Shown here one piece after another: positions 1 through 64,000 of a stretch of DNA of 64,000 nt. Within the stretch, counting starts at the first letter, position 1. Each line of letters starts with the position of its first letter. The DNA lies in contig JAJRQY010000157.1 in the NCBI GenBank assembly GCA_024280015.1, positions 1 through 64,000 of the forward strand. Reading direction: 5' to 3'. Source of the DNA: Actinomycetes bacterium (GTDB taxonomy: Bacteria; Actinomycetota; Acidimicrobiia; Acidimicrobiales; SZUA-35). Below the pieces are notes generated by a model. It did not search any database, was not told the DNA's origin, and saw only the letters and a list, made by a program, of their open reading frames with translations. The translations under genes were made by a program, and so were the position numbers.

Positions 1-250
1 ACAGGTCGTTGAGGGTGGCAACCGCAGCGGCGGTGACCGCCGGGGGGCGGGTGTAACCGTTGGTGACGGGTCCGATCTTGATCCGCTCCGTCTCGCGGGC
101 GGTGGCCCCAAGGCAGGCATAGATATCGGGATGGAAACCCTCATCAGCCACCAGCACATAGTCGTAGCCAACGCGTTCGGCTTCAACCGCGATGGTGATG
201 ACGTCACTGGCTGACATCAGTGGGACAATATGGATGCCGGCCTTCACCAT
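1..250 (-). CDS. luciferase-like F420-dependent oxidoreductase (C-terminus beyond window)
   Basis: This is the N-terminal 83 codons of a luciferase-like monooxygenase/F420-dependent oxidoreductase. The minus strand translates from ATG at 250 as MVKAGIHIVPLMSASDVITI, followed by a VGYDYVLVADE stretch and TERIKIGPVTNGYTRPPA, the usual first beta-alpha units of this TIM-barrel family. An AGGA ribosome site sits 7 bases before the ATG and overlaps the stop of the SDR gene, so it is the last visible gene of the molybdenum hydroxylase operon. Such enzymes usually carry hydride via F420 or FMN; the substrate cannot be told. The gene is cut by the window edge, not truncated biologically as far as can be seen. 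Family assignment is fairly sure, cofactor is inferred. Confidence 0.8.
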   Translation of the reverse strand, partial: MVKAGIHIVPLMSASDVITIAVEAERVGYDYVLVADEGFHPDIYACLGATARETERIKIGPVTNGYTRPPAVTAAAVATLNDL

Positions 251-259
251 CAGCGTGTC

Positions 260-1012
260 CTAGCCTGCTTCGGCTTGGCGGTGGCCATAGCGCTGACCAC
301 CGTCGATGACCAGGGTTTCACCGTTGACATAGTCGGCCTCGATCAGGTACTTCACCCCGTGGGACATTTCTTCGGGGGTTCCCCAGCGGTGCACGAGCGT
401 GTTGGCTGCGGTCCGTTCGTACTTACCATCGTCATAGTCGTTGGGCCGAAGGGCCGGCCCGAAGACAACAGCATTGGCCCGAACGGTTGGAGCTAATTCC
501 AGTGCGAACTGACGAGTCATGGCAATGATGGCTGACTTGCCAACCGAGTGAGCGATATAGCCAGGCCACGCCTCGATTGATGAGAGATCACTCACACTCA
601 CAATGGCCCCGCCGCCACGCTTCAGCATGGAGGGGGCTGCCAGATTGGTGCAGTAGAAGGGGCCGTTAACCAGGGTGCTGATGGTCTTCTCCCAGACACT
701 CAGATCGGTGGTCGGGAACGGATCGTTGTGAAAGGACGAGGCATTGTTGACCAGGATGTCAACCCCACCAAACTTATCGGTTGCCGCCTGCACCATGGCT
801 TCGACCTGGCCGTAGTTGCCAACGTCAGCCTGAACCGCCAGTGCACCGACTCCGAGTGCTTCGGCCTCGGCCGCGGTTGCGTTGGCTTCGTCCTCGGAAT
901 GGTTGTAGTTGATGATGACATTGGCGCCGGCTTCAGCCAGAGTCAGAGCAATCACTCGGCCGACCCGCTTGGCGCTTCCGGTGACGATGGCAGTTTTGCC
1001 AGCAATATCCAT
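260..1012 (-). CDS. pteridine-reductase (PTR1/FolM)-like SDR with altered catalytic Tyr
   Basis: A 250-residue short-chain dehydrogenase. The cofactor loop TGSAKRVGR (residues 11-19), NYNHSEDEAN (35-44) and VNNAS (88-92) resemble PTR1/FolM pteridine reductases. In PTR1 the catalytic residues are Asp-Tyr-Lys; here Asp142 and Lys159 are present, but the Tyr position is His155 (YIAHSVGK, codon CAC). Tyr152, three residues earlier, is the only nearby tyrosine. The C-terminal NGETLVIDGGQRYGH is typical. I chose ATG 1012 over the upstream ATG at 1123 because AGAGGA lies just before it and homology starts there. It follows yqeC by 58 bp. Activity on pterins is only inferred, and the missing Tyr may change or abolish reductase chemistry. 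Confidence 0.8.
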   Translation of the reverse strand: MDIAGKTAIVTGSAKRVGRVIALTLAEAGANVIINYNHSEDEANATAAEAEALGVGALAVQADVGNYGQVEAMVQAATDKFGGVDILVNNASSFHNDPFPTTDLSVWEKTISTLVNGPFYCTNLAAPSMLKRGGGAIVSVSDLSSIEAWPGYIAHSVGKSAIIAMTRQFALELAPTVRANAVVFGPALRPNDYDDGKYERTAANTLVHRWGTPEEMSHGVKYLIEADYVNGETLVIDGGQRYGHRQAEAG

Positions 1013-1070
1013 AGTGATTGTCCTCTGTGATTCGGTCCGGCAATGGCGAGCGGCGCGTGTTTGGTATGAC

Positions 1071-1871
1071 TTACTCACGAACCGTATTGGTAAACCCAGC
1101 ATGATGTCCAGTGTCGTGTCCACTGTTGATCAGAACGACGCGAAGATCGGGCTCTCTCGTGTGCAGTACATCCGCCAGCTCCTCGGCCAATGAACGCGTG
1201 GAATCATCAACCTTGGTCACAACAATCACATACTCTGCGCCATCGGGACGAGCCCGGCGCGGTCCGTTCGGGTGAAGCAAGACACGGGCCGCGTGGACAG
1301 GATCAAGCCGCTGGTACGGATGACAGCGGGCCAAGGCTGCTACCCGCAACGGTCGGTGACACTGGTCGGAAATGACCCGACCCAGGGCATCCGCACCAAT
1401 AACCGAAAGTAGCTTGGTGGCCGATGTTGGCACCACCGGCTCAAACGGGGCCGGTGCTTTGAACGGCAACTGTCGTGAGCCGTCGGCCTCAACAATGAGA
1501 TGGTCCACCAGTTGAGCAAGCTGGTCGCAGACCTCAGGCGATACACCGCCAACCTTGGGGCCAACAGCTGCCCGCTCCGTAGTCCTGCTGATGACTGTCG
1601 TGTCGCTCATGTTCCAAACCAGAACAGGTTCCTCTCTGGCTTGGATAGCCGGGTCATCCTCCGGCCTCACCACTCGGAATCCACCGTGCTGGTGCGAACC
1701 CATTCGGGTCGTCGTTGTCATGATTACCGATCCGTCAAGCTGGCGCCCGAGGGTATGAAGCAAGGTTGTCTTTCCCCCTCCACCAACCAAAGCGATGTGC
1801 TCGTGATCACCAAAGTCCAGGCTGTTGCTCAGGTCCGCCAGGTCAATGCTCACGGGCTGGTCAATGCTCAC
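1071..1871 (-). CDS. yqeC: YqeC-family selenium-dependent molybdenum hydroxylase accessory protein
   Basis: A 266-residue protein of the YqeC family, which comparative genomics ties to selenium-dependent molybdenum hydroxylases. A P-loop-like GGGGKTTLLHTLG lies at about residues 30-42, followed by MTTTTRMG, and the family signature EADGSRQLPFKAPAPFEP is present near the middle. These are NTPase features; the exact reaction in maturing the selenated molybdenum cofactor is not established. It overlaps yqeB by 11 bp, so the two are likely translationally coupled. No residue loss is visible in the motifs, which argues that cofactor maturation in this operon is still under selection. Confidence 0.87.
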   Translation of the reverse strand: MSIDQPVSIDLADLSNSLDFGDHEHIALVGGGGKTTLLHTLGRQLDGSVIMTTTTRMGSHQHGGFRVVRPEDDPAIQAREEPVLVWNMSDTTVISRTTERAAVGPKVGGVSPEVCDQLAQLVDHLIVEADGSRQLPFKAPAPFEPVVPTSATKLLSVIGADALGRVISDQCHRPLRVAALARCHPYQRLDPVHAARVLLHPNGPRRARPDGAEYVIVVTKVDDSTRSLAEELADVLHTREPDLRVVLINSGHDTGHHAGFTNTVRE

Positions 1872-2706
1872 GGGTTCGGTTGTCCCGTTCTATGACCATT
1901 CGGTTCTGCCAGGTGAGCACTGCCTCAAGCACTCCGCCACCAATGGCTAAGGCTTTGTCGGAAATCTGGTCGTAGGTGGCATCCAACCGTGGATCGACGT
2001 CACCGATCTTGTACTCGGCCGGCACAACCTGACCATCTCGGATCAGACCTCGGACAAGGCCATCGAAGGGGGCAAGGACGTCACTATCGCTAACTCGTCC
2101 GAGAACCTGATGCTCCTTCACCCCTTCTCCAATGGCGCAGTTCCAGTGGACTTGCCCCTCCACGGGTGCTCGAAGTACTCGTTCAGACCCCCAGCCATCG
2201 ACAATGCCAGGCACACCGGTATTGGGGGCAGCCGACCCAATCCAAAGGGCACGGCCCAGTCGAGAACCTCGCTTGGTTTCCACAACGACGTGACAGTCTT
2301 GGCCTACTTCGAACCCCGGTCCCAAAGCAATCACCAGCTCCGCATCATCAGGAGAGGTATCGATATTGCGCTTGGCTAGCCGAGCATCAATCACCACTGA
2401 AGCCCGATCCCCTGGAGTTTCGCCGCCGGGTAGATCAGCCGAAACCAGGACCGCCACCGCTCCCCCAGCAGCAACCTCAACCGCTTCGTCGTAGGAGGGC
2501 GCCAATCGACCGACGAGCCCTTCAATATCGACCGCACCGTCATCCACCGCGCTGGAAAGACTCACGGTTCGTCGAACCGCCAGTGGCTCAGCCAACTCCG
2601 TGACGATGACCGGGAAGCCGCTTCGAGACAATCGCCACGCCACACCGGTGGCCAGATCTCCTCCACCTCGAATGAGACAGAGCGGCCTGGCCGGAAGCTC
2701 ACTCAT
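1861..2706 (-). CDS. yqeB: YqeB-family selenium-dependent molybdenum hydroxylase maturation protein
   Basis: A 281-residue member of the YqeB/EF2563 family. The N-terminal LIRGGGDLATGVAWRLSRSG (about residues 12-31) is a Rossmann-type glycine loop, and TELAEPLAVRRTVSLSSAV follows, both classic for the family. The C-terminal part contains a biotinyl/lipoyl-like stretch (APVEGQVHWNCAIGEGV and LAPFDGLVRGLIRDG). The family is known from genomes with SelD and selenium-dependent molybdenum hydroxylases and is thought to act in making or inserting the labile selenium ligand; the mechanism is unknown. It overlaps xdhC by 4 bp and yqeC by 11 bp. All motifs look intact. Confidence 0.88.
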   Translation of the reverse strand: MSELPARPLCLIRGGGDLATGVAWRLSRSGFPVIVTELAEPLAVRRTVSLSSAVDDGAVDIEGLVGRLAPSYDEAVEVAAGGAVAVLVSADLPGGETPGDRASVVIDARLAKRNIDTSPDDAELVIALGPGFEVGQDCHVVVETKRGSRLGRALWIGSAAPNTGVPGIVDGWGSERVLRAPVEGQVHWNCAIGEGVKEHQVLGRVSDSDVLAPFDGLVRGLIRDGQVVPAEYKIGDVDPRLDATYDQISDKALAIGGGVLEAVLTWQNRMVIERDNRTREH

Positions 2707-3521
2707 TCTGTTGAGGCTCGTTGACTGGCAATGACCTCGGCCAGGATCGATACCGCAATCTCGGTCGGAGTTTCCGCTTCGATGTCCAGACCAATGGGCG
2801 AGTGGACGCGATCAAGATTGGCTGCTGTCTCACCGGCATCAGACAGCTTCTGGCGCGTGATTTCCCAGCGACGTGTACTGCCCATGATCCCGATGAAGGA
2901 TGCCGAGCTGGCCAACAGTGGCGGCAGGATCTCAACATCGAGACCAACATTGCGAGTGGTCATGACCACGAGGGTTTGCTCATCAATTGGTGCAGCTTCT
3001 AAAGCGCTTGTGATCGGACCGGTCAAGACCTCGACCCCGGCAATTGAGGAATCAATCGAGGAGGCAAGCTCTTCTCGATCATCCCAAGCGACCACCCGGT
3101 AGCCAAGCCAGCGAGCCAACTCGACCACAGCCTGGCCAACGTGACCAATACCAATGACGTACACGGTTGCTTGTGGCATATGAGGCTCCAAGAAGATCTC
3201 GACCGAGCCACCGCACACGCCAGGATCACCAGCAGCGGCATCGACCAGTGAATAGTTCAGTCGTCGTGGCCGCCCATCGGACAAGGCCTCGCTGGCCTCA
3301 GCCACAATCCTGGCTTCCATCTCGCCACCGCCAACGGTTCCCGATGTTGTCCCATCGGCGTACACCAGCATCTTGGAACCAGGGCCGCGTGGGACGGACC
3401 GATCGGTGTCAACAATGGTGGCTAGGGCAATCGGTCGGCGAGCAGCGATTGCTGCCCGCAACTCATCCAGCAAGGCGACACCAGCGGCGCCACTGGGTAC
3501 AGGAACAAGGGGTTCAACCAT
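2703..3521 (-). CDS. xdhC: XdhC/CoxI-family molybdenum cofactor insertion protein
   Basis: A 272-residue XdhC-family chaperone, which binds molybdenum cofactor, supports its sulfuration and inserts it into XDH-type hydroxylases. The N-terminal XdhC_CoxI domain shows ALATIVDTDRSVPRGPGSKM and GTVGGGEMEARIV; VCGGSVEIFLEP closes it. The C-terminal Rossmann domain starts at VYVIGIGHVGQAVVELA. The position often occupied by Cys in the GGC-VE motif is Glu here (GGGEME), which I believe also occurs in other XdhC proteins, so I do not treat it as a defect. It overlaps yqeB by 4 bp and shares one base with the amidohydrolase stop, fitting one co-translated operon serving the hydroxylase at 4861-7788. 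Confidence 0.9.
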   Translation of the reverse strand: MVEPLVPVPSGAAGVALLDELRAAIAARRPIALATIVDTDRSVPRGPGSKMLVYADGTTSGTVGGGEMEARIVAEASEALSDGRPRRLNYSLVDAAAGDPGVCGGSVEIFLEPHMPQATVYVIGIGHVGQAVVELARWLGYRVVAWDDREELASSIDSSIAGVEVLTGPITSALEAAPIDEQTLVVMTTRNVGLDVEILPPLLASSASFIGIMGSTRRWEITRQKLSDAGETAANLDRVHSPIGLDIEAETPTEIAVSILAEVIASQRASTE

Positions 3522-4828
3522 CAGTCACCCCACAATCGCCGGGCTTGCTCGTGAGTCTTGGCTCGCATCTGGTCAATGTCGGCTCCCAAAAGCTCACCCT
3601 TGCGGACCCGCCATTGGCCAGCAACCATGACCGAATCAACATCACGATGGTTACGCCACAACACCAGTTGCTCAAACAAATTGTGGGCGGTCACCGGTGT
3701 CGGAAAGTGTGCATCCACCAGCTGCAAGTCTGCACTCCATCCAACATCCAGTCGACTGATCTTGTCCAGGCCGAGTGCCTTTGCTCCACCTTCGGTCGCC
3801 AACCCAAGGACGGTGTTTGCCGGCATCACCCCAGGGTCAAGCCGGCGAGCCTTAGCCAGCAGGAATGACCCTCGCATGACCTCATAGAAGTCATTGATGT
3901 AGCCATCGGTACCCAACCCAACAGTCACGCCGGCTTCCAACAGCTCCGGGATCGGAGCAATGCCTCCACCAACCTCGCAGTTGGACAAGGGCATATGACT
4001 AACCCTCACGCCGCGCTCAGCGATGATTGCTCGATCCGAGTCGGTGAGTTGCACACACTGGCTAGCCAGGAAGCCCGGCCCGGCAACACCAAGCTCGTCG
4101 TAGTACTCAAAAGTCGACTTGCCGTACTCGGTTTGGCACCAGTTTCCTTCAAAATGACTTTCGTTGGCGTGGGCGTGAGTAAGGACTCCCAGTTCAGATC
4201 CAAGCTCAAAGGCCGTGCGGATGAAGTCGGCCGAGCAGGTAAAGGTGGTGTGGAAACACATCAGACCTGAGACCAGGCCGTCGGGTTGGCAGGCCTTGAT
4301 CAGATCGACGTTTTCTTGCAGGCTGATGGTGGCCGTTTCTGATCCGGCCCGTTCGGTTGCCTCAAAACTCAGCAAGGCTCGAATGCCTCGTTGTTCAACC
4401 ACTTCCTTCTCTACCAACAGCGCACCAGGCAGAGAACTCGGGGCTTCAAGAATGTCGTAGAAGGTTGTCGTTCCCGACCGCAGCATTTCGGCGCAGGCCC
4501 AATCGGTAGCTGCTTCGATCATTGGTTTGTCCAGGGCATCTTCGACCTGGGGCCACCAGTAGTCCTCCAGAAAGCTGCCGAAGCCGTCGGGCGGTGAATG
4601 CACATCGATGCCGTGGGCCAACACGCCATACATGTGCACATGGGCATTGACGAAGCCGGGCAGACACACCTGATCGGGAACCTTGATGCATTCGTCCTCG
4701 GGGTAACCAGAAACAAGGTCAGCGGCGGATGCAACCTCGACGATCTGGTCGTCGAGGACCCGAAGCCCCCACCCCTGGCGGGGAGGAGTGTCAGCACTGA
4801 CGATGAGCCAGCCAGGCAAGATCAACAT
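3521..4828 (-). CDS. SsnA-like amidohydrolase, metal site intact, active-site His replaced
   Basis: A 435-residue amidohydrolase of the TRZ/ATZ-guanine deaminase superfamily, closest in style to SsnA, which is found beside selenium-dependent molybdenum hydroxylases. Metal ligands are visible: HVH at residues 63-65, His220 in HAHANE with Glu223, and Asp308 in GLGTDGYINDFYE. In related deaminases a further histidine in a (L/A)AHCVHL motif helps position the substrate; here the segment reads ASQCVQL, so both histidines are glutamine (Gln257 and Gln260). SsnA itself has no well-proven reaction. The gene lies 32 bp after the hydroxylase and abuts xdhC. It may be a deaminase with changed chemistry, a binding protein, or an enzyme on an unusual substrate. 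Confidence 0.82.
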   Translation of the reverse strand: MLILPGWLIVSADTPPRQGWGLRVLDDQIVEVASAADLVSGYPEDECIKVPDQVCLPGFVNAHVHMYGVLAHGIDVHSPPDGFGSFLEDYWWPQVEDALDKPMIEAATDWACAEMLRSGTTTFYDILEAPSSLPGALLVEKEVVEQRGIRALLSFEATERAGSETATISLQENVDLIKACQPDGLVSGLMCFHTTFTCSADFIRTAFELGSELGVLTHAHANESHFEGNWCQTEYGKSTFEYYDELGVAGPGFLASQCVQLTDSDRAIIAERGVRVSHMPLSNCEVGGGIAPIPELLEAGVTVGLGTDGYINDFYEVMRGSFLLAKARRLDPGVMPANTVLGLATEGGAKALGLDKISRLDVGWSADLQLVDAHFPTPVTAHNLFEQLVLWRNHRDVDSVMVAGQWRVRKGELLGADIDQMRAKTHEQARRLWGD

Positions 4829-4860
4829 GAGAACTTCACCATGCCAGGGTCAGCACGAGA

Positions 4861-7788
4861 TCAGGATTCCTTGCCCGCATCAAGAGCTTGCCAGACCCGC
4901 TCGGGAGTGAAGGGCAAATCATTGATGGCAACCCCCGTTGCGTTGAGGATGGCATTTCGCAACGCGGGGGCCACACCGTCCTTGGGGATCTCGGCTACCG
5001 CCTTGGCGCCAAAGGGTCCGCTGTCTTCCATTGTTTGGACCAGGAAAACCTCGGTCGAGGGCATCTCGTCGGCCCGGTAGATCTTGTAAGGGCCGAAGGC
5101 AGCGTTGACCATGCGGCCATCATCGTCGAAGGCATATTCTTCACAATGGGCATAACCAAGGGCTTGCATCATGCCGCCCTCGACCTGGCCAGAAGCGGTG
5201 ATCGGGTTGATAGCGACCCCACAGTCAACGGCCATGACCAACTTGATGACGGTGATCTGCCCGGTATCGACGTCGAGCTCGATCTCGACGAACTGGGCGG
5301 CGAAGGGTGGTGGGCAATCGGGTGAGACGTAGGAGGCAGTATCCATGATCTGTTCCTGGTCTTGCCAATGGAGTGAGTCCAAGGCGATTTCTTCCAGGGT
5401 GACCGAGCGCCCGTCGGGACTCCAAGCTTTGCGGTCTCGCAATTCGATGGTGCAGGGGATCTCGATATCCAGCAGCATGGCTGCGCGTTCCTTGATGCGC
5501 TTGCGTACCTTCTCTGCGGTCAGCTTGGCCGCGGTTCCGGAGATGTAGGTGGTGGAGGATGCATAGGCCCCAGTGTCAAACGGGGTGATGTCGGTGTCAG
5601 AGGAATAGACCTTGATGTCATCCAGCGGCACGCCAAGCACTTCGGCGGCAATCTGGCCAATGACCGTGTCCGCACCTGTGCCAAGGTCGGTGGCCCCGAT
5701 CAGCATGTTGAACGAGCCGTCATCGTTCATCTTGATACTGCAACCGCCCATATCCAGGAACGGGATGGACGTGCCGTGCATGCAGAAGGCAAAGCCGAGG
5801 CCGCGACGAATGTTTGGCCGATCGGCCGGATTGGTCCACTGTGGATCATTACGACGATGCCACCCAATGGCGCGCTCAGCTTGGGCGACACATTCGTCGG
5901 TACCGCTGGTGACGACCTTGGGGTACTCGTCCATCTCGCCCTCTTCGACCGCCCGCTCACCCAGGTGGGGAGCAATGTCCAGCTCGTCCCCGACCTTGAC
6001 CCAGTTCTGGCGTTTGAACTCCAGAGGGTCCCGACCGAGGTCATGGGCGATGTCTTCCATATGGGCTTCGAGTGCGAACTCGGCCTGGGGAGCGCCATAG
6101 CCGCGATAGGCACCAGGAACAGGAATATTGGTGTAGACAACGTCGCAATCAAACCGCTTACTCTTGGAATTGTACGACGTCAGCCCTCGCAGCCCGGCAA
6201 CGGTTTGCACCGTGCTGGCGTGGGTTCCAAACGGACCAGTATTGCCAATCATGCGCATGTCTTGAGCGAGAAGGCTCCCGTCGTCGTCCACTCCGGTGCG
6301 GAAGGTTATGGTCTGGGGGTGGCGGGTCCGAGAAGACATGAACTCTTCTTCCCGTGTGAGTTCCAACTTGACCGGTCGCCTGGTCTTGATGGCCAGGTGA
6401 GCAACAATGTCCTCGATCAGCATCTCCTGCTTAGCGCCGAAACCGCCACCGATCCGGGGTTTGATGATCCGGATGTTCTTGATTTCCATTCCGACAACCG
6501 GGGCCAACATGCGGCGAACGTGGAAGGGCACCTGGGTAGCAGTCCGAACAACGAGGCGCTCGTCCTCGTCAAGCCACGCCACCGAAATATGGTTCTCGAT
6601 TGGGCAGGGCTGAACCTGATGGACCCGGAAGGTCTGCTCATACGTCTTGGGAGCGTTGGCTAGCTCTTGGTCAACGTCACCTCGCATCGCTCCGATATGG
6701 ACGACAATATTGTGGTCGCGGTCGTGGATGCCTTCGGTGTCGGCCTCATCGTGGATGTTCGGTGCCCCATCGAGGATGGCTTCGCGTTCATCAAATACCG
6801 CGGGCAACACCTCGTACTCGACCTTGATCAGTTGCAGCGCCTCTTCAGCAATCTCCAGTGTTTCGGCGGCAACAGCAGCGACCCGGTCACCGACATGGCG
6901 GACCTTGTCGTCAAAGCTGACCTGGTCATAAGGGTGGGGGTTGGGCCAGCTCTGGCCGCCAGAGGCGTACTTCACTCGGGGCAGATTCTGGTAATGGATA
7001 ACCGCGTGCACTCCTTGGAGGGCAACGGCGGCGGAGTCATCGATGTCAAGGATTCGAGCGTGGGCGTGGGGACTGCGAAGCACCTTGGCGATCAGCTGGC
7101 CCCGTGCTTCAAAATCGTCGGTGAAGGCAGCGTTTCCCTTGACCAAGCGGATGGCATCCACCTTGATCTCCGACTTGCCAACAACGGACATCTCGGGAAC
7201 GTCATCGGAAGGAATCAGCCGCGGAACCGCGTCCAGGGCGGCGGGAGCAACATCATTGGGGTCAACAACAACCGGGCTCTTGCCGTCAGTCATTGGCTGC
7301 ACGGTTAAAGCTTCGAAGGCTTCCAAGGTTTCGCCCCGCATCGAGGCCGCAGCGCGAAGCACTGCGTTGACCGGCTTCACATAGGCAGTCTCGCGGTCCA
7401 AGATCCCCGAAAGCATGTCGCGCACATCGGCTTCGGTTGGATTGGGATTCTCGGCGATGAGGGCGTAGGAGCCCAGGATCATGGCCGGGGCCGAGTAGCC
7501 GGACTGGAGGGCGCCGGAGGTGACGAACGCTTCCTGGATGGGATGCATGTCAACCGCGTTGAGGGCCTCAAGGGTCATCACGTCGTGGCCGTCAGCCTGG
7601 GCGGCTAGCAGGCAGTCGGTGTTGATGAGCTTGCCGTCGATCAGGACGGCACTGGCCCCGGTTTCACCGGTGTCGGATCCATAGCGAACACTAACCATGC
7701 CTTCTCGTCGCAGAGCGACAAGGAGAGTGTCGAAGGGTTCGACGTCGAGAGTGGTTGGTGCTCCGTTGAGGGTAAGTGAGATTTCCAT
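4861..7788 (-). CDS. molybdenum hydroxylase, molybdopterin subunit with a cysteine-less [2Fe-2S] domain
   Basis: A 975-residue XDH-family protein: ferredoxin-like and helical [2Fe-2S] domains (about 1-155) fused to the molybdopterin domains (about 200-975), the layout of XdhD-type enzymes. The molybdenum part looks complete: GGGFGAK at 447-453, GAYRGYGAPQ at 559-568 and the catalytic Glu at about 933 (AVAE, in place of GVGE). In the N-terminal part the fold signature is clear (TGASAVLIDGK, AAQADGH, HPIQEAF, NPTEADVRDMLSG), yet all eight cluster ligands are changed: Ser38, Thr43, Ser46, Asp58, Ser96, Ser99, Asp131 and Glu133. Gln95, which normally contacts the cofactor, is kept. ATG 7788 was chosen because homology starts there and a GGGGAAC sequence precedes it. 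The FAD subunit ends 4 bp upstream. Confidence 0.93.
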   Translation of the reverse strand: MEISLTLNGAPTTLDVEPFDTLLVALRREGMVSVRYGSDTGETGASAVLIDGKLINTDCLLAAQADGHDVMTLEALNAVDMHPIQEAFVTSGALQSGYSAPAMILGSYALIAENPNPTEADVRDMLSGILDRETAYVKPVNAVLRAAASMRGETLEAFEALTVQPMTDGKSPVVVDPNDVAPAALDAVPRLIPSDDVPEMSVVGKSEIKVDAIRLVKGNAAFTDDFEARGQLIAKVLRSPHAHARILDIDDSAAVALQGVHAVIHYQNLPRVKYASGGQSWPNPHPYDQVSFDDKVRHVGDRVAAVAAETLEIAEEALQLIKVEYEVLPAVFDEREAILDGAPNIHDEADTEGIHDRDHNIVVHIGAMRGDVDQELANAPKTYEQTFRVHQVQPCPIENHISVAWLDEDERLVVRTATQVPFHVRRMLAPVVGMEIKNIRIIKPRIGGGFGAKQEMLIEDIVAHLAIKTRRPVKLELTREEEFMSSRTRHPQTITFRTGVDDDGSLLAQDMRMIGNTGPFGTHASTVQTVAGLRGLTSYNSKSKRFDCDVVYTNIPVPGAYRGYGAPQAEFALEAHMEDIAHDLGRDPLEFKRQNWVKVGDELDIAPHLGERAVEEGEMDEYPKVVTSGTDECVAQAERAIGWHRRNDPQWTNPADRPNIRRGLGFAFCMHGTSIPFLDMGGCSIKMNDDGSFNMLIGATDLGTGADTVIGQIAAEVLGVPLDDIKVYSSDTDITPFDTGAYASSTTYISGTAAKLTAEKVRKRIKERAAMLLDIEIPCTIELRDRKAWSPDGRSVTLEEIALDSLHWQDQEQIMDTASYVSPDCPPPFAAQFVEIELDVDTGQITVIKLVMAVDCGVAINPITASGQVEGGMMQALGYAHCEEYAFDDDGRMVNAAFGPYKIYRADEMPSTEVFLVQTMEDSGPFGAKAVAEIPKDGVAPALRNAILNATGVAINDLPFTPERVWQALDAGKES

Positions 7789-7792
7789 GGGT

Positions 7793-8539
7793 CTAGTTCC
7801 CCGCCTTGGCGTCTTGTATGGCCCGAGCCGACAGCACTTCAACAAGGTGGGCTCGATAGGAGCTGGATCCACGGAAGTCGCCGGGCGGATCGAGTTTTGG
7901 TGGCGAGGCAGAGTCAACCTCGATGGGGGTGCTGGCGACACCGGTCAAGGCCAGGCGCATACCCGAGTCAGTGGCGCAAGCAACGGCGGCGACGATAGGA
8001 ACATCAGCCGGAGTCCGGCCAGTGGCGGCAATGGAACCGTGACCGCTTGGGTCAACGGAGATGCTCACAATCAAACCCTCGCGACCTCCGGTCAGATAGT
8101 CACCGAGACTGACATCATCTGCACCCTGACCGCCTGCACCCTGATGGAGGGTGACCTTGGCGTCGTGAACCAGCAAGGCGGCCAGAAGAAGGCTGTCCGG
8201 GTCGGCTTCGGCCACGGTGCCACCAATCGTTGCCTGGTTCCGCAACGCCGAAGGAAGTTCACGCTTGCATGCTTCACGAATCGTTGCCGACAGGCGACCG
8301 TCAGTATTCATGTCGCCTAGTCGAACCATTGCCCCCAACTGCACTCGGGAATCGACCGTTTCGATACTGTCCAGGCCAAGAGATTGGAGGTCGACAACCT
8401 CAACACCCTCCGGCTTGACCTTGCGCGCTTCGGGAACCACAACAGTGCCTCCGGCTAGAGCGGTCCGATTGGGCTGAGAAAGCAGTTCCGCTGCCTCATC
8501 AAGATTGGTGGGCCGGTGATAGGCCAAGACGCTGGGCAC
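7793..8539 (-). CDS. molybdenum hydroxylase FAD-binding subunit (CoxM/XdhB-like)
   Basis: A 248-residue FAD subunit of the xanthine dehydrogenase family and the first gene of the operon. FAD contacts are seen as LAGGTVVVPEAR (about residues 28-39) and ATIGGTVAEADPDSLLLAALL; the C-terminal DFRGSSSYRAHLVEVLSARAI matches the end of the CO_deh_flav_C domain. It is somewhat shorter than the usual 280-290 residues. The start is GTG at 8539 with ACGGAG 8 bases upstream. In known enzymes electrons travel from molybdenum through two [2Fe-2S] clusters to this FAD. The partner here lacks the cluster ligands, so how this flavin would be reduced is unclear. Confidence 0.87.
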   Translation of the reverse strand: MPSVLAYHRPTNLDEAAELLSQPNRTALAGGTVVVPEARKVKPEGVEVVDLQSLGLDSIETVDSRVQLGAMVRLGDMNTDGRLSATIREACKRELPSALRNQATIGGTVAEADPDSLLLAALLVHDAKVTLHQGAGGQGADDVSLGDYLTGGREGLIVSISVDPSGHGSIAATGRTPADVPIVAAVACATDSGMRLALTGVASTPIEVDSASPPKLDPPGDFRGSSSYRAHLVEVLSARAIQDAKAGN

Positions 8540-8620
8540 GGTAATATCTCCGTCTGAAAAACTTGATCGATTGTTTGGTGAAAGTTACCAGAGTTTAGTT
8601 CTACTAGGCAGCCGGAATCA
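8540..8620. promoter_or_regulatory. divergent promoter region, hydroxylase operon / XRE-cupin regulator
   Basis: This 81-bp gap separates the GTG start of the hydroxylase operon from the ATG of the XRE-cupin regulator and must hold both promoters. It is AT-richer than its surroundings, and contains AAACTTGATCGATTGTTT near 8559-8576, whose outer four bases are inverted repeats around a GATC/ATCGAT core. That is a weak operator candidate, not a demonstrated one. Autoregulation plus control of the operon by the neighbouring regulator is the usual arrangement for this family. Confidence 0.5.
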
Positions 8621-9202
8621 ATGTCGAAAGACCCATTGCCCTATGCTTTGGCGGTGACTGATATCCAGGTGGGCAGCGAATTGAGGCGACGACGCAATGA
8701 GCTGGGGTTGACGCTTCGCCAAGTAGCGGTCCAGACCGACCTCACCAGCGGGTTCCTGTCCCAGGTCGAGAATGACCGAGTCTCACCCTCACTCAAATCG
8801 CTTGGGCGAATAGCGGAAGTTCTGCACACTCCCCTCTTTCATCTGCTCAGTGTCAGCGAAGGCGACCCTGTCGTCCGTGCCACTGAACGGCCGACGGTGG
8901 CCTTCTCCAAAATGGGAGTGGATGTCCAGCTGCTCACCCCGTTTCGAGACTGGCAGATGCTGCCCTTCCAGCGAAGCTTCAAGCCTGGCGAAGAATTCAC
9001 CGCCATTCGCCTAGAACGAGCGAGGGAAGAATGGATCATGATCCAATCGGGCGTCTTGGAAATCATGCTCGATCCTGATGAGGTGTACGTCTTGGAAGAG
9101 GGCGACACCATACATTTTGAGAGCAGTCGGCTGCTTAACATCAAGAACAGCGGTGACAAGATCGCAACCTACATCTGCATGATGACACCGCCCGCGATCT
9201 AG
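8621..9202 (+). CDS. XRE-family regulator with C-terminal cupin domain
   Basis: A 193-residue regulator. The N-terminal helix-turn-helix spans about residues 17-72 (VGSELRRRRNELGLTLRQVA, then TSGFLSQVENDRVSPSLKSL), and a cupin_2 fold fills about 95-190 (IRLERAREEWIMIQSGVLEI, LEEGDTIHFESSRL). Such proteins commonly bind a small ligand or metal in the cupin and control adjacent catabolic genes. It is transcribed away from the molybdenum hydroxylase operon, making it the likely local regulator. The ATG has no strong Shine-Dalgarno; a start slightly downstream cannot be excluded. Ligand unknown. Confidence 0.88.
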   Translation: MSKDPLPYALAVTDIQVGSELRRRRNELGLTLRQVAVQTDLTSGFLSQVENDRVSPSLKSLGRIAEVLHTPLFHLLSVSEGDPVVRATERPTVAFSKMGVDVQLLTPFRDWQMLPFQRSFKPGEEFTAIRLERAREEWIMIQSGVLEIMLDPDEVYVLEEGDTIHFESSRLLNIKNSGDKIATYICMMTPPAI

Positions 9203-9220
9203 AACCTCCCGACTGTCCAG

Positions 9221-10108
9221 CTAGTTCTCTAGTAGGAAATCCAGACATTCGGCCATCTTGTCGACGAGGTCTTCCTTGTCTTTCTCAAGAAGGTCTTTGG
9301 GACTGACCGGTCCGAGTATTTCGACGTGGCCGCCAATCACAACTCTCTCATTGCTCACATCTAGATTGATCCGATAGCCATCCAAGCTGTAGTTCAGTCT
9401 CTCGTATCGGATGACCACTCGGCTGGGTGAAGAGGTCGAGATCTCATCACATCCCACTCCTTCAAGCTGCGCCCCCTTAGCGACAAGCATGGAGTGAAGT
9501 TCACCAACCTCGGCTTCGGGGCTTCGGCCACCAGCGCGTTGGATAGCAGTCTCGACCCGACCCCAGTTCGCAGTGACCGTACGGTCGCCAGTACCTTCCT
9601 CGGTCTGGTAGTTCGAAGGGACGAGCGAATGGAGGAAGCGCTCGAGTTCATCGACTCGGACACCGGTTACTTCCAGGGCAGACGCATGAGCACGATCCTG
9701 TGATCGCTTGTCCAAGTACGCATCACCGAGTCGTTGAACCGGAACCACAAGAGCGATGGCCGTACCAACCAGGATCAGGCGACGCATCCAACGACTCGAC
9801 AACCACTTCGTTTGCCACCTCAGAACTGGAAGGCGGGTATGAACTGCGTCGAGAACGAAACCAACCATGAGAACGGCTGTGACACCGGCCATCCGCAGGT
9901 AGATCATCGATTCAATGGAGTCCGGAGGTTGCGGGCCCATGAACCGCATGTCGACCAGGTAGCTCGCCGCGAGAAGCACAAACGTCAGCGCGAAAAGAAG
10001 CAATGCCACAAGGGACGAACCCCATTCAGGCCAGTGAGACTTGATCAGAGGTTTACTTCGATCCGTGGCCCGAGGTGGCGGGGGGAGAGGCGCCGCTGGT
10101 TCTCTCAC
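9221..10108 (-). CDS. unknown membrane protein, three N-terminal TM segments
   Basis: A 295-residue protein I do not recognise. After a proline-rich N-terminus (PAAPLPPPP) come hydrophobic segments at about residues 33-52 (SLVALLLFALTFVLLAASYL), 73-90 (AGVTAVLMVGFVLDAVH) and 108-125 (LILVGTAIALVVPVQRLG). The remaining roughly 165 residues are soluble and mixed alpha/beta, probably outside the membrane. The gene ends 18 bp from the convergent XRE-cupin gene. Nothing in the neighbours points to a function. The start at 10108 fits a hydrophilic lead-in but no strong ribosome site is visible. Confidence 0.6.
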   Translation of the reverse strand: MREPAAPLPPPPRATDRSKPLIKSHWPEWGSSLVALLLFALTFVLLAASYLVDMRFMGPQPPDSIESMIYLRMAGVTAVLMVGFVLDAVHTRLPVLRWQTKWLSSRWMRRLILVGTAIALVVPVQRLGDAYLDKRSQDRAHASALEVTGVRVDELERFLHSLVPSNYQTEEGTGDRTVTANWGRVETAIQRAGGRSPEAEVGELHSMLVAKGAQLEGVGCDEISTSSPSRVVIRYERLNYSLDGYRINLDVSNERVVIGGHVEILGPVSPKDLLEKDKEDLVDKMAECLDFLLEN

Positions 10109-10207
10109 TCGTTCCTATCGGCTTCCAGCCGGTCAAAGATGAGATCCATCAGCCACGAGCAAGTGATCCACCAGACAAGACCGCCGCAGTTTCCTAGATG
10201 ACAGTCT

Positions 10208-10705
10208 CTAGATATCGAGGGCGAGGTAGAGCGTTTCTTCAATCGGTGACTCCACGTACGGCTCACATGTTGTGAAACCCAGTTCGACGTACAGGCCTCG
10301 GGCCGCAACCATGGTCGGCAGCGTGTTCAGGACAAGACGACCAAACCCCGCGCCCTTCGAGCGATTGATCAGGTCCTGAAGCAGTGACCGACCCAAGCCC
10401 GCGGTTCGGCCGGACTCACGCACAAAGAGGCGACGAATCTCACCAGTCGCCTGCCCATTGACCGCTCCCAAATTCTTCAGGCCAACACAACCCAAGCGCT
10501 GATCCGAGTCGTCAACCGCCAGGAGAAGAAAGCCCGGCGAGCCGTACACGTCGACGAGCTGCACGAGCTCATCTGCCATGTCACCAAATCAAGGACAGAT
10601 CTCTGACCCATCAATCAGCTGCTCAACCCCACGTTGATACTCGCCAAAGAGTCGCTTGATCACGAGATGGTCGGCATCCTGGGTTACGACATCGATCTTG
10701 GCCAT
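10208..10705 (-). pseudogene. GNAT acetyltransferase interrupted by one in-frame TGA
   Basis: Read from ATG 10705, the minus strand encodes MAKIDVVTQDADHLVIKRLF and continues to EICP at codon 38, then TGA (10591-10589), then FGDMADELVQLV in the same frame through a complete GNAT core to 10208. The whole frame is 165 codons, the normal GNAT length, and the part after TGA holds the acetyl-CoA loop RESGRTAGLGRSLLQDLI. The ATG at 10579, nine bases after the TGA, could start a 123-residue product lacking the first strand and helix. A stem of eight pairs (one U-G) with a five-base loop starts 15 bases after the TGA, so selenocysteine recoding is formally possible. A nonsense mutation is the simplest reading. 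Confidence 0.65.
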
Positions 10706-10747
10706 CTACGCAGGCTACGTCAATTGGTGAGGTCAGCCTGTGTCACG

Positions 10748-13099
10748 TTAGGGAAGACGCTTTTGAGCGACAGTCAGATCGAATGACCCAGGACGAAAGT
10801 CACCAGCCCACGTGGCCATCTTCTCATACTCGGGGTCTGAAGGATTTTTGAGGACTTCGACCAGGTGCCGAAAGCCCGATACTCCCCCGCAGTCCTCGGG
10901 CGGTGCATCGCCTTCTCCGTCCAGTAGTTCATTGCTGGGCTTTCGACGCCCAGTCTCGCTCAGTTCGGTGACGTCAATCCGAACCTCCCAGTTGTCCCCA
11001 AAGTCATAGATATAGGCAAGATCCTGTCCTGGTCGAACCAACTCGTCCAGGCGGATTTTGGTGTCATCACACTCTTCGTCTCCCTCAATCACAAAGTCAG
11101 GATCAGGATCAGTCGAGAAGCGTTGGGACCCGACCTCGAACATGTGAAGGTGATACCCCTCCCATCCAAAAACGGCCTGGAGAACCGCATGCAGTTCACG
11201 CAAGGTGCTTGAAGCTGGCACCCGGACGACTCGCCACACGGGGAGATCGACAAGTTCGCATCGGAGGGTAAAGGTCGACTCCGGGCTCAGCCGGTCATGA
11301 AGCTTGATGGGGTCCGGTGGCTGGTAGTCGTCGTAGCTGTCGTAGCCTCCGGCCGAATCAAGCCATGAGGGATCATACCCTGAGGAGCCGTGCTGGTAGC
11401 GAGGATTACTGCTCCATAACCCTTCACCAATTGCTTCTCGGATTGAAGCAGCCTTGGATGAGATGGTTCCCGATGCTCCGGCCAGTCGGCCTGTGAGATG
11501 TTCGGCGGAAACTGCCATCGCCCCCCAACCGCTAAACAAGCCGTTGAGCTGGGCAACAGCATAAATGACTCCCGAAGCCCAGATATCTACCTTTCCTCGG
11601 GCAAAGAGCCCCGGGTTGGAGCGCGCCGCATCGGCAGTGAGTCGCCGAACGAGGGTCACATACTCATCGTCGAAGATGGCGCGTGCCGCCACCGAAGCTA
11701 TCTCGGCCACCGAGGCCACTCGCTCACTGCCACTACCCAGATCAGCGTCATCGAATGGTTCAGGGTGAGAACCACCAAGCGGAGGAGCAGTTCCCCCCGA
11801 GCTCAACCCGAGCCCAGCGTTGTACGCATTCATGGCCGCATCGATGGCGGCGGGGTCGGTTAAATCGACCCCATCCAGCGCCTGTCCAAGGATCTGTTGG
11901 GTCAAGCTTTTCGAACCAGGATCAGCAATAGTTTCTTCAAAGATTGGAAGGAAATCTTCGATTGCTTGGAGTGATCGATCGAGGTGGATTGTCCCCCAGC
12001 CAGCTTTCTCATGAGCCCACGGAACGAAAACTCGCATCATCTCCGGAATCTGGAGCATCTCTTCCGTGCTGGCCATGACCTTCCTGGTCGACCAATCGAG
12101 AAAAGCGATTGTTGCATTGGGCCCCCACTTGGTTGGGTCACCATGGCCGTAGTCGATGGCGAAGTCGATTGGCAGACTGGCCCATGACAGCAGATCATCG
12201 GAGATCGATGGGTCCTCGCTTCGTGCCCACTGGTTGAATTCTTCGGCAAGGGAGCTGCGGGCTTCGGACTCGATAGCCTTTTCCGGAATGCTTCCTCGCT
12301 GATGCTGAGCCAGGATCATTTCAAGCATCGGTCGCAGGCCAATGGCCTCATCGCTGATCACCTCTTCTATGTCGACCGTCATGTCGTTGATGGCGAACGC
12401 GTCCTCGGTGGCCGCTTTAGCCTCACCAATTGGGACTGAGCAATAACTAAGTTCGGGGGTGTCGTCGATGGCATCGGTGAACGAGACAATGTCTGGCAGC
12501 ACCATGATGTCCTTGACGATGCTGCCCATCAGCCGGTCAATGAGAACAGCGAGTATTCCCTCGCTGCCATCGGGGTAGCGAAGGTCCAATGCGTATTGAA
12601 TTGCTTCGCCGAAGATGTCCTCGATTCGCAGTGCAGAGACAACGGTGGCCTGTCCGATCATGGCTACCTTCTCGGACGGTGTTCCTTTGAAGGAGCGCAG
12701 GATCTTTCGGGCAAGAGACGAGCTACTGTTGCCGTAGATCACGAACGCGGCAACAGCGTCGATTATCCGCTGCGAAGGACGGGATCCGAACTCGCTCAGA
12801 ATCTGAAGGAAGTCTTCGGCCGAAGGAACTCCGTGGCCAGCCCGTTCCTCAGCGGCACCTCGAAAACTAAATCTCGGTTGTTGATTTGCGGGAGCGAAGA
12901 TCGACACGAATGACGAAGCTTGTGCATCGCGTATGACGGCGAACGCATCGTCAAAGGTGGGGAGCAGTTCATCCAGCCCAGGCGGCACCTCGGGAACCAG
13001 TGAAAGATGGCTCGGGCCTGAGGAACCATCGTTCCAGTTTCTCGGGCGAGTATTTTTGGGCGTCGTTCGCCCACCCTTACCCTTGCGTTTTCTCGTCAT
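10748..13099 (-). CDS. DUF6398 / plasmid pRiA4b ORF-3-like domain protein
   Basis: A 783-residue protein. The last about 190 residues form the pRiA4b ORF-3-like fold (LRCELVDLPVWRVVRVPASS, GWEGYHLHMFEVG, YIYDFGDNWEVRI, PEDCGGVSGFRHLVEVL), and the preceding segment around VDIWASGVIYAVAQLNGLFSG looks like the helical DUF6398 domain often fused to it. The first about 450 residues are helical, acidic and unrecognised. The basic N-terminus MTRKRKGKGGRT follows GGGAG by 7 bases, so I start at 13099 rather than the upstream ATG 13129. Despite its name the domain is widespread in chromosomes, and no inverted repeats or transposase are nearby. Molecular function is unknown. Confidence 0.75.
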   Translation of the reverse strand: MTRKRKGKGGRTTPKNTRPRNWNDGSSGPSHLSLVPEVPPGLDELLPTFDDAFAVIRDAQASSFVSIFAPANQQPRFSFRGAAEERAGHGVPSAEDFLQILSEFGSRPSQRIIDAVAAFVIYGNSSSSLARKILRSFKGTPSEKVAMIGQATVVSALRIEDIFGEAIQYALDLRYPDGSEGILAVLIDRLMGSIVKDIMVLPDIVSFTDAIDDTPELSYCSVPIGEAKAATEDAFAINDMTVDIEEVISDEAIGLRPMLEMILAQHQRGSIPEKAIESEARSSLAEEFNQWARSEDPSISDDLLSWASLPIDFAIDYGHGDPTKWGPNATIAFLDWSTRKVMASTEEMLQIPEMMRVFVPWAHEKAGWGTIHLDRSLQAIEDFLPIFEETIADPGSKSLTQQILGQALDGVDLTDPAAIDAAMNAYNAGLGLSSGGTAPPLGGSHPEPFDDADLGSGSERVASVAEIASVAARAIFDDEYVTLVRRLTADAARSNPGLFARGKVDIWASGVIYAVAQLNGLFSGWGAMAVSAEHLTGRLAGASGTISSKAASIREAIGEGLWSSNPRYQHGSSGYDPSWLDSAGGYDSYDDYQPPDPIKLHDRLSPESTFTLRCELVDLPVWRVVRVPASSTLRELHAVLQAVFGWEGYHLHMFEVGSQRFSTDPDPDFVIEGDEECDDTKIRLDELVRPGQDLAYIYDFGDNWEVRIDVTELSETGRRKPSNELLDGEGDAPPEDCGGVSGFRHLVEVLKNPSDPEYEKMATWAGDFRPGSFDLTVAQKRLP

Positions 13100-13179
13100 G
13101 TGGCGGCTCCCGTTTCGATGGGGACACAATAGGCTGGGACAAGGCTCAGGGCTAGCAGAGCAGCTTTATAGCTGAGTTC

Positions 13180-13899
13180 CTAGTCAACCATCGGCTTCAC
13201 TGGGCCATAGATCGAGGGCTCGCCGGTGATTCCTGACCAGCGGCGAGTGCCGTATTCGAAGTGCCACCACTCACCGACGAAGACCACGAAGCCGGCGTCA
13301 CGCATGGTCCAGTACAACAGCCTTCGAATCTCGCGATCGGGCCCGGGCTCGTCTTCAATCGAGCGGGCGAACGCTCGGGTTGTTGTGTCATCGAAATCAG
13401 TGCCGGGGGCTATGGCAGCGCCATCAACCGTCAGGGTCAAGTCAACGGCTCCTCCGCTTTCATGCGGAGCAGGTCTGGTTTCATCCTGGGAAGGCTCGGA
13501 CATGAAGTCCTGCGGGAGGGCCGGGTCGGCGATCGCGGTGTAGTACAACTCGGCTTGTAGCTCTCGTGGCCGCCAGCCGTCATAAACGGCGAAGCCGTAC
13601 GGCTTCGGTAGGGATTCAACTGCCTGATACAGCCGCTTGGCCACACCGGAGCGGAGCCAACACTGGGAAATGGCATGCTCCCAGCCACCGAGTTCGTAAA
13701 ACGGAACCACCTTGATCCGGGGGTGATCGACCAGAACAAGCGGCTCATCAACGGGAGCATCAACCGTCGGCATAGTCGGCTCCACCAGTTCCGGCAGGGC
13801 CGGTTGCTCCTCCAGAGTGACTCCAGCAGCAGCCAGAGCCTGAGTCGCTGGAATACCAAGACGGGGGAAGCCAAGTTGTCGATAGTTGGTTTCTGTCAT
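13180..13899 (-). CDS. VanX/DdpX-like M15 D-Ala-D-Ala-type dipeptidase
   Basis: A 239-residue zinc dipeptidase of peptidase family M15D. The zinc site is visible as H-x(6)-D in PHESGGAVDLTL and as the E-x-x-H element EWWHFEYG near the C-terminus; AVYDGWRPRELQAELYY carries the conserved Arg-containing stretch. No signal peptide is seen, so it is probably cytoplasmic. No van ligase, dehydrogenase or sensor genes are near, so resistance is unlikely. It overlaps the amidohydrolase gene by 4 bp, and together with the luciferase-like gene upstream it suggests a catabolic step, for example cutting a dipeptide-like or ring-opened intermediate. That role is inferred from context. Confidence 0.82.
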   Translation of the reverse strand: MTETNYRQLGFPRLGIPATQALAAAGVTLEEQPALPELVEPTMPTVDAPVDEPLVLVDHPRIKVVPFYELGGWEHAISQCWLRSGVAKRLYQAVESLPKPYGFAVYDGWRPRELQAELYYTAIADPALPQDFMSEPSQDETRPAPHESGGAVDLTLTVDGAAIAPGTDFDDTTTRAFARSIEDEPGPDREIRRLLYWTMRDAGFVVFVGEWWHFEYGTRRWSGITGEPSIYGPVKPMVD

Positions 13900-15317
13900 C
13901 GGGTTAGACGGGACTCGACCCCGGCTTTGCGGAACAAGTGGCGGGCAGACTCGGTGGCCTCTTTCAACAACGCCTCCTCATCAATGGCAGTCAGCCGCCG
14001 GTCATCAATGGTCAGGTGCCCGTCGACCATGACGTGGGTGATGTCGACGGGACTATTGCAGAACACCAACGAACTCACTGGCCGGTGAACCGGAGAGGCG
14101 AACACGGTCTGCTGGTCAACCACCACCAGGTCAGCCTTGGCTCCAACTTCAAGTCGGCCAAGCTCGTCATCGGTACCGACCTCTTGAGGAGTGCCGAAGG
14201 CGCGGGCGCCGCCACGACAAGCCATCTTGATCACATCTTCTGGTTGCAAGGCAACCGCGTCCAGGTGATGCACCTTCTGCAATAGCACGGTCGTCTTCAG
14301 AACTTCGAACATGTCCTGGCGGTTATTGCTGCCAGGACCGTCTGAAGCCAGGGCCACGGTAATCCCCCGCTTTTTCATGTCCAGGATTCGGGCAACACCC
14401 GAAGCCAGATACATGTTGGACACCGGGCAATGGACAACAATGGCACCACTCTTGGCGATCAGATCCAACTCCTCATCATCCAGCCAAACACTGTGCGCAA
14501 GCTGCAAGTCTGGTCCAAGAGCACCAAGCGAGTCCAGCCAGTGGATATGGCGAACCCCCCGCTCCTCCAAGCTCATATCCACTTCGACCTGGGTTTCCGC
14601 ACAGTGGATATGGGTGCCGACACCCCATTCCCGAGCCTTGTCGATGGTCAATCGCATGGCTTCATCGGAGCATCCCCAAGGGATTAGCGGGGCGAGTTCA
14701 ATCCGGACCCGAGGGTGATCATTCCAACGATCACGAAGCCGGGTGGTGCGCTCAATCACGACCTCACCGGACTCACTCAAGTCCGGGTGATAGTTGCGGT
14801 CGGCCCAGCCCCGCGCCAGTCGCAGGCGGATGCCAAGCTCATCTGCCGCCTCACACACAGCCTGGTCGATTTGCTCGTCAATATGGACATATTGATGATC
14901 GACGACCGATGTGGCTCCGGTCCGCAGATTCTCGGCCAGTCCAACCAGGGCAGCCAGTCGAGCACTGTCTCGATCCAGGTGAACGGCTCCCGGCCAGATG
15001 CACTGCTTGAGCCATTCCAACAGGGGCTTATCGTCGGCCAGTCCTCGAAAGAAGGTTTGGAAGAGATGGGTGTGGGCGTTGGTCATGCCGGGCATGACCA
15101 GCGAGCCCGTAGCGTCAATGGTTCGATCGGCAGAACTACGAACCAGGTCGGGAGCCCGGCCCGAGCCAAGGCCAACAATGCGATCACCAGCAATGTGGAC
15201 CCAGCCTGGATCATGAACGGTGAAGTCATCATCGACGGTGACGACGACGCCACCCTCGATCAAGGTGCCGCCAGACGGATTCCCGGCAGGCTGTATCCCG
15301 GCAGGCGACTGTGTCAC
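13896..15317 (-). CDS. amidohydrolase, 8-oxoguanine deaminase / AtzB-TrzN type
   Basis: A 473-residue TRZ/ATZ-family amidohydrolase. Metal and catalytic residues are complete: HTH in [26 protein letters not shown] (His and Glu), the active-site His in LAHSVWL, and Asp in ASDGPGSNN. This family deaminates or dechlorinates N-heterocycles such as 8-oxoguanine or s-triazines. The start is GTG 15317, which overlaps the stop of the luciferase-like gene as GTGA; the stop end overlaps the dipeptidase by 4 bp. Unlike the SsnA-like protein at 3521-4828, no catalytic residue is missing. Substrate is unknown; a purine- or hydantoin-like ring is likely from context. Confidence 0.85.
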
Positions 15318-16342
15318 GAAGGATCCCAGTCAGCAAAGGCGTCGACCACTGGCTTCACGTCGGGCATCATGGGGAACAGGATCGGGCAGGTCACGCCAGC
15401 ATCAATGAACTCGGCAACCTTGTCTCGACACTGGGCCGACGTACCGACGGCCATCAGCTTGCGGACCAGCTCATCGGGAATCAGGTGAGCGGCTTTGCGA
15501 TAGTCGTCCTCGGTTGCTGGCCAACCAACAACCTCCTTGACCCGCTCCACCAACTCGGGATCCGCACCCGATGCCTCCATGATGTGAGGCTCAGTTCCCA
15601 AGTAGTAGGCAGCCAACGACTTGCCGGTCATCACGGCCTCATCTGGATCGGTGTCAGACAGCGAGCAAACAAGAAGCTCTGGACGGTCGATGTCCTCAAT
15701 GGATTTGCCAACCTTGGCTGCACCGGCGGCCACCTTGTCGACCGCTCCGCGAATGTAGTCAGGCGAAACCACATAGTTGAGGACGACACCGTCAGCGATC
15801 TCGCCGGTCAGCTCTAACATCTTGGGACCAGTGGCGCCGACATACATGGGGATGTCGCGAGGGCCCACCTCGCCATAGGCCACATCGAGCCGGACCCGAT
15901 CCAGCTGGACAAACTCACCCTCATAGGTGACCTCTTCCATGGTGAACAACTGCCGGATGGCTTCAATATTCTCGCGCATGGCCTTGAGTGGTTTGCGTCG
16001 ATCGGCCCCAACCCGACTAGCGATCGGCTCCCACCAGGCTCCGAGACCACACATGACACGGCTCTCGCCTTCGGGAGTGAGACCACCCAATTCCCACATG
16101 GTGCTCCATGTTGCGGCAATGACTGCAGGGTTCCGGGTGTAGATCGGCAGCACCCCGGAGCCGATTTTCAGCTTGCTGGTCTTGGTTAACAAGGCACTCA
16201 TCATGACGATGCAATCACGGGCGAGTCTCGTGTCGGCCTGCCAGATTTCGGAGAAACCCTTCTCCTCGGCGTACTGAGCGATCTCCAGCTCGTACGCCAT
16301 ATTGTGCTTGTCTTGGAGGTAAAGAGCCATGCGGTGTGCCAT
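15314..16342 (-). CDS. luciferase-like F420-dependent oxidoreductase
   Basis: A 342-residue TIM-barrel enzyme of the luciferase-like/F420-dependent (MER-like) family. Typical segments are [40 protein letters not shown] and [14 protein letters not shown], then [22 protein letters not shown]. It opens an operon with the amidohydrolase and the dipeptidase (both joined by 4-bp overlaps), so it probably oxidises or reduces the same substrate series. F420 rather than FMN is the likely cofactor in actinobacteria, but this cannot be read directly. The ATG at 16342 is followed by an immediately recognisable N-terminus. Confidence 0.85.
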
Positions 16343-16557
16343 GGCGCCACCCTAACGAACCCTGTTAGGTAATAGCGAATATTGCATGGTGCTACTGAGC
16401 AAGACTATGGTTCGACCTGTTGCCCTGACCCGACGGCACTTCTCCAGTCAGAAGACGCCGAGTGCGACACCGCCATCGGTCCCACGAGACATAGGCGTGT
16501 ACTCACAGAGATGGAGCCACACTTCCTTGCTCCGTCCTTGTTCCGACGATTTTACGA
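16343..16557. promoter_or_regulatory. divergent intergenic region with CCTAAC/GTTAGG inverted repeat
   Basis: This 215-bp gap lies between two divergently transcribed operons (luciferase-like gene leftwards, SDR/ABC genes rightwards). Near the left side CCTAAC (16351-16356) and GTTAGG (16364-16369) form an inverted repeat with a 7-base spacer, eight bases before the leftward ATG. That position would suit a repressor site or a 5-prime hairpin. The rest shows no gene; the one short plus-strand frame there looks non-coding. Confidence 0.4.
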
Positions 16558-17325
16558 ATGAACGGTGACGGCAACCCACTGATGGCTACAGGACTACTGG
16601 ACGATCGCCCAATTCTGGTAACCGGTGCGGCCAGAGGAATCGGCTGCTCCATCGCCGAACGACTCTGCCAAGAAGGTGCCAACGTCATCATGTTGGACCG
16701 CGACCCCGAAGTGAAGGATTCGGCGGCCACCATCAGCTCTGCTTGTGAAAGCATCGTTGTCGATCTCTGTGATGAAGAATCGACCAAGTCCGCCATCCAA
16801 GCCGCTGCGGAGAAGATGGGTGGCCTCTGGGGTGTGGTGAACAATGCCGGCATCTTCGCCAAGACACCATTGTTGGAAATGCCAATTGCCGAATGGGACC
16901 GAATGATGGAGGTCAATGTTCGCAGCATGGTGCTCGTCATCCAAGCCGCCGCTCCGTTCATGATCCAGGCCGGAGCTGGCAGGATCATCAACCAATCATC
17001 AATGGCGGCCAAGCTTGGCACCCCAGGCGAGGGCCACTACGCCGCATCCAAAGCAGCAGTGGGTGCCCTCACTCGAATCGCCGCCCAAGAGTTAGGTCCC
17101 CACAAAATCACCGTCAACTCCATCTGCCCCGGCTATGTGCTGACGGAGATGGGTGCGGATACCCGTGACCCGGTTCAGGTGGCTGAGTGGACAGCCAAAT
17201 CGCCGTTGGGTCGCCTGGCCACTCCCGATGATGTCGCCAATGCCGTGGTCTTCTTGATGTCGGATCAGGCCTCCTACATCACTGGTGAGGCCCTCAATGT
17301 CAGCGGCGGGATGTGTACTTCATGA
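16558..17325 (+). CDS. SDR family oxidoreductase (FabG-like)
   Basis: A 255-residue classical short-chain dehydrogenase: cofactor motif [16 protein letters not shown], Ser in [12 protein letters not shown], and the intact catalytic [14 protein letters not shown], with the C-terminal [10 protein letters not shown]. It probably uses NAD(P)(H). The stop TGA overlaps the ABC ATPase start as ATGA, so it is co-translated with a transporter, unusual for FabG itself and pointing to catabolism of the imported compound. Start could be ATG 16558 or ATG 16582 (MATGLLDD); neither has a strong ribosome site. In contrast to the SDR at 260-1012, the catalytic Tyr is present. Confidence 0.85.
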
Positions 17326-18116
17326 GTGCCGGGTCCCATGATCATGGACCCGCACTTGGCATTGACCTCATCGATGTCAGCAAAACCTTCCAGCTCCAAA
17401 GCGAAGAAGTAGTGGCTCTGGAAGGGGTCAACTTGCAGATCAAGGATGGGGCATTCGTTTCACTCATCGGACCATCCGGTTGTGGCAAGTCAACCATCTT
17501 GAGGATCCTGGCCGACCTTGAAACACCTAGCGGCGGTCAGGTGCAAGCCCACGGAGAAGACCCAGCGGTCATTCGCAAAACTGGTCGCCTTGGCATTGCC
17601 TTCCAGGACAGTGCCCTGCTCCCCTGGCGCAGCGTCGTCGACAATATCCGGCTGCCCTTGCAAGTCTCAGGCCGGTCGGTCAATGACACCGCGGTCCAGG
17701 ATCTGGTCAAGCTTGTTGGACTCAGTGGGTTCGAGGAGGCCAGGCCATCTCAACTCTCCGGGGGTATGCGCCAGCGAGTGGCGATCGCACGTGCCCTCGT
17801 TGTCGAGCCCGATCTGCTCTTATTGGATGAGCCCTTCGGTGCCTTGGACGAGATGACCCGCACCAGATTGAACGGCGAGCTGCAACGCATCTGGACCGAA
17901 CGGGCCTGCACCACCCTGATGGTGACCCACTCCATCACCGAAGCCGCGTACTTGTCGGACCAAGTTGCCGTCATGACCGCTCGACCTGGGCAGATTCTTG
18001 ACACCGTCACCATTGACTTACCGCGGCCACGACTTCCCGAGGTACTGCGCAGCAACAAGATGCACGAGATCGAAGATCATCTGGCCTCACTGCTGTACTC
18101 AGGACAGGATGACTGA
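17322..18116 (+). CDS. ABC transporter ATPase, SsuB/TauB/ThiZ type
   Basis: A 264-residue ATPase with Walker [11 protein letters not shown]-loop [12 protein letters not shown], signature [16 protein letters not shown], Walker [14 protein letters not shown] and the H-loop VTHSITEA. The LPWR and MTARPG elements are usual in the nitrate/taurine/pyrimidine-precursor class. I place the start at ATG 17322, which overlaps the SDR stop, rather than the ATG 9 bases earlier. The stop overlaps the permease start by one base (TGATG). It should energise the double permease and the NMT1-type binding protein that follow. Confidence 0.93.
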
Positions 18117-19702
18117 TGATACAAGCACCTGCTGGCAGATTTGATTCATCGGTTTGGCTAGCCCGACTGGCTGGCCTCGGTGCGCTACTGACAGTGTGGA
18201 TCTTGACCAGTGAAGTCTTCCTCCGAGAACACTCATCGGTCCCTGCTCCGTGGGTTCTAGCGGCAAAGATGCTCGACGACTTCAGCTTCTACGGCCCCCA
18301 TATCAAGCAAACAATGTATGAAGCATCCCTTGGCTACTTGTGGGGAAACCTGATGGCCTTTGCTGTCGGCATTGTCTTTGTTTTCGTCCCAGCGATTGAG
18401 CGGATCGCTTTTCGCCTCGTCGTTGCCGTCTATTGCCTGCCCTTGATTGCCACCGCTCCAATTCTCAAGATCATCTTCAGCGGCGACCAAGCCAAGATTG
18501 CGGTTGCCGCCCAAGCTGTTCTGTTCACCACCGTGGTTGGGGTAACCATTGGTCTCCGCTCCGCTCATCCAGTCCATCTGGACCTGGTCCGGGCGGCCGG
18601 CGGCGGATCGTGGGCCGAACTCACCAAGGTTCGTCTACGCAGTGCCATCCCCGGCATCACCTCTGGTCTCAAAATTGCCGCGCCAGCCGCCCTTCTTGGT
18701 GCCGTCATTGGTGAATTCCTCGGTGGCACTCGTGGACTTGGCGTCGCCATGATCGCCAGCCAACAGTCCTTTGACGTTGCCCGAACCTGGGGCCTGGCCA
18801 TGGTATTGACCGCCTTGTCGGCCATTGTCTATGTCGGCACCGGCCTGATTGGAGATTGGCTCACCCCGTGGCGAGCGACCACCACCGACCTTGGTGACAT
18901 TGTGACCCCGACATCAAGAGGTTCGTTGTGGCAACGTGCTCTAACCACTACCGCCTATTTCGTCGGCTCGGTCGTTCTGATCATTGGCTTGTGGGCACTT
19001 CTCATCAAGGTCTTTGACCTCAACAACTTCTTCGCCAAGACCCCCCTTGATGTATGGCGCTATGTATCTGGGCCCGAGGGACCCGAGGTCCGCCAGAGTA
19101 TGGGCGCTGACCTGCTCATCACCCTCCGCAATGCTGGCTTAGGGTATGCGGTCGGCACGATCGGGGCTCTTGTTCTTGCCATCGCCGTCACGTCTAACAA
19201 GGCCATCGAGCAAGCCGTGATGCCCATTGCCATCGGGGTCCGTGCCGTCCCCCTCGTCGCCATGACTCCCCTTGTTGCCCTCATCTTTGGCCGGGGTCTC
19301 TTGTGCGTCCTGGTAATCGCTGGCATTGTGACCTTTTTCCCCAGTCTGGTTCAGATCGTTGATGGTTTGCGGTCTACGCCCGAACCAGCCCTGGAGGCCG
19401 TTAGCGCGTTTGGCGGGAGCAGTCGCCACCAACTGTTTGCCGTACGACTTCCCTATGCCCTGCCGTCGGTGTTCGCATCGGCCCGAGTTGCCGGACCCTT
19501 GGCCATTATTGGAGCCACGTTGGCCGAATGGTTGGCCACCGGTAAGGGCATCGGCAACCGGATGGTCCTCGCTCTTGCTCACTCAGACTTTGTCGATCTC
19601 TGGACGGTCGTCGTGGTGATTACTGCTTCGGCCGTAGCGGTCTACAGCCTGGCTTCCATGTTAGAGGGCCTGGTTCTTCGCCGATTCCACGGCATGTCCT
19701 GA
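18116..19702 (+). CDS. fused tandem ABC permease (two SsuC/TauC-type domains)
   Basis: A 528-residue permease made of two homologous BPD_transp_1 units in one chain. Unit one covers about residues 15-250 with its EAA-like loop at VRAAGGGSWAELTKVRLRSA; unit two covers about 285-520 with LEAVSAFGGSSRHQLFAVRL. Each has about six hydrophobic segments. Permeases of this class are normally about 250-280 residues and act as homodimers, so the fusion supplies both halves in one protein. It starts one base inside the ATPase stop. Substrate is unknown; the neighbouring NMT1-type receptor suggests a pyrimidine or similar heterocycle. Confidence 0.88.
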   Translation: MIQAPAGRFDSSVWLARLAGLGALLTVWILTSEVFLREHSSVPAPWVLAAKMLDDFSFYGPHIKQTMYEASLGYLWGNLMAFAVGIVFVFVPAIERIAFRLVVAVYCLPLIATAPILKIIFSGDQAKIAVAAQAVLFTTVVGVTIGLRSAHPVHLDLVRAAGGGSWAELTKVRLRSAIPGITSGLKIAAPAALLGAVIGEFLGGTRGLGVAMIASQQSFDVARTWGLAMVLTALSAIVYVGTGLIGDWLTPWRATTTDLGDIVTPTSRGSLWQRALTTTAYFVGSVVLIIGLWALLIKVFDLNNFFAKTPLDVWRYVSGPEGPEVRQSMGADLLITLRNAGLGYAVGTIGALVLAIAVTSNKAIEQAVMPIAIGVRAVPLVAMTPLVALIFGRGLLCVLVIAGIVTFFPSLVQIVDGLRSTPEPALEAVSAFGGSSRHQLFAVRLPYALPSVFASARVAGPLAIIGATLAEWLATGKGIGNRMVLALAHSDFVDLWTVVVVITASAVAVYSLASMLEGLVLRRFHGMS

Positions 19703-19809
19703 ATTGATCTGTCATGCTGCATTAATAAACAAGGCTAGTTAATGACTCCACCTATCTATTGAACTAGCAATTAGAGATATCGTTTAACACTAAAATATGG
19801 GGAGAAATT
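19703..19809. promoter_or_regulatory. AT-rich leader with inverted repeat before binding-protein gene
   Basis: This 107-bp gap is far more AT-rich than its surroundings. GCTAGTT (19734-19740) and AACTAGC (19762-19768) form a perfect 7-bp inverted repeat with 21 bases between. A TAAAAT hexamer lies at 19791-19796 and GGGGAG, a good ribosome site, precedes the ATG at 19810. It may hold a separate promoter boosting the binding protein over the membrane parts, or a processing hairpin. Neither is proven. Confidence 0.45.
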
Positions 19810-20847
19810 ATGAATACACCTATTCACACTCGGAGAACCGTTCTTGGTCGAGGAGCTGCCCTCGCTGGCGGACTCACCTTCGCAGGGTCATTCTCATCCT
19901 TCTTGGCAGCCTGTGGCGGCAGTGATTCTGCTGGCGGAGCATCGGGTGAGCCGTTCGCCCTCCCCTACCAATTATCTTGGCTGCCGAACGTGGAACACTC
20001 GGGCACCTACATTTCCATCGAAGACGGCACCTTCGCTGACATGGGCCTCGACGTCCAGGTAGTTCCCGGCGGGCCAAGTGCAGCAACGGTGGCCACCGTG
20101 GTCGGTGGTGATGCACTGGTTGGCGGCGACGGAGCAGACAATATTGGTCGAGGTCGATTGGAAGGAGCCAAGATCAAGATCTTCGGCGTCCGCCTCCAGA
20201 AGAATCCTCTTTGCATCATGAGTCTGGCCGACAATGCAATCAAGACTCCTGATGACTTGCACGGCAAGAACATCGGTGTCGCCCAGGGCAACCAAACCCC
20301 GTGGGAAGTCTTCCTTGCGGCGGCAGGCGTTGACGCATCCGACATCGATATCGTCCCCGTCCAGTACGACCCAGCACCGACAGCCGAAGGTGAAGTTGAC
20401 GGCCAAGTTGTCTTCGCCATCAATGAACCGGCCCAGCTGAAAGCCCTTGGTATTGAAACCAACACCATGTTGTTTGCCGACTACGGCTTCTCGATCTTTG
20501 CCGGCTGCTACTTCGCCACTGAAGACACCATCAAGAATCACAAGGACGAGTTGGTCAGCTTCTTGAAGGGCGAGAGGGCGGGCTATGAGAAGAATCTGGC
20601 CGACCCATCACTCGGGGTCAAGCACACGTTGGAAAAGTACGGCAAGGATCTGGATCTCAACCCAGACCAGCAGCAATTCCAAAGTGAACTGTTGGAGAGT
20701 GTGATGGTCACCGACTCCACCAAGGCCAACGGCCTGCTTTCAATGTCTGCCGACGACATCGCCGCCAACATCGCCACCCTCAAGCTGGCCGACATCGACA
20801 TCAGCGCCGACGATCTCTTTACCGACGAGATCTTGTCGGCCATGTAG
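19810..20847 (+). CDS. NMT1/THI5-type ABC substrate-binding lipoprotein, Tat signal
   Basis: A 345-residue receptor. The N-terminus has a twin-arginine motif (TRRTVLGRG) and a lipobox ending LAAC at about residues 32-35, so it is likely exported by Tat and lipid-anchored. The mature part is NMT1-like: YQLSWLPNVEHSGTYISIED, then DMGLDVQVVPGG and GVAQGNQTPWEVFLAAAG. Relatives bind thiamine pyrimidine precursors, other pyrimidines, taurine or riboflavin. The ATPase and fused permease lie directly upstream, and a strong terminator follows, closing the operon. Confidence 0.88.
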   Translation: MNTPIHTRRTVLGRGAALAGGLTFAGSFSSFLAACGGSDSAGGASGEPFALPYQLSWLPNVEHSGTYISIEDGTFADMGLDVQVVPGGPSAATVATVVGGDALVGGDGADNIGRGRLEGAKIKIFGVRLQKNPLCIMSLADNAIKTPDDLHGKNIGVAQGNQTPWEVFLAAAGVDASDIDIVPVQYDPAPTAEGEVDGQVVFAINEPAQLKALGIETNTMLFADYGFSIFAGCYFATEDTIKNHKDELVSFLKGERAGYEKNLADPSLGVKHTLEKYGKDLDLNPDQQQFQSELLESVMVTDSTKANGLLSMSADDIAANIATLKLADIDISADDLFTDEILSAM

Positions 20848-20894
20848 CAACAAGCACGATGCTCACACAATCTGTCTAGTGGAAACTGAGCATC

Positions 20895-20927
20895 GGGTTG
20901 GGCCGGGTCCTTGACCCGGCCCAACCC
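20895..20927 (+). terminator. strong hairpin terminator after ABC operon
   Basis: A perfect 15-bp GC-rich stem (20895-20909 pairing with 20913-20927) with a 3-base loop lies 47 bases after the binding-protein stop and is followed by TTCCCTCC. The U-run is weak on the plus side, but the stem is very stable. As the lipoprotein gene converges from the right, it may serve both strands. Confidence 0.75.
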
Positions 20928-21014
20928 TTCCCTCCAAAACTGATGCACTGCTGGAATCAAAGACACCAGTCTCAGCATCAGCTGGCCGTGGCCAACCGTT
21001 TCTGGCAGTGGTAT

Positions 21015-21935
21015 CTAGGAGTCGGAGCTGCCGTAGGAACCATCGCCTGAACTGCCGGCTGAATCATCCGCCGAACCGGCTCCACCAAGGAGTGAGCCAT
21101 CCGGTGCAGCCAGGAACCAGACATCACCCGAGCCTTGCCCGTTAGTGTCTCCCGGGGCAGCGTCTCCAGCGAATCGGTACAGCGGCCAAGCTCCAGCGCG
21201 AAGTTGGAACGACCCGTCTGACCGTTGCACGACCGAGAACACGGTGGGGTCAAGGTCGGCGGGAAGGTCAGCAGTGGCAATGACTAGCGGCGGCCAAGCA
21301 TCGGCGCAAGCTTCCTCACAACTGGGGACACCATCGACGTCCTCCTTGAACCCGTAGAGCGAGAGTCCGACTTGATCAGTCAGAACGTCGCCAAGACTGC
21401 TCTGACCAACCAGGACTCCTACCGCGTCCCCGCCCTCTTGTGCCGTGGCGGCGTCAGTGACAAGGATGCCGTCAGTGCCAACGACGAACCAGACGTCACC
21501 TGAGCCCTGGCCGTTCGCGTCACCGGGAGCAATATCGCCAGCGAAGTAGTAGAGCGGCCACTTACCGGCAACGAGCTGGAGCTGCCCATCGTCTCGGACG
21601 GTCGTAGCAAAGATTCCAAGATCTAGACCAGGGGCGACTGACCAATCCTCGCTGACAACGAGGGGTGGCCAAGCATCCGCACACGCGCCGGTGCAGGTTG
21701 AAGCCGCCGCATTGTCGTTGGTAAACCCATAGACCGTGAGACCACGCTCACCAACCAAGATCGATCCCAAGGATGATTCCGAGCCGGTTACCGATGCCCC
21801 GCTTGCTGTCGGAACTGCCGCGGGTACCACCGCGGTAGATGCGGGAGCCGCCGGGGCAGTGAGGGGCGCATCTGACCCACACGCAGTTGCAGCTAGTCCG
21901 ATGGCCAATAGGCCGGTGATGAATGGACGATTCAT
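21015..21935 (-). CDS. lipoprotein with tandem COG4315 / Lipoprotein_15 repeats
   Basis: A 306-residue secreted lipoprotein: signal segment with lipobox LAATAC (Cys19), an Ala/Pro/Thr/Val linker, then two about 110-residue repeats. Each repeat has two Y-x-(F/W/Y)-x-x-D motifs: YGFTND and YYFAGD in the first, YGFKED and YRFAGD in the second. Each also has the paired-cysteine ACADAWPPLV element and GDVWF. A Ser/Gly/Asp-rich tail ends the protein. The family is common in actinobacteria but its function is not known. It sits 48 bp after the DUF6529 membrane gene, a pairing that may be functional. Confidence 0.85.
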   Translation of the reverse strand: MNRPFITGLLAIGLAATACGSDAPLTAPAAPASTAVVPAAVPTASGASVTGSESSLGSILVGERGLTVYGFTNDNAAASTCTGACADAWPPLVVSEDWSVAPGLDLGIFATTVRDDGQLQLVAGKWPLYYFAGDIAPGDANGQGSGDVWFVVGTDGILVTDAATAQEGGDAVGVLVGQSSLGDVLTDQVGLSLYGFKEDVDGVPSCEEACADAWPPLVIATADLPADLDPTVFSVVQRSDGSFQLRAGAWPLYRFAGDAAPGDTNGQGSGDVWFLAAPDGSLLGGAGSADDSAGSSGDGSYGSSDS

Positions 21936-21983
21936 TGTCTCTCTCCTGTTCTGTGATGATTGTTGACAGCTCTTGTCCGATGC

Positions 21984-22601
21984 TCAGACACCGGGGAATC
22001 CACTATTGGTAAAGAACCAGAGCGACGAAGTAAGCCACAGTCCCGTCAAGATGGTGACGAGAAACCCGCCGACGGCTGGCAGCATCCACCCGGCAAGACG
22101 ACGGGAGCGAAGGACCAGCATCTTGGTGGTGAAGACGCCGTAGAAGGCGCAACCAAGGAGCGAGTGGAGTAGCACTCGCGGGCTGGTGGTCCGGAAACCT
22201 AGGGCCCACAGGCAGTGATAGGCCACCGGAAGAGTGAGAAGGAATGCTGCTGTTCCCAACCATCGATGAGTCGGCCCGATCCACCCTGGCGCCTTCCCGA
22301 AGGGCAGCTTGCCCCACATCCAGAGGGCCGATGTCAATTGACCAAGACCCAATGCCGCGGCACCGGTAGCAAACCAGGCCTTCATTGGAAGCACAGCCGG
22401 GAAACCGAAGGTTGCGATTCCTTTGCCGGTTGGCGCATGCACATTGCCATAGGTTCCGAGAGCGAGCGACACCGCTGCTCCAATGCTGACCAGTATCAAA
22501 AAGGGAATCATTGTGGTCGCCGCCACTGTGTCTGGCAACGCCTCTGTCGTGTCTGGCAGCGCCCGTGCTGTGGCGCGGCTCTCAGTGCGAACGTCTCCCA
22601 T
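21984..22601 (-). CDS. DUF6529-type five-TM membrane protein
   Basis: A 205-residue integral membrane protein with five hydrophobic segments: MIPFLILVSIGAAVSLALG, WFATGAAALGLGQLTSALWM, LGTAAFLLTLPVAYHCLWAL, LLHSLLGCAFYGVFTT, and MLPAVGGFLVTILTGLWLTS. Histidines in THRWLG, AYHCLW and LLHSLLG lie in or beside the segments, as in b-type cytochrome membrane domains; heme binding is a guess. ATG 22601 is chosen because GGAGGGA lies 5 bases upstream; the frame is open further upstream to 22703 but that part looks non-coding. Likely partner: the lipoprotein gene immediately downstream. Confidence 0.7.
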   Translation of the reverse strand: MGDVRTESRATARALPDTTEALPDTVAATTMIPFLILVSIGAAVSLALGTYGNVHAPTGKGIATFGFPAVLPMKAWFATGAAALGLGQLTSALWMWGKLPFGKAPGWIGPTHRWLGTAAFLLTLPVAYHCLWALGFRTTSPRVLLHSLLGCAFYGVFTTKMLVLRSRRLAGWMLPAVGGFLVTILTGLWLTSSLWFFTNSGFPGV

Positions 22602-22743
22602 ACCAGTCCCTCCGTTTGGGCCAACCGATCTAGGAATGCCGGTTGGCCACGATCTCAACCACCTGTACGAGCGAGAGACACGAACAGTTCGCGCCTCGCT
22701 CAAGGTTTCTCAAAAAGGTTGGACCAAGGTCAGGGTGTTGCTG

Positions 22744-24150
22744 CTAGATCAAGACGTCACTGAGGGACCGAGCCAAGAATTGCCCGTGGCCGGCACGGCC
22801 CTGGTAGACCCGGTTGTCCAGAACAACCGAACCTCGCGACAAGACGGTTCGGACCTGACCGGTGACTTCCATGCCTTCCCACACTGAATGGTCCACGTTC
22901 ATGTGGTGAGTGGCCACCCCCAAGGTGTGCTGAACGGCCGGGTCATAGATGACAATGTCGGCATCTGCCCCTGGGGCAAGCACACCCTTGCGGGGATACA
23001 TGCCAAACAGTCGAGCCGGAGTGGTTGAACACGTATCAACCCACCGAGCCAGACTTAGTTCACCCGCGACCACACCCTGATAGATCAGGTCCATCCGATG
23101 CTCCAGCGAACCGAGACCGTTTGGAGTGGGACGAAAATCGTCAATTCCAAGTCGCTTCTCCGCATCACAGAACGGACAATGATCGGTCGACACCACTGCC
23201 AGGTCATTTATTCGCAAGCCCTTCCAGAGATGGTCATGGGTCGAAGCTGGCCGGAGCGGAGGGGAACAAATATGACGCAGGCCGGCCTGACCGGTCTGAT
23301 CCAGGTGCTCCTCAAAGGACAGGTACAGGTACTGAGGACAGGTTTCAGCAAACACGTTCTGGCCTGCATCACGGGCCCAAGCCACTTGCTCCAATGCTTC
23401 AACCGAAGTCAGGTGCACGATGTACAACGGGGCCTCGGCCACTTCGGCTAACGCACCAGCACGGTGAACAGCTTCGGCCTCGAGTCGGGCTGGTCTGGTG
23501 CGACCGTGCCAAACCGGATCAATGTCGCCGCGTTTCACTGCCTGATCCCGCAGCACATCGATAGCGATGCCGTTCTCAGCGTGCATCATTGACAACGCAC
23601 CCAATCCACCAGCCCGCTGCATGGCCTGCAACAACTGGCCATCATCGGAGTAGTTCGCACCGGGGTAAGCCATGAAGAACTTGAAGCTGCTGATCCCCTC
23701 ATCAACGACGTTCTTCATCTCACCCAGCGAGTCCTCGTTGATGTCACCCATCGAAAGGTGGAAGCCATAGTCGATGGCACACTGACCTTGAGCCTCGGCA
23801 AGTCGCTCCTCGATGACGTCGCGAACCTGGAAGCCCTGCATCTGGCCAGCGAAATCGATGATGGTGGTCGTTCCACCCCATGCCGCGGCCGCTGTTCCCG
23901 ATTCAAAGGAATCGCTGGACGTTGCCTCCGGACTCATCGGCAATTGAAGATGGGTATGGACGTCAACCCCACCAGGAACGACATAACAACCGCTGGCATC
24001 GATGATCTTGGCTGACGATGCTGCGGCTGAGTGGGCCAGGTCCGACGCAGGGTCCAAGACCGCAGCAATCGTCTCCCCATCCACGATCAGGTCAGCTGGC
24101 GTCGCTCCGGACGAAGAAACGACTTGGCCGCCCTTGATCAGGATGCTCAT
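22744..24150 (-). CDS. hydA: dihydropyrimidinase / D-hydantoinase
   Basis: A 468-residue cyclic amidohydrolase. The binuclear zinc site is complete: HTH in GGVDVHTHLQLPM, the carbamylated lysine in SFKFFMAYPG, His in MMHAENG, His in IVHLTSVEAL and Asp in VVSTDHCPF. The substrate tyrosine region GANYSDDGQL is also usual. The enzyme opens hydantoin or dihydropyrimidine rings in the cytoplasm. It lies 22 bp after the cNMP-domain gene and fits the idea that the NMT1-type transporter nearby imports a pyrimidine- or hydantoin-like compound. No beta-ureidopropionase is seen in the window. Confidence 0.92.
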   Translation of the reverse strand: MSILIKGGQVVSSSGATPADLIVDGETIAAVLDPASDLAHSAAASSAKIIDASGCYVVPGGVDVHTHLQLPMSPEATSSDSFESGTAAAAWGGTTTIIDFAGQMQGFQVRDVIEERLAEAQGQCAIDYGFHLSMGDINEDSLGEMKNVVDEGISSFKFFMAYPGANYSDDGQLLQAMQRAGGLGALSMMHAENGIAIDVLRDQAVKRGDIDPVWHGRTRPARLEAEAVHRAGALAEVAEAPLYIVHLTSVEALEQVAWARDAGQNVFAETCPQYLYLSFEEHLDQTGQAGLRHICSPPLRPASTHDHLWKGLRINDLAVVSTDHCPFCDAEKRLGIDDFRPTPNGLGSLEHRMDLIYQGVVAGELSLARWVDTCSTTPARLFGMYPRKGVLAPGADADIVIYDPAVQHTLGVATHHMNVDHSVWEGMEVTGQVRTVLSRGSVVLDNRVYQGRAGHGQFLARSLSDVLI

Positions 24151-24172
24151 TCTTACTCCGTTCGCGAATGCT

Positions 24173-24595
24173 TTAGGTCGGGGGTTGTGATTGAGTGCTG
24201 GCCAGTCGGGTGGCCACGGTCTGAAGCAGTTTCCAACCCAGCCCTGGAACCGAGTCCAGCGCTTTTTGCAAAGACTCCTGATCCAGTACCAATAATTCCA
24301 GTGACGTCTTGGCTGTCACCGTTGCACTTCGAGGCTCACCCAGGATGACGCCGAGCTCACCGAGCGCCTCGCCTCGTTCGATGACTCCAACCTTCAGTCC
24401 GCCACGAGTCACCTCCGCCGTGCCAGCCAGAATCACATAGAGATTCGGAGAAGGTGAGCCTTCAGAAATCACGACGTGTCCGGCGTCAATCTGCTCGACG
24501 CGAGATGCCTTGGCCAAGCTGGTCACATCCCGCTTGCTGCAGCCAGCAAAGAGGGAGACGTTCAGGAGCTGTTCAGCTCGTGTGTGGTAAGTCAT
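24173..24595 (-). CDS. stand-alone cyclic nucleotide-binding domain protein
   Basis: A 140-residue protein consisting of one cNMP-binding (CAP_ED) domain, about residues 12-125: NVSLFAGCSKRDVTSLAKAS, VVISEGSPSPNLYVILAGTAEV, RGEALGELGVILGEPRSATV. The last holds the phosphate-binding cassette with GELGVILGEPRSA. There is no DNA-binding domain, unlike the Crp-type gene at 62282. It probably binds cAMP or a similar ligand and acts on a partner protein; which one is unknown. It lies between the P450 (9 bp) and hydantoinase genes in the same direction, so they likely form one operon. Confidence 0.85.
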   Translation of the reverse strand: MTYHTRAEQLLNVSLFAGCSKRDVTSLAKASRVEQIDAGHVVISEGSPSPNLYVILAGTAEVTRGGLKVGVIERGEALGELGVILGEPRSATVTAKTSLELLVLDQESLQKALDSVPGLGWKLLQTVATRLASTQSQPPT

Positions 24596-24604
24596 CCTGC
24601 GATA

Positions 24605-25858
24605 TTACTCACCGGTGAGCAGCCACAACTCAGTTGGTCCACGGAACTCAAATCCCGAGACGATCATCGGGCGTTCGGGATCAAGGGTCAGCATCGGGAA
24701 TCGGGCCAGAAGTTGCTCGACTCCTTGGCGAAGGACCTGTCGTCCCAACCACTCACCAAGGCAACGGTGAGCACCTAGGGCAAAGGCCGCGTGAGGGCCT
24801 TGCCGCCGATCAAGGTCAATCTCCATCGGATTGTCCCAATGGGACTCGTCATGGTTGATGGACCGAAGCACCCCAGACACCAGCGCGCCCTTGGGGATGG
24901 CTACCCCCGCAAGTTCCAGATCTTGTGTTGCCTGGCGAGTCACTGTTCCCACCGGACAATGAAGTCGTAGGACCTCTTCGACCAGCCGACCCATCTTCTG
25001 AGGCTCAGTCTGGATTCTCTTTCGCAAATCGGGCCTGTCCAGGAGGGTGAAAGCGACAAGGCCAATTCCCTCACAAGGTTCGTTGATCCCGCCTGAAATC
25101 ATCAGTCGGACATTGTTGATGATCTCCTCAGAGGTCGCGCCACCAAGGATGAACGCATCAATAGCGCTCCGTCCAACCTGCCCAGGACCGCCTTCGCCCT
25201 CAAGTGCCGCCGTACTGGCTCGGCTCTTGGCAAGAAAGGGTTCCAATGCTTCACTGATTTCGGCCTTCGTCTTGTCGCCGATTGCCTGTAGCTCAGGATC
25301 ATCTTCAAAGTTGGAGATATCGGCAACCAAGCCACAACACCAATCCCACATCTGATCAAAACTGTGGTGATCAAGCCCAAGGACCTTGGCCAAGGACCCC
25401 GCAGCCAGAGGTTGGGCATACCGCTCAATCAGATCAAAACTGCTGTCGCCCGACTCGACAATCATGTCCAGGATGCCATCAGCCATCTTGCGCAATTCAC
25501 CCTTGGCGAACTCGCCGCTTCGTCCACCGGCCTTGAAAGACGGCAACATGATCGAGCGAATCCGATCCAACTTGGGCGGATCGAGAGTGAGCATGCTCTC
25601 ACCAAGCGTTCGGGCCAAGAACGACGGTTCGGTTGCCGCGGTGAAGAGCTCTGGATGGTCCTCGACATAGGCGACGTCGTCCCATTTGGTGACGAAGTAC
25701 ATCTGGACCGAAGGCACCCAGCAAACCGGCTCTTCGGCTCGCATTCTGGCCAAGTACGGGTCCGGATCATCATTCAACTGGGCGAGGGTGAGCGTGTCTC
25801 CGAGCATGCCGAGATAGTAGCGAGCTGCCAGCCTCTGGGCCATTTTGAGTTGGACCAC
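24605..25858 (-). CDS. cytochrome P450
   Basis: A 417-residue bacterial P450. The heme ligand is Cys366 in FALGAHRCLG, the ExxR motif is EEVLRLHCP, and the meander region follows. The I-helix reads MISGGINEPCEGIG, without the usual acid-alcohol (E/D-T) pair; SGG-NEP variants occur in other actinobacterial P450s, so this is unusual rather than broken. Electron donors (ferredoxin, reductase) are not nearby. ATG 25858 gives MVQLKMAQRLAARYYLGMLG; the later Met in MLGDTLTLAQ is an alternative start. It is divergent from the glycosyltransferase operon and upstream of the cNMP and hydantoinase genes. Confidence 0.9.
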   Translation of the reverse strand: MVQLKMAQRLAARYYLGMLGDTLTLAQLNDDPDPYLARMRAEEPVCWVPSVQMYFVTKWDDVAYVEDHPELFTAATEPSFLARTLGESMLTLDPPKLDRIRSIMLPSFKAGGRSGEFAKGELRKMADGILDMIVESGDSSFDLIERYAQPLAAGSLAKVLGLDHHSFDQMWDWCCGLVADISNFEDDPELQAIGDKTKAEISEALEPFLAKSRASTAALEGEGGPGQVGRSAIDAFILGGATSEEIINNVRLMISGGINEPCEGIGLVAFTLLDRPDLRKRIQTEPQKMGRLVEEVLRLHCPVGTVTRQATQDLELAGVAIPKGALVSGVLRSINHDESHWDNPMEIDLDRRQGPHAAFALGAHRCLGEWLGRQVLRQGVEQLLARFPMLTLDPERPMIVSGFEFRGPTELWLLTGE

Positions 25859-25989
25859 CCCTAAATGCGTTGTTACCGCGGAGTAGCGGAGAGGAGATCG
25901 GCCACTAGCCTTACAACGTCAACCTGTCGGAACCCCAAAAGACTCCGACATCGTTCCTCCCGGGACACGTGCAAGCTTGAAGGTTATGA

Positions 25990-27339
25990 ATGTCGTCCAA
26001 TCCAGCCACCTCTAGTCCCGCTTCTTCAACGACGGCGGCCCCGTCCCAAGATCGGCCGCTGCGCCTGGCCTATCTTTCGTACCGATCCAAGCCAACGGTC
26101 GGAGGGCAGGGCATCTACACCCGCCACCTGACGAAGGCCCTGGTCGACCTTGGACACTCCGTCGAGGTGTTCTCCGGCCAGCCCTACCCCGTGCTCGATG
26201 ACCGAATCGGCTTGACCACGCTACCGAGCCTCGACATTTTCAACGATCAGTACCCCGGCCGCTTTCCCGCCTATTGGGAAATCAAGTCCAAGGCCGACAT
26301 CCTGGAACTGGCAACCTTTTCAACTGGTCAGTTCCCCGAGCCACTGGCATTCAGCTACCGGGCACTGCAAACCATGAAGACCCGTGCACCAGATTTCGAC
26401 CTGGTGCACGACAACCAATGCCTTGGCTATGGAATCTTGGGAATCGACAAGCTCATTCCAACCCTGGTAACTCTCCATCATCCAATCACCGTTGACCGTC
26501 GACTGGAGATGGAAGCCGCACCAAACTGGCGCAAGCGCATGAGCATTGGTCGCTGGTACGGCTTTGTGAAAATGCAGGGCCGAGTGGCCCAGCGGATGCC
26601 CCGCATCCTGGTGGTATCGGACAACTCCATCCAGGACATCCACAATGACATGGGTGTTGATCTTGACCGGATGCGTCTGGTCCATGTCGGTGTTGATCCC
26701 GACCTGTTCAAACCAATACCCGAGGTCACCCGGACCCCGGGGCGCCTCATTACCACCGCCAGCGCCGACGTCGAACTCAAGGGACTCAAGTTCTTGCTGG
26801 AAGCCATGGCCAAATTGCGCACCGAGCGAGACATCACCTTGACCGTGATTGGCCGATCCAAGCCTGGTGGTACCACGGCCACCCTTATCGACAAGCTCGG
26901 CTTGACACCTCACATCACCTTCGTAACCGGAGTTCCCGACGAGCGAATCGTTGAGCTCTACGCCGAGTCTGAAATCGCTGTTGTGCCATCCCTCTACGAG
27001 GGCTTCTCGCTACCGGCGGTTGAGGCCATGGGCTCAGCAACACCACTTGTTGCCTCCGACGGTGGGGCCCTTCCCGAAGTGACCGGTGTTGACGGTGAAA
27101 CCGTCCTGCGCTGCAAGGCTGGCGACTCAGAAGACCTGGCCCGAGTCTTGACTCTTGCCCTGGACGATCCTGAGCTGCGGGCCCGGATGGGTGCAGCAGG
27201 CCGTGAGCGAGTAAGCAAGTTGTACACCTGGCGTCAGACGGCAATCAATACCGTTACCCAATATCGTGAAGTCATTGCCCTGCACGAAGAGAAACGAGCA
27301 GCCGGGGCCCACGACGCCAGAATCGGGAGTGACCGCTAA
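25990..27339 (+). CDS. GT4-family glycosyltransferase
   Basis: A 449-residue GT-B enzyme. The acceptor loop GGQGIYTRHLTKAL is near residue 40, and the donor-binding E-x7-E motif is seen as YEGFSLPAVEAMG, with VPSLYEGFSLP and SDGGALPEVTG. Residues 1-22 are a disordered Ser/Ala/Thr-rich lead. The stop overlaps the methyltransferase ATG by one base, and a toroid-domain gene follows, so three genes are co-translated. In mycobacteria a GT4 and a methyltransferase cooperate in methylglucose lipopolysaccharide synthesis; a similar methylated glycan is a reasonable but unproven guess here. Confidence 0.88.
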   Translation: MSSNPATSSPASSTTAAPSQDRPLRLAYLSYRSKPTVGGQGIYTRHLTKALVDLGHSVEVFSGQPYPVLDDRIGLTTLPSLDIFNDQYPGRFPAYWEIKSKADILELATFSTGQFPEPLAFSYRALQTMKTRAPDFDLVHDNQCLGYGILGIDKLIPTLVTLHHPITVDRRLEMEAAPNWRKRMSIGRWYGFVKMQGRVAQRMPRILVVSDNSIQDIHNDMGVDLDRMRLVHVGVDPDLFKPIPEVTRTPGRLITTASADVELKGLKFLLEAMAKLRTERDITLTVIGRSKPGGTTATLIDKLGLTPHITFVTGVPDERIVELYAESEIAVVPSLYEGFSLPAVEAMGSATPLVASDGGALPEVTGVDGETVLRCKAGDSEDLARVLTLALDDPELRARMGAAGRERVSKLYTWRQTAINTVTQYREVIALHEEKRAAGAHDARIGSDR

Positions 27340-28178
27340 TGCTGACTGTTGACTACACCAAGCTCAGACTCGAACCCGGCATGCTCGTGCTGGATCTGGG
27401 TGCGGGCTTTGGCCGCCATGCTTTTGAGACTGCCCGACGTGGCGCCTCGGTTGTCGCCGCCGATCTGGCCTACGACGAGATGAAAAGCACGAAGGACACC
27501 TTCGCCGCCATGTATCTGGAAGGTGAGCTACCCAAGAACATCACCACGGTTTCGGTACAAGCCAATGGGGTGACGTTACCGTTTGCTGATCACACTTTTG
27601 ATCGGATCATTGCTTCAGAAATCCTCGAACACGTTCCCGATGATCAGGGAGTCATGGCCGAGCTGTTCCGGGTGCTCAAACCCGGAGGCTGCCTAGCAGC
27701 CACTGTTCCTGCTGCACTTCCCGAACAGATCTGCTGGTGGCTGAGCGATGACTACCATGCGCCGGCCGCAGAAGGTGGCCACGTCCGAATCTATGGACTA
27801 CCGGAGCTACGAACCAAACTTGCCTCGGTCGGGTTCGAGCCAGGCGAGAGCCATCGGGCCCATGCTCTTCACAGTCCCTATTGGTGGCTGAAGTGTGCTG
27901 TTGGTATCGACAACGAAGACAACCCCATGGTCCAGGCTTACCTGAAGATGCTGACCTGGGACATTGTCAAGGCACCGGCCGTGACGCGAACAGCTGAGCG
28001 CGTACTCAACCCGGTCCTGGGTAAGTCTCGGGTGGTCTACGCCGATCGTCCTGGTGCCACGGAGCAGCCAACTAATAGGGAAGCCGGACCGACGTTCATC
28101 GCCGACAACATGATCGGTGCCGAGCGGATCGTCTCAACAGGCAGCGTCCCGTCAAGCAATGCTGGAGCCAAGGCGTGA
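27339..28178 (+). CDS. class I SAM-dependent methyltransferase
   Basis: A 279-residue methyltransferase. SAM motif I is LVLDLGAGFGRHAFE (about residues 18-32), motif II VVAADLAYDEMK, and the post-motif FDRIIASEILEHVPDD with LKPGGCLAATVP. The C-terminal about 70 residues are poorly conserved and probably flexible. It starts within the GT4 stop and its own stop overlaps the next gene as GTGA, showing tight coupling. Likely it methylates the glycan or lipid made by the operon; the acceptor is unknown. Confidence 0.88.
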   Translation: MLTVDYTKLRLEPGMLVLDLGAGFGRHAFETARRGASVVAADLAYDEMKSTKDTFAAMYLEGELPKNITTVSVQANGVTLPFADHTFDRIIASEILEHVPDDQGVMAELFRVLKPGGCLAATVPAALPEQICWWLSDDYHAPAAEGGHVRIYGLPELRTKLASVGFEPGESHRAHALHSPYWWLKCAVGIDNEDNPMVQAYLKMLTWDIVKAPAVTRTAERVLNPVLGKSRVVYADRPGATEQPTNREAGPTFIADNMIGAERIVSTGSVPSSNAGAKA

Positions 28179-29185
28179 AGATCCCGTCCGTTGACGGCGT
28201 ACTCAGCTCCGATGACCTTCGTCTCTCCGCAGAAACCATTGCTGAGTGGCAGCTGCCGTCGGGAATGATCCCCTGGTTTCCCGGCGGCCATGCCGACCCG
28301 TGGAACCATATTGAAGCCGCCATGGCCCTTGCCACCTGCGGCTTTATTGACCAAGCGGAACACGCCTATCAATGGCTGCGGGACCTCCAACGACCCGATG
28401 GCAGCTGGCACAACTACTACCTGGCCAATGGGATCGAAGACGCCAAACTCGATGTGAACTGCATTGCCTACATTGCTGCTGGTATCTGGCATCAATACCT
28501 GGTCACCGATGACCAAGGCTTCCTCGAGTCCTACTGGCCGGTGGTCGATTCAGCCATGGAGTTTGTGCTGGACATGCAAACCAAACGTGGTGAGGTGATC
28601 TGGGCCCGCCACTCCGACGGGCGCCCTTGGAGCTACGCCCTGCTCACCGGGTCCTCCTCCATCTGTCATAGCTTGCAATGCGCTATCGATATCGCGGGCA
28701 CGCTCGGTCACGATCGAGCCCATTGGACTGAAGGTCGAGCACGGTTGGTCAATGTGATTGCCAACCATCCCGAAGCGTTCGAGCCCAAAGAACGGTGGGC
28801 CATGGACTGGTACTACCCGGTAATGACGGGTGCCATTGTTGGCGATGATGCTCGGAAACACATGGCCAATGGTTGGGAAACGTTTGCCATGCCAGGAAAG
28901 GGCATCCGCTGCGTGTCGGATCGGCCATGGGTTACTGCAGCTGAAACCTGTGAATGCGTAATTGCCCACTTGGCGGCAGGCGAACGCTCGACCGCGTTGA
29001 CCTTATTCACCTGGGCCCAGGCACTGCGTGATCGAGACGGTCGCTACTTCACTGGCTTGGTATTTCCCGAGCTCGTGTACTTCCCTGACAATGAACGCAG
29101 CACCTATACCTCGGCCGCCGTCATCTTGGCTGCTGATGCTCTGGACGGCTCAAACCCAACCTCAGGCCTGTTCACCGACCACTAG
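28175..29185 (+). CDS. alpha/alpha-toroid (prenyltransferase/glucoamylase-like) protein
   Basis: A 336-residue all-helical protein of the six-hairpin toroid type, often labelled prenyltransferase. Repeats such as WLRDLQRPDGSWHNYYLANG and FVLDMQTKRGEVIWARHSDG, with acidic and aromatic residues (GGHADPWNHIEAAMAL, MDWYYPVMTG), look more like a glycan-binding or glycoside-hydrolase cavity than a terpene one. It begins with GTG 28175 overlapping the methyltransferase stop. Its stop TAG shares the tetramer CTAG with the stop of the convergent ligase gene. Function is unknown; a role in polysaccharide processing is inferred from the operon. Confidence 0.72.
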   Translation: MKIPSVDGVLSSDDLRLSAETIAEWQLPSGMIPWFPGGHADPWNHIEAAMALATCGFIDQAEHAYQWLRDLQRPDGSWHNYYLANGIEDAKLDVNCIAYIAAGIWHQYLVTDDQGFLESYWPVVDSAMEFVLDMQTKRGEVIWARHSDGRPWSYALLTGSSSICHSLQCAIDIAGTLGHDRAHWTEGRARLVNVIANHPEAFEPKERWAMDWYYPVMTGAIVGDDARKHMANGWETFAMPGKGIRCVSDRPWVTAAETCECVIAHLAAGERSTALTLFTWAQALRDRDGRYFTGLVFPELVYFPDNERSTYTSAAVILAADALDGSNPTSGLFTDH

Positions 29186-30783
29186 TCGCTTTTTACACTC
29201 TCGTGCCATGCGGCAAGCAGCGCCTTCTTGTCGACCTTGCCGATTGGCAGCATTGGCAACGCTTCAAGGACGATGATTTCCTTGGGTACCTTGTAGTTGG
29301 CCAGCTTGTCAGAAGCGGCGGCTCCCACCTCGTCTGGGTCAAGTCCGTCGGCCCCCATCACATAAGCGATACCAATTTCTTGGAAGACCGGATCGGGCAC
29401 GCTGATAACGGCCGCCAGGCTCACACCAGGATACTCTTGGAGAGCCAGCTCGACCTCACGGGGGTACACGTTGTAGCCACCACTCTTGAACATCTCACTC
29501 ATGCGGCCAACGATCTGCACATAGCCATCGTCGCGGCGAATAGCTAGGTCGCCGGTGCGAAACCAGCCATCGTCAGTGAACGCGTTGGCCGATGCTTCGG
29601 GCAATCGCCAGTAGCCAGCCATGGTGTAGTCGCCGTGAACCTGAATCTCCCCTGCCTCCTCTCCGACAGCCTCACGATCTTCGGCATGCCAGATCCGAAG
29701 CGGTTGCCGCTCATCGGGCGTACCAACCGTGGTTGCCAACAAGTCGACCGAGTCAAACAGGCCGCTATAGGTCACGCCACCGGTTGTTTCGGTCATGCCA
29801 TAACCCATGGTGCAACGGGTGCAATCGGTCTTGTCCATCAAGGTCTGCAGTAACTCCGCAGGCATAGCAGCGCCGCCCCAGGCCAACAAGTCAACCGAGG
29901 TCAGGTCACAGTCGCCAAACTTAGGGTGGCTGACACACATCTGGAGCATGGTTGGCACACCACCAAAGGTGTTGAGCTTTTCCTTCTCGGTCAGCTCCAT
30001 CACTGCTGAGGGCGAGAATTTCTCCTGGAAGAAGATGGTGCCACCGCCGGTCATGGTTCTCCCACAGACGTCCCCAATAGCGGCGACATGGTTGATCGGG
30101 AAGTTGCAGATCATGGTTCGGTCCGACAGGGCTTTGCGTTCCACCGCGATGACATTGCAGAAGTTCGAGCCACGATGGGTGAGCAGAGCGCCTTTCGGGC
30201 GACCTGAGGTTCCCGAGGTGTAGACAAGGAAGGCTGGGTCCAGGGTGTCGACCGAGGCCCGACGCTCCAGGAGTTGCTCGTGGCTGACCTGGGTCGCTCC
30301 TTGCACGAAGTCGTGCCAGCCTATTGCCCCCGCATGATCGGTGTCGTCCAGCAGAACTAGTTCATTGATCGACTGGTGGGTGGCGACAAGGCCGTCCAGC
30401 TTCTCCAGCTGATCCTCACCGGTGACATCGGCGAAGCCGAACAGCAGGCGTGGCTCGGCGTCGCCAACGACATGGTCGAGTTCGCCTGAGGTGTACTTGG
30501 GGTTGAGCCCCAGCCAGATGGCACCAACGCTGGTGGTGGCCAGAAAATGGATGAAGAACTCAGGCCTTGGCCCACTCAAAAGGGCAACCCGGTCACCGAC
30601 CTCCACACCAGCGTTCAGCAGCGCTCGTGCCACCTCATCGACGCGATCCTTGGTTTGGGCATAGGTCAAGCGTTCGTCATCCAGGACGAGGAAGTCCTGA
30701 TCGGGACGATCGTTGGCCTGACGATCCAGATGGTCGCTGATAAGTTTCAACGGTGGGATCATCGTGTCGAACGTTTCGCTCAT
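29182..30783 (-). CDS. AMP-dependent acyl-CoA synthetase/ligase
   Basis: A 533-residue adenylating enzyme of the ANL superfamily. Signature A3 is VYTSGTSGRPKGALLTH, A5 is MGYGMTETTGG, A7 GWFRTGDLAIRRDDGY, A8 RMSEMFKSGGYNVYPREVE, and the catalytic lysine lies in LPIGKVDKKAL near the end. It activates a carboxylic acid (medium/long-chain or aromatic) to its CoA ester. The upstream MaoC-type hydratase overlaps it by 4 bp, suggesting joint action in acyl-CoA breakdown. Chain-length preference cannot be read from the sequence. Confidence 0.9.
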   Translation of the reverse strand: MSETFDTMIPPLKLISDHLDRQANDRPDQDFLVLDDERLTYAQTKDRVDEVARALLNAGVEVGDRVALLSGPRPEFFIHFLATTSVGAIWLGLNPKYTSGELDHVVGDAEPRLLFGFADVTGEDQLEKLDGLVATHQSINELVLLDDTDHAGAIGWHDFVQGATQVSHEQLLERRASVDTLDPAFLVYTSGTSGRPKGALLTHRGSNFCNVIAVERKALSDRTMICNFPINHVAAIGDVCGRTMTGGGTIFFQEKFSPSAVMELTEKEKLNTFGGVPTMLQMCVSHPKFGDCDLTSVDLLAWGGAAMPAELLQTLMDKTDCTRCTMGYGMTETTGGVTYSGLFDSVDLLATTVGTPDERQPLRIWHAEDREAVGEEAGEIQVHGDYTMAGYWRLPEASANAFTDDGWFRTGDLAIRRDDGYVQIVGRMSEMFKSGGYNVYPREVELALQEYPGVSLAAVISVPDPVFQEIGIAYVMGADGLDPDEVGAAASDKLANYKVPKEIIVLEALPMLPIGKVDKKALLAAWHESVKSD

Positions 30784-31268
30784 GATGCTTCCTTCTGCCC
30801 AAGCTGGAGGTAGGCCAGCCAGTCGGCGACAAGGGCCGGAGTTTCGGACCCGTCGATCTCGATGGTGGCATCAAAGGTCATCAGGGCGGCATTATCGCCC
30901 CGAGCAACCAGATCTTTCATTTTGAACCGTCCACGGACTCTGCTGTTGACGGGGACGGGGGCAATCAGGCGAACTCGATCAAAACCGTAGTTCAAGCGGA
31001 AGACGATGCCGTCCTGGGGCAGGTGAAGATTCTTGGCGAAGCCCGTGAGGCAAGCGAGGAGCATGAACCCTTGCACAATGGTCCCACCAAAGGGAGCAAT
31101 ACGGGCCGCCTCTTCCGGGTCATTGTGGATGGGGCCACCGTCGCCAACCAGGGCGGTGAACTGATCAATCTCGCTCTGATCAATCTGCTTCCATTCGCTG
31201 ACGCCAACCTCTTGGCCACGCAGTGCGGCCAGCGTTGGCAGGGAGGAATCGACATCAAGCACGGTCAT
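30780..31268 (-). CDS. MaoC-family (R)-enoyl-CoA hydratase
   Basis: A 162-residue hot-dog protein of the MaoC dehydratase family. The hydratase-2 type motif is seen as LVGDGGPIHNDPEEA, with the catalytic Asp and His kept, after IDQSEIDQFTALV. The C-terminal half carries the RLNYGFDRVRLIAPVPVNSRVRG strand typical of the NodN/MaoC group. I use ATG 31268, preceded by AGAGAG, since the longer frame adds an unlike sequence. It is co-translated with the acyl-CoA ligase. Confidence 0.85.
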   Translation of the reverse strand: MTVLDVDSSLPTLAALRGQEVGVSEWKQIDQSEIDQFTALVGDGGPIHNDPEEAARIAPFGGTIVQGFMLLACLTGFAKNLHLPQDGIVFRLNYGFDRVRLIAPVPVNSRVRGRFKMKDLVARGDNAALMTFDATIEIDGSETPALVADWLAYLQLGQKEAS

Positions 31269-31368
31269 GGTTGCTCTCTTTGGATCGGCTACTTCGTGTA
31301 CGAGGGTACGGCGCAGACCTCCGGTCACTAAGCAGAACATAGACGTCCCGCTGACCTAGAGTCGAACC

Positions 31369-31389
31369 ATGAGTCGAGCCGAACCATGA
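31369..31389 (+). promoter_or_regulatory. six-residue upstream ORF overlapping hydrolase start
   Basis: A 13-bp direct repeat (31363-31375 and 31380-31392, period 17) places an ATG at 31369. It opens a six-codon frame (MSRAEP) whose TGA overlaps the ATG of the serine hydrolase at 31386. If translated, it would couple initiation at the real start. No Shine-Dalgarno is seen for either start, so this is only a possibility. Confidence 0.35.
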
Positions 31390-32585
31390 GTCCTGGGGAA
31401 ATCACAACCGATTCCTGGATGACGGGTCATCCACCAGCGCCGGACAAGGTCATTCGGTTTGGTGACGGCTCCTTCTACCAATGGCCTCAGCTTCGCTGGA
31501 GCTTCAACCACATGGAGCAGCTGGTACCTACAAAGGCGGCATGGCGTGGACCCGGTGCCAGTCGACCCCTGGAACGGGATGGGGCCCGTCTCGTTGAGTC
31601 CGACATCACTCTGGCTGACGGAACCAGATTGTCCTGGGAAGAGATGCTGTCCACCAGCCATACCGATGCGTTGGCCATTCTCCATCACGGGAAGCTGGTC
31701 TATGAGAAGTACCGGGGCGAGGCCGGGCCACATACTCCCCACACCTTGATGTCGTGCAATAAGTCTCTGGTTGGCACCATTGCTGAATTGTTGATCGAGC
31801 AGGAAGTCCTCGACGCCAACGCTCTGGTCACCTCGGTGCTTGGCGAACTCCAAGGTTCAGCCTGGGCAGACGCCACCATTCGACAAGTGATGGACATGGT
31901 TGTCGGCATGTCTTTAGACGAGAACTATCTGGATCCAACTTCTGATGTCTGGACCTTCATCCGGTCAACGGGGATGATCCCCGCAGACCAAGACAATCTG
32001 ATCACCCTGGCTGACTTCTTGCCCACGATCGCCAAGGAAGGACAACACGGCCAAGTCTTTGCCTACCGGGAACCCAACATCTTTGTGCTCGGCTGGATTC
32101 TGCGCAGGGTCACTGGCCGGGGCCTCAACGACCTGGCTTCAGATCTCATCTGGCAACACATTGGGGCAGAGCATGACTACCTCTTCATGGTTGATTCGGT
32201 CGGAGGCGAGACAACGGCTTCGGCAACGCTGCGGGACTTCCTTCGCTTCGGCCTTCTCTTCACCAACCAAGGACGAGTCGGTACCAAGCAAGTACTTCCG
32301 ACGCGGGTTGTTGAGTCAATCCTGGCTGGCGGGGACCAAGAAGTCTTTGCCCAAGGCGACTACGGAAATCTGCATGACTGGTCGTACCGATCCCAATGGT
32401 GGTATCGCCACGTCGCGGGACGTTGCTGTCCAGTGGCTCGGGGTGCTCACGGCCAGACACTCTACATAGACCCGGAGCGAGATCTAGTCATCGCCAGATT
32501 CGGATCTTCGCCCGAGGCCCCGTCATCACTGCTGGACCCCATCATCTGGCCCCTAGTCGACACAATCACCGAGCAACTGGCTTGA
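31386..32585 (+). CDS. serine hydrolase, beta-lactamase/NylB-like fold
   Basis: A 399-residue member of the beta-lactamase-related serine hydrolase family (class C/EstB/NylB group). The nucleophile motif S-x-x-K is SCNK within HTLMSCNKSLVGTIAELL; the second motif region is FAYREPNIFVLGWILRRVTG, where the tyrosine is kept. The third motif near AHGQTLYIDPERDLVIARFGS carries a His-Gly in place of Lys-Thr-Gly. No signal peptide is apparent. Such enzymes are usually esterases or amidases rather than antibiotic-degrading. It is divergent from the MaoC gene by 117 bp. Confidence 0.83.
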   Translation: MSPGEITTDSWMTGHPPAPDKVIRFGDGSFYQWPQLRWSFNHMEQLVPTKAAWRGPGASRPLERDGARLVESDITLADGTRLSWEEMLSTSHTDALAILHHGKLVYEKYRGEAGPHTPHTLMSCNKSLVGTIAELLIEQEVLDANALVTSVLGELQGSAWADATIRQVMDMVVGMSLDENYLDPTSDVWTFIRSTGMIPADQDNLITLADFLPTIAKEGQHGQVFAYREPNIFVLGWILRRVTGRGLNDLASDLIWQHIGAEHDYLFMVDSVGGETTASATLRDFLRFGLLFTNQGRVGTKQVLPTRVVESILAGGDQEVFAQGDYGNLHDWSYRSQWWYRHVAGRCCPVARGAHGQTLYIDPERDLVIARFGSSPEAPSSLLDPIIWPLVDTITEQLA

Positions 32586-32683
32586 GGCCTACAACCGTCT
32601 CAAAGTCAAGCCGTTTCTGAGCCACAACGCCATTGCGCTCTGGTGGGTTAGCCCGCGCGTCACCGGTTCGCTAGTGTCCGGAC

Positions 32684-33595
32684 ATGAAGATCGGTATCAA
32701 CGGTTCCAACAATCTCGCCACCCCAGACCTCCAGGTGCTCCTGGATGACATGGCCGCGGCCGAGTCAGCTGGCTTCGCCACCTACTGGGTGGCCCAGATC
32801 GGCCATGTCGACGCGCTGACTGCTCTGGCCTTGGCTGGCAATGTTACCTCGAAGATCGAACTGGGCACGGCGGTTGTCCCGACCTGGACTCGCCACCCCC
32901 AGGTCATGGCCTCCCAAGCTCTCACCGCGCAGGCAGCAACCAACGGGCGAGTCATTCTCGGCATTGGCCTGGCCCACCGGCCATCGGTCGAGGACCGCTG
33001 GATGATGAATTGGGACAAACCCATCCGCCACATGCTGGACTATGTCAGTATCGTCGAAAGCTTGTTGGCGACAGGCAAGGCTGACTACAAGGGTGAAGCC
33101 TGGAGTCTTGAAGCTGACAATCCACTCCTGGTCGGGACCCCTCCAAAGCTGATGCTCGCCGCGCTGGGCGATCAGATGCTCAAGATCGCCGGTAGTCGCA
33201 CGGACGGAACCATCCTGTGGTGCGTCGGACCAAAGACTTTGGAGCAACAAATCGTGCCCAAGATCAGCGAAGCCGCTACGGCCGCCGATCGGCCAGCGCC
33301 CGCGGTGATCTGCAGTCTTCCGGTATGGGTTACTGATCATGACGACATTGCTCGCGACATGGTGGCCAGTTTCTTGACCGGCTACGGCGATTTGCCGTCG
33401 TATCGTTCGATGTTGGATGTCGAGGGAGTCGAAGGTCCAGCAGATATTTCACTGATTGGAACCGAAGACAAGGTCCGCGAGGGCTTAGAAGCTCTACGAG
33501 CTGCTGGTGCGACCGAGTTTAGTGGGGTTGTCTCTGCCCTCGATCCTGATGAACGTCAGCGTACGATTGCTGTCTTGGCCGAAGCGAACCACTAG
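32684..33595 (+). CDS. luciferase-like F420-dependent oxidoreductase
   Basis: A 303-residue luciferase-like enzyme of the MSMEG_4879-like actinobacterial F420 group. Visible parts are ESAGFATYWVAQIGHVDALT, KIELGTAVVPTWTRHPQVMA, GRVILGIGLAHRPSVED, and GTPPKLMLAALGDQMLKIAGSRTDG. It is the third such enzyme in the window, in line with an F420-using actinobacterium. Its stop TAG overlaps the stop of the convergent membrane gene within CTAG. No operon partner gives a substrate. Confidence 0.85.
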   Translation: MKIGINGSNNLATPDLQVLLDDMAAAESAGFATYWVAQIGHVDALTALALAGNVTSKIELGTAVVPTWTRHPQVMASQALTAQAATNGRVILGIGLAHRPSVEDRWMMNWDKPIRHMLDYVSIVESLLATGKADYKGEAWSLEADNPLLVGTPPKLMLAALGDQMLKIAGSRTDGTILWCVGPKTLEQQIVPKISEAATAADRPAPAVICSLPVWVTDHDDIARDMVASFLTGYGDLPSYRSMLDVEGVEGPADISLIGTEDKVREGLEALRAAGATEFSGVVSALDPDERQRTIAVLAEANH

Positions 33596-34767
33596 CTCGT
33601 CTTGTCTGTAAGCCCTGAGCCAGACACTGGCAAGGCACCATAGAGACGCTCAACCGCCAGATTCTCGCGGACTTCTGCCGCAAGTTCGGCCAGGAACGTT
33701 TCGCGATAGGCCTGGTCGGTGAGGGCGGAGACAGCTGCATTCAAGCCAGACAGGGCACCTACTAGACCGGCCACCCGCAAATGCTCGCGGGTAATAAGCA
33801 GATTGAGGCCTCCGACTCGGTGCGAGGCCAGGGCGACCACATCAGTAGCTTCGGTCCAGAGCTGCAGGACTTCGCGGTTGATGAAGATCGCTCCAAGTAC
33901 TAGATAAAATCCGACAACGAGTAAACCGACGAGAACAACTTGGGTGGTCAAGCTGACCAGAACCAGGATGCGCAGATTCAGTCGGCCGCTACGGGTCAAC
34001 TTCGAACTGGTAAGTTCGCTACTGGGTCGCGAGGCGCCCCGGAGCGGAGAATCACTCACCATCGAGAGCACATCGTTCCAGCTCTCGAACTCATCAATCT
34101 CATCGATTACCTCATCAGATGACAGCCACAAGAATCCCAGTCCAATCAAGACAACCAGGCCACCAACAATGGCGAATGCCGGAGGGCCCACCAGGTGGGC
34201 AACCTGCCAGATCTCGGCATTGATGAACATGAAGACAGTGAGAACCAACAAGACCGGCAGGGTTCGAGCAAAGAGGCGAAAGACGGCTTGGAGGTGGTGA
34301 ACCATGTTGCCGATGGACCAACGGATCATCGGTAACAGCCCGAAACCGACGACGAGATAGACCAGGAAGAGAAGCCCCAGATTGGCGGCCACGTATCGAA
34401 GGGCGGGGGCAATCCGGGCAGTATCGAGAATGAACACAATGGCAGCGGGCGCGAATGCAAAGAACGCCAGCTCAGGAAGCTCTACCTCATCGAGCGCGTC
34501 GAACATTCGTCGGCCACGGAGTCGGTTGAAGGTCAGGACCGCAGCCAACATCATCCCAACTGAAGCCACAAATACCAGGCCCTGGGAAGCACCAGTGTAG
34601 CGATCGCTAAACGGCAACATTGCCTCCAAGACCAGCACCCCAACAAGGAACGGCTTGGCCCTCGTCCAGACACGAGTTGATGGTTCATAGTCCGCGATCA
34701 GATGGGGCACACCCCGCTTGACAAACCATCGCTCCGTCGCGGGACGGAGATCATTGGAGGGATTCAT
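33592..34767 (-). CDS. unknown polytopic membrane protein
   Basis: A 391-residue protein with about seven hydrophobic segments: for example FLVGVLVLEAMLPF, LVFVASVGMMLAAVLTF, LAFFAFAPAAIVFIL, LGLLFLVYLVVGFGLLPMI, TLPVLLVLTVFMFINAEIW, FAIVGGLVVLIGLGFLWL and VVLVGLLVVGFYLVLG. A soluble loop (about residues 220-265) with acidic and Ser-rich sequence separates the sixth and seventh, and the last 80 residues are helical and cytosolic. I do not recognise the family. It is divergent from the WS/DGAT gene by 140 bp. Confidence 0.65.
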   Translation of the reverse strand: MNPSNDLRPATERWFVKRGVPHLIADYEPSTRVWTRAKPFLVGVLVLEAMLPFSDRYTGASQGLVFVASVGMMLAAVLTFNRLRGRRMFDALDEVELPELAFFAFAPAAIVFILDTARIAPALRYVAANLGLLFLVYLVVGFGLLPMIRWSIGNMVHHLQAVFRLFARTLPVLLVLTVFMFINAEIWQVAHLVGPPAFAIVGGLVVLIGLGFLWLSSDEVIDEIDEFESWNDVLSMVSDSPLRGASRPSSELTSSKLTRSGRLNLRILVLVSLTTQVVLVGLLVVGFYLVLGAIFINREVLQLWTEATDVVALASHRVGGLNLLITREHLRVAGLVGALSGLNAAVSALTDQAYRETFLAELAAEVRENLAVERLYGALPVSGSGLTDKTS

Positions 34768-34907
34768 CAGGGCACGACCCTAGCCGGAAGTTCCTCCTCG
34801 CCGACCTGAACACCAACGAGCCTCGCCAACGCTACAGGTCGTGTGGCTCTTTCCAATCCCGCTGATCTGAGCCATAGTGTTGCACTGCCTTCCACCGGAG
34901 AACCCGA

Positions 34908-36659
34908 ATGAAACAGCTCACCGGACTCGACCTCAGCTTCCTACTTATGGATACCGACCACACCTACGGGCACGTGAACGGTCTCAGTATCTATGACCGG
35001 CCGAGCGAAGACTTCGATCCGTTCACCGCCGTTCGGGAACGGATGGAAATCATGGTCAGCCACCTGGAGCCTCTACGTCGCAAGGTAGTTGAGGTTCCGC
35101 TAGCTCTGGATCGTCCTTACTGGATCGAGGACGCCGACTTTGACCTTGACTACCACGTACGCCATATCGGCGTTGCTCCTCCGGGTGCAGCTGATCAGCT
35201 GGCAGAACAGGTGGCTCGAATTGTTGGCCGCAAGATGGATCGGGCAAGACCCTTATGGGAGGCCTATGTCATTGAAGGTCTGGCTGATGGACGTTGGGCT
35301 CTGTTGCAGAAGACTCACCATGCCACCATCGATGGCGCGGCCGGCGTGATCATGCTCAAGCTATTCACTGACGAATCTCGCGATTCCAAGACCAGTTTCG
35401 AGGCCCAACCGTGGGAAGGCGAAGAACCGCCGACTGACAGCTACATGCTCCAGCACGCAGTCAAGAACATCGCGGTTAACCCAGTACGAGGCGCACGCCT
35501 TGGGCTCAAGATCATGCGAGACTTGGCCGAGTCCGCAGGATTGACCGACCTCAGTTCAGTGGCCAGTCAAACTCGAGATGCGCTCGGCTCGCTCACTCAT
35601 CGTCCCGACTCCCAATCCGAAGCCCGATCCCGAGTCAGCTTGCCAATCACTCCCGCACCCCCGACTCCCTGGAACAAGACGGTGAGTCCCCATCGACGCT
35701 TTGCCATGCGCTCCACATCCCTCTCGAACTTGAAGCAACTCAAGAACGCAACCGGAGGCACTCTCAACGATGTTGTCATGGCAGTGTGCGCCGGTGCCCT
35801 TCGTCAGTACTTGATCGAACATGACGCTCTTCCCGATGCCCCATTGCGGGCCATGGTCCCTGTTTCAATCCGCACCGGTAAGGAGGAGGACCCCTGGACT
35901 AACCGAGTCTCGGCCCTGGTTGCCGAGCTACCAACCGACTGTGATGACCCAATTGAACGAGTCACCTGGTGTCGTGAGGCCATGATCGCTGGCAAGAATC
36001 AATTCGATCTGATTCCGGCCGAGGCTCTCGGTCAGTCAGTCGACTATGCATCTCCCGTGGTAGCCACCGCCGCTATCAGACTGGTATCGCAGCTCAAGCT
36101 GGCTGATCGGATGAACTCTCCCATCAATGTGGTGATCTCCAACGTTCCCGGTCCGCGAGAATCGCTGTATTTCGCTGGGGCCAAGCTGGATGCTTACATA
36201 CCGGTGTCGACCATCTCCGATGGGATTGGCCTGAACATCACCGTCCATAGCTATGGCGACCGAATGGACTTCGGCTTGATCTCCGATCGTGACCTGGTTC
36301 CGGATCTGTGGCACCTGGCCGATCTTCACATTGCTGAGGTTGAGCGCTTGTTCGAGGCCACTGGCGCAGAGTGGGCTGTGCCGCAGCCTCCTCCTCCCAT
36401 GCGCAAGGGCGGAGATGGGGTCGACCCTATTGCTCCCAGTAACGAGGAGGTCAGGGATCGGATCGAAGCGAGGCACTCGGTTGCCGAGGCACCTTCAGTT
36501 CGAGCCAAGAAAGCAAGCAAGAAGAAGACGAGCCCAAAGAAGCCGACTCCCAAGAAAGCAGCACTCAAGAAAGCGTCACCAAAGAAACGTGGACCTAAAA
36601 CGAAGGCTGCGGCCGTCGCCAAGCCGCGACCTTCAAGAAAAAGGAAAGAGAAGGCGTGA
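34908..36659 (+). CDS. wax ester synthase / diacylglycerol acyltransferase with Lys-rich tail
   Basis: A 583-residue WS/DGAT. The catalytic HHATIDG lies at residues 137-143, and the NDVVMAVCAGALRQYL, VPVSIRT and NVVISNVPGPRESLYFAGA blocks are standard. It makes triacylglycerol or wax ester from acyl-CoA at the membrane or lipid droplet. The last about 55 residues (after VRAKKASKKKTSPKKPTPKK) are Lys/Pro/Ala/Ser repeats resembling histone H1 or PAKKA tails and lie outside the enzyme fold. The stop overlaps the alpha/beta hydrolase start as GTGA, suggesting that storage-lipid synthesis and a lipase are made together. Confidence 0.93.
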   Translation: MKQLTGLDLSFLLMDTDHTYGHVNGLSIYDRPSEDFDPFTAVRERMEIMVSHLEPLRRKVVEVPLALDRPYWIEDADFDLDYHVRHIGVAPPGAADQLAEQVARIVGRKMDRARPLWEAYVIEGLADGRWALLQKTHHATIDGAAGVIMLKLFTDESRDSKTSFEAQPWEGEEPPTDSYMLQHAVKNIAVNPVRGARLGLKIMRDLAESAGLTDLSSVASQTRDALGSLTHRPDSQSEARSRVSLPITPAPPTPWNKTVSPHRRFAMRSTSLSNLKQLKNATGGTLNDVVMAVCAGALRQYLIEHDALPDAPLRAMVPVSIRTGKEEDPWTNRVSALVAELPTDCDDPIERVTWCREAMIAGKNQFDLIPAEALGQSVDYASPVVATAAIRLVSQLKLADRMNSPINVVISNVPGPRESLYFAGAKLDAYIPVSTISDGIGLNITVHSYGDRMDFGLISDRDLVPDLWHLADLHIAEVERLFEATGAEWAVPQPPPPMRKGGDGVDPIAPSNEEVRDRIEARHSVAEAPSVRAKKASKKKTSPKKPTPKKAALKKASPKKRGPKTKAAAVAKPRPSRKRKEKA

Positions 36660-37462
36660 GCAACACCATTGAAGCTCCTCCCCTTTGGATGATGGCTATG
36701 GAGTCACGAGCACCGCTGGAGCGGGCGGCGATGGCATTGGCCTCTCCGTTTCGTCGATTGCTACCCCAGGGAGATGGCCATCACGTCATTGTTCTCCCCG
36801 GCTTCACTGCTGATGATCGATCGACCCGGCCGCTCCGTGAGCTGTTGGATGGGATTGGCTATCAAAGCCATGGATGGAGCCTTGGCGCCAACCTCGGTCC
36901 AACGGAGACAGTCCTAGCCGGAATAGTCGACCTCTTGGAAAGTGTGTACGCCCAGTCGAAGCAAGAGGGGCTGGGAACCGTGTCGATTATCGGATGGAGC
37001 CTCGGGGGGCTGTACGCCCGCGAGCTGGCTCGGGCCACACCAGAGCAACTACGCCAAGTCATCACTCTTGGCGCACCAATCCAGATGGTCGAAGAGGACT
37101 CATCGTCCGCCCAGGGTCTCTGGGATGCACTCAAACATCTTCATGACCCCAGCTTCAAACGCAAAACCCGCGCCGCTCATCGGCCCCTGCTGGAGGTCCC
37201 GGCCACCTCCATCTACTCTCGCACCGACGGTGTGGTGCATTGGCACATGTCCCTCATCCGAGAAACCGACCACAGCGAGAACATCCGAGTGTACGGCAGC
37301 CATTGTGGACTTGGTTTTAACAACTCGGCCATCTTCGCCATCGCCGACCGCTTGGCACAGCCCGCAGATCAGTGGAAGCCCTTTCGCGTACCGCTTCTTT
37401 TGCGGGGGTACTACCCGCGGTCGCACGGGTTCGATCTCGACCGACTTCCCCTCATCGCTTGA
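36656..37462 (+). CDS. alpha/beta hydrolase (lipase/esterase-like)
   Basis: A 268-residue hydrolase. The oxyanion loop is VIVLPGFTADDRS, the nucleophile elbow GWSLGGLYARELA, and a likely acid is Asp in YSRTDGVVHW and His in YGSHCGLGFN. The fold resembles actinobacterial esterase/lipase proteins next to WS/DGAT genes. It begins with GTG 36656, overlapping the WS/DGAT stop. It may hydrolyse or remodel neutral lipid; substrate is inferred only from the neighbour. Confidence 0.83.
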   Translation: MSNTIEAPPLWMMAMESRAPLERAAMALASPFRRLLPQGDGHHVIVLPGFTADDRSTRPLRELLDGIGYQSHGWSLGANLGPTETVLAGIVDLLESVYAQSKQEGLGTVSIIGWSLGGLYARELARATPEQLRQVITLGAPIQMVEEDSSSAQGLWDALKHLHDPSFKRKTRAAHRPLLEVPATSIYSRTDGVVHWHMSLIRETDHSENIRVYGSHCGLGFNNSAIFAIADRLAQPADQWKPFRVPLLLRGYYPRSHGFDLDRLPLIA

Positions 37463-37481
37463 CCCTTCTGGCCGCTTGTCG

Positions 37482-37937
37482 CTAACGGCCGAGGGACCGC
37501 AACTGTGTGATCCGGTCCGGACCGCCCGGCAGTTTTGATGCCAGCGAGCTGGTCGGCTCAACTACCTTCCAGAAGGGAACAACCTCGCCACCAAACTCCC
37601 CTGACACCGCGGGGTCATGCCCAGCATCGATGGCTTCCAACCCCAGGTCGGCGACGATTCGCAGATTCATGCCCGTCATCACCGGGCATGACCCGTCGGC
37701 ACCATGTCGTTGAGCCAGACGTTGGCGAAGCTGGCTGAGGGTCAACGTCTCAGCCGGGTCCAGATCATCAATGACCTGCTCAATGTCTTGTGGGCTGGGA
37801 ATGAGCACAGAAGTGCCAGCTTCCAGGTCAGCGAATCGTTTCTCATTCACCTTGGTGTAGCTCGGCCGAGCCGAGTCGTACCGTTCCTGTGGACTGCGAC
37901 TCTTGCCTGTTTTGCGCTTGAAACTGGCCGGTCTCAT
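37482..37937 (-). CDS. small MGMT-like (alkyltransferase-like) family protein
   Basis: A 151-residue protein. After a basic N-terminus the core reads FADLEAGTSVLIPSPQDIEQ, TLSQLRQRLAQRHGADGSCP, MTGMNLRIVADLG and VVPFWKVVEPTSSLASKLPG. This matches a family sometimes labelled MGMT-like, sharing the winged-helix layout and a W-(K/R)-V-V element of alkyltransferases, but I see no PCHRV alkyl-acceptor motif; the Cys in GSCPVMTG is the only conserved one. True DNA repair activity is unproven. It starts in an ATGA overlap with the GyrI-like gene, so the two are co-translated. Confidence 0.6.
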   Translation of the reverse strand: MRPASFKRKTGKSRSPQERYDSARPSYTKVNEKRFADLEAGTSVLIPSPQDIEQVIDDLDPAETLTLSQLRQRLAQRHGADGSCPVMTGMNLRIVADLGLEAIDAGHDPAVSGEFGGEVVPFWKVVEPTSSLASKLPGGPDRITQLRSLGR

Positions 37938-38452
37938 GGCGTTTCTCCGGCGCCGGTTTCATGGCTGTCAGCATCAATTGGCCATTGGATCTCGGTGAGG
38001 AGATCTTCCTCCGCGACGTCGCCTGGATTGTTCATATAGATCTCTCGGCCCGGGCCGGTTGGGGTATGTCCATGCTCATGGATCCAGGCGCTGACTGAGG
38101 CATAGGTATCACCCATGGACGCGTAGGACCCACGGTGGATGATGGATGCGACTGGCCCTCCCTCAACAGTCAGGACTTCGATCTGGTTGGCAGCAGCCTG
38201 GCCGGCCAGATAATCAAGTGAACCCATCACAGGCACAACCATGGCCACATCTCCATCAGCATCGGCTTCTGGCGCTTGGTGAAAGATGACAAACGGTGCA
38301 CCGGCCGGATCGACATCGTTGGCACCAAGGAAACCAAGGACCCGACCGAACCCGGCAGGGATAGTGGTGAACACATCGGTATAGCTGGTGGTGGTTCGAA
38401 AGCTGGCAACCTGTTGGGTCCCAACGAGCTTCACCGTAACGGTATTGGACAT
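37934..38452 (-). CDS. GyrI-like small-molecule-binding domain protein
   Basis: A 172-residue protein with the GyrI/SOUL-like effector-binding fold usually fused to MerR or AraC regulators (VKLVGTQQVASFRTT, PFVIFHQAPEADADGDVAMV, VEGGPVASIIHRGSYASMGD, EIYMNNPGDVAEEDLLTEIQWP). ATG 38452 is preceded by AAGGAGATCGCC, an excellent ribosome site, so it is very likely translated on its own. Upstream in the same frame lies the remains of a MerR DNA-binding domain, meaning an ancestral MerR-GyrI regulator has become a stand-alone binding protein. It is coupled by ATGA to the MGMT-like gene. Confidence 0.78.
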   Translation of the reverse strand: MSNTVTVKLVGTQQVASFRTTTSYTDVFTTIPAGFGRVLGFLGANDVDPAGAPFVIFHQAPEADADGDVAMVVPVMGSLDYLAGQAAANQIEVLTVEGGPVASIIHRGSYASMGDTYASVSAWIHEHGHTPTGPGREIYMNNPGDVAEEDLLTEIQWPIDADSHETGAGETP

Positions 38453-38654
38453 GGCGATCTCCTTCCGAGATCGAAGGTCTCGCAATTCGCGGACCTTCTT
38501 GTCGTAGTCGTCTCGCTGGCGAACAAGCTCAGCAAGGTGTGACTCCAACAACCCATCGGAATCTCCGCCATCAACAATGTCGGCTATCTGGGCTAGGGGC
38601 ATGTCCAGAATCCGCAGTGAGCGAATCACTTGGGCTCTGGCCAATTGCAGATCC
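38453..38654 (-). pseudogene. MerR DNA-binding domain remnant, first half missing
   Basis: In frame with the GyrI-like gene, the minus strand encodes LQLARAQVIRSLRILDMPLA and QIADIVDGGDSDGLLESHLAEL plus a coiled coil, the second half of a MerR winged-helix domain and its dimer helix. The expected first about 45 residues with the recognition helix are absent: homology stops where the 20-bp inverted repeat (38655-38704) begins, and beyond it lies the next hydrolase gene. The frame stays open upstream but the sequence there is unlike MerR. It could still be read as a linker if some upstream start were used. Confidence 0.6.
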
Positions 38655-38704
38655 GTTCTGGCACCGGTAGAGCATGCTGGTGCGTGCTCTACCGGTGCCA
38701 GAAC
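38655..38704. repeat. perfect 20-bp inverted repeat with 10-base loop
   Basis: Positions 38655-38674 are the exact reverse complement of 38685-38704, separated by TGCTGGTGCG. The stem begins GTTCTGGCACC. It lies 17 bp after the hydrolase stop (38722) and exactly at the break point of the MerR remnant. Neither side has a U-run, so it is not a standard intrinsic terminator, though it would fold strongly in RNA. It may be a rearrangement scar or a small repetitive palindromic element. Confidence 0.8.
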
Positions 38705-38721
38705 GCAAAGAGTGAAAGGGT

Positions 38722-39513
38722 TTAGGCAATTGATTGGAAGAAGCTCCGGAGTGCGTCGTTGACGATCCCGGGGTCGCTCATGTTCGGTGCGTGAGCCGCA
38801 CCAGGCACCATGACGACACCACGACAATCCTGCACCGCATCGGCAACTGCTTGGGACCGAGCCGGGGCAATTGCTTGATCAGCACTGCCATGGATGACCA
38901 GCAAGGGGCATGCGATCTCGCCCATTCGGTCACTGACGTCATCTCGACCGAGCAAGGCCGCACCGGTAATGTCCAATTCCGAAGAACCACGACGGTCTCG
39001 CCATATCGGAACCCATTGGGCAATCAGCTCCGGGGTACCGAGAATCAGCCCCGCTACTCCTTCGGCTGTCGCCTCCCAAACAGCATCGTCATCACCAGTC
39101 AAGGCAGCGAGCATGCCTTCATAGCCGGCAAGCGTTTCGGCGTCATCGGCATCGGCGGCTGAGTCGATCAGGACAACTCCAGCCACCCGATCTGGGTGAG
39201 CTAGTGCAGCGCGAAGTGACAAGAACCCACCCTGACTCATGCCAACAAGAACCGCCTTGTCCACACCGCACGCATCCAAAACACCAATGGCGTCATCGGC
39301 TGAATCCCAGTAGGTGAACGGGCCACCTGCCTTGGTCTCACCAAATCCTCGCTCATCCCAGCTGATGCAACGGTAGTCACCGGACAAGGCCGCCACCTGT
39401 TCATCAAACATGGTCTGATCCATCATGAAGCCGTGACTGAACAAGACAACGGGCTTATCGCCACCACTGTCTCGATAGTTGATGGAAATGCCGTTGATCT
39501 GTGCTGTAGCCAT
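38722..39513 (-). CDS. alpha/beta fold hydrolase
   Basis: A 263-residue alpha/beta hydrolase. The oxyanion region is VVLFSHGFMMDQTMF, the nucleophile Ser lies in VGMSQGGFLSLRAAL, Asp in VIHGSADQAIAP and His in VPGAAHAPNMSDPG, giving a complete triad. It is of the usual 260-residue size. Relatives include esterases, lactonases and peroxidases; no specific one can be chosen. It lies 9 bp after the methyltransferase gene in the same direction. The inverted repeat follows its stop. Confidence 0.87.
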   Translation of the reverse strand: MATAQINGISINYRDSGGDKPVVLFSHGFMMDQTMFDEQVAALSGDYRCISWDERGFGETKAGGPFTYWDSADDAIGVLDACGVDKAVLVGMSQGGFLSLRAALAHPDRVAGVVLIDSAADADDAETLAGYEGMLAALTGDDDAVWEATAEGVAGLILGTPELIAQWVPIWRDRRGSSELDITGAALLGRDDVSDRMGEIACPLLVIHGSADQAIAPARSQAVADAVQDCRGVVMVPGAAHAPNMSDPGIVNDALRSFFQSIA

Positions 39514-39522
39514 TGGCCGATA

Positions 39523-40140
39523 CTAGACCCGGCGCAACACGCGGAGCGAGCCGCAGCTGGAAACCTCTTCGAACTGGCCACTGGCTAAGGCCGGCAGATA
39601 GATCTGTTCATAGGGTGGCCGGCCGCCATCATCAGGATTGGGGAACACGTCATGGATGACGAGCAGTCCACCCTCCTGCACATGCGGTGTCCACAGCGCG
39701 AAGTCCTGAGCAGCAGGCTCTTCACCGTGCCCGCCATCAATGAACAGCAGAGCAAGAGGCGTTGTCCAGCTCCTGGCCACGAAGGACGACTGGCCAACGA
39801 TGGCAACAACACTGTCTTCAAGCCCAGCATCATGCACGGTCTTGCGAAAAATCGGAAGCGTGTCCATCTTGCCAACAGCCGGGTCAACAAGATCTGGTTC
39901 ATGCCACTCCCACCCGACCTGGTTCTCTTCTGAGCCACGATGGTGATCGACACAAAAAAGTGGAGTCGCCTGATCAAGGGCAACGACTCCGAGGTAGCAA
40001 GCGGACTTGCCGCAATAGCTGCCGACCTCAAGCATTGGCCCACGGGGGGCATCCTTGGCTGCTTGCCACAGGGCCATGCCTTCCTCGGGAGGCATGAACC
40101 CGCGGGCGGCTTCGGCGTAGGCCTGTTGCTCTGGTGTCAT
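39523..40140 (-). CDS. class I SAM-dependent methyltransferase (Methyltransf_24-like)
   Basis: A 205-residue protein of the CmcI/Methyltransf_24 type. Motif I is PMLEVGSYCGKSACYLG, followed by LFCVDHHRGSEENQ, ALLFIDGGHGEEPAAQDFAL and GGLLVIHDVFPNPDDGG, with the DGGH element characteristic of this group. It probably methylates a small molecule or sugar. It overlaps the GtrA gene by 4 bp, so may act on a cell-surface glycan precursor, but that is inference. Confidence 0.82.
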   Translation of the reverse strand: MTPEQQAYAEAARGFMPPEEGMALWQAAKDAPRGPMLEVGSYCGKSACYLGVVALDQATPLFCVDHHRGSEENQVGWEWHEPDLVDPAVGKMDTLPIFRKTVHDAGLEDSVVAIVGQSSFVARSWTTPLALLFIDGGHGEEPAAQDFALWTPHVQEGGLLVIHDVFPNPDDGGRPPYEQIYLPALASGQFEEVSSCGSLRVLRRV

Positions 40141-40649
40141 GATCCTGTTCGCCCCGGTGAAGGCGGCTCTGCGCCAGTCTCAGCTCGATCCTGGGCCAAC
40201 TGTTCAGCTCCCACTCGCAGTTCATCGTTTAGAAAGAGCCGATCCAGGATGAAGAACTTGGCCACCCAGACCAGGAAATAGCCAAACAGGCTGGCCAGAT
40301 TGACGGCTATGCCCGCGCCGACAACACGATCGGCTAGCTCGGCAAAGAGCGTTGAGACACCCATCCCGACGAAGGCGATGGTCCAGAAAGGTAGGACTTC
40401 GGTCCGCCAATTGTGTTTGCCTGACACTTCCCAGACCCACGCCCGGGACAAGAGGTAGGCAGGGATGGCCGCCAAACCAGCGGCAAAAACGTTGGCCCAA
40501 CCGCCGGTCCAGTCCCAAATACTGTTGGCCAAATACAGCAAACCCTGATGGTTCACGGTGTTGATCACCGAGACGGCGATATATCGGGTCGCGACCTTGC
40601 TTCGGCCGTTCCATGTATTTGAGAGGCGGTTTACCATTTCCAGAGCCAC
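40137..40649 (-). CDS. GtrA-family membrane protein
   Basis: A 170-residue protein with four hydrophobic segments (YIAVSVINTVNHQGLLYLA, VFAAGLAAIPAYLLSRAWVW, FWTIAFVGMGVSTLFAELA and VNLASLFGYFLVWVAKFFIL), the GtrA layout. GtrA proteins are thought to move lipid-linked sugars across the membrane or assist polyprenyl-glycosyl transfer. The C-terminal tail is polar. It is co-translated with the methyltransferase downstream and divergent from tesB by 61 bp. Confidence 0.85.
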   Translation of the reverse strand: MALEMVNRLSNTWNGRSKVATRYIAVSVINTVNHQGLLYLANSIWDWTGGWANVFAAGLAAIPAYLLSRAWVWEVSGKHNWRTEVLPFWTIAFVGMGVSTLFAELADRVVGAGIAVNLASLFGYFLVWVAKFFILDRLFLNDELRVGAEQLAQDRAETGAEPPSPGRTGS

Positions 40650-40710
40650 GGCGAGATGCTATCTGTCAGGTGACACCACCAGGGGTTGTTGAACCGCCAC
40701 ACTGTGGGGC

Positions 40711-41589
40711 ATGACCCAGGCGGTAGTGGACGACCTAATCCAACTTCTTGACCTCGAGCAAATCGAGGAGAATATCTTTCGCGGCCAGACGGCCGACGAA
40801 ACCCTGCAGCGCGTCTTCGGTGGCCAGGTCGCTGGCCAGGCGCTTGTCGCCGCCTATCGAACCATCGACGGGTGGGGTGTCCACTCGCTTCACTCGTACT
40901 TCTTGCGTCCTGGTGACGCCTCAATTCCGATCATCTACCAGGTGGAGCGGATCCGCGACGGTCGGTCCTTCGCCACTCGCCGGGTGGTTGCCATCCAACA
41001 TGGTCGACCGATCTTCCACCTCACCGCATCCTTTCACGTCCAAGAGGACGGATTCGAACATCACCTGCCGGCCCCGACCAATGTTCCGGATCCAGAATCA
41101 CTTCCCGACTTTCGTACTCGCTACGCCAAGGTATTGCCAAAGGCCTACCTGGATCGACCACGGCCAATCGATATCCGAGTCGTGCCTCAGTCAGAAACCA
41201 CCAGCGCGACGAACGGAACCAGTAATTCTGGCTCCGCCGACAGTCCGTCCATGATGCACCAATTCGTTTGGGTCAAAGCCTCCGGTGAAGTACCCGATGA
41301 CCCGGTGCTCGATGCCTGCATCCTCACGTATGCGTCAGACATGACCCTACTGGACAGTGTGAATCGTCCGCATGGTGTCTCAGTTTTCGAGCCAGATCTG
41401 ATGATGGCCAGCCTGGATCATGCCATGTGGTTCCACCGGCCATTCCGCACCGATCACTGGCTGCTCTATGCCCAAGACACCCCCTCGGCCAGCGGCGCCC
41501 GAGGACTCGCACGAGGCCTGATCTTCCAAGATGACAAGCTTGTCGTCTCGGTGGTACAAGAAGGCTTGATCCGGAGAAAAACCAAATGA
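40711..41589 (+). CDS. tesB: acyl-CoA thioesterase II
   Basis: A 292-residue TesB with two hot-dog domains. The first is around RVFGGQVAGQALVAAYRTI and LHSYFLRPGDASIPIIYQVE; the second has LTYASDMTLLDSVNRPHG and DHAMWFHRPFRTDHWLLYAQ, including the catalytic Asp-Thr/Ser-Gln elements. Between them is a Ser/Thr/Asn-rich insert (about residues 168-186) not usual in the family and likely a loose loop. It hydrolyses acyl-CoA esters. The sugar dehydrogenase gene starts within its stop codon (ATGA). Confidence 0.92.
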   Translation: MTQAVVDDLIQLLDLEQIEENIFRGQTADETLQRVFGGQVAGQALVAAYRTIDGWGVHSLHSYFLRPGDASIPIIYQVERIRDGRSFATRRVVAIQHGRPIFHLTASFHVQEDGFEHHLPAPTNVPDPESLPDFRTRYAKVLPKAYLDRPRPIDIRVVPQSETTSATNGTSNSGSADSPSMMHQFVWVKASGEVPDDPVLDACILTYASDMTLLDSVNRPHGVSVFEPDLMMASLDHAMWFHRPFRTDHWLLYAQDTPSASGARGLARGLIFQDDKLVVSVVQEGLIRRKTK

Positions 41590-42914
41590 AACCTCGCCTC
41601 CTACTCTCCCTCATGGTGGCCACCAGCCTGTTCGCAGCCAGTTGCTCTGGATCCAGCAGTGACGGCAGCTCAAGCTCCTTGCCCGACGAGCAGGCCACCT
41701 CGGACCCCAGCAATGACAGCGAGGAAGAGGGCGAGGGCGTGAGTGAGCCCGAAGACTCACCACCGCCAACCAACCCTGAGGTTCCCGAGATTGAGAAACC
41801 GCTCTGGATGGACCTTCATCTCGTCCTAACGCCGATCGCTGAGCTGGTCGAGCCAATCGCATTCAGCCCACGTTCGGGAGTGGACGATCTCTACATTGGC
41901 GAACGCGCAGGCATAGTTCGTTTGATTGAACGCAGCTTCAAGAAGAACGGTACCGAGAGGATCTCGCTGTCGTCACGGCCGGTTCTCGACCTTACCGAGA
42001 TGGTGTCAGTCGAGGGGGAAGGTGGCCTACTCGGACTGGCCTTCTCTACCGACGGTCGGTTCATGTTTGTCTCCTATACCGACCTGGGTGGAGACCTTGT
42101 TGTTGATGAATACTTGGTTGGCCGCGGCACCCGAGCCGAAGCCGAGACTCGACGGGAGATCCTTCGAGTCCCACAACCGTTCACCAACCACAATGGTGGA
42201 CAGCTGGCCTTGGGCACTGACGGGTTCCTCTACATCGGCATTGGTGACGGCGGTGGGTCCTATGACCCCGAAAGCAATGGTCAAGATCCGCTGACCCTGC
42301 TCGGAACCGTGGTCCGAGTTGACACCTTCACCGCTGGCGACGAGGCCTATGCCATTCCCGCCGGCAACCCATTTTCTGATCAGGACGGCGGTGCGCCCGA
42401 GGTCTTCTTGTGGGGGGTTCGCAACCCATGGCGCTTCTCATTTGACCAGGAAACTGGCGATCTCTGGTTGCCAGACATTGGGCAAGACACCACCGAAGAA
42501 GTCAACTTCTTGCCCGCCGCTACCGGCGGAGGCAGAGGAACAAACCTTGGCTGGGGAACAGTCGAAGGGCATCTCCCCCTTGATGGCGCAGCCGCTCCGT
42601 CCGATCACCATGCGCCGATCTATGTCTATTCGCACGAGAAGGGGCGCTGCTCGATAACTGGCGGATTTGTCTACCGCGGTGATCTGGTTCCTGGCCTAGA
42701 TGGGGCCTACATTTTTGGCGACTATTGCTCGGGGGAGATTTTCGGACTTCATCAAGTTGATGGTGTCGCCAATGCTTGGCCCCTCTCCATTTCCTCGCCC
42801 GGCAACCAGTTGGTTTCCTTTGGCCAAACCTTTGACGGCGAGATCTATGTCCTGCAGCTTGATGGCCAACTGCTGCGCATCGAGCAAGCTCCCGAGGAAC
42901 GAGAAGACTCCTAG
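41586..42914 (+). CDS. PQQ-type sugar dehydrogenase (GSDH) lipoprotein
   Basis: A 442-residue lipoprotein: signal segment, lipobox SLFAASC at about residue 20, an acidic Ser/Glu/Pro linker to about 70, then a six-bladed propeller of the soluble glucose/sorbosone dehydrogenase family. Family blocks are EGEGGLLGLAFSTDGRFMFV, NHNGGQLALGTDGFLYIGIGDGG (catalytic His), WGVRNPWRFSFDQETGDLWL, DIGQDTTEEVN and FGDYCSGEIFGL. It would oxidise sugars outside the membrane with PQQ. No PQQ synthesis genes are in the window. Confidence 0.9.
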   Translation: MKPRLLLSLMVATSLFAASCSGSSSDGSSSSLPDEQATSDPSNDSEEEGEGVSEPEDSPPPTNPEVPEIEKPLWMDLHLVLTPIAELVEPIAFSPRSGVDDLYIGERAGIVRLIERSFKKNGTERISLSSRPVLDLTEMVSVEGEGGLLGLAFSTDGRFMFVSYTDLGGDLVVDEYLVGRGTRAEAETRREILRVPQPFTNHNGGQLALGTDGFLYIGIGDGGGSYDPESNGQDPLTLLGTVVRVDTFTAGDEAYAIPAGNPFSDQDGGAPEVFLWGVRNPWRFSFDQETGDLWLPDIGQDTTEEVNFLPAATGGGRGTNLGWGTVEGHLPLDGAAAPSDHHAPIYVYSHEKGRCSITGGFVYRGDLVPGLDGAYIFGDYCSGEIFGLHQVDGVANAWPLSISSPGNQLVSFGQTFDGEIYVLQLDGQLLRIEQAPEEREDS

Positions 42915-42945
42915 TCCTCCTCTTCTTTCAACCGTTTCACGGAAA

Positions 42946-42961
42946 TCGAACAGATGTTCGA
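42946..42961. promoter_or_regulatory. perfect LexA (SOS) box
   Basis: TCGAACAGATGTTCGA matches the Gram-positive/actinobacterial LexA consensus TCGAAC-N4-GTTCGA at all twelve fixed positions. It lies 12 bases upstream of the ATG at 42974. A TANNNT hexamer (TACCGT, 42962-42967) directly follows, six bases before that ATG, which would place transcription start at or near the ATG. Confidence 0.82.
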
Positions 42962-42973
42962 TACCGTGTTTGG

Positions 42974-43153
42974 ATGGAACACCTCCAAGCAAGCACCAAG
43001 ACACAATCGACGCAATCGACCGAACATTGGGAGCAGATCCGTCGCTCAGTCGCCATGCTGCCAACCGGGTCATGGGCGCTGAAACGCGAGCAGGCCCTGG
43101 AGGCACTGAGCATGTTGATCACGTCGTTGCGGAACAGCTCATCAGATTCTTAG
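42974..43153 (+). CDS. 59-residue putative SOS-regulated protein
   Basis: A short frame translating MEHLQASTKTQSTQSTEHWE and ending LSMLITSLRNSSSDS. The first 15 residues are Thr/Gln/Ser-rich; the rest (QIRRSVAMLPTGSWALKREQ and ALEALSMLI) look like a strand-helix mini-domain. Third codon positions are GC-rich as in real genes here. The LexA box and TACCGT -10-like hexamer just before it suggest a leaderless, damage-inducible message. Its TAG overlaps the TAA of the convergent TauE/SafE gene, the same style of overlap as two other pairs in the window. I do not recognise the family. A competing 42-codon frame from ATG 42954 looks less protein-like. Confidence 0.55.
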   Translation: MEHLQASTKTQSTQSTEHWEQIRRSVAMLPTGSWALKREQALEALSMLITSLRNSSSDS

Positions 43154-43869
43154 AACAACAAGAGGCCAAGGCGCACGCTGTAGCCAGTCATCACCGTCCA
43201 GAACAATACGGCAAAGGTTCGCTCCCCAGCCCGTTCGTTGAGGATCGACCCACTCCAAGTCCCCATCGCCATCAAGGGGACGGCAGCCAAGGCCAGCAGG
43301 ATCGAGGAGCGACCGAGCAGCTGGGCGTCAGCAAAGATCGCCGTCTTGGCCGCATCACCAGCAAATGAAGCCAACGAGGCTGCACCGACAAAATGCCTTC
43401 GGTCCAGATCAAGGTTGCGGATGGCAACTCCCTTTAGCGGACCCGAGGTTCCTGAAAAGCCACTGGATGACCCCGAAACAAAGGCCAGGAAGGGGGCGAA
43501 ACCTGTACGCAGCTCCTCCACCTCGAACCTCTCCGCCAACAAGGAGGCAATGAACATGGCCACAATCCCAACCGTGACCCAGATTGCTGGTGCTCTCACC
43601 AGCAGGGTCGCTCCCAGGACTGCTCCCGCCACGATCAACACGATGATTCCCGCAGCCGCCCGGAACGGAAGTGTTCTCCGGTAGGCGGCGATCTTCATCA
43701 CATTATTGCTGGCCAGCAGCAGAGCAGCCAGCGCCACTCCCTCCTTCGGACCAAGGAAGAAGGCCAGCGTTGGCACAAGCAACAACGATCCACCCAACCC
43801 GGCCGAAGCCGAGACGGTGAACGAAGCGAAAACCAAGAGCAGGACGCCGACTGTGGTCAGTACTTCCAC
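43150..43869 (-). CDS. TauE/SafE-family sulfite/anion exporter
   Basis: A 239-residue membrane protein with the duplicated TauE/SafE fold: SASAGLGGSLLLVPTLAFFLG in the first half and GSSSGFSGTSGPLKGVAI in the second, each being the conserved glycine-rich re-entrant region. About seven to eight hydrophobic segments are seen. The family exports sulfite, sulfonates or other small organic anions. No operon partner is present. Its stop overlaps that of the small SOS-linked ORF. Confidence 0.87.
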   Translation of the reverse strand: MEVLTTVGVLLLVFASFTVSASAGLGGSLLLVPTLAFFLGPKEGVALAALLLASNNVMKIAAYRRTLPFRAAAGIIVLIVAGAVLGATLLVRAPAIWVTVGIVAMFIASLLAERFEVEELRTGFAPFLAFVSGSSSGFSGTSGPLKGVAIRNLDLDRRHFVGAASLASFAGDAAKTAIFADAQLLGRSSILLALAAVPLMAMGTWSGSILNERAGERTFAVLFWTVMTGYSVRLGLLLF

Positions 43870-43926
43870 TGACAGTCCGCGTCACTGGATTGATGGGGCA
43901 ATGCTGTCATGATGTTCACAACCCGG

Positions 43927-46900
43927 TCAAACGCCGATAGCACCAACACCAAGCTTTTCTAGCTTGTCGTTGAGCTTCACCAGTTCCTTGCCTTCGAGTG
44001 CGGCCAAGGTCGCCAGTTGCTCGTCGGCCTGGCTCACCAACTTCTCATAGACGGCATAGGACTGGCTGGTTGGCCGAGCATCAGCACTGCCGACAACGGG
44101 CGGCAGTCCGCTGATCTTCTCGAACAGCATCTCGCGATAGTTCAAGCTGTCACCCTCGGAGGTGAGCTCCCGCTGGACCAGCTTTGCCTCAACAGCTGCC
44201 AACTTGTCAACCAGCTCACCGGCCAGCTTGGCGGCAGTAATAGCCCGCTTACCCTTGACCGAACCAAGGCGAGTATCCCAGGCAGCGAGCTGCTTGCTCA
44301 GACTGCGGATGGTATTCACCGCGGTGGCGATCTCGGAAAGCTTGTCTTGAATCTGTCGCAGGAAGTCAAACTGTTCAGCCAGATCCTCATCACTGGTGGT
44401 GACTCGCGGGTCCTTCAACAGATCGAAATCTTGACTCATCGACCAGTCACCAACGGTCAGGGTGGCGGTATAGGTGCCAGGTTTGGCCACCGGTCCACCC
44501 GGACGGCCGTGATACTCAGTGTCCATCATCTTTACCCCACTGGGGTAAACCATGGGCCACTGGAAGCTGTTCATCCCCGCTTCAGCGGTGATGTAGAGCC
44601 CACTCCGATCAGCCTTGTCCGCTGGAATGATGCTGGAGAACGTATCGACTTCTTTCCCGTCGGGACTGGTGATGGTCAGGGTGGCTTCGCCTTCGGGGGC
44701 TTCACCCAGGAAGTAGGTAATGCGCACGCCGCGTTTCAGGTCCTCGCCAGCGTCGAGCACACGCGTTTCCACGTGACCGGTTTCGGAATGGTCGAAGTAG
44801 TAAGTGGCGTTCTGACCGATGGTGACGTGGTAGTTCTTGCCACCAGGCGCCCCCCAGAACCCCGCGAATAGGTCTTCGGGCGTCCGAACCGCGTCACGCG
44901 GCTTGAGTAGATGGTTGTCGGCCTCAAACAAGTCGTCTTGCATCTGGTGGAGCTGGGTGAGGTCGTCCAGGATCCAGATGGAACGGCCGTGAGTGGCAAC
45001 CACCAGGTCGGTGTCCTTGATCAAAATGTCATAGACCGGGGTGACAGGAAGGTTGGCTTGCAACGACTGCCACCTGGTGCCGTTGTTGAAGGAGACAAAC
45101 AAGCCAAGCTCGGTTCCGACATAGAGCAGGCCTGGACGATTTGGGTCTTCTCGGATCACTCGACAGAAGTCGTTAGCCGGCAGGCCCTTATCGATCCGCC
45201 TCCACGTCTTGCCAAAGTTTGTTGTCTTGTACACGTAAGGCGCGTAGTCGCCCATCTTGTGCCTGGCCACCGTCATGTAGACGGTGCCGGACTTGTGAGG
45301 CGACTCGGCCAGCATGGTGACTTGGGAGAACTTCGGCAGGTCTTCCGGCGTCACATCAGTCCAGGTTTCGCCATCATCATGAGTGACATGCACCAGCCCA
45401 TCGTCAGAGCCAGCCATGAGCGTTCCGGCCTTGTGAGCCGAGGCAACAAAGGAGAAGATGGTGGCGTACATCTCCGCACCGGCGGTATCCATGGTTAGCG
45501 GACCGGAAACCCCCATGGTGTCGGGGTCGGCATAGGTCAGGTCGGGGCTGATTGCCTCCCAGCTGTGACCCTCATCCGTGGTGCGGAACACCTTATTGCC
45601 ACAGGCGTAGAGCACATTGGAGTCTTGGGGTGAGAAGACGATCGGGTAGGTCCACTGGAAGCGGACCTCAGCTGTATTGCCGTCGTGGTAGGCCTCGGGC
45701 CAAACACTGATGAGCTGGATCTGCTTGGACTTGTGGTCATAGCGTTGCAGGGCATCACCCCCACCCGGTGAACTACCGATAGCACCGACATACACGATGT
45801 TGGGGTCCCCTGGCTTTGGGGCTACATAGCCGCTCTCCGCCGTACCAGGTGGGTAACAATCTCCCCAGTTGATTGCACCCTTACCCAGCGAGCTTGGCAC
45901 GGCGATGCTGGAGTTGTCCTGCTGTGACCCATAGACAAGATAGGGATACTGATCATCGGTGGCAATGTGGTAGAACTGGGCCGTTAGCTGGTTGTAGATG
46001 GATGACCAGGACCTTCCGGCGTTGAACGACACGAAGGCTCCGCCGTCATCACTGCCGATCATGCGGTCCGGATTGTTCGGGTCGATCCACAGGTCGTGGT
46101 TGTCGCCGTGCGGAGTGGCAAACTCTTCGAAGTTCTTGCCTCCGTCGATAGAAACCCAAGCTTTCATATTGAAGACATAGACGGTGTCGGCGTCGGTTGG
46201 ATGGGCGAAAACATGCTCGTAGTACCAGGGACGCCAGCCGAGCTCGGGCTTGGAGGAAACCTTCTGCCAGCTCTCTCCCGTGTCATCGGACCGATACAGG
46301 CCGCGGGTGCGGCCCTCAGCTTCGATCATGGCGAAGACGCGGCCAGACTTGGCTTGGGAAACCGAGACGCCGATCTTGCCCAGCGTGCCTTCGGGCATGC
46401 CCTTGTTGGTGCTGATGTTCTCCCAGGTGTCGCCGCCGTCGCGTGAGCGCCACAGTCCACAGTCTGGGCCGCCACTGTCGATGGACCAGAAGGTGCGTCG
46501 GGTTTGCCACATGGTGGCGAACAGGATGCGAGGATTATTTGGATCGAGCGAGACGTCAACCGCTCCGGCGGCATCACTGACGTGCAGGATCAGTTCCCAG
46601 TTTTCACCGCCGTCGGTTGAGCGGTACAGGCCCCGTTCGGGGTTGTTCTTCGACATGTGTCCAAGAGCGGCAACATAGACAATGTCAGGATTGTCAGGAT
46701 GAACGCGGATCTCACCAATATGTCGTGATTCCTCCAGGCCCATATGTTTCCAAGTAGCGCCAGCATCAGTTGACTTGTAGACGCCGTCTCCGTGACTGAC
46801 ATCAATACGAATAGTTGACTCACCGGTACCGGCATAAATGACGTTGCCATCGGATGGGGCAACAGCCAGGGCACCGATGGAGGAGGCAGTAAAGAAACCG

Positions 46901-47100
46901 TCGCTGACGTTCTCCCAGTACTGACCGGCATCATCAGTTTTCCAAACTCCACCAGCGCAGGCGCCAAAATAGAAGACCGACTGCTTTTTGGGGTCGGCGG
47001 CAACGGCGACAACGCGGCCGCCCCGGGTTGGGCCGATGCAGCGATACCGGATCTTGCTCAAGAACTTCGGATCGATGCTGGTGGTGCGCTTCGTTGCCAT
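43927..47100 (-). CDS. large BNR/VPS10-like beta-propeller protein
   Basis: A 1057-residue protein with repeated BNR/Asp-box units (VWKTDDAGQYWENVSDGF, VYKSTDAGATWKHMGLE, LYRSTDGGENWELIL, LWRSRDGGDTWENIS, LYRSDDTGESWQKVS, YKTTNFGKTWRRID), forming two propellers over about residues 15-720, as in sortilin-type or glycosyl-hydrolase-labelled proteins. The last 300 residues contain an Ig-like strand region and a helical coiled-coil end. I start at ATG 47100, with AAGAAGG upstream. No signal peptide is visible, although most relatives are secreted. Function is unknown; binding of protein or glycan is plausible. Confidence 0.8.
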   Translation of the reverse strand: MATKRTTSIDPKFLSKIRYRCIGPTRGGRVVAVAADPKKQSVFYFGACAGGVWKTDDAGQYWENVSDGFFTASSIGALAVAPSDGNVIYAGTGESTIRIDVSHGDGVYKSTDAGATWKHMGLEESRHIGEIRVHPDNPDIVYVAALGHMSKNNPERGLYRSTDGGENWELILHVSDAAGAVDVSLDPNNPRILFATMWQTRRTFWSIDSGGPDCGLWRSRDGGDTWENISTNKGMPEGTLGKIGVSVSQAKSGRVFAMIEAEGRTRGLYRSDDTGESWQKVSSKPELGWRPWYYEHVFAHPTDADTVYVFNMKAWVSIDGGKNFEEFATPHGDNHDLWIDPNNPDRMIGSDDGGAFVSFNAGRSWSSIYNQLTAQFYHIATDDQYPYLVYGSQQDNSSIAVPSSLGKGAINWGDCYPPGTAESGYVAPKPGDPNIVYVGAIGSSPGGGDALQRYDHKSKQIQLISVWPEAYHDGNTAEVRFQWTYPIVFSPQDSNVLYACGNKVFRTTDEGHSWEAISPDLTYADPDTMGVSGPLTMDTAGAEMYATIFSFVASAHKAGTLMAGSDDGLVHVTHDDGETWTDVTPEDLPKFSQVTMLAESPHKSGTVYMTVARHKMGDYAPYVYKTTNFGKTWRRIDKGLPANDFCRVIREDPNRPGLLYVGTELGLFVSFNNGTRWQSLQANLPVTPVYDILIKDTDLVVATHGRSIWILDDLTQLHQMQDDLFEADNHLLKPRDAVRTPEDLFAGFWGAPGGKNYHVTIGQNATYYFDHSETGHVETRVLDAGEDLKRGVRITYFLGEAPEGEATLTITSPDGKEVDTFSSIIPADKADRSGLYITAEAGMNSFQWPMVYPSGVKMMDTEYHGRPGGPVAKPGTYTATLTVGDWSMSQDFDLLKDPRVTTSDEDLAEQFDFLRQIQDKLSEIATAVNTIRSLSKQLAAWDTRLGSVKGKRAITAAKLAGELVDKLAAVEAKLVQRELTSEGDSLNYREMLFEKISGLPPVVGSADARPTSQSYAVYEKLVSQADEQLATLAALEGKELVKLNDKLEKLGVGAIGV

Positions 47101-47241
47101 CGGTATACCTTCTTGCCTCAGTTGAGCGGACCCCACGATTGTGCCCCATCTAGCCGACCGCGTGTAAATCTTGGGCCAACTCAAAGAGATCAGATCCGGT
47201 TCAGTGCGTCCAGGTTTGGTTGTCACGTTGAGTTCGGAGCG

Positions 47242-47694
47242 TCAGGATGTTGAAGGCCGCGTCAATAGATGGGTGATGCCCTCGATCTCGACAGGCTCAA
47301 AACCCAGGCTTTCCCAGAACGGGATCGCTGCATCTGACGCTCCAGCGTTGCACGTCAGGGTATTGCTTTGCTCAAGACCAGTATCGATGAGCTGCGCAGC
47401 CAGAGATCGGGCGACTCCATGGCGGCGCCAAACACTCGAGACAAAGAAGCGTCGGACGCGCATCGCCCCAGGAACATGCGGACACTCTGTCAGACCGCCA
47501 ACTCCAACAATTCCCGTACCGCTGCGAGCCACAAGCACCGACTCCCCCGGCTGCTCGTAGCGCTCGCTCTGGTCAGCCCATCTCGACACCAGCACGGACA
47601 CATTCCGGATGCCCTCGGCGCTGGCTTCCTCAGCTAAGGCAACCAACCCCTCAGGCTGGTGGGGTGCACCATCTTCGATGACAAACGAATCCAT
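47242..47694 (-). CDS. GNAT-family N-acetyltransferase
   Basis: A 150-residue GNAT. Motif A is MRVRRFFVSSVWRRHGVARSLAAQLID with the acetyl-CoA pyrophosphate loop RRHGVA, and motif B PFWESLGFEPVE near the end. Unlike the interrupted gene at 10208-10705 it is complete. It is divergent from the ArsR-type regulator by 88 bp. Substrate is unknown. Confidence 0.87.
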   Translation of the reverse strand: MDSFVIEDGAPHQPEGLVALAEEASAEGIRNVSVLVSRWADQSERYEQPGESVLVARSGTGIVGVGGLTECPHVPGAMRVRRFFVSSVWRRHGVARSLAAQLIDTGLEQSNTLTCNAGASDAAIPFWESLGFEPVEIEGITHLLTRPSTS

Positions 47695-47782
47695 GACAGG
47701 AACCTACATCAAACACATTGGCTCATCGCCAGAACCAAAGCTTCGGCGTAGACCGAAAGGTGCTCGGTCTAGGATCTGGACA

Positions 47783-48484
47783 ATGGCAACAGTGTCGACG
47801 GCCTCAGAACTAGCGAAGTTCGGATCCTTGTTGTCCGTCCCGTCTCGAGCGGAGATTCTGTGCGCGTTGATGGATGGTCGGGCCTATACCGGCAATGAGC
47901 TAGCGCGCCATGTCGGTGTCGCACCATCGACAGTTAGCGAGCACCTGTCCAAACTCTTGGACGGTGGAATCGTCACCATGCAAGCCCAGGGCCGCCACCG
48001 TTACTGGCGTCTGGCCAACGCCGAGACAGCCAAGCTACTTGAGGCTCTTGGAGCAGCGGTTTCGGTGCCGGACCCGCCAAAAGCGCCGACCGAGCTCACC
48101 TACGCCCGCACCTGCTACAACCACTTGGCTGGTGAACTTGCTGTCGCGCTGTATCAAGAGCTGATCACCCAAGGCCATCTGGTTCAAGAAGAGGGGGGTG
48201 TCAACATCACCGGCTCGGGACTCAACTTCTTTGGGTCCATCGGCATGGATACCGACATGATTTCCACCAACCGTGTGACGGCCCGTCCTTGCCTGGACTG
48301 GACCCAGCGCCAGCATCATCTTGCCGGGGCGGCAGGAACAGAACTTCTCAATGCTCTCTTCGCCAATGACTGGATCCAGCGAGGGCAACGACCACGGAGC
48401 ATTCGAGTTACCGAAACCGGTCGAAGCGCACTCAGCAAGACGTTCCATTTATCGCAACCGGAGCGCGCAGCAATGCTCTCCTGA
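47783..48484 (+). CDS. ArsR-type winged-helix regulator
   Basis: A 233-residue protein. The N-terminal winged helix covers about residues 5-80 (LLSVPSRAEILCALMDGRAY, TGNELARHVGVAPSTVSEHL, SKLLDGGIVTMQAQGRHRYW). The C-terminal 150 residues form a second mostly helical domain with a few histidines and cysteines (RTCYNHLAGELAVALYQELI, RPCLDWTQRQHHLAGAAG), seen in a subset of actinobacterial ArsR-like proteins. ATG 47783 fits the homology and has AGGATC before it; the open frame to 47609 is antisense to the GNAT gene. The ligand is unknown. Confidence 0.85.
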   Translation: MATVSTASELAKFGSLLSVPSRAEILCALMDGRAYTGNELARHVGVAPSTVSEHLSKLLDGGIVTMQAQGRHRYWRLANAETAKLLEALGAAVSVPDPPKAPTELTYARTCYNHLAGELAVALYQELITQGHLVQEEGGVNITGSGLNFFGSIGMDTDMISTNRVTARPCLDWTQRQHHLAGAAGTELLNALFANDWIQRGQRPRSIRVTETGRSALSKTFHLSQPERAAMLS

Positions 48485-48510
48485 CACACACCCCGCCAAG
48501 CTCTACCGAG

Positions 48511-49047
48511 CTAGCTGTCGGAGCGGCCCTTCCACAGGTCTGATGCCCGGGACTTGAGGTGGGGCATCATGCCGTTCAGGTCAGTCACCCCGTGCTCAGC
48601 GGCGGCTCGGATAACAGCGAGCCTCAGATTTAGCCGGCGGTCGCTCCGAGCCATATTGACCGCGGTGGTTGCTGCCGCACCCAACTTCTTCGGGGAATTA
48701 TCGACCCGAGGGCGTCCACTACCAGCCGATGTTGGCGAAACGAACGATCCCTTGTGCCAGCCATGACGGCGAGCGATGGCAGAGATACTCAACCAAGGCC
48801 GCTCACTGGACAATCCCAGCGGGTTGCCTGGCCATTCGTCCAAGAATGAACCCGAGTACTCCTTCAGGCTTTGCGTCCCGGTCGCACCCTCATAGCCAGC
48901 ACGCAAGGCGGTTTCTGCCTCTGACTTGGCCGCCAGCGAACCTAGTGAGTCGGGTGACACCTTGAGGATCTCGGCCACCTCATCTAAGCCAATACCCCGC
49001 CCCAAGAGTTGTTCGGCCAGCATGAGGTCAGTGTCGGTAATAGCCAT
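48511..49047 (-). CDS. hypothetical protein with putative N-terminal HTH
   Basis: A 178-residue protein I cannot assign. Residues 15-40 (GRGIGLDEVAEILKVSPDSLG) look like a helix-turn-helix; the middle is Gly/Ser-rich; a second HTH-like stretch is AISAIARRHGWHKGSFVSPTS (within about residues 88-108). The C-terminus is basic (LNLRLAVIRAAAEHGVTDLN, LWKGRSDS). DNA binding is possible. It converges on the ArsR-type gene with 26 bp between. Confidence 0.5.
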   Translation of the reverse strand: MAITDTDLMLAEQLLGRGIGLDEVAEILKVSPDSLGSLAAKSEAETALRAGYEGATGTQSLKEYSGSFLDEWPGNPLGLSSERPWLSISAIARRHGWHKGSFVSPTSAGSGRPRVDNSPKKLGAAATTAVNMARSDRRLNLRLAVIRAAAEHGVTDLNGMMPHLKSRASDLWKGRSDS

Positions 49048-49121
49048 TCGGTCACCCTAGCTGACGAACCAGTTGGGGCATAGGCGGCACTTAGGGGCTA
49101 TATGCCCTAATAACTCGTCCA

Positions 49122-49574
49122 TTAACCCAGATCGAAGCGATAGACGTTGGTTTCTCGCTGTACAAAGCCAATTCTTCGGTACAGCCGATTAGCGGCCTCC
49201 CGGCTCGGACGAGAAGTTAAATCGACGGTCTTGGCCCCAGCGTCTCGAGCCCGGTCCAAGGCAACCTCGTTCAACAGTCGACCAACACCCTTACCGCGGG
49301 CTTCGCCATCAACAACAACATCCTCAATCCATGCCCGAATCCCAGTCGGTATGGGAAAAACTACCAACGTCAAGCTGCCATAGAGATAGTCGTCCTCTTC
49401 AGCAACCAGCAAGGCGCAGGCTGGCGAGTCAACGATCGATTGGAGCTTTTCCGCAGTCGGCGGCGGGTTCGACGACGACAATTGTGGGATCAACCGGGCG
49501 AAGGATTCAACCAACTCCGGAGTTACGGCGGTGACCTCAGAAATCTGCACTCTGACAGTATGGTCCCATCTCAT
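49122..49574 (-). CDS. GNAT-family N-acetyltransferase
   Basis: A GNAT of about 150 residues. Motif A is IEDVVVDGEARGKGVGRLLNEVAL with the loop ARGKGVG, and motif B EAANRLYRRIGFVQRETNVY. Start is uncertain: ATG 49574 (MRWDHTVRVQISEV) fits family length better than ATG 49619, which would overlap the divergent PAC2 gene. It leaves 36 bp between the two starts, so their promoters must overlap. Confidence 0.85.
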   Translation of the reverse strand: MRWDHTVRVQISEVTAVTPELVESFARLIPQLSSSNPPPTAEKLQSIVDSPACALLVAEEDDYLYGSLTLVVFPIPTGIRAWIEDVVVDGEARGKGVGRLLNEVALDRARDAGAKTVDLTSRPSREAANRLYRRIGFVQRETNVYRFDLG

Positions 49575-49610
49575 CAACGACGAAACGCACCCCCAGATAG
49601 TGTGACCCCA

Positions 49611-50453
49611 ATGGATCACCTTCAGTGGACCGACGAACGACCAACTCTGCGCAATCCCATCCTCGTTGTTGCCTTCGAGGGGTGGAACGATGCTGGCGAT
49701 GCAGCCTCAATTTCGGCACGCCAAATTGCCGAGCACTACCACACAAGCGAGTTCGCAACCATCGACCCCGAGTCGTTCTACGACTTCTCAAGCAGTCGTC
49801 CTCTGATACGACTCAACGAAGACGGTGAACGCTATGTGCAATGGCCGACCAATAGCTTCTCTGCGGCCGTCATCCCCGACGCTGACCGAGATCTCATCGT
49901 CCTCAACGGTGTTGAACCCGAGTTGCGCTGGCGAACATTCAGCGAGCAGGTCACCAAGCTTGCCCTTGAATTCAATGTTGACATTGCGGTTACCGTTGGT
50001 GCGCTCATCGCCGACGTCACCCACACTCGCCCAACCACGGTATACGGCACCAGTTCCGACACCGATCTTTGCAAACGTCTCAGCCTTGAGCCATCCAGCT
50101 ATGAAGGCCCAACCGGCATTGTCGGTGTACTGAACGAAGCCCTGCAGCAGTCTGGTATTACCTCAATGTCGTTGTGGGCCACCGTCCCCAGCTATGTCCC
50201 CCACGCCCCGGCACCTCGGGCCGCTCTCGCGCTGCTTGACCGGCTTAGCCAGGTTCTCGACGCACCAATCCTTCGACCAGACCTGGTTGAGCAGGCTGCG
50301 GAGTACGACTCCCAACTCAATGAGCTGATCTCTCAAGATGACGAGACCCGCCGCTATGTCACTGATCTCGAAGAGCGCTACGACACAGCCCTGCGGTCTG
50401 ACTCCAGCGTCGGGATGATTGAGGATCTGGAGAACTTCCTCCGCGACCAGTAG
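49611..50453 (+). CDS. PAC2-family protein (proteasome assembly chaperone-like)
   Basis: A 280-residue protein of the actinobacterial PAC2 family: PILVVAFEGWNDAGDAASIS, FYDFSSSRPLIRL, RDLIVLNGVEPELRWRTF, AVTVGALIADVTHTRP and TGIVGVLNEALQQSG. The C-terminal 60 residues are helical (VEQAAEYDSQLNELI, LEERYDTALR). Eukaryotic relatives help assemble proteasomes; the bacterial role is not established. ATG 49611 matches the usual family start; the frame is open further upstream to 49440 but that is antisense to the GNAT gene. Confidence 0.85.
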   Translation: MDHLQWTDERPTLRNPILVVAFEGWNDAGDAASISARQIAEHYHTSEFATIDPESFYDFSSSRPLIRLNEDGERYVQWPTNSFSAAVIPDADRDLIVLNGVEPELRWRTFSEQVTKLALEFNVDIAVTVGALIADVTHTRPTTVYGTSSDTDLCKRLSLEPSSYEGPTGIVGVLNEALQQSGITSMSLWATVPSYVPHAPAPRAALALLDRLSQVLDAPILRPDLVEQAAEYDSQLNELISQDDETRRYVTDLEERYDTALRSDSSVGMIEDLENFLRDQ

Positions 50454-50495
50454 CTGGATCGGGGTAGATGCTGACAAGCAACTGGCTTTGTCGAT

Positions 50496-52796
50496 CTATT
50501 CTTCGTCGCCCATGGCGTCCTGAAGAGCCAGTTCCAGCTCTTCTAACAAGCCCTCATCCGCAATCTTCTCACCGTGAACATCACGAAGATAGAAGCAATC
50601 AACTGCTTCGGGCCCAAGGGTCTGGACCTTGGCGCTACGAATCGTCAGTTCCAACTCATTAATCGCTCGCGTCAACCGGAACAGCAATCCAATGGTGTCG
50701 GGCGCGTGCACATCAACAACAGTGGCCCCTTCGGAGATGGTGTTATCAACATTGACCAGCCGACGAGCAGGCTCCGCTGCCAACCGTCTGCGGTATCGAC
50801 GATAGGCATGGGCACGCTTGGCCACCCGCGCCGTCAGGGCCAACTGACTGTCCAGAGCGAGCTCGACCAGGCCAGTGACCTTGTCCCAGTCAACGGGCCC
50901 ACTGTGTGGTTCTTGCACGATGAACTGACAAACCGCCATACCGTCATCGTCGCTAAACGCTGCGGCGTCCAACACCTCAAGACCACTCAAGGCAACGACT
51001 CCAGCCACCCGACCAAAGAGCCAGTCAACGTCCTTGGCAATGACCGTGAGCTTGGTCCGCTTGCCGACGATCGACTGCTCACCAAGAGCCATCATGGTCA
51101 GCAGTTTCTCTCCGGGAAAATCTGGTGTTACCTCGTCTACTTCTCCGCCAGCCAATACATGGCTGGTTCGGGTAACCAGATCTTGGAGGAGCCCGGCCTT
51201 CCAGGATCCCCAGGCCGACGGACCAGTGGCAATCGAGTCAGCCTGGGTCAACGCGGCCAAGAGAAACAAGAAGTCCTCGGTTCGCACCGCGGCAGCAACG
51301 GCACGAATCGTCCCGGCATCAGAAATATCGCGTCGGGTGGCGACATCAGGTAAGAGCAGGTGATGACGACATAGGTCGATCAGCACACCGACGTCGCTTG
51401 GCGGATATCCCATCCTGGTGCCGATCGTGGCGATCAGCTCCATCCCAACCTCAGTGTGGTCACCGGGCAGCCCCTTACCAATGTCATGCAGCAGCGCTCC
51501 GACAACGAGAAGGTCCGGGCGGGCAACATCTTCAATCAACTCAGCCGCGTTGGCCGCTGCTTCGACCAGGTGCCGATCAACGCTGTAGGTGTGCAGCACA
51601 TTGCGCTGAGGCTTCGCCTGCACATTCGCCCATTCTGGGATGAGTCGGATCATCAATCCGAAGTGATCCAGGTCCTCAACAACTGGAATAGCACTGTGAC
51701 CAGCCATGAACAGGCCTGCGAACAGATCTCTGGCCTTCTCCGGCCAAGGCACTGGTAGATCCAGGGCGTAGTCGCGCAGATGACGCAGCGTGCGTCGCCC
51801 AATGGCGTTGCCTGTTCGAGCTGCCGCTTCGGCAACTCGCAGTATCAACAACTCATCCGAATCAGGGGAGATCTCTGGACGAAGCTCAACTTGCGCATCG
51901 ACCAATTCGAGTTGCGCGCTGATTGGTACGGGATGGCTTCTTCGCTGAGGAAGGATGCGCTCGCGAGACCAGCGACGCCACGCCTCATCGCTATACCAGG
52001 CAATACGTCTGGCACCTTGAGCCAGTCGATACATCAAGACTTGGCCGTCGCTGTCGCCAAGGGCTTCGGCGACACCATCTTGGTCATCGAGCGACAGTAC
52101 ATCACCAGCCCGCCCGCGGAGCCGGTGAAGCTCGACCCGCACCTCAGTCAGCACGCGGGCTTCGTTGTGAAGCTCACTCAATGAGACACTGGCGAATCCA
52201 GGGCAAGCCCGTTCGGCCCAAGCCAAAGTATGCAAGTCGCGGAGACCTCCTCGACCTTCCTTCAGCTCAGGTTCGATGGTGAAGGCAACGTCGCTTACCT
52301 GGAAGTGGCGACTCACGACTCGTTCACTTAGTCGTTCCATCATCTCATCGACATGCTCGCTCCACAGCGTCTCCGTCGCCTCCTGCATCTCACGAAACAA
52401 GGCAAAGTCACCGGCTATGTAGCGGCAGCTCATCAGGGCTGTTGCGTGATCAAGCTCCTTCATCGCCAGTTCGATCGACTCCTCGATCATGAAGAGGCCA
52501 TGCCCGAGCTTGATCCCTCGATCCCAGACCGGATACCAAAGCTTCTCTGCTACTTCGCCAATACCGTCTTGCCCACGATGCATCAGCATCACGTCAAGGT
52601 CGCTGTATGGCCACAGCTCACCCCGTCCGTACCCACCGATAGCGATGAGGGCAACATCGTTTTCACCCAGGTCCGACCCAAGCAATGCCTGAGCGAACAG
52701 CTCACGAAACCACTCATCGGCGGCAGCACGATGCGCGTGCACGTACTCCCAACCCTTTAGTTCAGGGTCCTCGAAAAGGATTGTTTTCTTGTCCAC
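50496..52796 (-). CDS. glnD: PII uridylyl/adenylyltransferase GlnD
   Basis: A 766-residue GlnD. The nucleotidyltransferase site is GGYGRGELWPYSDLDVML (about residues 54-71), then the GlnD-specific region ELKEGRGGLRDLHTL, the HD domain with HTYSVDRHLVEAA and LLHDIGKGLPGDHTEVGMELI, and two ACT domains at the end (from about 590 and 695). It modifies and demodifies PII according to glutamine level; in actinobacteria the modification can be adenylylation. Neither glnB/glnK nor amtB is in the window, so it is an orphan locus. The following hypothetical gene lies 21 bp upstream. Confidence 0.93.
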   Translation of the reverse strand: MDKKTILFEDPELKGWEYVHAHRAAADEWFRELFAQALLGSDLGENDVALIAIGGYGRGELWPYSDLDVMLMHRGQDGIGEVAEKLWYPVWDRGIKLGHGLFMIEESIELAMKELDHATALMSCRYIAGDFALFREMQEATETLWSEHVDEMMERLSERVVSRHFQVSDVAFTIEPELKEGRGGLRDLHTLAWAERACPGFASVSLSELHNEARVLTEVRVELHRLRGRAGDVLSLDDQDGVAEALGDSDGQVLMYRLAQGARRIAWYSDEAWRRWSRERILPQRRSHPVPISAQLELVDAQVELRPEISPDSDELLILRVAEAAARTGNAIGRRTLRHLRDYALDLPVPWPEKARDLFAGLFMAGHSAIPVVEDLDHFGLMIRLIPEWANVQAKPQRNVLHTYSVDRHLVEAAANAAELIEDVARPDLLVVGALLHDIGKGLPGDHTEVGMELIATIGTRMGYPPSDVGVLIDLCRHHLLLPDVATRRDISDAGTIRAVAAAVRTEDFLFLLAALTQADSIATGPSAWGSWKAGLLQDLVTRTSHVLAGGEVDEVTPDFPGEKLLTMMALGEQSIVGKRTKLTVIAKDVDWLFGRVAGVVALSGLEVLDAAAFSDDDGMAVCQFIVQEPHSGPVDWDKVTGLVELALDSQLALTARVAKRAHAYRRYRRRLAAEPARRLVNVDNTISEGATVVDVHAPDTIGLLFRLTRAINELELTIRSAKVQTLGPEAVDCFYLRDVHGEKIADEGLLEELELALQDAMGDEE

Positions 52797-52817
52797 TATT
52801 CGCCCCTGTTCATCACA

Positions 52818-53351
52818 TTATTCGGCCCTTCGGCGCTGAATATGGATGTGTGCTTTTGCCGCCCCCCAAAGGAGGGACGCCTGTTGAACCTCATCTCCGA
52901 AGTCACCATAACTAGCGGGAGTCAGGTCGTACCAGTCCTCGGGGTGGAGCCGGGCTGCATCTCGATCTCGATTGACGGAGGGCACACCGGCTTGATGCAG
53001 GATCTTTGTCACCAGAGGAACAGTCTGGCGGAGGATGGCCAGCGGGGTCGTTCGTTGCTGATCGATGTCTTGATCAAGGAAGCTGCGGAGCTGGATCATC
53101 ACATGGGTTGAGGCCTCACGTTCTGCGGCCTCAGTTTCTGATTGCAGCTCGAGGAGTTGGTCGGGGTCCAGGAATTTTCCAAGCGACTCCCGGATCCATC
53201 GTGGCAACCCAATATCGATCTGATTGGCCAGATCTTCGGCAAAGGCTAGCAACCGTTCTTGGTCCGATGCAGTTGCTGCTTGAGGGTCCGAGTGAGGGGA
53301 GGATGATTTTGAAGGGTCTGTCACTGATCCCAAGTCCCTAGCCGTACTCAC
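52818..53351 (-). CDS. conserved hypothetical, helical, between S1-protein and glnD genes
   Basis: A protein of up to 177 residues, mostly helical: RLLAFAEDLANQIDIGLPRW, FLDPDQLLELQSETEAAERE and HEDWYDLTPASYGDFGD-like sequence near the C-terminus (HPEDWYDLTPASYGDFGDEV). I do not recognise a named family. The frame opens with GTG 53351, overlapping the end of the S1 gene by 14 bp; a second GTG at 53324 after GGGATCA is an alternative start. It is probably co-transcribed with the S1 protein and glnD. Confidence 0.6.
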   Translation of the reverse strand: MSTARDLGSVTDPSKSSSPHSDPQAATASDQERLLAFAEDLANQIDIGLPRWIRESLGKFLDPDQLLELQSETEAAEREASTHVMIQLRSFLDQDIDQQRTTPLAILRQTVPLVTKILHQAGVPSVNRDRDAARLHPEDWYDLTPASYGDFGDEVQQASLLWGAAKAHIHIQRRRAE

Positions 53352-54651
53352 TACTTACCGCCTGGCGAATGGAGAGCTCAATTCGACGACGCTTCCGATC
53401 CACCGATAACACCTTTACCCGAATCTCCTCACCCGGGGTCACGACTTCTTCGGGAGCCGATACTCGATACTCGCTCATCTCTGAGAGGTGAACAAGACCT
53501 TCGACACCACCAACATCGACGAATGCGCCGAAGTCGACGAGCCTGGTGACCGGACCGGTCACAACCTCGCCGACAGGAACCGCGGCGAAGGGATCCTCCG
53601 TGAGCTGTCGAATAGACAACGACACTCGTCGTTTCTTCACCTTCACATCAAGGATCTTGACCAAGACTTCGTCGCCAACACTCAAGGCGTGCTTTGGGTG
53701 CCCGACTCTCTTCCAGGACAGCTCCGACAAATGGACAAGACCGGTGACGCCACCGAGATCGACGAAGGCCCCATAGTCAACCAAGGAAGCCACCGTTCCC
53801 TGTCGTTCTTCCCCGACCGCTAAGCCAGTGAGGAGGTCATGGACAGCCTTGCGCTGTTCCTTCAACAAGAGCGATCGGCGAGACAAGACCAGCCGCTCCT
53901 TTGCGACGTCAAGTTCCAAAACCTTGAGCTGGATGGTCTGGTCCTTGAAGCTAGCCAGGTCCGTTGTTGGCTCAAGGCTCAGGTGTGAAGACGGCACGAA
54001 TCCTCGCACTCCAACGTCAACGACTAGACCGTTCTTGCTGACACCGGTCACCTTTGCTGACACCGGTTCATGGGCTTCGGCAGCAGCCACAATCTTGTCC
54101 CAAGCCTGTTTCTTCAGGGCCCAGGAACGGGATAGGACTACCCGTTGCTGAGGGTCCTCTCTGGCCAGAATGGCACCTTCAGCCCGGTCACCGACGTTGA
54201 AGATCGTGGTTGGGTCTGAGCCTGCCTCATCGATATTGCGGCGATTGATGACCGCCGGGCGGCCGTCGTCGAGCTTGAGCACAACTTCATCGACCGAAAC
54301 CGCCCCGATGAGGCCGCCTACAATCTTTCCCGAATCACCAGTGATGACCTTGGCGCCATCGGGGGTCGCTGCGGGCGGTGGAACTGAAGAGGCCGTGTCA
54401 CCAATGGACGGGGCCGTGTCACCAACCGACGGGGCCGTGTCACCAACCGACGGGGCCGTGTCACCAACCGACGGGGCCGTGTCACCAACCGACGGGGCCG
54501 TGTCACCAACCGACGGAACTGATTCCGTCTTGGTTGAGGAGGGAGAATCGGCCATCGCCTCAGACTCAACAGGAGCTTCCGGTTCTGCCATCCCTGTTGG
54601 CTCGGCCTCGGCTCCTGGGTCTTGGGTTGCACCGTCGGAAAGCTCAGTCAC
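53338..54651 (-). CDS. S1 RNA-binding protein, four S1 domains (rpsA-like)
   Basis: A 437-residue protein. Residues 1-90 are a disordered acidic leader with six heptad repeats of SVGDTAP type; then four S1 domains follow, ending in VVLSRSWALK, LVLSRRSLLL, VSLSIRQLTE and IELSIRQAVS. Domains 3 and 4 (DYGAFVDLGGVTGLVHLSEL and DFGAFVDVGGVEGLVHLSEM) are the most canonical. Actinobacterial ribosomal protein S1 also has four domains, so this may be rpsA itself or a paralogue; I leave the symbol blank. The start is GTG 54651 without a good Shine-Dalgarno, and a Met at codon 21 is an alternative. Confidence 0.82.
   Translation of the reverse strand: MTELSDGATQDPGAEAEPTGMAEPEAPVESEAMADSPSSTKTESVPSVGDTAPSVGDTAPSVGDTAPSVGDTAPSVGDTAPSIGDTASSVPPPAATPDGAKVITGDSGKIVGGLIGAVSVDEVVLKLDDGRPAVINRRNIDEAGSDPTTIFNVGDRAEGAILAREDPQQRVVLSRSWALKKQAWDKIVAAAEAHEPVSAKVTGVSKNGLVVDVGVRGFVPSSHLSLEPTTDLASFKDQTIQLKVLELDVAKERLVLSRRSLLLKEQRKAVHDLLTGLAVGEERQGTVASLVDYGAFVDLGGVTGLVHLSELSWKRVGHPKHALSVGDEVLVKILDVKVKKRRVSLSIRQLTEDPFAAVPVGEVVTGPVTRLVDFGAFVDVGGVEGLVHLSEMSEYRVSAPEEVVTPGEEIRVKVLSVDRKRRRIELSIRQAVSSEYG
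54395..54520 (-). repeat. six 21-bp tandem repeats inside the S1-protein gene
   Basis: Six contiguous 21-bp units run from 54395 to 54520 in frame, coding (S)VGDTAP heptads. Units 2-5 are identical at DNA level, while unit 1 differs at two bases (ATG for CCG) and unit 6 in its last bases. The identity points to recent slippage or unequal crossing over, so the copy number probably varies between strains. Confidence 0.95.
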
Positions 54652-54700
54652 ACAAAGGAGAGTAGGCCGCGCTCGGGCCCCGCGTCACCTCAATCCCGGA

Positions 54701-55681
54701 TCAGTCCCACCAGGCGGCCATGGGACTGTCAGCCAAGATGGTCTCAATCTCGTCAATCTCATCAGTCGAGAGAGACTGTTTCCAGGCCGAAGCGACCTGT
54801 TTCGGGTCAAGCTTGCCCCACACGGACTGTTCCAATCCTTGCTCAACCAGTGCCGAGACGTCCGGTGTCCACTCGAGCCCGAACAGCTCATACGCCGCCT
54901 TGGCGTGAGGCATTGGATTGCTCGTCATTTCTTCAAAGATGATCCGCATGAACTTCGGATTGTCCGCTCCGGCCTCCTCGATCGATTCATTGACAAAGCG
55001 CCACATCCATGTCTGGCTGGCCGCCTGACTCATCTCGTCGATCGACCCGAATCGCTCCCTCCAAACTGCATCATCAGCAGCGATTAGGCGCAGGTGGTCA
55101 CGAGTCAAAGCGAGCTCACGCTCTGGGTCGGACTTCGCTAGGAAACGTTTGGCGAACGAGGCGTAGCGGCCACACGGATGCCGCACGATATTGATGACTG
55201 GAACGTCCTGACGCTCTCCCAGTATCCACCGGACCAGAAGTGGAACCTGGTTGACCTTGATAATCGTGTACGCCTTCGCCAACTCTTCCGAACTTCCAAG
55301 AATTGACGGCAGGCTCCAGATATGGCCGTCCAACTCACGCAAGATCGTCTTTCCCAACAGACTCCGGACCTTTGGCCGGGCCATGAGTGGCGGCAGTCCG
55401 GCCTTGTGTGCCCAGTCGTGCAGGTAATGCTTGTTGACAGTGAGTCGGTGGTCGCGCTCACCGGTTGTCATACAGGTCTCGCTGGCAACGGAGTCCCAAG
55501 ACTTGCTCAGCTTGTCACTATCAGTCAGCCTCCACAATGGGGGAAGTCGCTCAAATGGAGAACCGGGGATGACATTGGGTTCGTTGCGACAAAAGGTCTC
55601 TTGGGACGCATCAAGGACGTCCAACACCCAGTTCGTTCCGGACCGCCCTTGACCCGTGACAATTGCGTACCGACTCAACAC
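54701..55681 (-). CDS. sulfotransferase-family protein
   Basis: A 326-residue protein with the PAPS-binding 5-prime phosphosulfate loop VTGQGRSGTNWVLDVLDAS at the N-terminus and the 3-prime phosphate motif VINIVRHPCGRYASFAKRF in the middle. It transfers sulfate from PAPS to an alcohol, lipid or glycan; the acceptor is unknown. No PAPS synthesis gene is in the window. It lies 49 bp upstream of the S1 gene start in the same direction. Confidence 0.85.
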   Translation of the reverse strand: MLSRYAIVTGQGRSGTNWVLDVLDASQETFCRNEPNVIPGSPFERLPPLWRLTDSDKLSKSWDSVASETCMTTGERDHRLTVNKHYLHDWAHKAGLPPLMARPKVRSLLGKTILRELDGHIWSLPSILGSSEELAKAYTIIKVNQVPLLVRWILGERQDVPVINIVRHPCGRYASFAKRFLAKSDPERELALTRDHLRLIAADDAVWRERFGSIDEMSQAASQTWMWRFVNESIEEAGADNPKFMRIIFEEMTSNPMPHAKAAYELFGLEWTPDVSALVEQGLEQSVWGKLDPKQVASAWKQSLSTDEIDEIETILADSPMAAWWD

Positions 55682-55784
55682 CCAGCTCCATTCATTTCAC
55701 TTTCCTCCACAGAAAGGACTCCTCCAAGTCATCCACAACCATAGGACTAGCGCGATCGTGGTATGTGGGGCAAAACACCCAGAT

Positions 55785-55804
55785 ACTAGGTCCAAAGACC
55801 TAGT
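55785..55804 (-). terminator. possible weak terminator after fdhD
   Basis: ACTAGGTC (55785-55792) and GACCTAGT (55797-55804) form a perfect 8-bp stem with a 4-base loop, 29 bases past the fdhD stop. In the minus direction it is followed by a sequence with TGTTTTG about 8 bases later. The U-run is short and distant, so termination is only possible. Confidence 0.4.
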
Positions 55805-55833
55805 GGGCCGGATGGACTGTCGTCTCCGCTTCG

Positions 55834-56628
55834 CTAATCGACGGGGCTGTACAAGGTCGAGCTATCCCCGCGGGCGAAACCCAGCATCGTCAGACGAGCC
55901 CGCCTGGCGGTTGCGACCGACAGCGATGATCCTCCTGACACCGCAACCAGGGCACTGAAACCGGCAGCCCATGCCTTCTGCACCATCTCAAAAGACGCTC
56001 GGCCGGTCACAAAGAGCGCTAGATCCAGGGCGGGCAACTCGCCGTCCAGTAGGTGCCGCCCGATGACCTTGTCGACAGCATTGTGCCTACCAATGTCCTC
56101 CCGAATGCTCAACATGTTTCCCGCTCGGTCAAAACTGGCCGCAGCATGGGAGGCCCCGGTTGTCTCGAACAGCTTCTGATGAGGCGCTGCTCGCTCCGGA
56201 AGTGACTGGAGCATTCCGATATCCCACGGCTCATAGGGAGGGAGAACTCGAAGTCGTTCCGTTAATTCGCCAATGGCCTCGACTCCGCAAATGCCGCAAG
56301 AGGACGAGATGGATCCGAGTCGAGGGGTTGGCTCAGGGGCCTTGCCGCCCGTTTCGACGGTGACAACGTTGAAATCGGAATCTACCGGCGCGCTCGTGCC
56401 GCAATAGCGAATCCCGGTGACTGCTGCACCGCCAAGAACCCCTTCAGTTAGGCAGAACCCGGCTGCAAGCTCAAAGTCGTTGCCGGGGGTTCGCATGGTT
56501 GAACTGATCTGAGTTCCGTCCAGTTGGATGACCATGGGCTCTTCGACCAGAAGATTGTCCGGGATTCGACGAATGCCTGACTGATCAACTCGTTGGCTAA
56601 TCAGCGACTGGGTTCGGGATCTCACCAT
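55834..56628 (-). CDS. fdhD: FdhD, sulfurtransferase for molybdenum enzyme maturation
   Basis: A 264-residue FdhD. The sulfur-transfer cysteines are Cys111 and Cys114 in SSCGICGVEAIG; EEPMVIQLDG and RTPGNDFELAAGFCLTEGV are the usual N-terminal blocks, and SIREDIGRHNAVDKVIGRHL is the most conserved helix. FdhD passes sulfur from IscS to the bis-MGD cofactor of formate dehydrogenase-type enzymes. No formate dehydrogenase is in the window. I start at ATG 56628; the frame runs upstream through a terminator-like hairpin and is not like FdhD there. Confidence 0.92.
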   Translation of the reverse strand: MVRSRTQSLISQRVDQSGIRRIPDNLLVEEPMVIQLDGTQISSTMRTPGNDFELAAGFCLTEGVLGGAAVTGIRYCGTSAPVDSDFNVVTVETGGKAPEPTPRLGSISSSCGICGVEAIGELTERLRVLPPYEPWDIGMLQSLPERAAPHQKLFETTGASHAAASFDRAGNMLSIREDIGRHNAVDKVIGRHLLDGELPALDLALFVTGRASFEMVQKAWAAGFSALVAVSGGSSLSVATARRARLTMLGFARGDSSTLYSPVD

Positions 56629-56889
56629 GGTTGAGGATTCTAGAGGAAACAAAAATGGACCGGCCGACGGGGGTAAACCCGTCGGCCGATATTTCCCGGT
56701 TCCCGCCAAGAATTGTCCTTTGCGTGGGGAGGAGTCATACACCCTCACCACGACACAAGTAGTTTCGGCAGCATCTGCCCAATTCCTAAGCCAAATAGTC
56801 CAAACGACCGCCAGGATGAGTCAGTCGTATCACTTGCCGACCCAGATCCGCCCGCACTTCGATGACGAAAGGCACACTAAGGGGACTGG
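56629..56889 (-). promoter_or_regulatory. 261-bp leader region of fdhD
   Basis: No gene is seen between the glycerate kinase stop and the fdhD ATG. The region holds a GC-rich terminator-like hairpin close to fdhD and a preceding GGCGGGAACCGGG segment in the minus direction. The length and the hairpin placement would suit an attenuator or riboswitch, but I could not match it to a known class. Confidence 0.4.
56647..56688 (-). terminator. terminator-like hairpin in fdhD leader
   Basis: Bases 56661-56671 and 56678-56688 form a perfect 11-bp GC-rich stem with a 6-base loop. In the minus direction it is followed, after five bases, by TTTTTGTTT. It ends 19 bases before the fdhD ATG. It may end the glycerate kinase transcript or control read-through into fdhD. 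Confidence 0.6.
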
Positions 56890-57885
56890 CTAGCGACGGC
56901 CTAGCCGCTCGGTAACCACGTCACCAACCAGCTCAACAGTCCTGGTCATTGCCGCATCATGGCCGAATTGCTCTGTGAGTGACACGACATCTATCCCGTC
57001 TGGGATCTCGACCGACGGATCTCGATCACCAACAATGGCCAGGGTCTCGCATCCTTCATTTCTAGCCCAGCGGGCAACGCCACCAATAACCTTGCCGGTG
57101 AAGGATTCGGCATCCAAATAGCCCTCACCGGTCACAACCAGATCTGCGTCCGCGCACAGCAGATCAAAGTCCAATGACTCGGCCAAGACATCAAAGCCCG
57201 ACTGCATCCGTCCCCCAACAGCAAGCAATCCACCGGCTAGGCCTCCCGCAGCCCCAGCCCCAGCAATGGTCGAAACATCGAAGTCATAGTCTCGCTGGTA
57301 GGCCATCGCCAGTTGTTCCAGTCGCCGGGTCAGCAGCCTTACCTGAGCTGGGCTGGCCCCCTTCTGTGGGCCAAACACTTTGGCTGCATCGACAAACTGG
57401 GTGGATACGTCGGCGGCAACAACGAGATCCACCCGCTTCAGTGCAGCCTTGGACGGCAAGGCTCGAAGCGCTCCCCCGCCACCATCGGTGGTGGCCGAGC
57501 CGCCCATCAGTATGTGAATAGTCGTTGCTCCCAGCGACATCGCCCGATCAATCAACTCGCCGGTTCCAAACGTATCCGCCCGTAGTGGATCGTTTCCTTC
57601 CTTGCCGCCGGCCAGCAGCAATCCGGAGGCTTGGGCCATCTCGATATAGGCCACCGGCCCGTCAAGCCGCCATCCTGCATCGACTGGATCCCCGAGGGGG
57701 CCAGCGACGGTGGCAGTCTTATTTGCTCCTCCGAGCACGGCAAGTGAGCCTTCACCCCCATCAGCTAGGGGAGCCTTCGTAGACATCCAACCATTTGATA
57801 ACGCCGCGGCAGCTGCCCCGTCCACCAGGTCCTGGGCGGTGGCAGTGCCACGGAACTTGTCAAAGGCGAAAAGCGCGCGGGGCAT
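56890..57885 (-). CDS. glycerate kinase (GarK/GlxK family)
   Basis: A 331-residue glycerate kinase of family 1. Diagnostic parts are FAFDKFRGTATAQDLVDGA, PLADGGEGSLAVL, IEMAQASGLLLAGGKEGNDP, MGGSATTDGGGGALRAL and VTGEGYLDAESFTGKVIGGV. It phosphorylates D-glycerate, feeding glyoxylate, allantoin or sugar-acid breakdown into central metabolism, which would suit a purine-degrading organism. It lies 18 bp after the LytR_C gene. Slightly shorter than the usual 370-380 residues. Confidence 0.9.
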   Translation of the reverse strand: MPRALFAFDKFRGTATAQDLVDGAAAAALSNGWMSTKAPLADGGEGSLAVLGGANKTATVAGPLGDPVDAGWRLDGPVAYIEMAQASGLLLAGGKEGNDPLRADTFGTGELIDRAMSLGATTIHILMGGSATTDGGGGALRALPSKAALKRVDLVVAADVSTQFVDAAKVFGPQKGASPAQVRLLTRRLEQLAMAYQRDYDFDVSTIAGAGAAGGLAGGLLAVGGRMQSGFDVLAESLDFDLLCADADLVVTGEGYLDAESFTGKVIGGVARWARNEGCETLAIVGDRDPSVEIPDGIDVVSLTEQFGHDAAMTRTVELVGDVVTERLGRR

Positions 57886-57903
57886 GTCAGCGACTAGTTC
57901 GGG

Positions 57904-58494
57904 CTAGATATTGATTACGCCGTCATTGCCGACCCGCACAATTACGTTTGCGCCCTGTGTGTCCGCGATGGGGGAATCGTTGGGATCAAAGGCGAACACG
58001 GTTGTCTCGACCGGGACACCAAAAGCAGCGGCGACAGCTTGGGCCTCGACTTCAAATCCTTCGGTGTAGAGAATCACCGACTTAGCAGGACTCTTGGCAT
58101 TGTCGGGGGTAGCCGTTGCATAGCCCAACCCAGACAACATGTCACTACCGCGACCCGCTACTCCATTCAGGCCAGCTCCGTTGAGGACAAGAACCAATAC
58201 TTCAGCCGGAGCCCGGGGCCCTGTTGACTCGGCCACAGTGGTCTCGGAGGTTCCAGAATCGTCTTCGCCATCAACTGTTGTGACCACTCCAACCGCAGAA
58301 TCCTCAGCTTGGGTCGTTGTGGTCGTTGTGTCACCGTTGCCAAGAGGAGCAACCGCATCGTTGGAATCCAGCCCCTTGGTCATCAGGAGGGCCCCAACAA
58401 TGACAGCCAAGACGACTACCGCGATACCGCGACCAGCATTCGCTCCAGCTGACTTTCCGAAACCGCCACCCGCCTCGTGCGCCCCTACTGCCAT
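57904..58494 (-). CDS. membrane-anchored LytR_C-domain protein
   Basis: A 196-residue protein with one membrane segment at about residues 20-40 (GIAVVVLAVIVGALLMT), a Thr/Ser/Glu-rich extracellular linker and a C-terminal LytR_C domain (VLVLNGAGLNGVAGRGSDML, GYATATPDNAKSPAKSVILY). The domain accompanies LytR-CpsA-Psr cell-wall ligases, but no LCP catalytic domain is present. ATG 58494 (MAVGAHEAGG) follows GGAG and is preferred over the upstream frame to 58551, which runs through the tandem repeat. Confidence 0.8.
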   Translation of the reverse strand: MAVGAHEAGGGFGKSAGANAGRGIAVVVLAVIVGALLMTKGLDSNDAVAPLGNGDTTTTTTQAEDSAVGVVTTVDGEDDSGTSETTVAESTGPRAPAEVLVLVLNGAGLNGVAGRGSDMLSGLGYATATPDNAKSPAKSVILYTEGFEVEAQAVAAAFGVPVETTVFAFDPNDSPIADTQGANVIVRVGNDGVINI

Positions 58495-58509
58495 GTGTTC
58501 TCTCCACTC

Positions 58510-58543
58510 CGTGTTCGAAGATAAATCGTGTTCGAAGACAAAT
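58510..58543. repeat. 17-bp tandem direct repeat upstream of LytR_C gene
   Basis: Two adjacent 17-bp units (58510-58526 and 58527-58543) differ at one base; each contains CGTGTTCGAAGA. They lie 16-49 bases upstream of the chosen ATG. Each holds the palindrome TTCGAA, so a dimeric regulator could bind in tandem. It is not a LexA box. Confidence 0.6.
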
Positions 58544-58671
58544 CGTCCCACTCATCGAGCGAGGTCACGACCGAATCTGGCCGAGATATACCCCAGACAA
58601 TAGCCGTTGAAATGGTGAGAGATGAATATGTGTCGGTCGGAGACTCTGAAGGTTCTACACTGCTGTCTCCA

Positions 58672-58745
58672 GCCCGAATAGCTCAGTTGGCCAGAGCGCT
58701 GCTCTTGTAAAGCAGATGTCGTCGGTTCGAATCCGACTTCGGGCC
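58672..58745 (+). tRNA. tRNA-Thr (anticodon TGT)
   Basis: A complete cloverleaf: acceptor GCCCGAA/TTCGGGC, D arm GCTC-AGTTGGCCA-GAGC, anticodon stem CTGCT/AGCAG with loop CTTGTAA giving anticodon TGT (reads ACA), a five-base variable loop and T arm GTCGG-TTCGAAT-CCGAC. CCA is not encoded. A TACACT hexamer at 58656-58661 could be the -10 element. The 3-prime end abuts the stop codon of the convergent DUF4352-like gene. Confidence 0.97.
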
Positions 58746-59762
58746 CTACTCCGAGGCCTTGATATAGACCGCTCCCTGAGCGGCAACGACCTCGACAATA
58801 AGTTTCATCCCAGCAATATCGCCGGCAGGCGCCATCCAGCAGACGTTTCCTTCAACCACGCCACCGGGGAACAACTCCGTTGCATGATCAATACCATCGG
58901 GTACTGATCCGCAACTATCGCCAGACTCGGTCAGAACCCGTGCTGAAGGTCCCAAGCCTTTGAATTGGAGATCCGAGATTCGAACGGGTGCTGGCCCTGA
59001 CTTATAGGTGAGGCGGATGGGGATAGTGATGTAGATGGAACCTTCATCGGGAACCTGATTCGACGTGCTTTCGGCCAGGACCGCATTGGTGCTGTCAACC
59101 GCTGGTCCTGTTACCTGAACCACCCAGCGAGCTTGCTCGCCACCATTGTCCAGGTCGTCATAGAAGACGCCGACCGGGTCATTGATTGCCCACGGTTCGT
59201 TAAGACTCCCAGGTCCCACTCCTGCCGGAGGTAGAACTTCGGTCGTTGTGGTTGAATCCAGGTCAGCAGACGCCGGAAGCGTGGTCGCTACTGCTCCGCT
59301 GTCATCGGAACGTCCCAACGCGAGGTAGAGGGGAACGGCAACGAGTACGGCACCGACAAGCAACCCAAGAACGACCAACAGGCCCTTGCGACTTGACTTG
59401 GCCTTGGCTCCCGGTGCTGGTTCCATTCCAGGTGCTCCAAGGGCTGGAGCGGGCGCAGGAACGGGTTCTGGCGCTCCAGGGGCTGGCTGCGGGGCACCAG
59501 GGGCGGGGGCGACCGTTGGCGGAGCGACCGAAACGGGAGGGACATAGGACCCAGCGGCTGGCGTTGGTCTGGCCGGTGGTACTTCAACTGCCGGGATCTG
59601 CATTGTTGGCTGCTCGGCCGCGGGAGCGTCGATTGCTTCGGTGGGGGCTGGCCCTGGTCCATAGCCCTCTGGCCACCAAAGCCCGCCAGGGGCCTGGTAC
59701 CAACCTTCCGGTGGCGGCCAGGGATATTCATTGTTGTCCCAAGCCTGATAGCTCTCACTCAC
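58746..59762 (-). CDS. Pro/Ala-rich membrane protein with DUF4352-like outer domain
   Basis: A 338-residue protein. Residues 1-120 are cytoplasmic, starting WPPPEGWYQAPGGLWWPEGYG and then Pro/Ala/Val-rich repeats; a basic KAKSSRKG stop precedes one membrane segment at about 126-147 (LLVVLGLLVGAVLVAVPLYL). After a Ser/Thr linker, an extracellular Ig-like domain follows (VGVFYDDLDNGGEQARWVVQ, SIYITIPIRLTYKSG, VVEGNVCWMAPAGDIAG), similar to DUF4352 or Telokin-like lipoproteins. The N-terminal WWP box resembles actinobacterial proteins with DUF2510-like ends. Function unknown. Confidence 0.65.
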   Translation of the reverse strand: MSESYQAWDNNEYPWPPPEGWYQAPGGLWWPEGYGPGPAPTEAIDAPAAEQPTMQIPAVEVPPARPTPAAGSYVPPVSVAPPTVAPAPGAPQPAPGAPEPVPAPAPALGAPGMEPAPGAKAKSSRKGLLVVLGLLVGAVLVAVPLYLALGRSDDSGAVATTLPASADLDSTTTTEVLPPAGVGPGSLNEPWAINDPVGVFYDDLDNGGEQARWVVQVTGPAVDSTNAVLAESTSNQVPDEGSIYITIPIRLTYKSGPAPVRISDLQFKGLGPSARVLTESGDSCGSVPDGIDHATELFPGGVVEGNVCWMAPAGDIAGMKLIVEVVAAQGAVYIKASE

Positions 59763-59807
59763 GGTTCAATCCTTCAGTTCTTCGTTAGCTCTTCTTCACG
59801 TTGCTCG

Positions 59808-60950
59808 TCAGGTTGCGTCATCAACTTGAGTCGTTCGCATTCGAACAACTTCGAAACAGGCAACTGCTCCTGCCATTGCCACGTTCAGACTGTTGAGTCG
59901 ACCGGCCAACGGTATTGCTGCAACCGTATCGACCCGTTCACTCACAAGCCGGGACAGTCCCGAACCTTCTGCACCTAACACCAGAGCAATTGGTCGGCTG
60001 TCTCGTATCGGAAGCTGGAATATGGAGCTCTCTCCACCGGCATCAAGGCCAATGGTGTAGATACCAAGCTCCTGCAATCGGGTAAGTGCCGCCGGAATGC
60101 CACCAACGAGTGCCATTGGCAGATGCTCGACCGCACCAGCAGCCGTCTTGGTAACCGTCGGAGAAATATGAACCGAACGGTGGCGGGGTAGAACTACGCC
60201 TGTCACCCCAGCACACTCCGCGGTTCGCAAGATAGCCCCGAGGTTGCCAGGGTCAGTGATGCCATCCAGAACCAGAAGAAAGGCATTCTTCTTCTTGGCT
60301 AGATCATCCAGGTCCTTCTCCGGGACCGGCTGGGCCCGAGCAATCACTCCCTGATGTGAATCGGTTAACGCTTCCTGACTCATCCGTTTCCGGTTGATTG
60401 GCCGGAACGGCACCTTCATTTCAAAGGCCAGCTCCCTGATGTCATCAAGCACATCGGCAGAGTCCATGTCATCAATCATCAGGATCTCATGGATCCGGCG
60501 ATTTCCGGCAAGCAAGAGCTCACGAACAGCCTGGCGACCTTCGATCTGATCTCCCCCAAGTCCCTTCTTCTTCGTCGGGCGGCGCTCGCTGCCACCCGCA
60601 CCGCGCCGAGGACCGCCACTCTTTGCGCCTCGGGCTCCGCCACCAGGCCCACTGGACCCGCTGGACCGCTGGAAACCTCCGCCACCATCATCTCGTCGGC
60701 TGGAGCCGCCTTTGGATCCAGGAGAACCGCCCTTCTTTCCCGACCCCGCACCGCTCCCGCGTCCGCTTGTGCGACCAGAGCCGGAGCCAGACCGACCCTC
60801 GCTACCTCGACCGCCCCCACTGCCGCGGCTGCTACTGCCGCCCCGGCCGCTGCCACCTTGGCTGCCACGACCTCGTCCGCCTCCACCAGCGCTTCTGCCG
60901 CCTCCACCGCTACCTCGGCCCCCGCCGCCAGGCTGGCCCGAGCGGCTCAT
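59808..60950 (-). CDS. rlmB: 23S rRNA 2-prime-O-methyltransferase RlmB with long RGG-like leader
   Basis: A 380-residue SpoU/TrmH enzyme. The catalytic part starts at about residue 136 (IEGRQAVRELLLAGNRRIHE), followed by the SPOUT knot motifs LVLDGITDPGNLGAILRTAE, ALVLGAEGSGLSRLVSERVD and IPLAGRLNSLNVAMAGAVAC. It methylates G2251 (E. coli numbering) of 23S rRNA. The first about 130 residues are almost only Gly, Ser, Arg and Lys, an RGG-like disordered segment able to bind RNA. ATG 60950 overlaps the ispF stop as ATGA, which fixes the start. The opposite strand shows long open frames here only because of the biased composition. Confidence 0.9.
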   Translation of the reverse strand: MSRSGQPGGGGRGSGGGGRSAGGGGRGRGSQGGSGRGGSSSRGSGGGRGSEGRSGSGSGRTSGRGSGAGSGKKGGSPGSKGGSSRRDDGGGGFQRSSGSSGPGGGARGAKSGGPRRGAGGSERRPTKKKGLGGDQIEGRQAVRELLLAGNRRIHEILMIDDMDSADVLDDIRELAFEMKVPFRPINRKRMSQEALTDSHQGVIARAQPVPEKDLDDLAKKKNAFLLVLDGITDPGNLGAILRTAECAGVTGVVLPRHRSVHISPTVTKTAAGAVEHLPMALVGGIPAALTRLQELGIYTIGLDAGGESSIFQLPIRDSRPIALVLGAEGSGLSRLVSERVDTVAAIPLAGRLNSLNVAMAGAVACFEVVRMRTTQVDDAT

Positions 60951-61513
60951 CGTGCGACCACCAAGGCCACGGCATGACACTGGACGCCGCCAGCCAAGCC
61001 GGCGACACCTTCGGTACGTTTTCCCTTAATACTCACGGGAGCTCCTACTGCTTCAGAAAGATTGTCCTGCATCTGTATCCGATGAGGCGCCAGTTTTGGC
61101 GAATCAAGGATCACTGTGCAATCGATATTGCTTACGGACCACCCCGCGTCAGCAAGAAGATCAGAGGCACGGGCCAAAAGGGCAAGACTGTCTGCCCCTT
61201 CAAGGTCGGGATCAGTATCGGGGAAGAGTTGGCCAATGTCACCAAGGCCTGTTGCCCCCAAGATGGCGTCAACACAAGCATGGGCGGCAACATCAGCATC
61301 GCTGTGGCCAACCAAGCCTTGTGCTTGAGGAAAGCTCACGCCGCCAAGAACGAAGATGCGGTCCGGATCCTCGGAGAAGGGGTGAACATCGAACCCTTGG
61401 CCCACCCGAATGGTGCCCGAGTTTGGCCCACCGACTGGTGCTGGCGTGGCTTCGACTGGTGCTGGCGTGGCTTCGACTGGTGCTGGCGTGGCTTCGCCAT
61501 TGTTGTCGCTCAT
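60947..61513 (-). CDS. ispF: 2-C-methyl-D-erythritol 2,4-cyclodiphosphate synthase
   Basis: A 188-residue IspF with a 30-residue extra leader. The catalytic core begins RVGQGFDVHPFSEDPDR (zinc-binding Asp and His), then GLVGHSDADVAAHACVDAI (third zinc His), LGDIGQLFPDTDP and the Glu-containing KGKRTEGVAGLAGG near the end. It makes the cyclic diphosphate of the MEP isoprenoid route. The leader contains three in-frame heptads VEATPAP from a 21-bp repeat. It is co-translated with rlmB and lies 45 bp after ispD; the usual cysS between them is absent. Confidence 0.93.
   Translation of the reverse strand: MSDNNGEATPAPVEATPAPVEATPAPVGGPNSGTIRVGQGFDVHPFSEDPDRIFVLGGVSFPQAQGLVGHSDADVAAHACVDAILGATGLGDIGQLFPDTDPDLEGADSLALLARASDLLADAGWSVSNIDCTVILDSPKLAPHRIQMQDNLSEAVGAPVSIKGKRTEGVAGLAGGVQCHAVALVVAR
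61433..61495 (-). repeat. three perfect 21-bp tandem repeats in the ispF leader
   Basis: Units 61433-61453, 61454-61474 and 61475-61495 are identical and encode Glu/Ala/Thr/Pro-Val heptads at the N-terminus of IspF. The repeat length equals that in the S1-protein gene but the sequence is unrelated. Confidence 0.95.
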
Positions 61514-61558
61514 CGGATCTGTTCTCGTCCCACTATGTCCACGTTTCTACTGGTCACA

Positions 61559-62179
61559 TCAGTCTCGCTCACGGAGAAGAGCCTCAGCCACCAAGAGATC
61601 TGATGGGACCGTGACCTTGATATTGGTTGGGTCACCCTCGACGTGAACAACAACACCGCCAGCTGCGGTAACAAGCCCGGCATCATCGGTGGCGTCATTG
61701 CCGCTGGCATGGGCGGTCTGCAAGATCGAAACGGAGAACCCCTGGGGGGTCTGTACTGCGACCAGCTCACCCCGGTCCACCGGACTTCCATCGTGACGAC
61801 GAAGGGTGTCGGTAACGGGAATGACCGGAATGACACCATCGGCGGTCTTCATTGCTTGGACCACCCGGGCAATAACTGCGGGCGACACGAGTGGGCGGGC
61901 CCCGTCGTGAATCAATACATGGCTGGCCGAAGAAGGGAGCGCGGCAAGACCGGCGCGAACCGAGGCCGATCGGGTTGCTCCTCCGGCGACCACCGTCTGG
62001 TCAGGCAGGTTGATTGTCTCGATCTGATTGACGGGGACAACAACAATGGTTCGCTGAGGGCTCGGCATGGCGTCAACTGACCAGTCCAGGACACGTTTTG
62101 GCCCCAGCGGATCCAGCTGCTTGAGACGCCCAAAGCGAGTACCGCTACCGGCGGCTACAACAATTGCCCATACCTCCAT
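61559..62179 (-). CDS. ispD: 2-C-methyl-D-erythritol 4-phosphate cytidylyltransferase
   Basis: A 206-residue IspD. The CTP loop is AIVVAAGSGTRFGRLKQLDPLG (glycine-rich, with Arg and Lys), followed by VVAGGATRSASVRAGLAAL, HDGARPLVSP and AVQTPQGFSVSILQTAH, with PTNIKVTVPSDLLVAEAL at the end. It forms CDP-ME in the MEP route. ATG 62179 (MEVWAIVVAAG) matches family starts better than upstream frames. It is divergent from the Crp-family gene by 102 bp. Confidence 0.92.
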   Translation of the reverse strand: MEVWAIVVAAGSGTRFGRLKQLDPLGPKRVLDWSVDAMPSPQRTIVVVPVNQIETINLPDQTVVAGGATRSASVRAGLAALPSSASHVLIHDGARPLVSPAVIARVVQAMKTADGVIPVIPVTDTLRRHDGSPVDRGELVAVQTPQGFSVSILQTAHASGNDATDDAGLVTAAGGVVVHVEGDPTNIKVTVPSDLLVAEALLRERD

Positions 62180-62281
62180 AGCAGTCGACGCTATCGCGAT
62201 CATCTTCTCGGTTGACTGGCTCAATCGTGGCGCTGGCCAACGACGCGACATCGGACACCCTCCACGGGCTACGGTGACCGG

Positions 62282-62941
62282 ATGGTCTCGACAGAACTCC
62301 TACGTGAAATTGATCTGTTTGCGGACTTCGACGACAACACGGTCGAAGCTCTCGCCGAATCTGCTGAGGTTCGCACTCTCAAGCGCGGCGATATGCTTTT
62401 CGCCGAGAACGACGCTCCCGCCGACCTCTTTGTCACCATCAGTGGCCGAATCGCCATGGTCAACCGTTCGATCGATGGGCGCGAGTCCGTTGTCGCCCTG
62501 ATGGAAGACGGTGACCTGTTTGGGGAGATGCCGCTTTTTGATGGCCAAAACCGCTCCACCGACGGACGAGCACTTGAGCCTTCAGAGGTTCTGGTCATCC
62601 CCTATGAACCACTCAAGGCCATCTACTCCGGTGATCCGTCCCAGCTTTGGAGGGTGGTTGAACTCCTGGCTAGCCGCCTCCGCACCATGGACGGGGTGCT
62701 CGCCGACTCGGTTTTCCTCGACGTCACCGGACGAACGGCGAAACGCCTGCTGGAAATCGCCGGTGATGCCGACGACTTCTCCCTGCCAGTGACCCAAGAA
62801 GAGCTTGCTGGCATGGTTGGAGCCAGCCGAGAACGCGTGAACAAGGCAATTGCGAGTTTCGTCCGGCTTGGTTGGATTGACCAGCGCGACCGCCGCTACC
62901 ACATCCTGAATCGACCACAGCTCGAGCTGCGGTCGCGCTAG
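62282..62941 (+). CDS. Crp/Fnr-family transcriptional regulator
   Basis: A 219-residue regulator. The cNMP-binding domain spans about residues 8-120, with the phosphate cassette at DGDLFGEMPLFDGQNRSTDGRA; the C-terminal winged helix is LPVTQEELAGMVGASRERVN followed by KAIASFVRLGWIDQRDRRY. The family in actinobacteria (GlxR/Cmr-like) usually binds cAMP. It lies between ispD and disA, converging on disA with 7 bp between. In many actinobacteria this place is taken by carD. Confidence 0.92.
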   Translation: MVSTELLREIDLFADFDDNTVEALAESAEVRTLKRGDMLFAENDAPADLFVTISGRIAMVNRSIDGRESVVALMEDGDLFGEMPLFDGQNRSTDGRALEPSEVLVIPYEPLKAIYSGDPSQLWRVVELLASRLRTMDGVLADSVFLDVTGRTAKRLLEIAGDADDFSLPVTQEELAGMVGASRERVNKAIASFVRLGWIDQRDRRYHILNRPQLELRSR

Positions 62942-62948
62942 AAGAGCC

Positions 62949-63995
62949 CTAGTCCTCAATCAGACGACGGATGCAATCCTGAATATTCTTTGCCTTGCGG
63001 ACCCCAATGCCCTCGACCTCAGTGAGGTCACTGGTTGAGGCCGAAACCACAGCATTGAGGTTGCCGAAATGGTCAACAACATTGTTGACCGCTGACTCAC
63101 TCACGCGCGGGAGGTGGGTCAATAGCCGGTAGCCCCGTGACGACAAGTGTGAGCCGTCCTCGGTGGCGGGCAGGCGGACTGTCTTAGCCAGGATTGTGGT
63201 GTCGAACAGGGCCTCGTCATCCAGACTCGCTAGACCCGACATCGCTTCCTCGATCTGGAAGGTGGTGTCGGCGTGGTAGTAGTCGCGGATAAGCAAGGCT
63301 CGGTCATCGGCGACCCCGGCCATCAGTTCGTCCAACTGGAGGCGAACAAGTCTTCCATCGGTGCCCAAGCCAACCAGATTGTGTTCGATCTCGGTGGCAA
63401 TGCGAACCACCATTTCGGACCGCTGCAAGACCTCGATCACGTGATGAAGCGAAACCAGATCTTCCAGCTCAAGAGTAGAGAGTTCCTTGGTAACACTGTC
63501 CAAGCGAATTCGATAGCGCTCCAGAGTCTGTAAGGCCTGATTTGAGCGTTCGAGAAGCCGACTGACAGATTCGATTGAGTGGCGAGAGTCGCCGGTGTAG
63601 ACCTGGATCTCTTTGCGCGACTCAGAGACGGCGATGACGGGAACGTTGAGGGAGCGAGCCACTCGTTCGGCCGTGCGGTGCCGGGTTCCGGTTTCTGATG
63701 TTGGCACGTTTGGGTTTGGCACTAGGTGCACGTTGGCCCGTGCGATCCGGCTGGCGTCTTCGGCCAGAATGATGGCGCCATCCATTTTTGCTAGTTCAGA
63801 GAGACGCTGTGGCGTATAGGCAGCATCAAGGAGAAAGCCTCCAGAACAAATGTTCAGAACATCTGGGCCATCGCCAACAATGATCAGCCCGCCGCGTCCA
63901 GATTGCAGGACGCGGTCAATTCCGTCGCGGAGCGGGGATCCGGGCGCGACTTCAGCCAACGCGCGGAGCATTGATCTGTCGGAGCGGGTTCCCAT
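62949..63995 (-). CDS. disA: DisA, DNA integrity scanning diadenylate cyclase
   Basis: A 348-residue DisA. The DAC domain (about 1-140) has both catalytic motifs: DGA at residues 72-74 (MDGAIILAED) and RHR at 105-107 (ETGTRHRTAERVA). A helical linker follows, and the C-terminal helix-hairpin-helix pair is VSASTSDLTEVEGIGVRKAK. It makes c-di-AMP from two ATP and scans DNA for branched structures. The start lies only 5 bp from the window edge, but the N-terminus matches the family, so it looks complete. radA, its usual partner, would lie outside. Confidence 0.93.
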   Translation of the reverse strand: MGTRSDRSMLRALAEVAPGSPLRDGIDRVLQSGRGGLIIVGDGPDVLNICSGGFLLDAAYTPQRLSELAKMDGAIILAEDASRIARANVHLVPNPNVPTSETGTRHRTAERVARSLNVPVIAVSESRKEIQVYTGDSRHSIESVSRLLERSNQALQTLERYRIRLDSVTKELSTLELEDLVSLHHVIEVLQRSEMVVRIATEIEHNLVGLGTDGRLVRLQLDELMAGVADDRALLIRDYYHADTTFQIEEAMSGLASLDDEALFDTTILAKTVRLPATEDGSHLSSRGYRLLTHLPRVSESAVNNVVDHFGNLNAVVSASTSDLTEVEGIGVRKAKNIQDCIRRLIED

Positions 63996-64000
63996 GGCGT

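Follow-up and report, generated by a model that had tools for sequence, protein, structure and literature searches.

Textbooks define the XDH-type enzyme family by its Mo-FeS-FeS-FAD relay. The window analysed here, a stretch of 64,000 nucleotides from an acidimicrobial Actinomycetes bacterium, encodes a member of this family in which both iron-sulfur sites have lost their cysteine ligands. This raises the question of how such an enzyme balances its electrons, and whether its iron-sulfur domain is a decaying remnant or a maintained part of the protein.

An emptied iron-sulfur domain under purifying selection

Translation of the window gives an XdhD-like protein of 975 residues without interruption (Table 1), in which all eight [2Fe-2S] ligands are replaced. 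The raw codons at the positions of the N-terminal cluster are TCC (S38, 7677-7675), ACC (T43), AGT (S46) and GAC (D58), and those of the C-terminal cluster are TCC (S96), TCG (S99), GAC (D131) and GAG (E133). A sequence-only reading of this DNA had proposed a kept two-[2Fe-2S] domain fold with all eight cysteines lost in an uninterrupted frame, pointing to the TCC codon of residue 38. Alignment, profile match and codons bear this out. The N-terminal domain aligns block by block with E. coli XdhC, an ordinary Fe-S subunit that has all eight cysteines (XdhC/window: GCCVGECGAC/GSDTGETGAS; DSC/NTD; QCGFC/QSGYS; LCRC/LDRE). The sole cysteine within residues 1-394, Cys59, lies one residue past the lost fourth ligand and is not conserved, being valine or isoleucine in most relatives. 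Pfam Fer2_2 still detects the emptied domain, which matches Fe-S subunits in the PDB at 1e-28 to 1e-8, and a search with this domain alone returns mostly ordinary Fe-S subunits.

Table 1. Features of the window around the XdhD-like gene, in order of position.
Feature	Position	Strand	Basis or remark
YqeC, selenium cofactor factor	1071..1871	-	TIGR03172 151 bits, cut-off 73
YqeB, selenium-dependent Mo cofactor factor	1861..2706	-	TIGR03309 289 bits, cut-off 220
XdhC-type Mo cofactor insertion chaperone	2703..3521	-	profile searches
SsnA-like amidohydrolase	3521..4828	-	PRK07203 231 of 444 bits, under SsnA cut-off
XdhD-like fused Fe-S-domain/Mo-domain protein	4861..7788	-	975 aa, without Fe-S ligands; alignment, profiles, AlphaFold2 model
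Molybdopterin-binding part with Q419, Q454, R562, E611, E933	4879..7191	-	Pfam MoCoBD_1/2 252 and 246 bits
Cluster-free ferredoxin and helical domain, residues 1-155	7324..7788	-	Fer2_2 61 bits; PDB Fe-S subunit matches
Former ligands of the C-terminal (helical-domain) cluster: S96, S99, D131, E133	7390..7503	-	alignment, raw codons
Former ligands of the N-terminal (ferredoxin-type) cluster: S38, T43, S46, D58	7615..7677	-	alignment, raw codons
YgfM-like FAD subunit, 248 aa	7793..8539	-	stop codon 4 bases ahead of xdhD start codon
Second amidohydrolase, aminopurine/triazine deaminase type	13896..15317	-	directly upstream of the FAD gene in many orthologous loci
F420-type luciferase-family oxidoreductase	15314..16342	-	TIGR03555 166 bits, Pfam Bac_luciferase; homologues in relatives' xdhD operons
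D-hydantoinase (HyuA class)	22744..24150	-	TIGR02033 504 bits, cut-off 393

An AlphaFold2 model built with 38 relatives (pLDDT 84.9, pTM 0.85) has the Desulfovibrio aldehyde oxidoreductases 1sij and 1dgj as its closest PDB structures (TM 0.80/0.85). These share the one-chain Fe-S plus Mo fold of the window protein, but both of their clusters are present, they act on another substrate class and they are only 24-25% identical. Among the hallmarks of the XO family, the window protein has the MoCoBD_1/2 and hammerhead domains, the catalytic Glu and the Mo-site Gln, and lacks the two [2Fe-2S] clusters with their eight cysteine ligands. ORF and family searches of the window recognised no Fe-S subunit gene adjoining the window gene; the remaining Fe-S and FAD subunits of the source genome are on other contigs. 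With all eight ligands lost, the textbook electron path is impossible in this enzyme, and the earlier conclusion that this path is closed stands, since both clusters are missing from a gene that is not decaying.

A scan of GTDB genomes, in which many orthologues were found, places the window protein in a Cys-less clade of 69 members from Acidimicrobiia, Nocardioides, Anaerolineae and other hosts. The replacements are near-invariant in this clade (E133 in 69/69; S96 in 68/69; S38, T43 and D131 in 67/69; S99 in 66/69), the N-terminal site being more variable with S/A/G at 46 and D/E at 58, and 22 of the 69 proteins have no cysteine at all in residues 1-160. Between close pairs of relatives, dN/dS is about 0.04-0.17 in the Fe-S domain and 0.01-0.13 in the Mo part. 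At matched Mo-domain divergence (70-80% bin), the N-domain has diverged to the same relative degree in the Cys-less and Cys-intact groups (identities 0.58 and 0.69). We show here that the Fe-S domain is held by purifying selection as a cluster-free scaffold. A pseudogene, a sequencing error or relaxed selection has nothing in its favour and next to no chance of being right: the 69 clade members, the gene without stops and the low dN/dS of the domain rule it out. The situation that would have spoken against the sequence-only reading, homologues all with cysteines beside a relaxed or misassembled copy, was tested for and is not what is seen.

Repeated loss of the cluster ligands

Chloroflexota relatives with the same fused layout provide intermediates, from eight cysteines through single-cluster loss to double loss. 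The N-terminal cluster alone is lost in 11 species forming one clade (DSDGCCCC type), the C-terminal cluster alone in one protein (L235, CCCCSDSE), and both clusters in the chloroflexotal protein L141, where seven of eight ligands are gone and one cysteine is left. In the canonical geometry, neither single leftover cluster is able to bridge Mo and FAD. In a tree from Mo-domain columns alone, the window clade is one group (100/100), L141 sits among Cys-intact rows (100/98) and enteric XdhD forms a separate branch outside the fused clade; the double-loss rows were never united in any bootstrap tree. AU tests rejected a single origin of the cysteine loss, with p=0.001 when the window clade was forced together with XdhD and p=8e-5 when it was forced together with L141. 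Thus, the window clade, enteric XdhD and L141 lost both clusters separately, and counting both single-cluster states there are about five loss events in the lineage. The relay that defines the family was taken apart on several separate occasions, E. coli XdhD among them, and each time the Mo active site was spared.

An apparent GCCCCCCC pattern in four Chloroflexota turned out to be a one-residue alignment shift (FGGC), and the clusters of these proteins are therefore counted as intact. Many relatives come from draft or metagenome-assembled genomes. Chloroflexota-like xdhD genes occur on contigs labelled Acidithiobacillus, Methanosarcinaceae and Brocadiia (L147, L148, L137), by horizontal transfer or misbinning; these bin labels may be wrong, and the tree is unaffected. 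At five loci (L208, L209, L210, L213, L225), Mo proteins of the XdhD lineage lack a fused Fe-S domain; most have separate genes for FAD and Fe-S subunits next to them, which may be the arrangement that preceded fusion.

One could imagine that the emptied sites hold another cofactor or metal through S96, S99, D131 and E133. The acid at 133 and the serine at 96 do recur in the other losses of the C-terminal cluster (SNDE in L141, SDSE in L235, SNSD in XdhD), however a polar plug or a salt bridge fits this pattern equally well. The N-terminal site is less conserved and one member has Ala-Ala-Ala-Glu there. We regard a replacement cofactor as very improbable.

The molybdenum site, its neighbourhood and E. 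coli XdhD

In contrast to the cluster ligands, Q419, Q454, R562, E611 and E933 are identical in nearly all fused members, Cys-less and Cys-intact; E933 is the catalytic Glu that had been placed near residue 933 from the sequence. Window E611 corresponds to E606 of E. coli XdhD, proposed to orient uric acid (Li et al., 2025, PMC12507026). The FAD subunit and the XdhC-like, YqeB and YqeC neighbours named earlier are all present, YqeB and YqeC above their NCBIfam cut-offs. The source genome has YqeB, YqeC and SelD, the set by which selenium-dependent Mo hydroxylases are recognised, and this combination would suggest a selenium-dependent Mo site in the window enzyme. The SelD gene (G000 C58:4240-5163, L072) carries an in-frame TGA in HGAG-U-GCK and its product is probably itself a selenoprotein.

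The reductive uric acid pathway comprises XdhD, SsnA, a yanthine reductase and HyuA. The window has the XdhD-like protein, an SsnA-like protein under its cut-off, an F420-type protein and a D-hydantoinase above cut-off, the latter a possible later pathway step. Because the SsnA-like protein falls under its family cut-off, the substrate is uncertain and uric acid is presumed. F420-type variants of this pathway in Chloroflexota were already noted by Li et al. (PMC12507026). Comparable operons accompany both kinds of XdhD. With eight cysteines, L236 has SsnA above cut-off and the order SsnA ... F420 protein-FAD-XdhD-XdhC, and L212 has SsnA and YgeY above cut-off plus YqeA and YgeW. Without cysteines, Nocardioides L129 has the order SsnA-F420 protein-...-carbamoyltransferase-FAD-XdhD-hydantoinase, its SsnA near cut-off (415/444) and its D-hydantoinase above it, and Nocardioides L131 has an L129-like operon (F420-carbamoyltransferase-FAD-XdhD-hydantoinase). 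Common Mo-site residues and similar SsnA/F420 operons in Cys-less and Cys-intact members indicate that the catalysed step appears independent of the Fe-S wire.

Two further observations concern the surroundings. A Peptidase_M15 (D-Ala-D-Ala dipeptidase-type) gene lies at window positions 13180-13899, with homologues near the xdhD operon in several Acidimicrobiia (L082, L093, L101, L109, L130, L136). On another contig of the source genome (G000 C110:16352-21805; L023, L002), a YgfK-like protein (594 aa, 379 bits) is encoded directly after a different Mo hydroxylase (856 aa frame), possibly a second purine-reduction locus.

The sequence-only reading knew of no described XDH-family enzyme with this pattern. 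E. coli XdhD (b2881), however, also lacks all eight ligands and has no cysteine in its first 189 residues. The two proteins are full-length homologues (38% identical in the multiple alignment, 35% by BLASTP) that share the fused layout, a YgfM-like FAD subunit encoded directly upstream and the equivalent of Glu606, and the FAD subunit, SsnA-like, XdhC-like, YqeB and YqeC neighbours resemble the E. coli xdhD region. They differ in the independent origin of the ligand loss, in R562, which is Gln in E. coli XdhD, and in the partner, which is YgfK in E. coli, whereas an F420-type protein is encoded in the vicinity of the window gene. Against the XdhD equivalog TIGR03313 the window protein reaches 652 bits, under the cut-off of 1101.9, and the tree supports its place in the broader XdhD lineage all the same. 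The Cys-less branch is therefore a widespread variant of a known family, with the E. coli uric acid reductase among its relatives, rather than unprecedented. In the open-access literature searched, we found no paper on the missing XdhD ligands; as far as read, PMC12507026 and PMC12990295 make no mention of them, and the word cysteine does not occur in PMC12507026.

A possible closure of the molybdenum cycle without iron-sulfur clusters

Ligands were lost about five times while the Mo active site and, where comparable, the operon type were retained, from which we infer that the Mo reaction of this lineage is independent of an internal Fe-S wire. Among the roles proposed from the sequence, self-contained Mo chemistry and a structural role of the domain are still good readings. 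A hydratase-like non-redox role is disfavoured, because E. coli XdhD is reported to be redox-active with NADH as reductant (PMC12507026). The reading we tentatively favour, possible though short of an even chance, is that of an XdhD-lineage Mo enzyme that dehydroxylates oxopurines as part of an F420-type form of the reductive uric acid pathway, its Mo cycle closed without Fe-S. The Mo site is probably selenium-dependent. By transhydroxylation, a second substrate would complete the cycle between Mo(VI) and Mo(IV) directly at the Mo site, one substrate being hydroxylated and an oxopurine dehydroxylated, and the FAD subunit would be retained for docking or another role. Such closure would be the simplest way to dispense with the wire. 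Reductive dehydroxylation itself has a relative in Thauera 4-hydroxybenzoyl-CoA reductase (1rm6), the best PDB sequence match (TIGR03194 533 bits) and a relative of the window protein in its Mo domain. The Thauera protein differs from the window enzyme in its Fe-S clusters and in its FAD subunit, which carries an additional [4Fe-4S]. For hydroxyl transfer at Mo without net redox change, the analogue is pyrogallol-phloroglucinol transhydroxylase of the DMSO reductase family, which stands outside the XO family and is unrelated in fold and cofactor type.

The FAD subunit bears on this reading from two sides. In the window it keeps the AGGT and ATIGG loops, with Thr in place of the usual Asn of TIGGN, and its best match is the YgfM profile TIGR03312 (82.8 bits, under the cut-off of 241.5). 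The GGT and ATxGG loops are retained in most FAD subunits of the window clade (first GG 59/60, T 57/60, second GG 60/60), the Asn being replaced mostly by Thr, Leu or Val and in YgfM by Glu. Where a Cys-less locus of the window clade extends far enough upstream, the FAD gene is nearly always the direct upstream neighbour of xdhD. Judged by the sequence of these loops alone, flavin is probably still bound, which counts against transhydroxylation. In favour counts L141, which lacks seven of eight ligands and whose FAD-subunit homologue (L141:4602-5465), the only FAD_binding_5 match in that genome, appears to lack the flavin motifs. Closure by a second substrate would account for cluster loss in either order and for the flavin-motif loss in L141.

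The conserved loops and gene order would be explained if NAD(P)H passed electrons to the flavin in the YgfM-like subunit, from where they reached Mo by a non-canonical path, through altered docking, domain movement or residue hopping. We consider this a credible alternative, though somewhat less probable than the reading above. XDH geometry separates FAD from Mo by more than about 25 Å, a distance that direct transfer does not span at a useful rate. With the XDH-like docking modelled by Li et al. (PMC12507026) this gap would be too long, and the TIGGN Asn is replaced in the window clade and in YgfM. In the same study, a preparation of purified E. coli XdhD containing co-purified YgfM is reported to form yanthine from uric acid with NADH, and a commentary by Percudani describes YgfM as an electron-transfer module and cites a confident AlphaFold3 complex (PMC12990295). 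Electrons may thus really come from FAD, which argues against transhydroxylation. However, the controls listed were without enzyme or without substrate, none clearly without NADH (PMC12507026), and the XdhD kinetics are unpublished (PMC12990295). Conversion of uric acid to yanthine is also cited for C. sporogenes XdhAC (PMC12990295). E. coli without xdhA failed to consume xanthine (PMC12507026), arguing against xanthine as the hydroxyl acceptor in E. coli. Several xdhD operons contain a second, canonical XDH, so a pure xanthine-to-yanthine isomerase is not required. With low confidence, we place closure by a second substrate slightly ahead of the FAD-to-Mo route.

A small diffusible hydride donor, reduced F420 or NADH for example, could also reduce Mo directly at the active-site channel, leaving FAD and Fe-S vestigial. 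Many of these operons encode an F420-type oxidoreductase, and clusters and flavin site were lost independently in different lineages. Against this stand the conserved flavin loops of the window clade, and we know of no precedent in the XO family for Mo reduced in this way; we hold it to be improbable.

E. coli XdhD stands at the entry to a uric acid pathway of medical relevance, and its electron path is assumed to be XDH-like. An engineered uricolytic probiotic strain now makes use of this enzyme. In the boldest form of the transhydroxylase reading, which we consider unlikely, the widespread and repeatedly evolved XO-family class without an Fe-S wire, E. coli XdhD included, would consist of enzymes that transhydroxylate purines at a (Se-)Mo site without net redox change, and the assumed NADH-FAD-Mo route of E. 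coli XdhD would be wrong or incomplete. Nature offers a graded series (eight cysteines, either cluster lost, both lost, and both lost together with the flavin motif) with which the question of electron balance can be tested directly. At four further loci (L146, L149, L152, L153), FAD-subunit homologues are encoded upstream of xdhD with AGGT and TIGGN motifs that appear erased or missing, and the neighbouring XdhD proteins retain eight cysteines.
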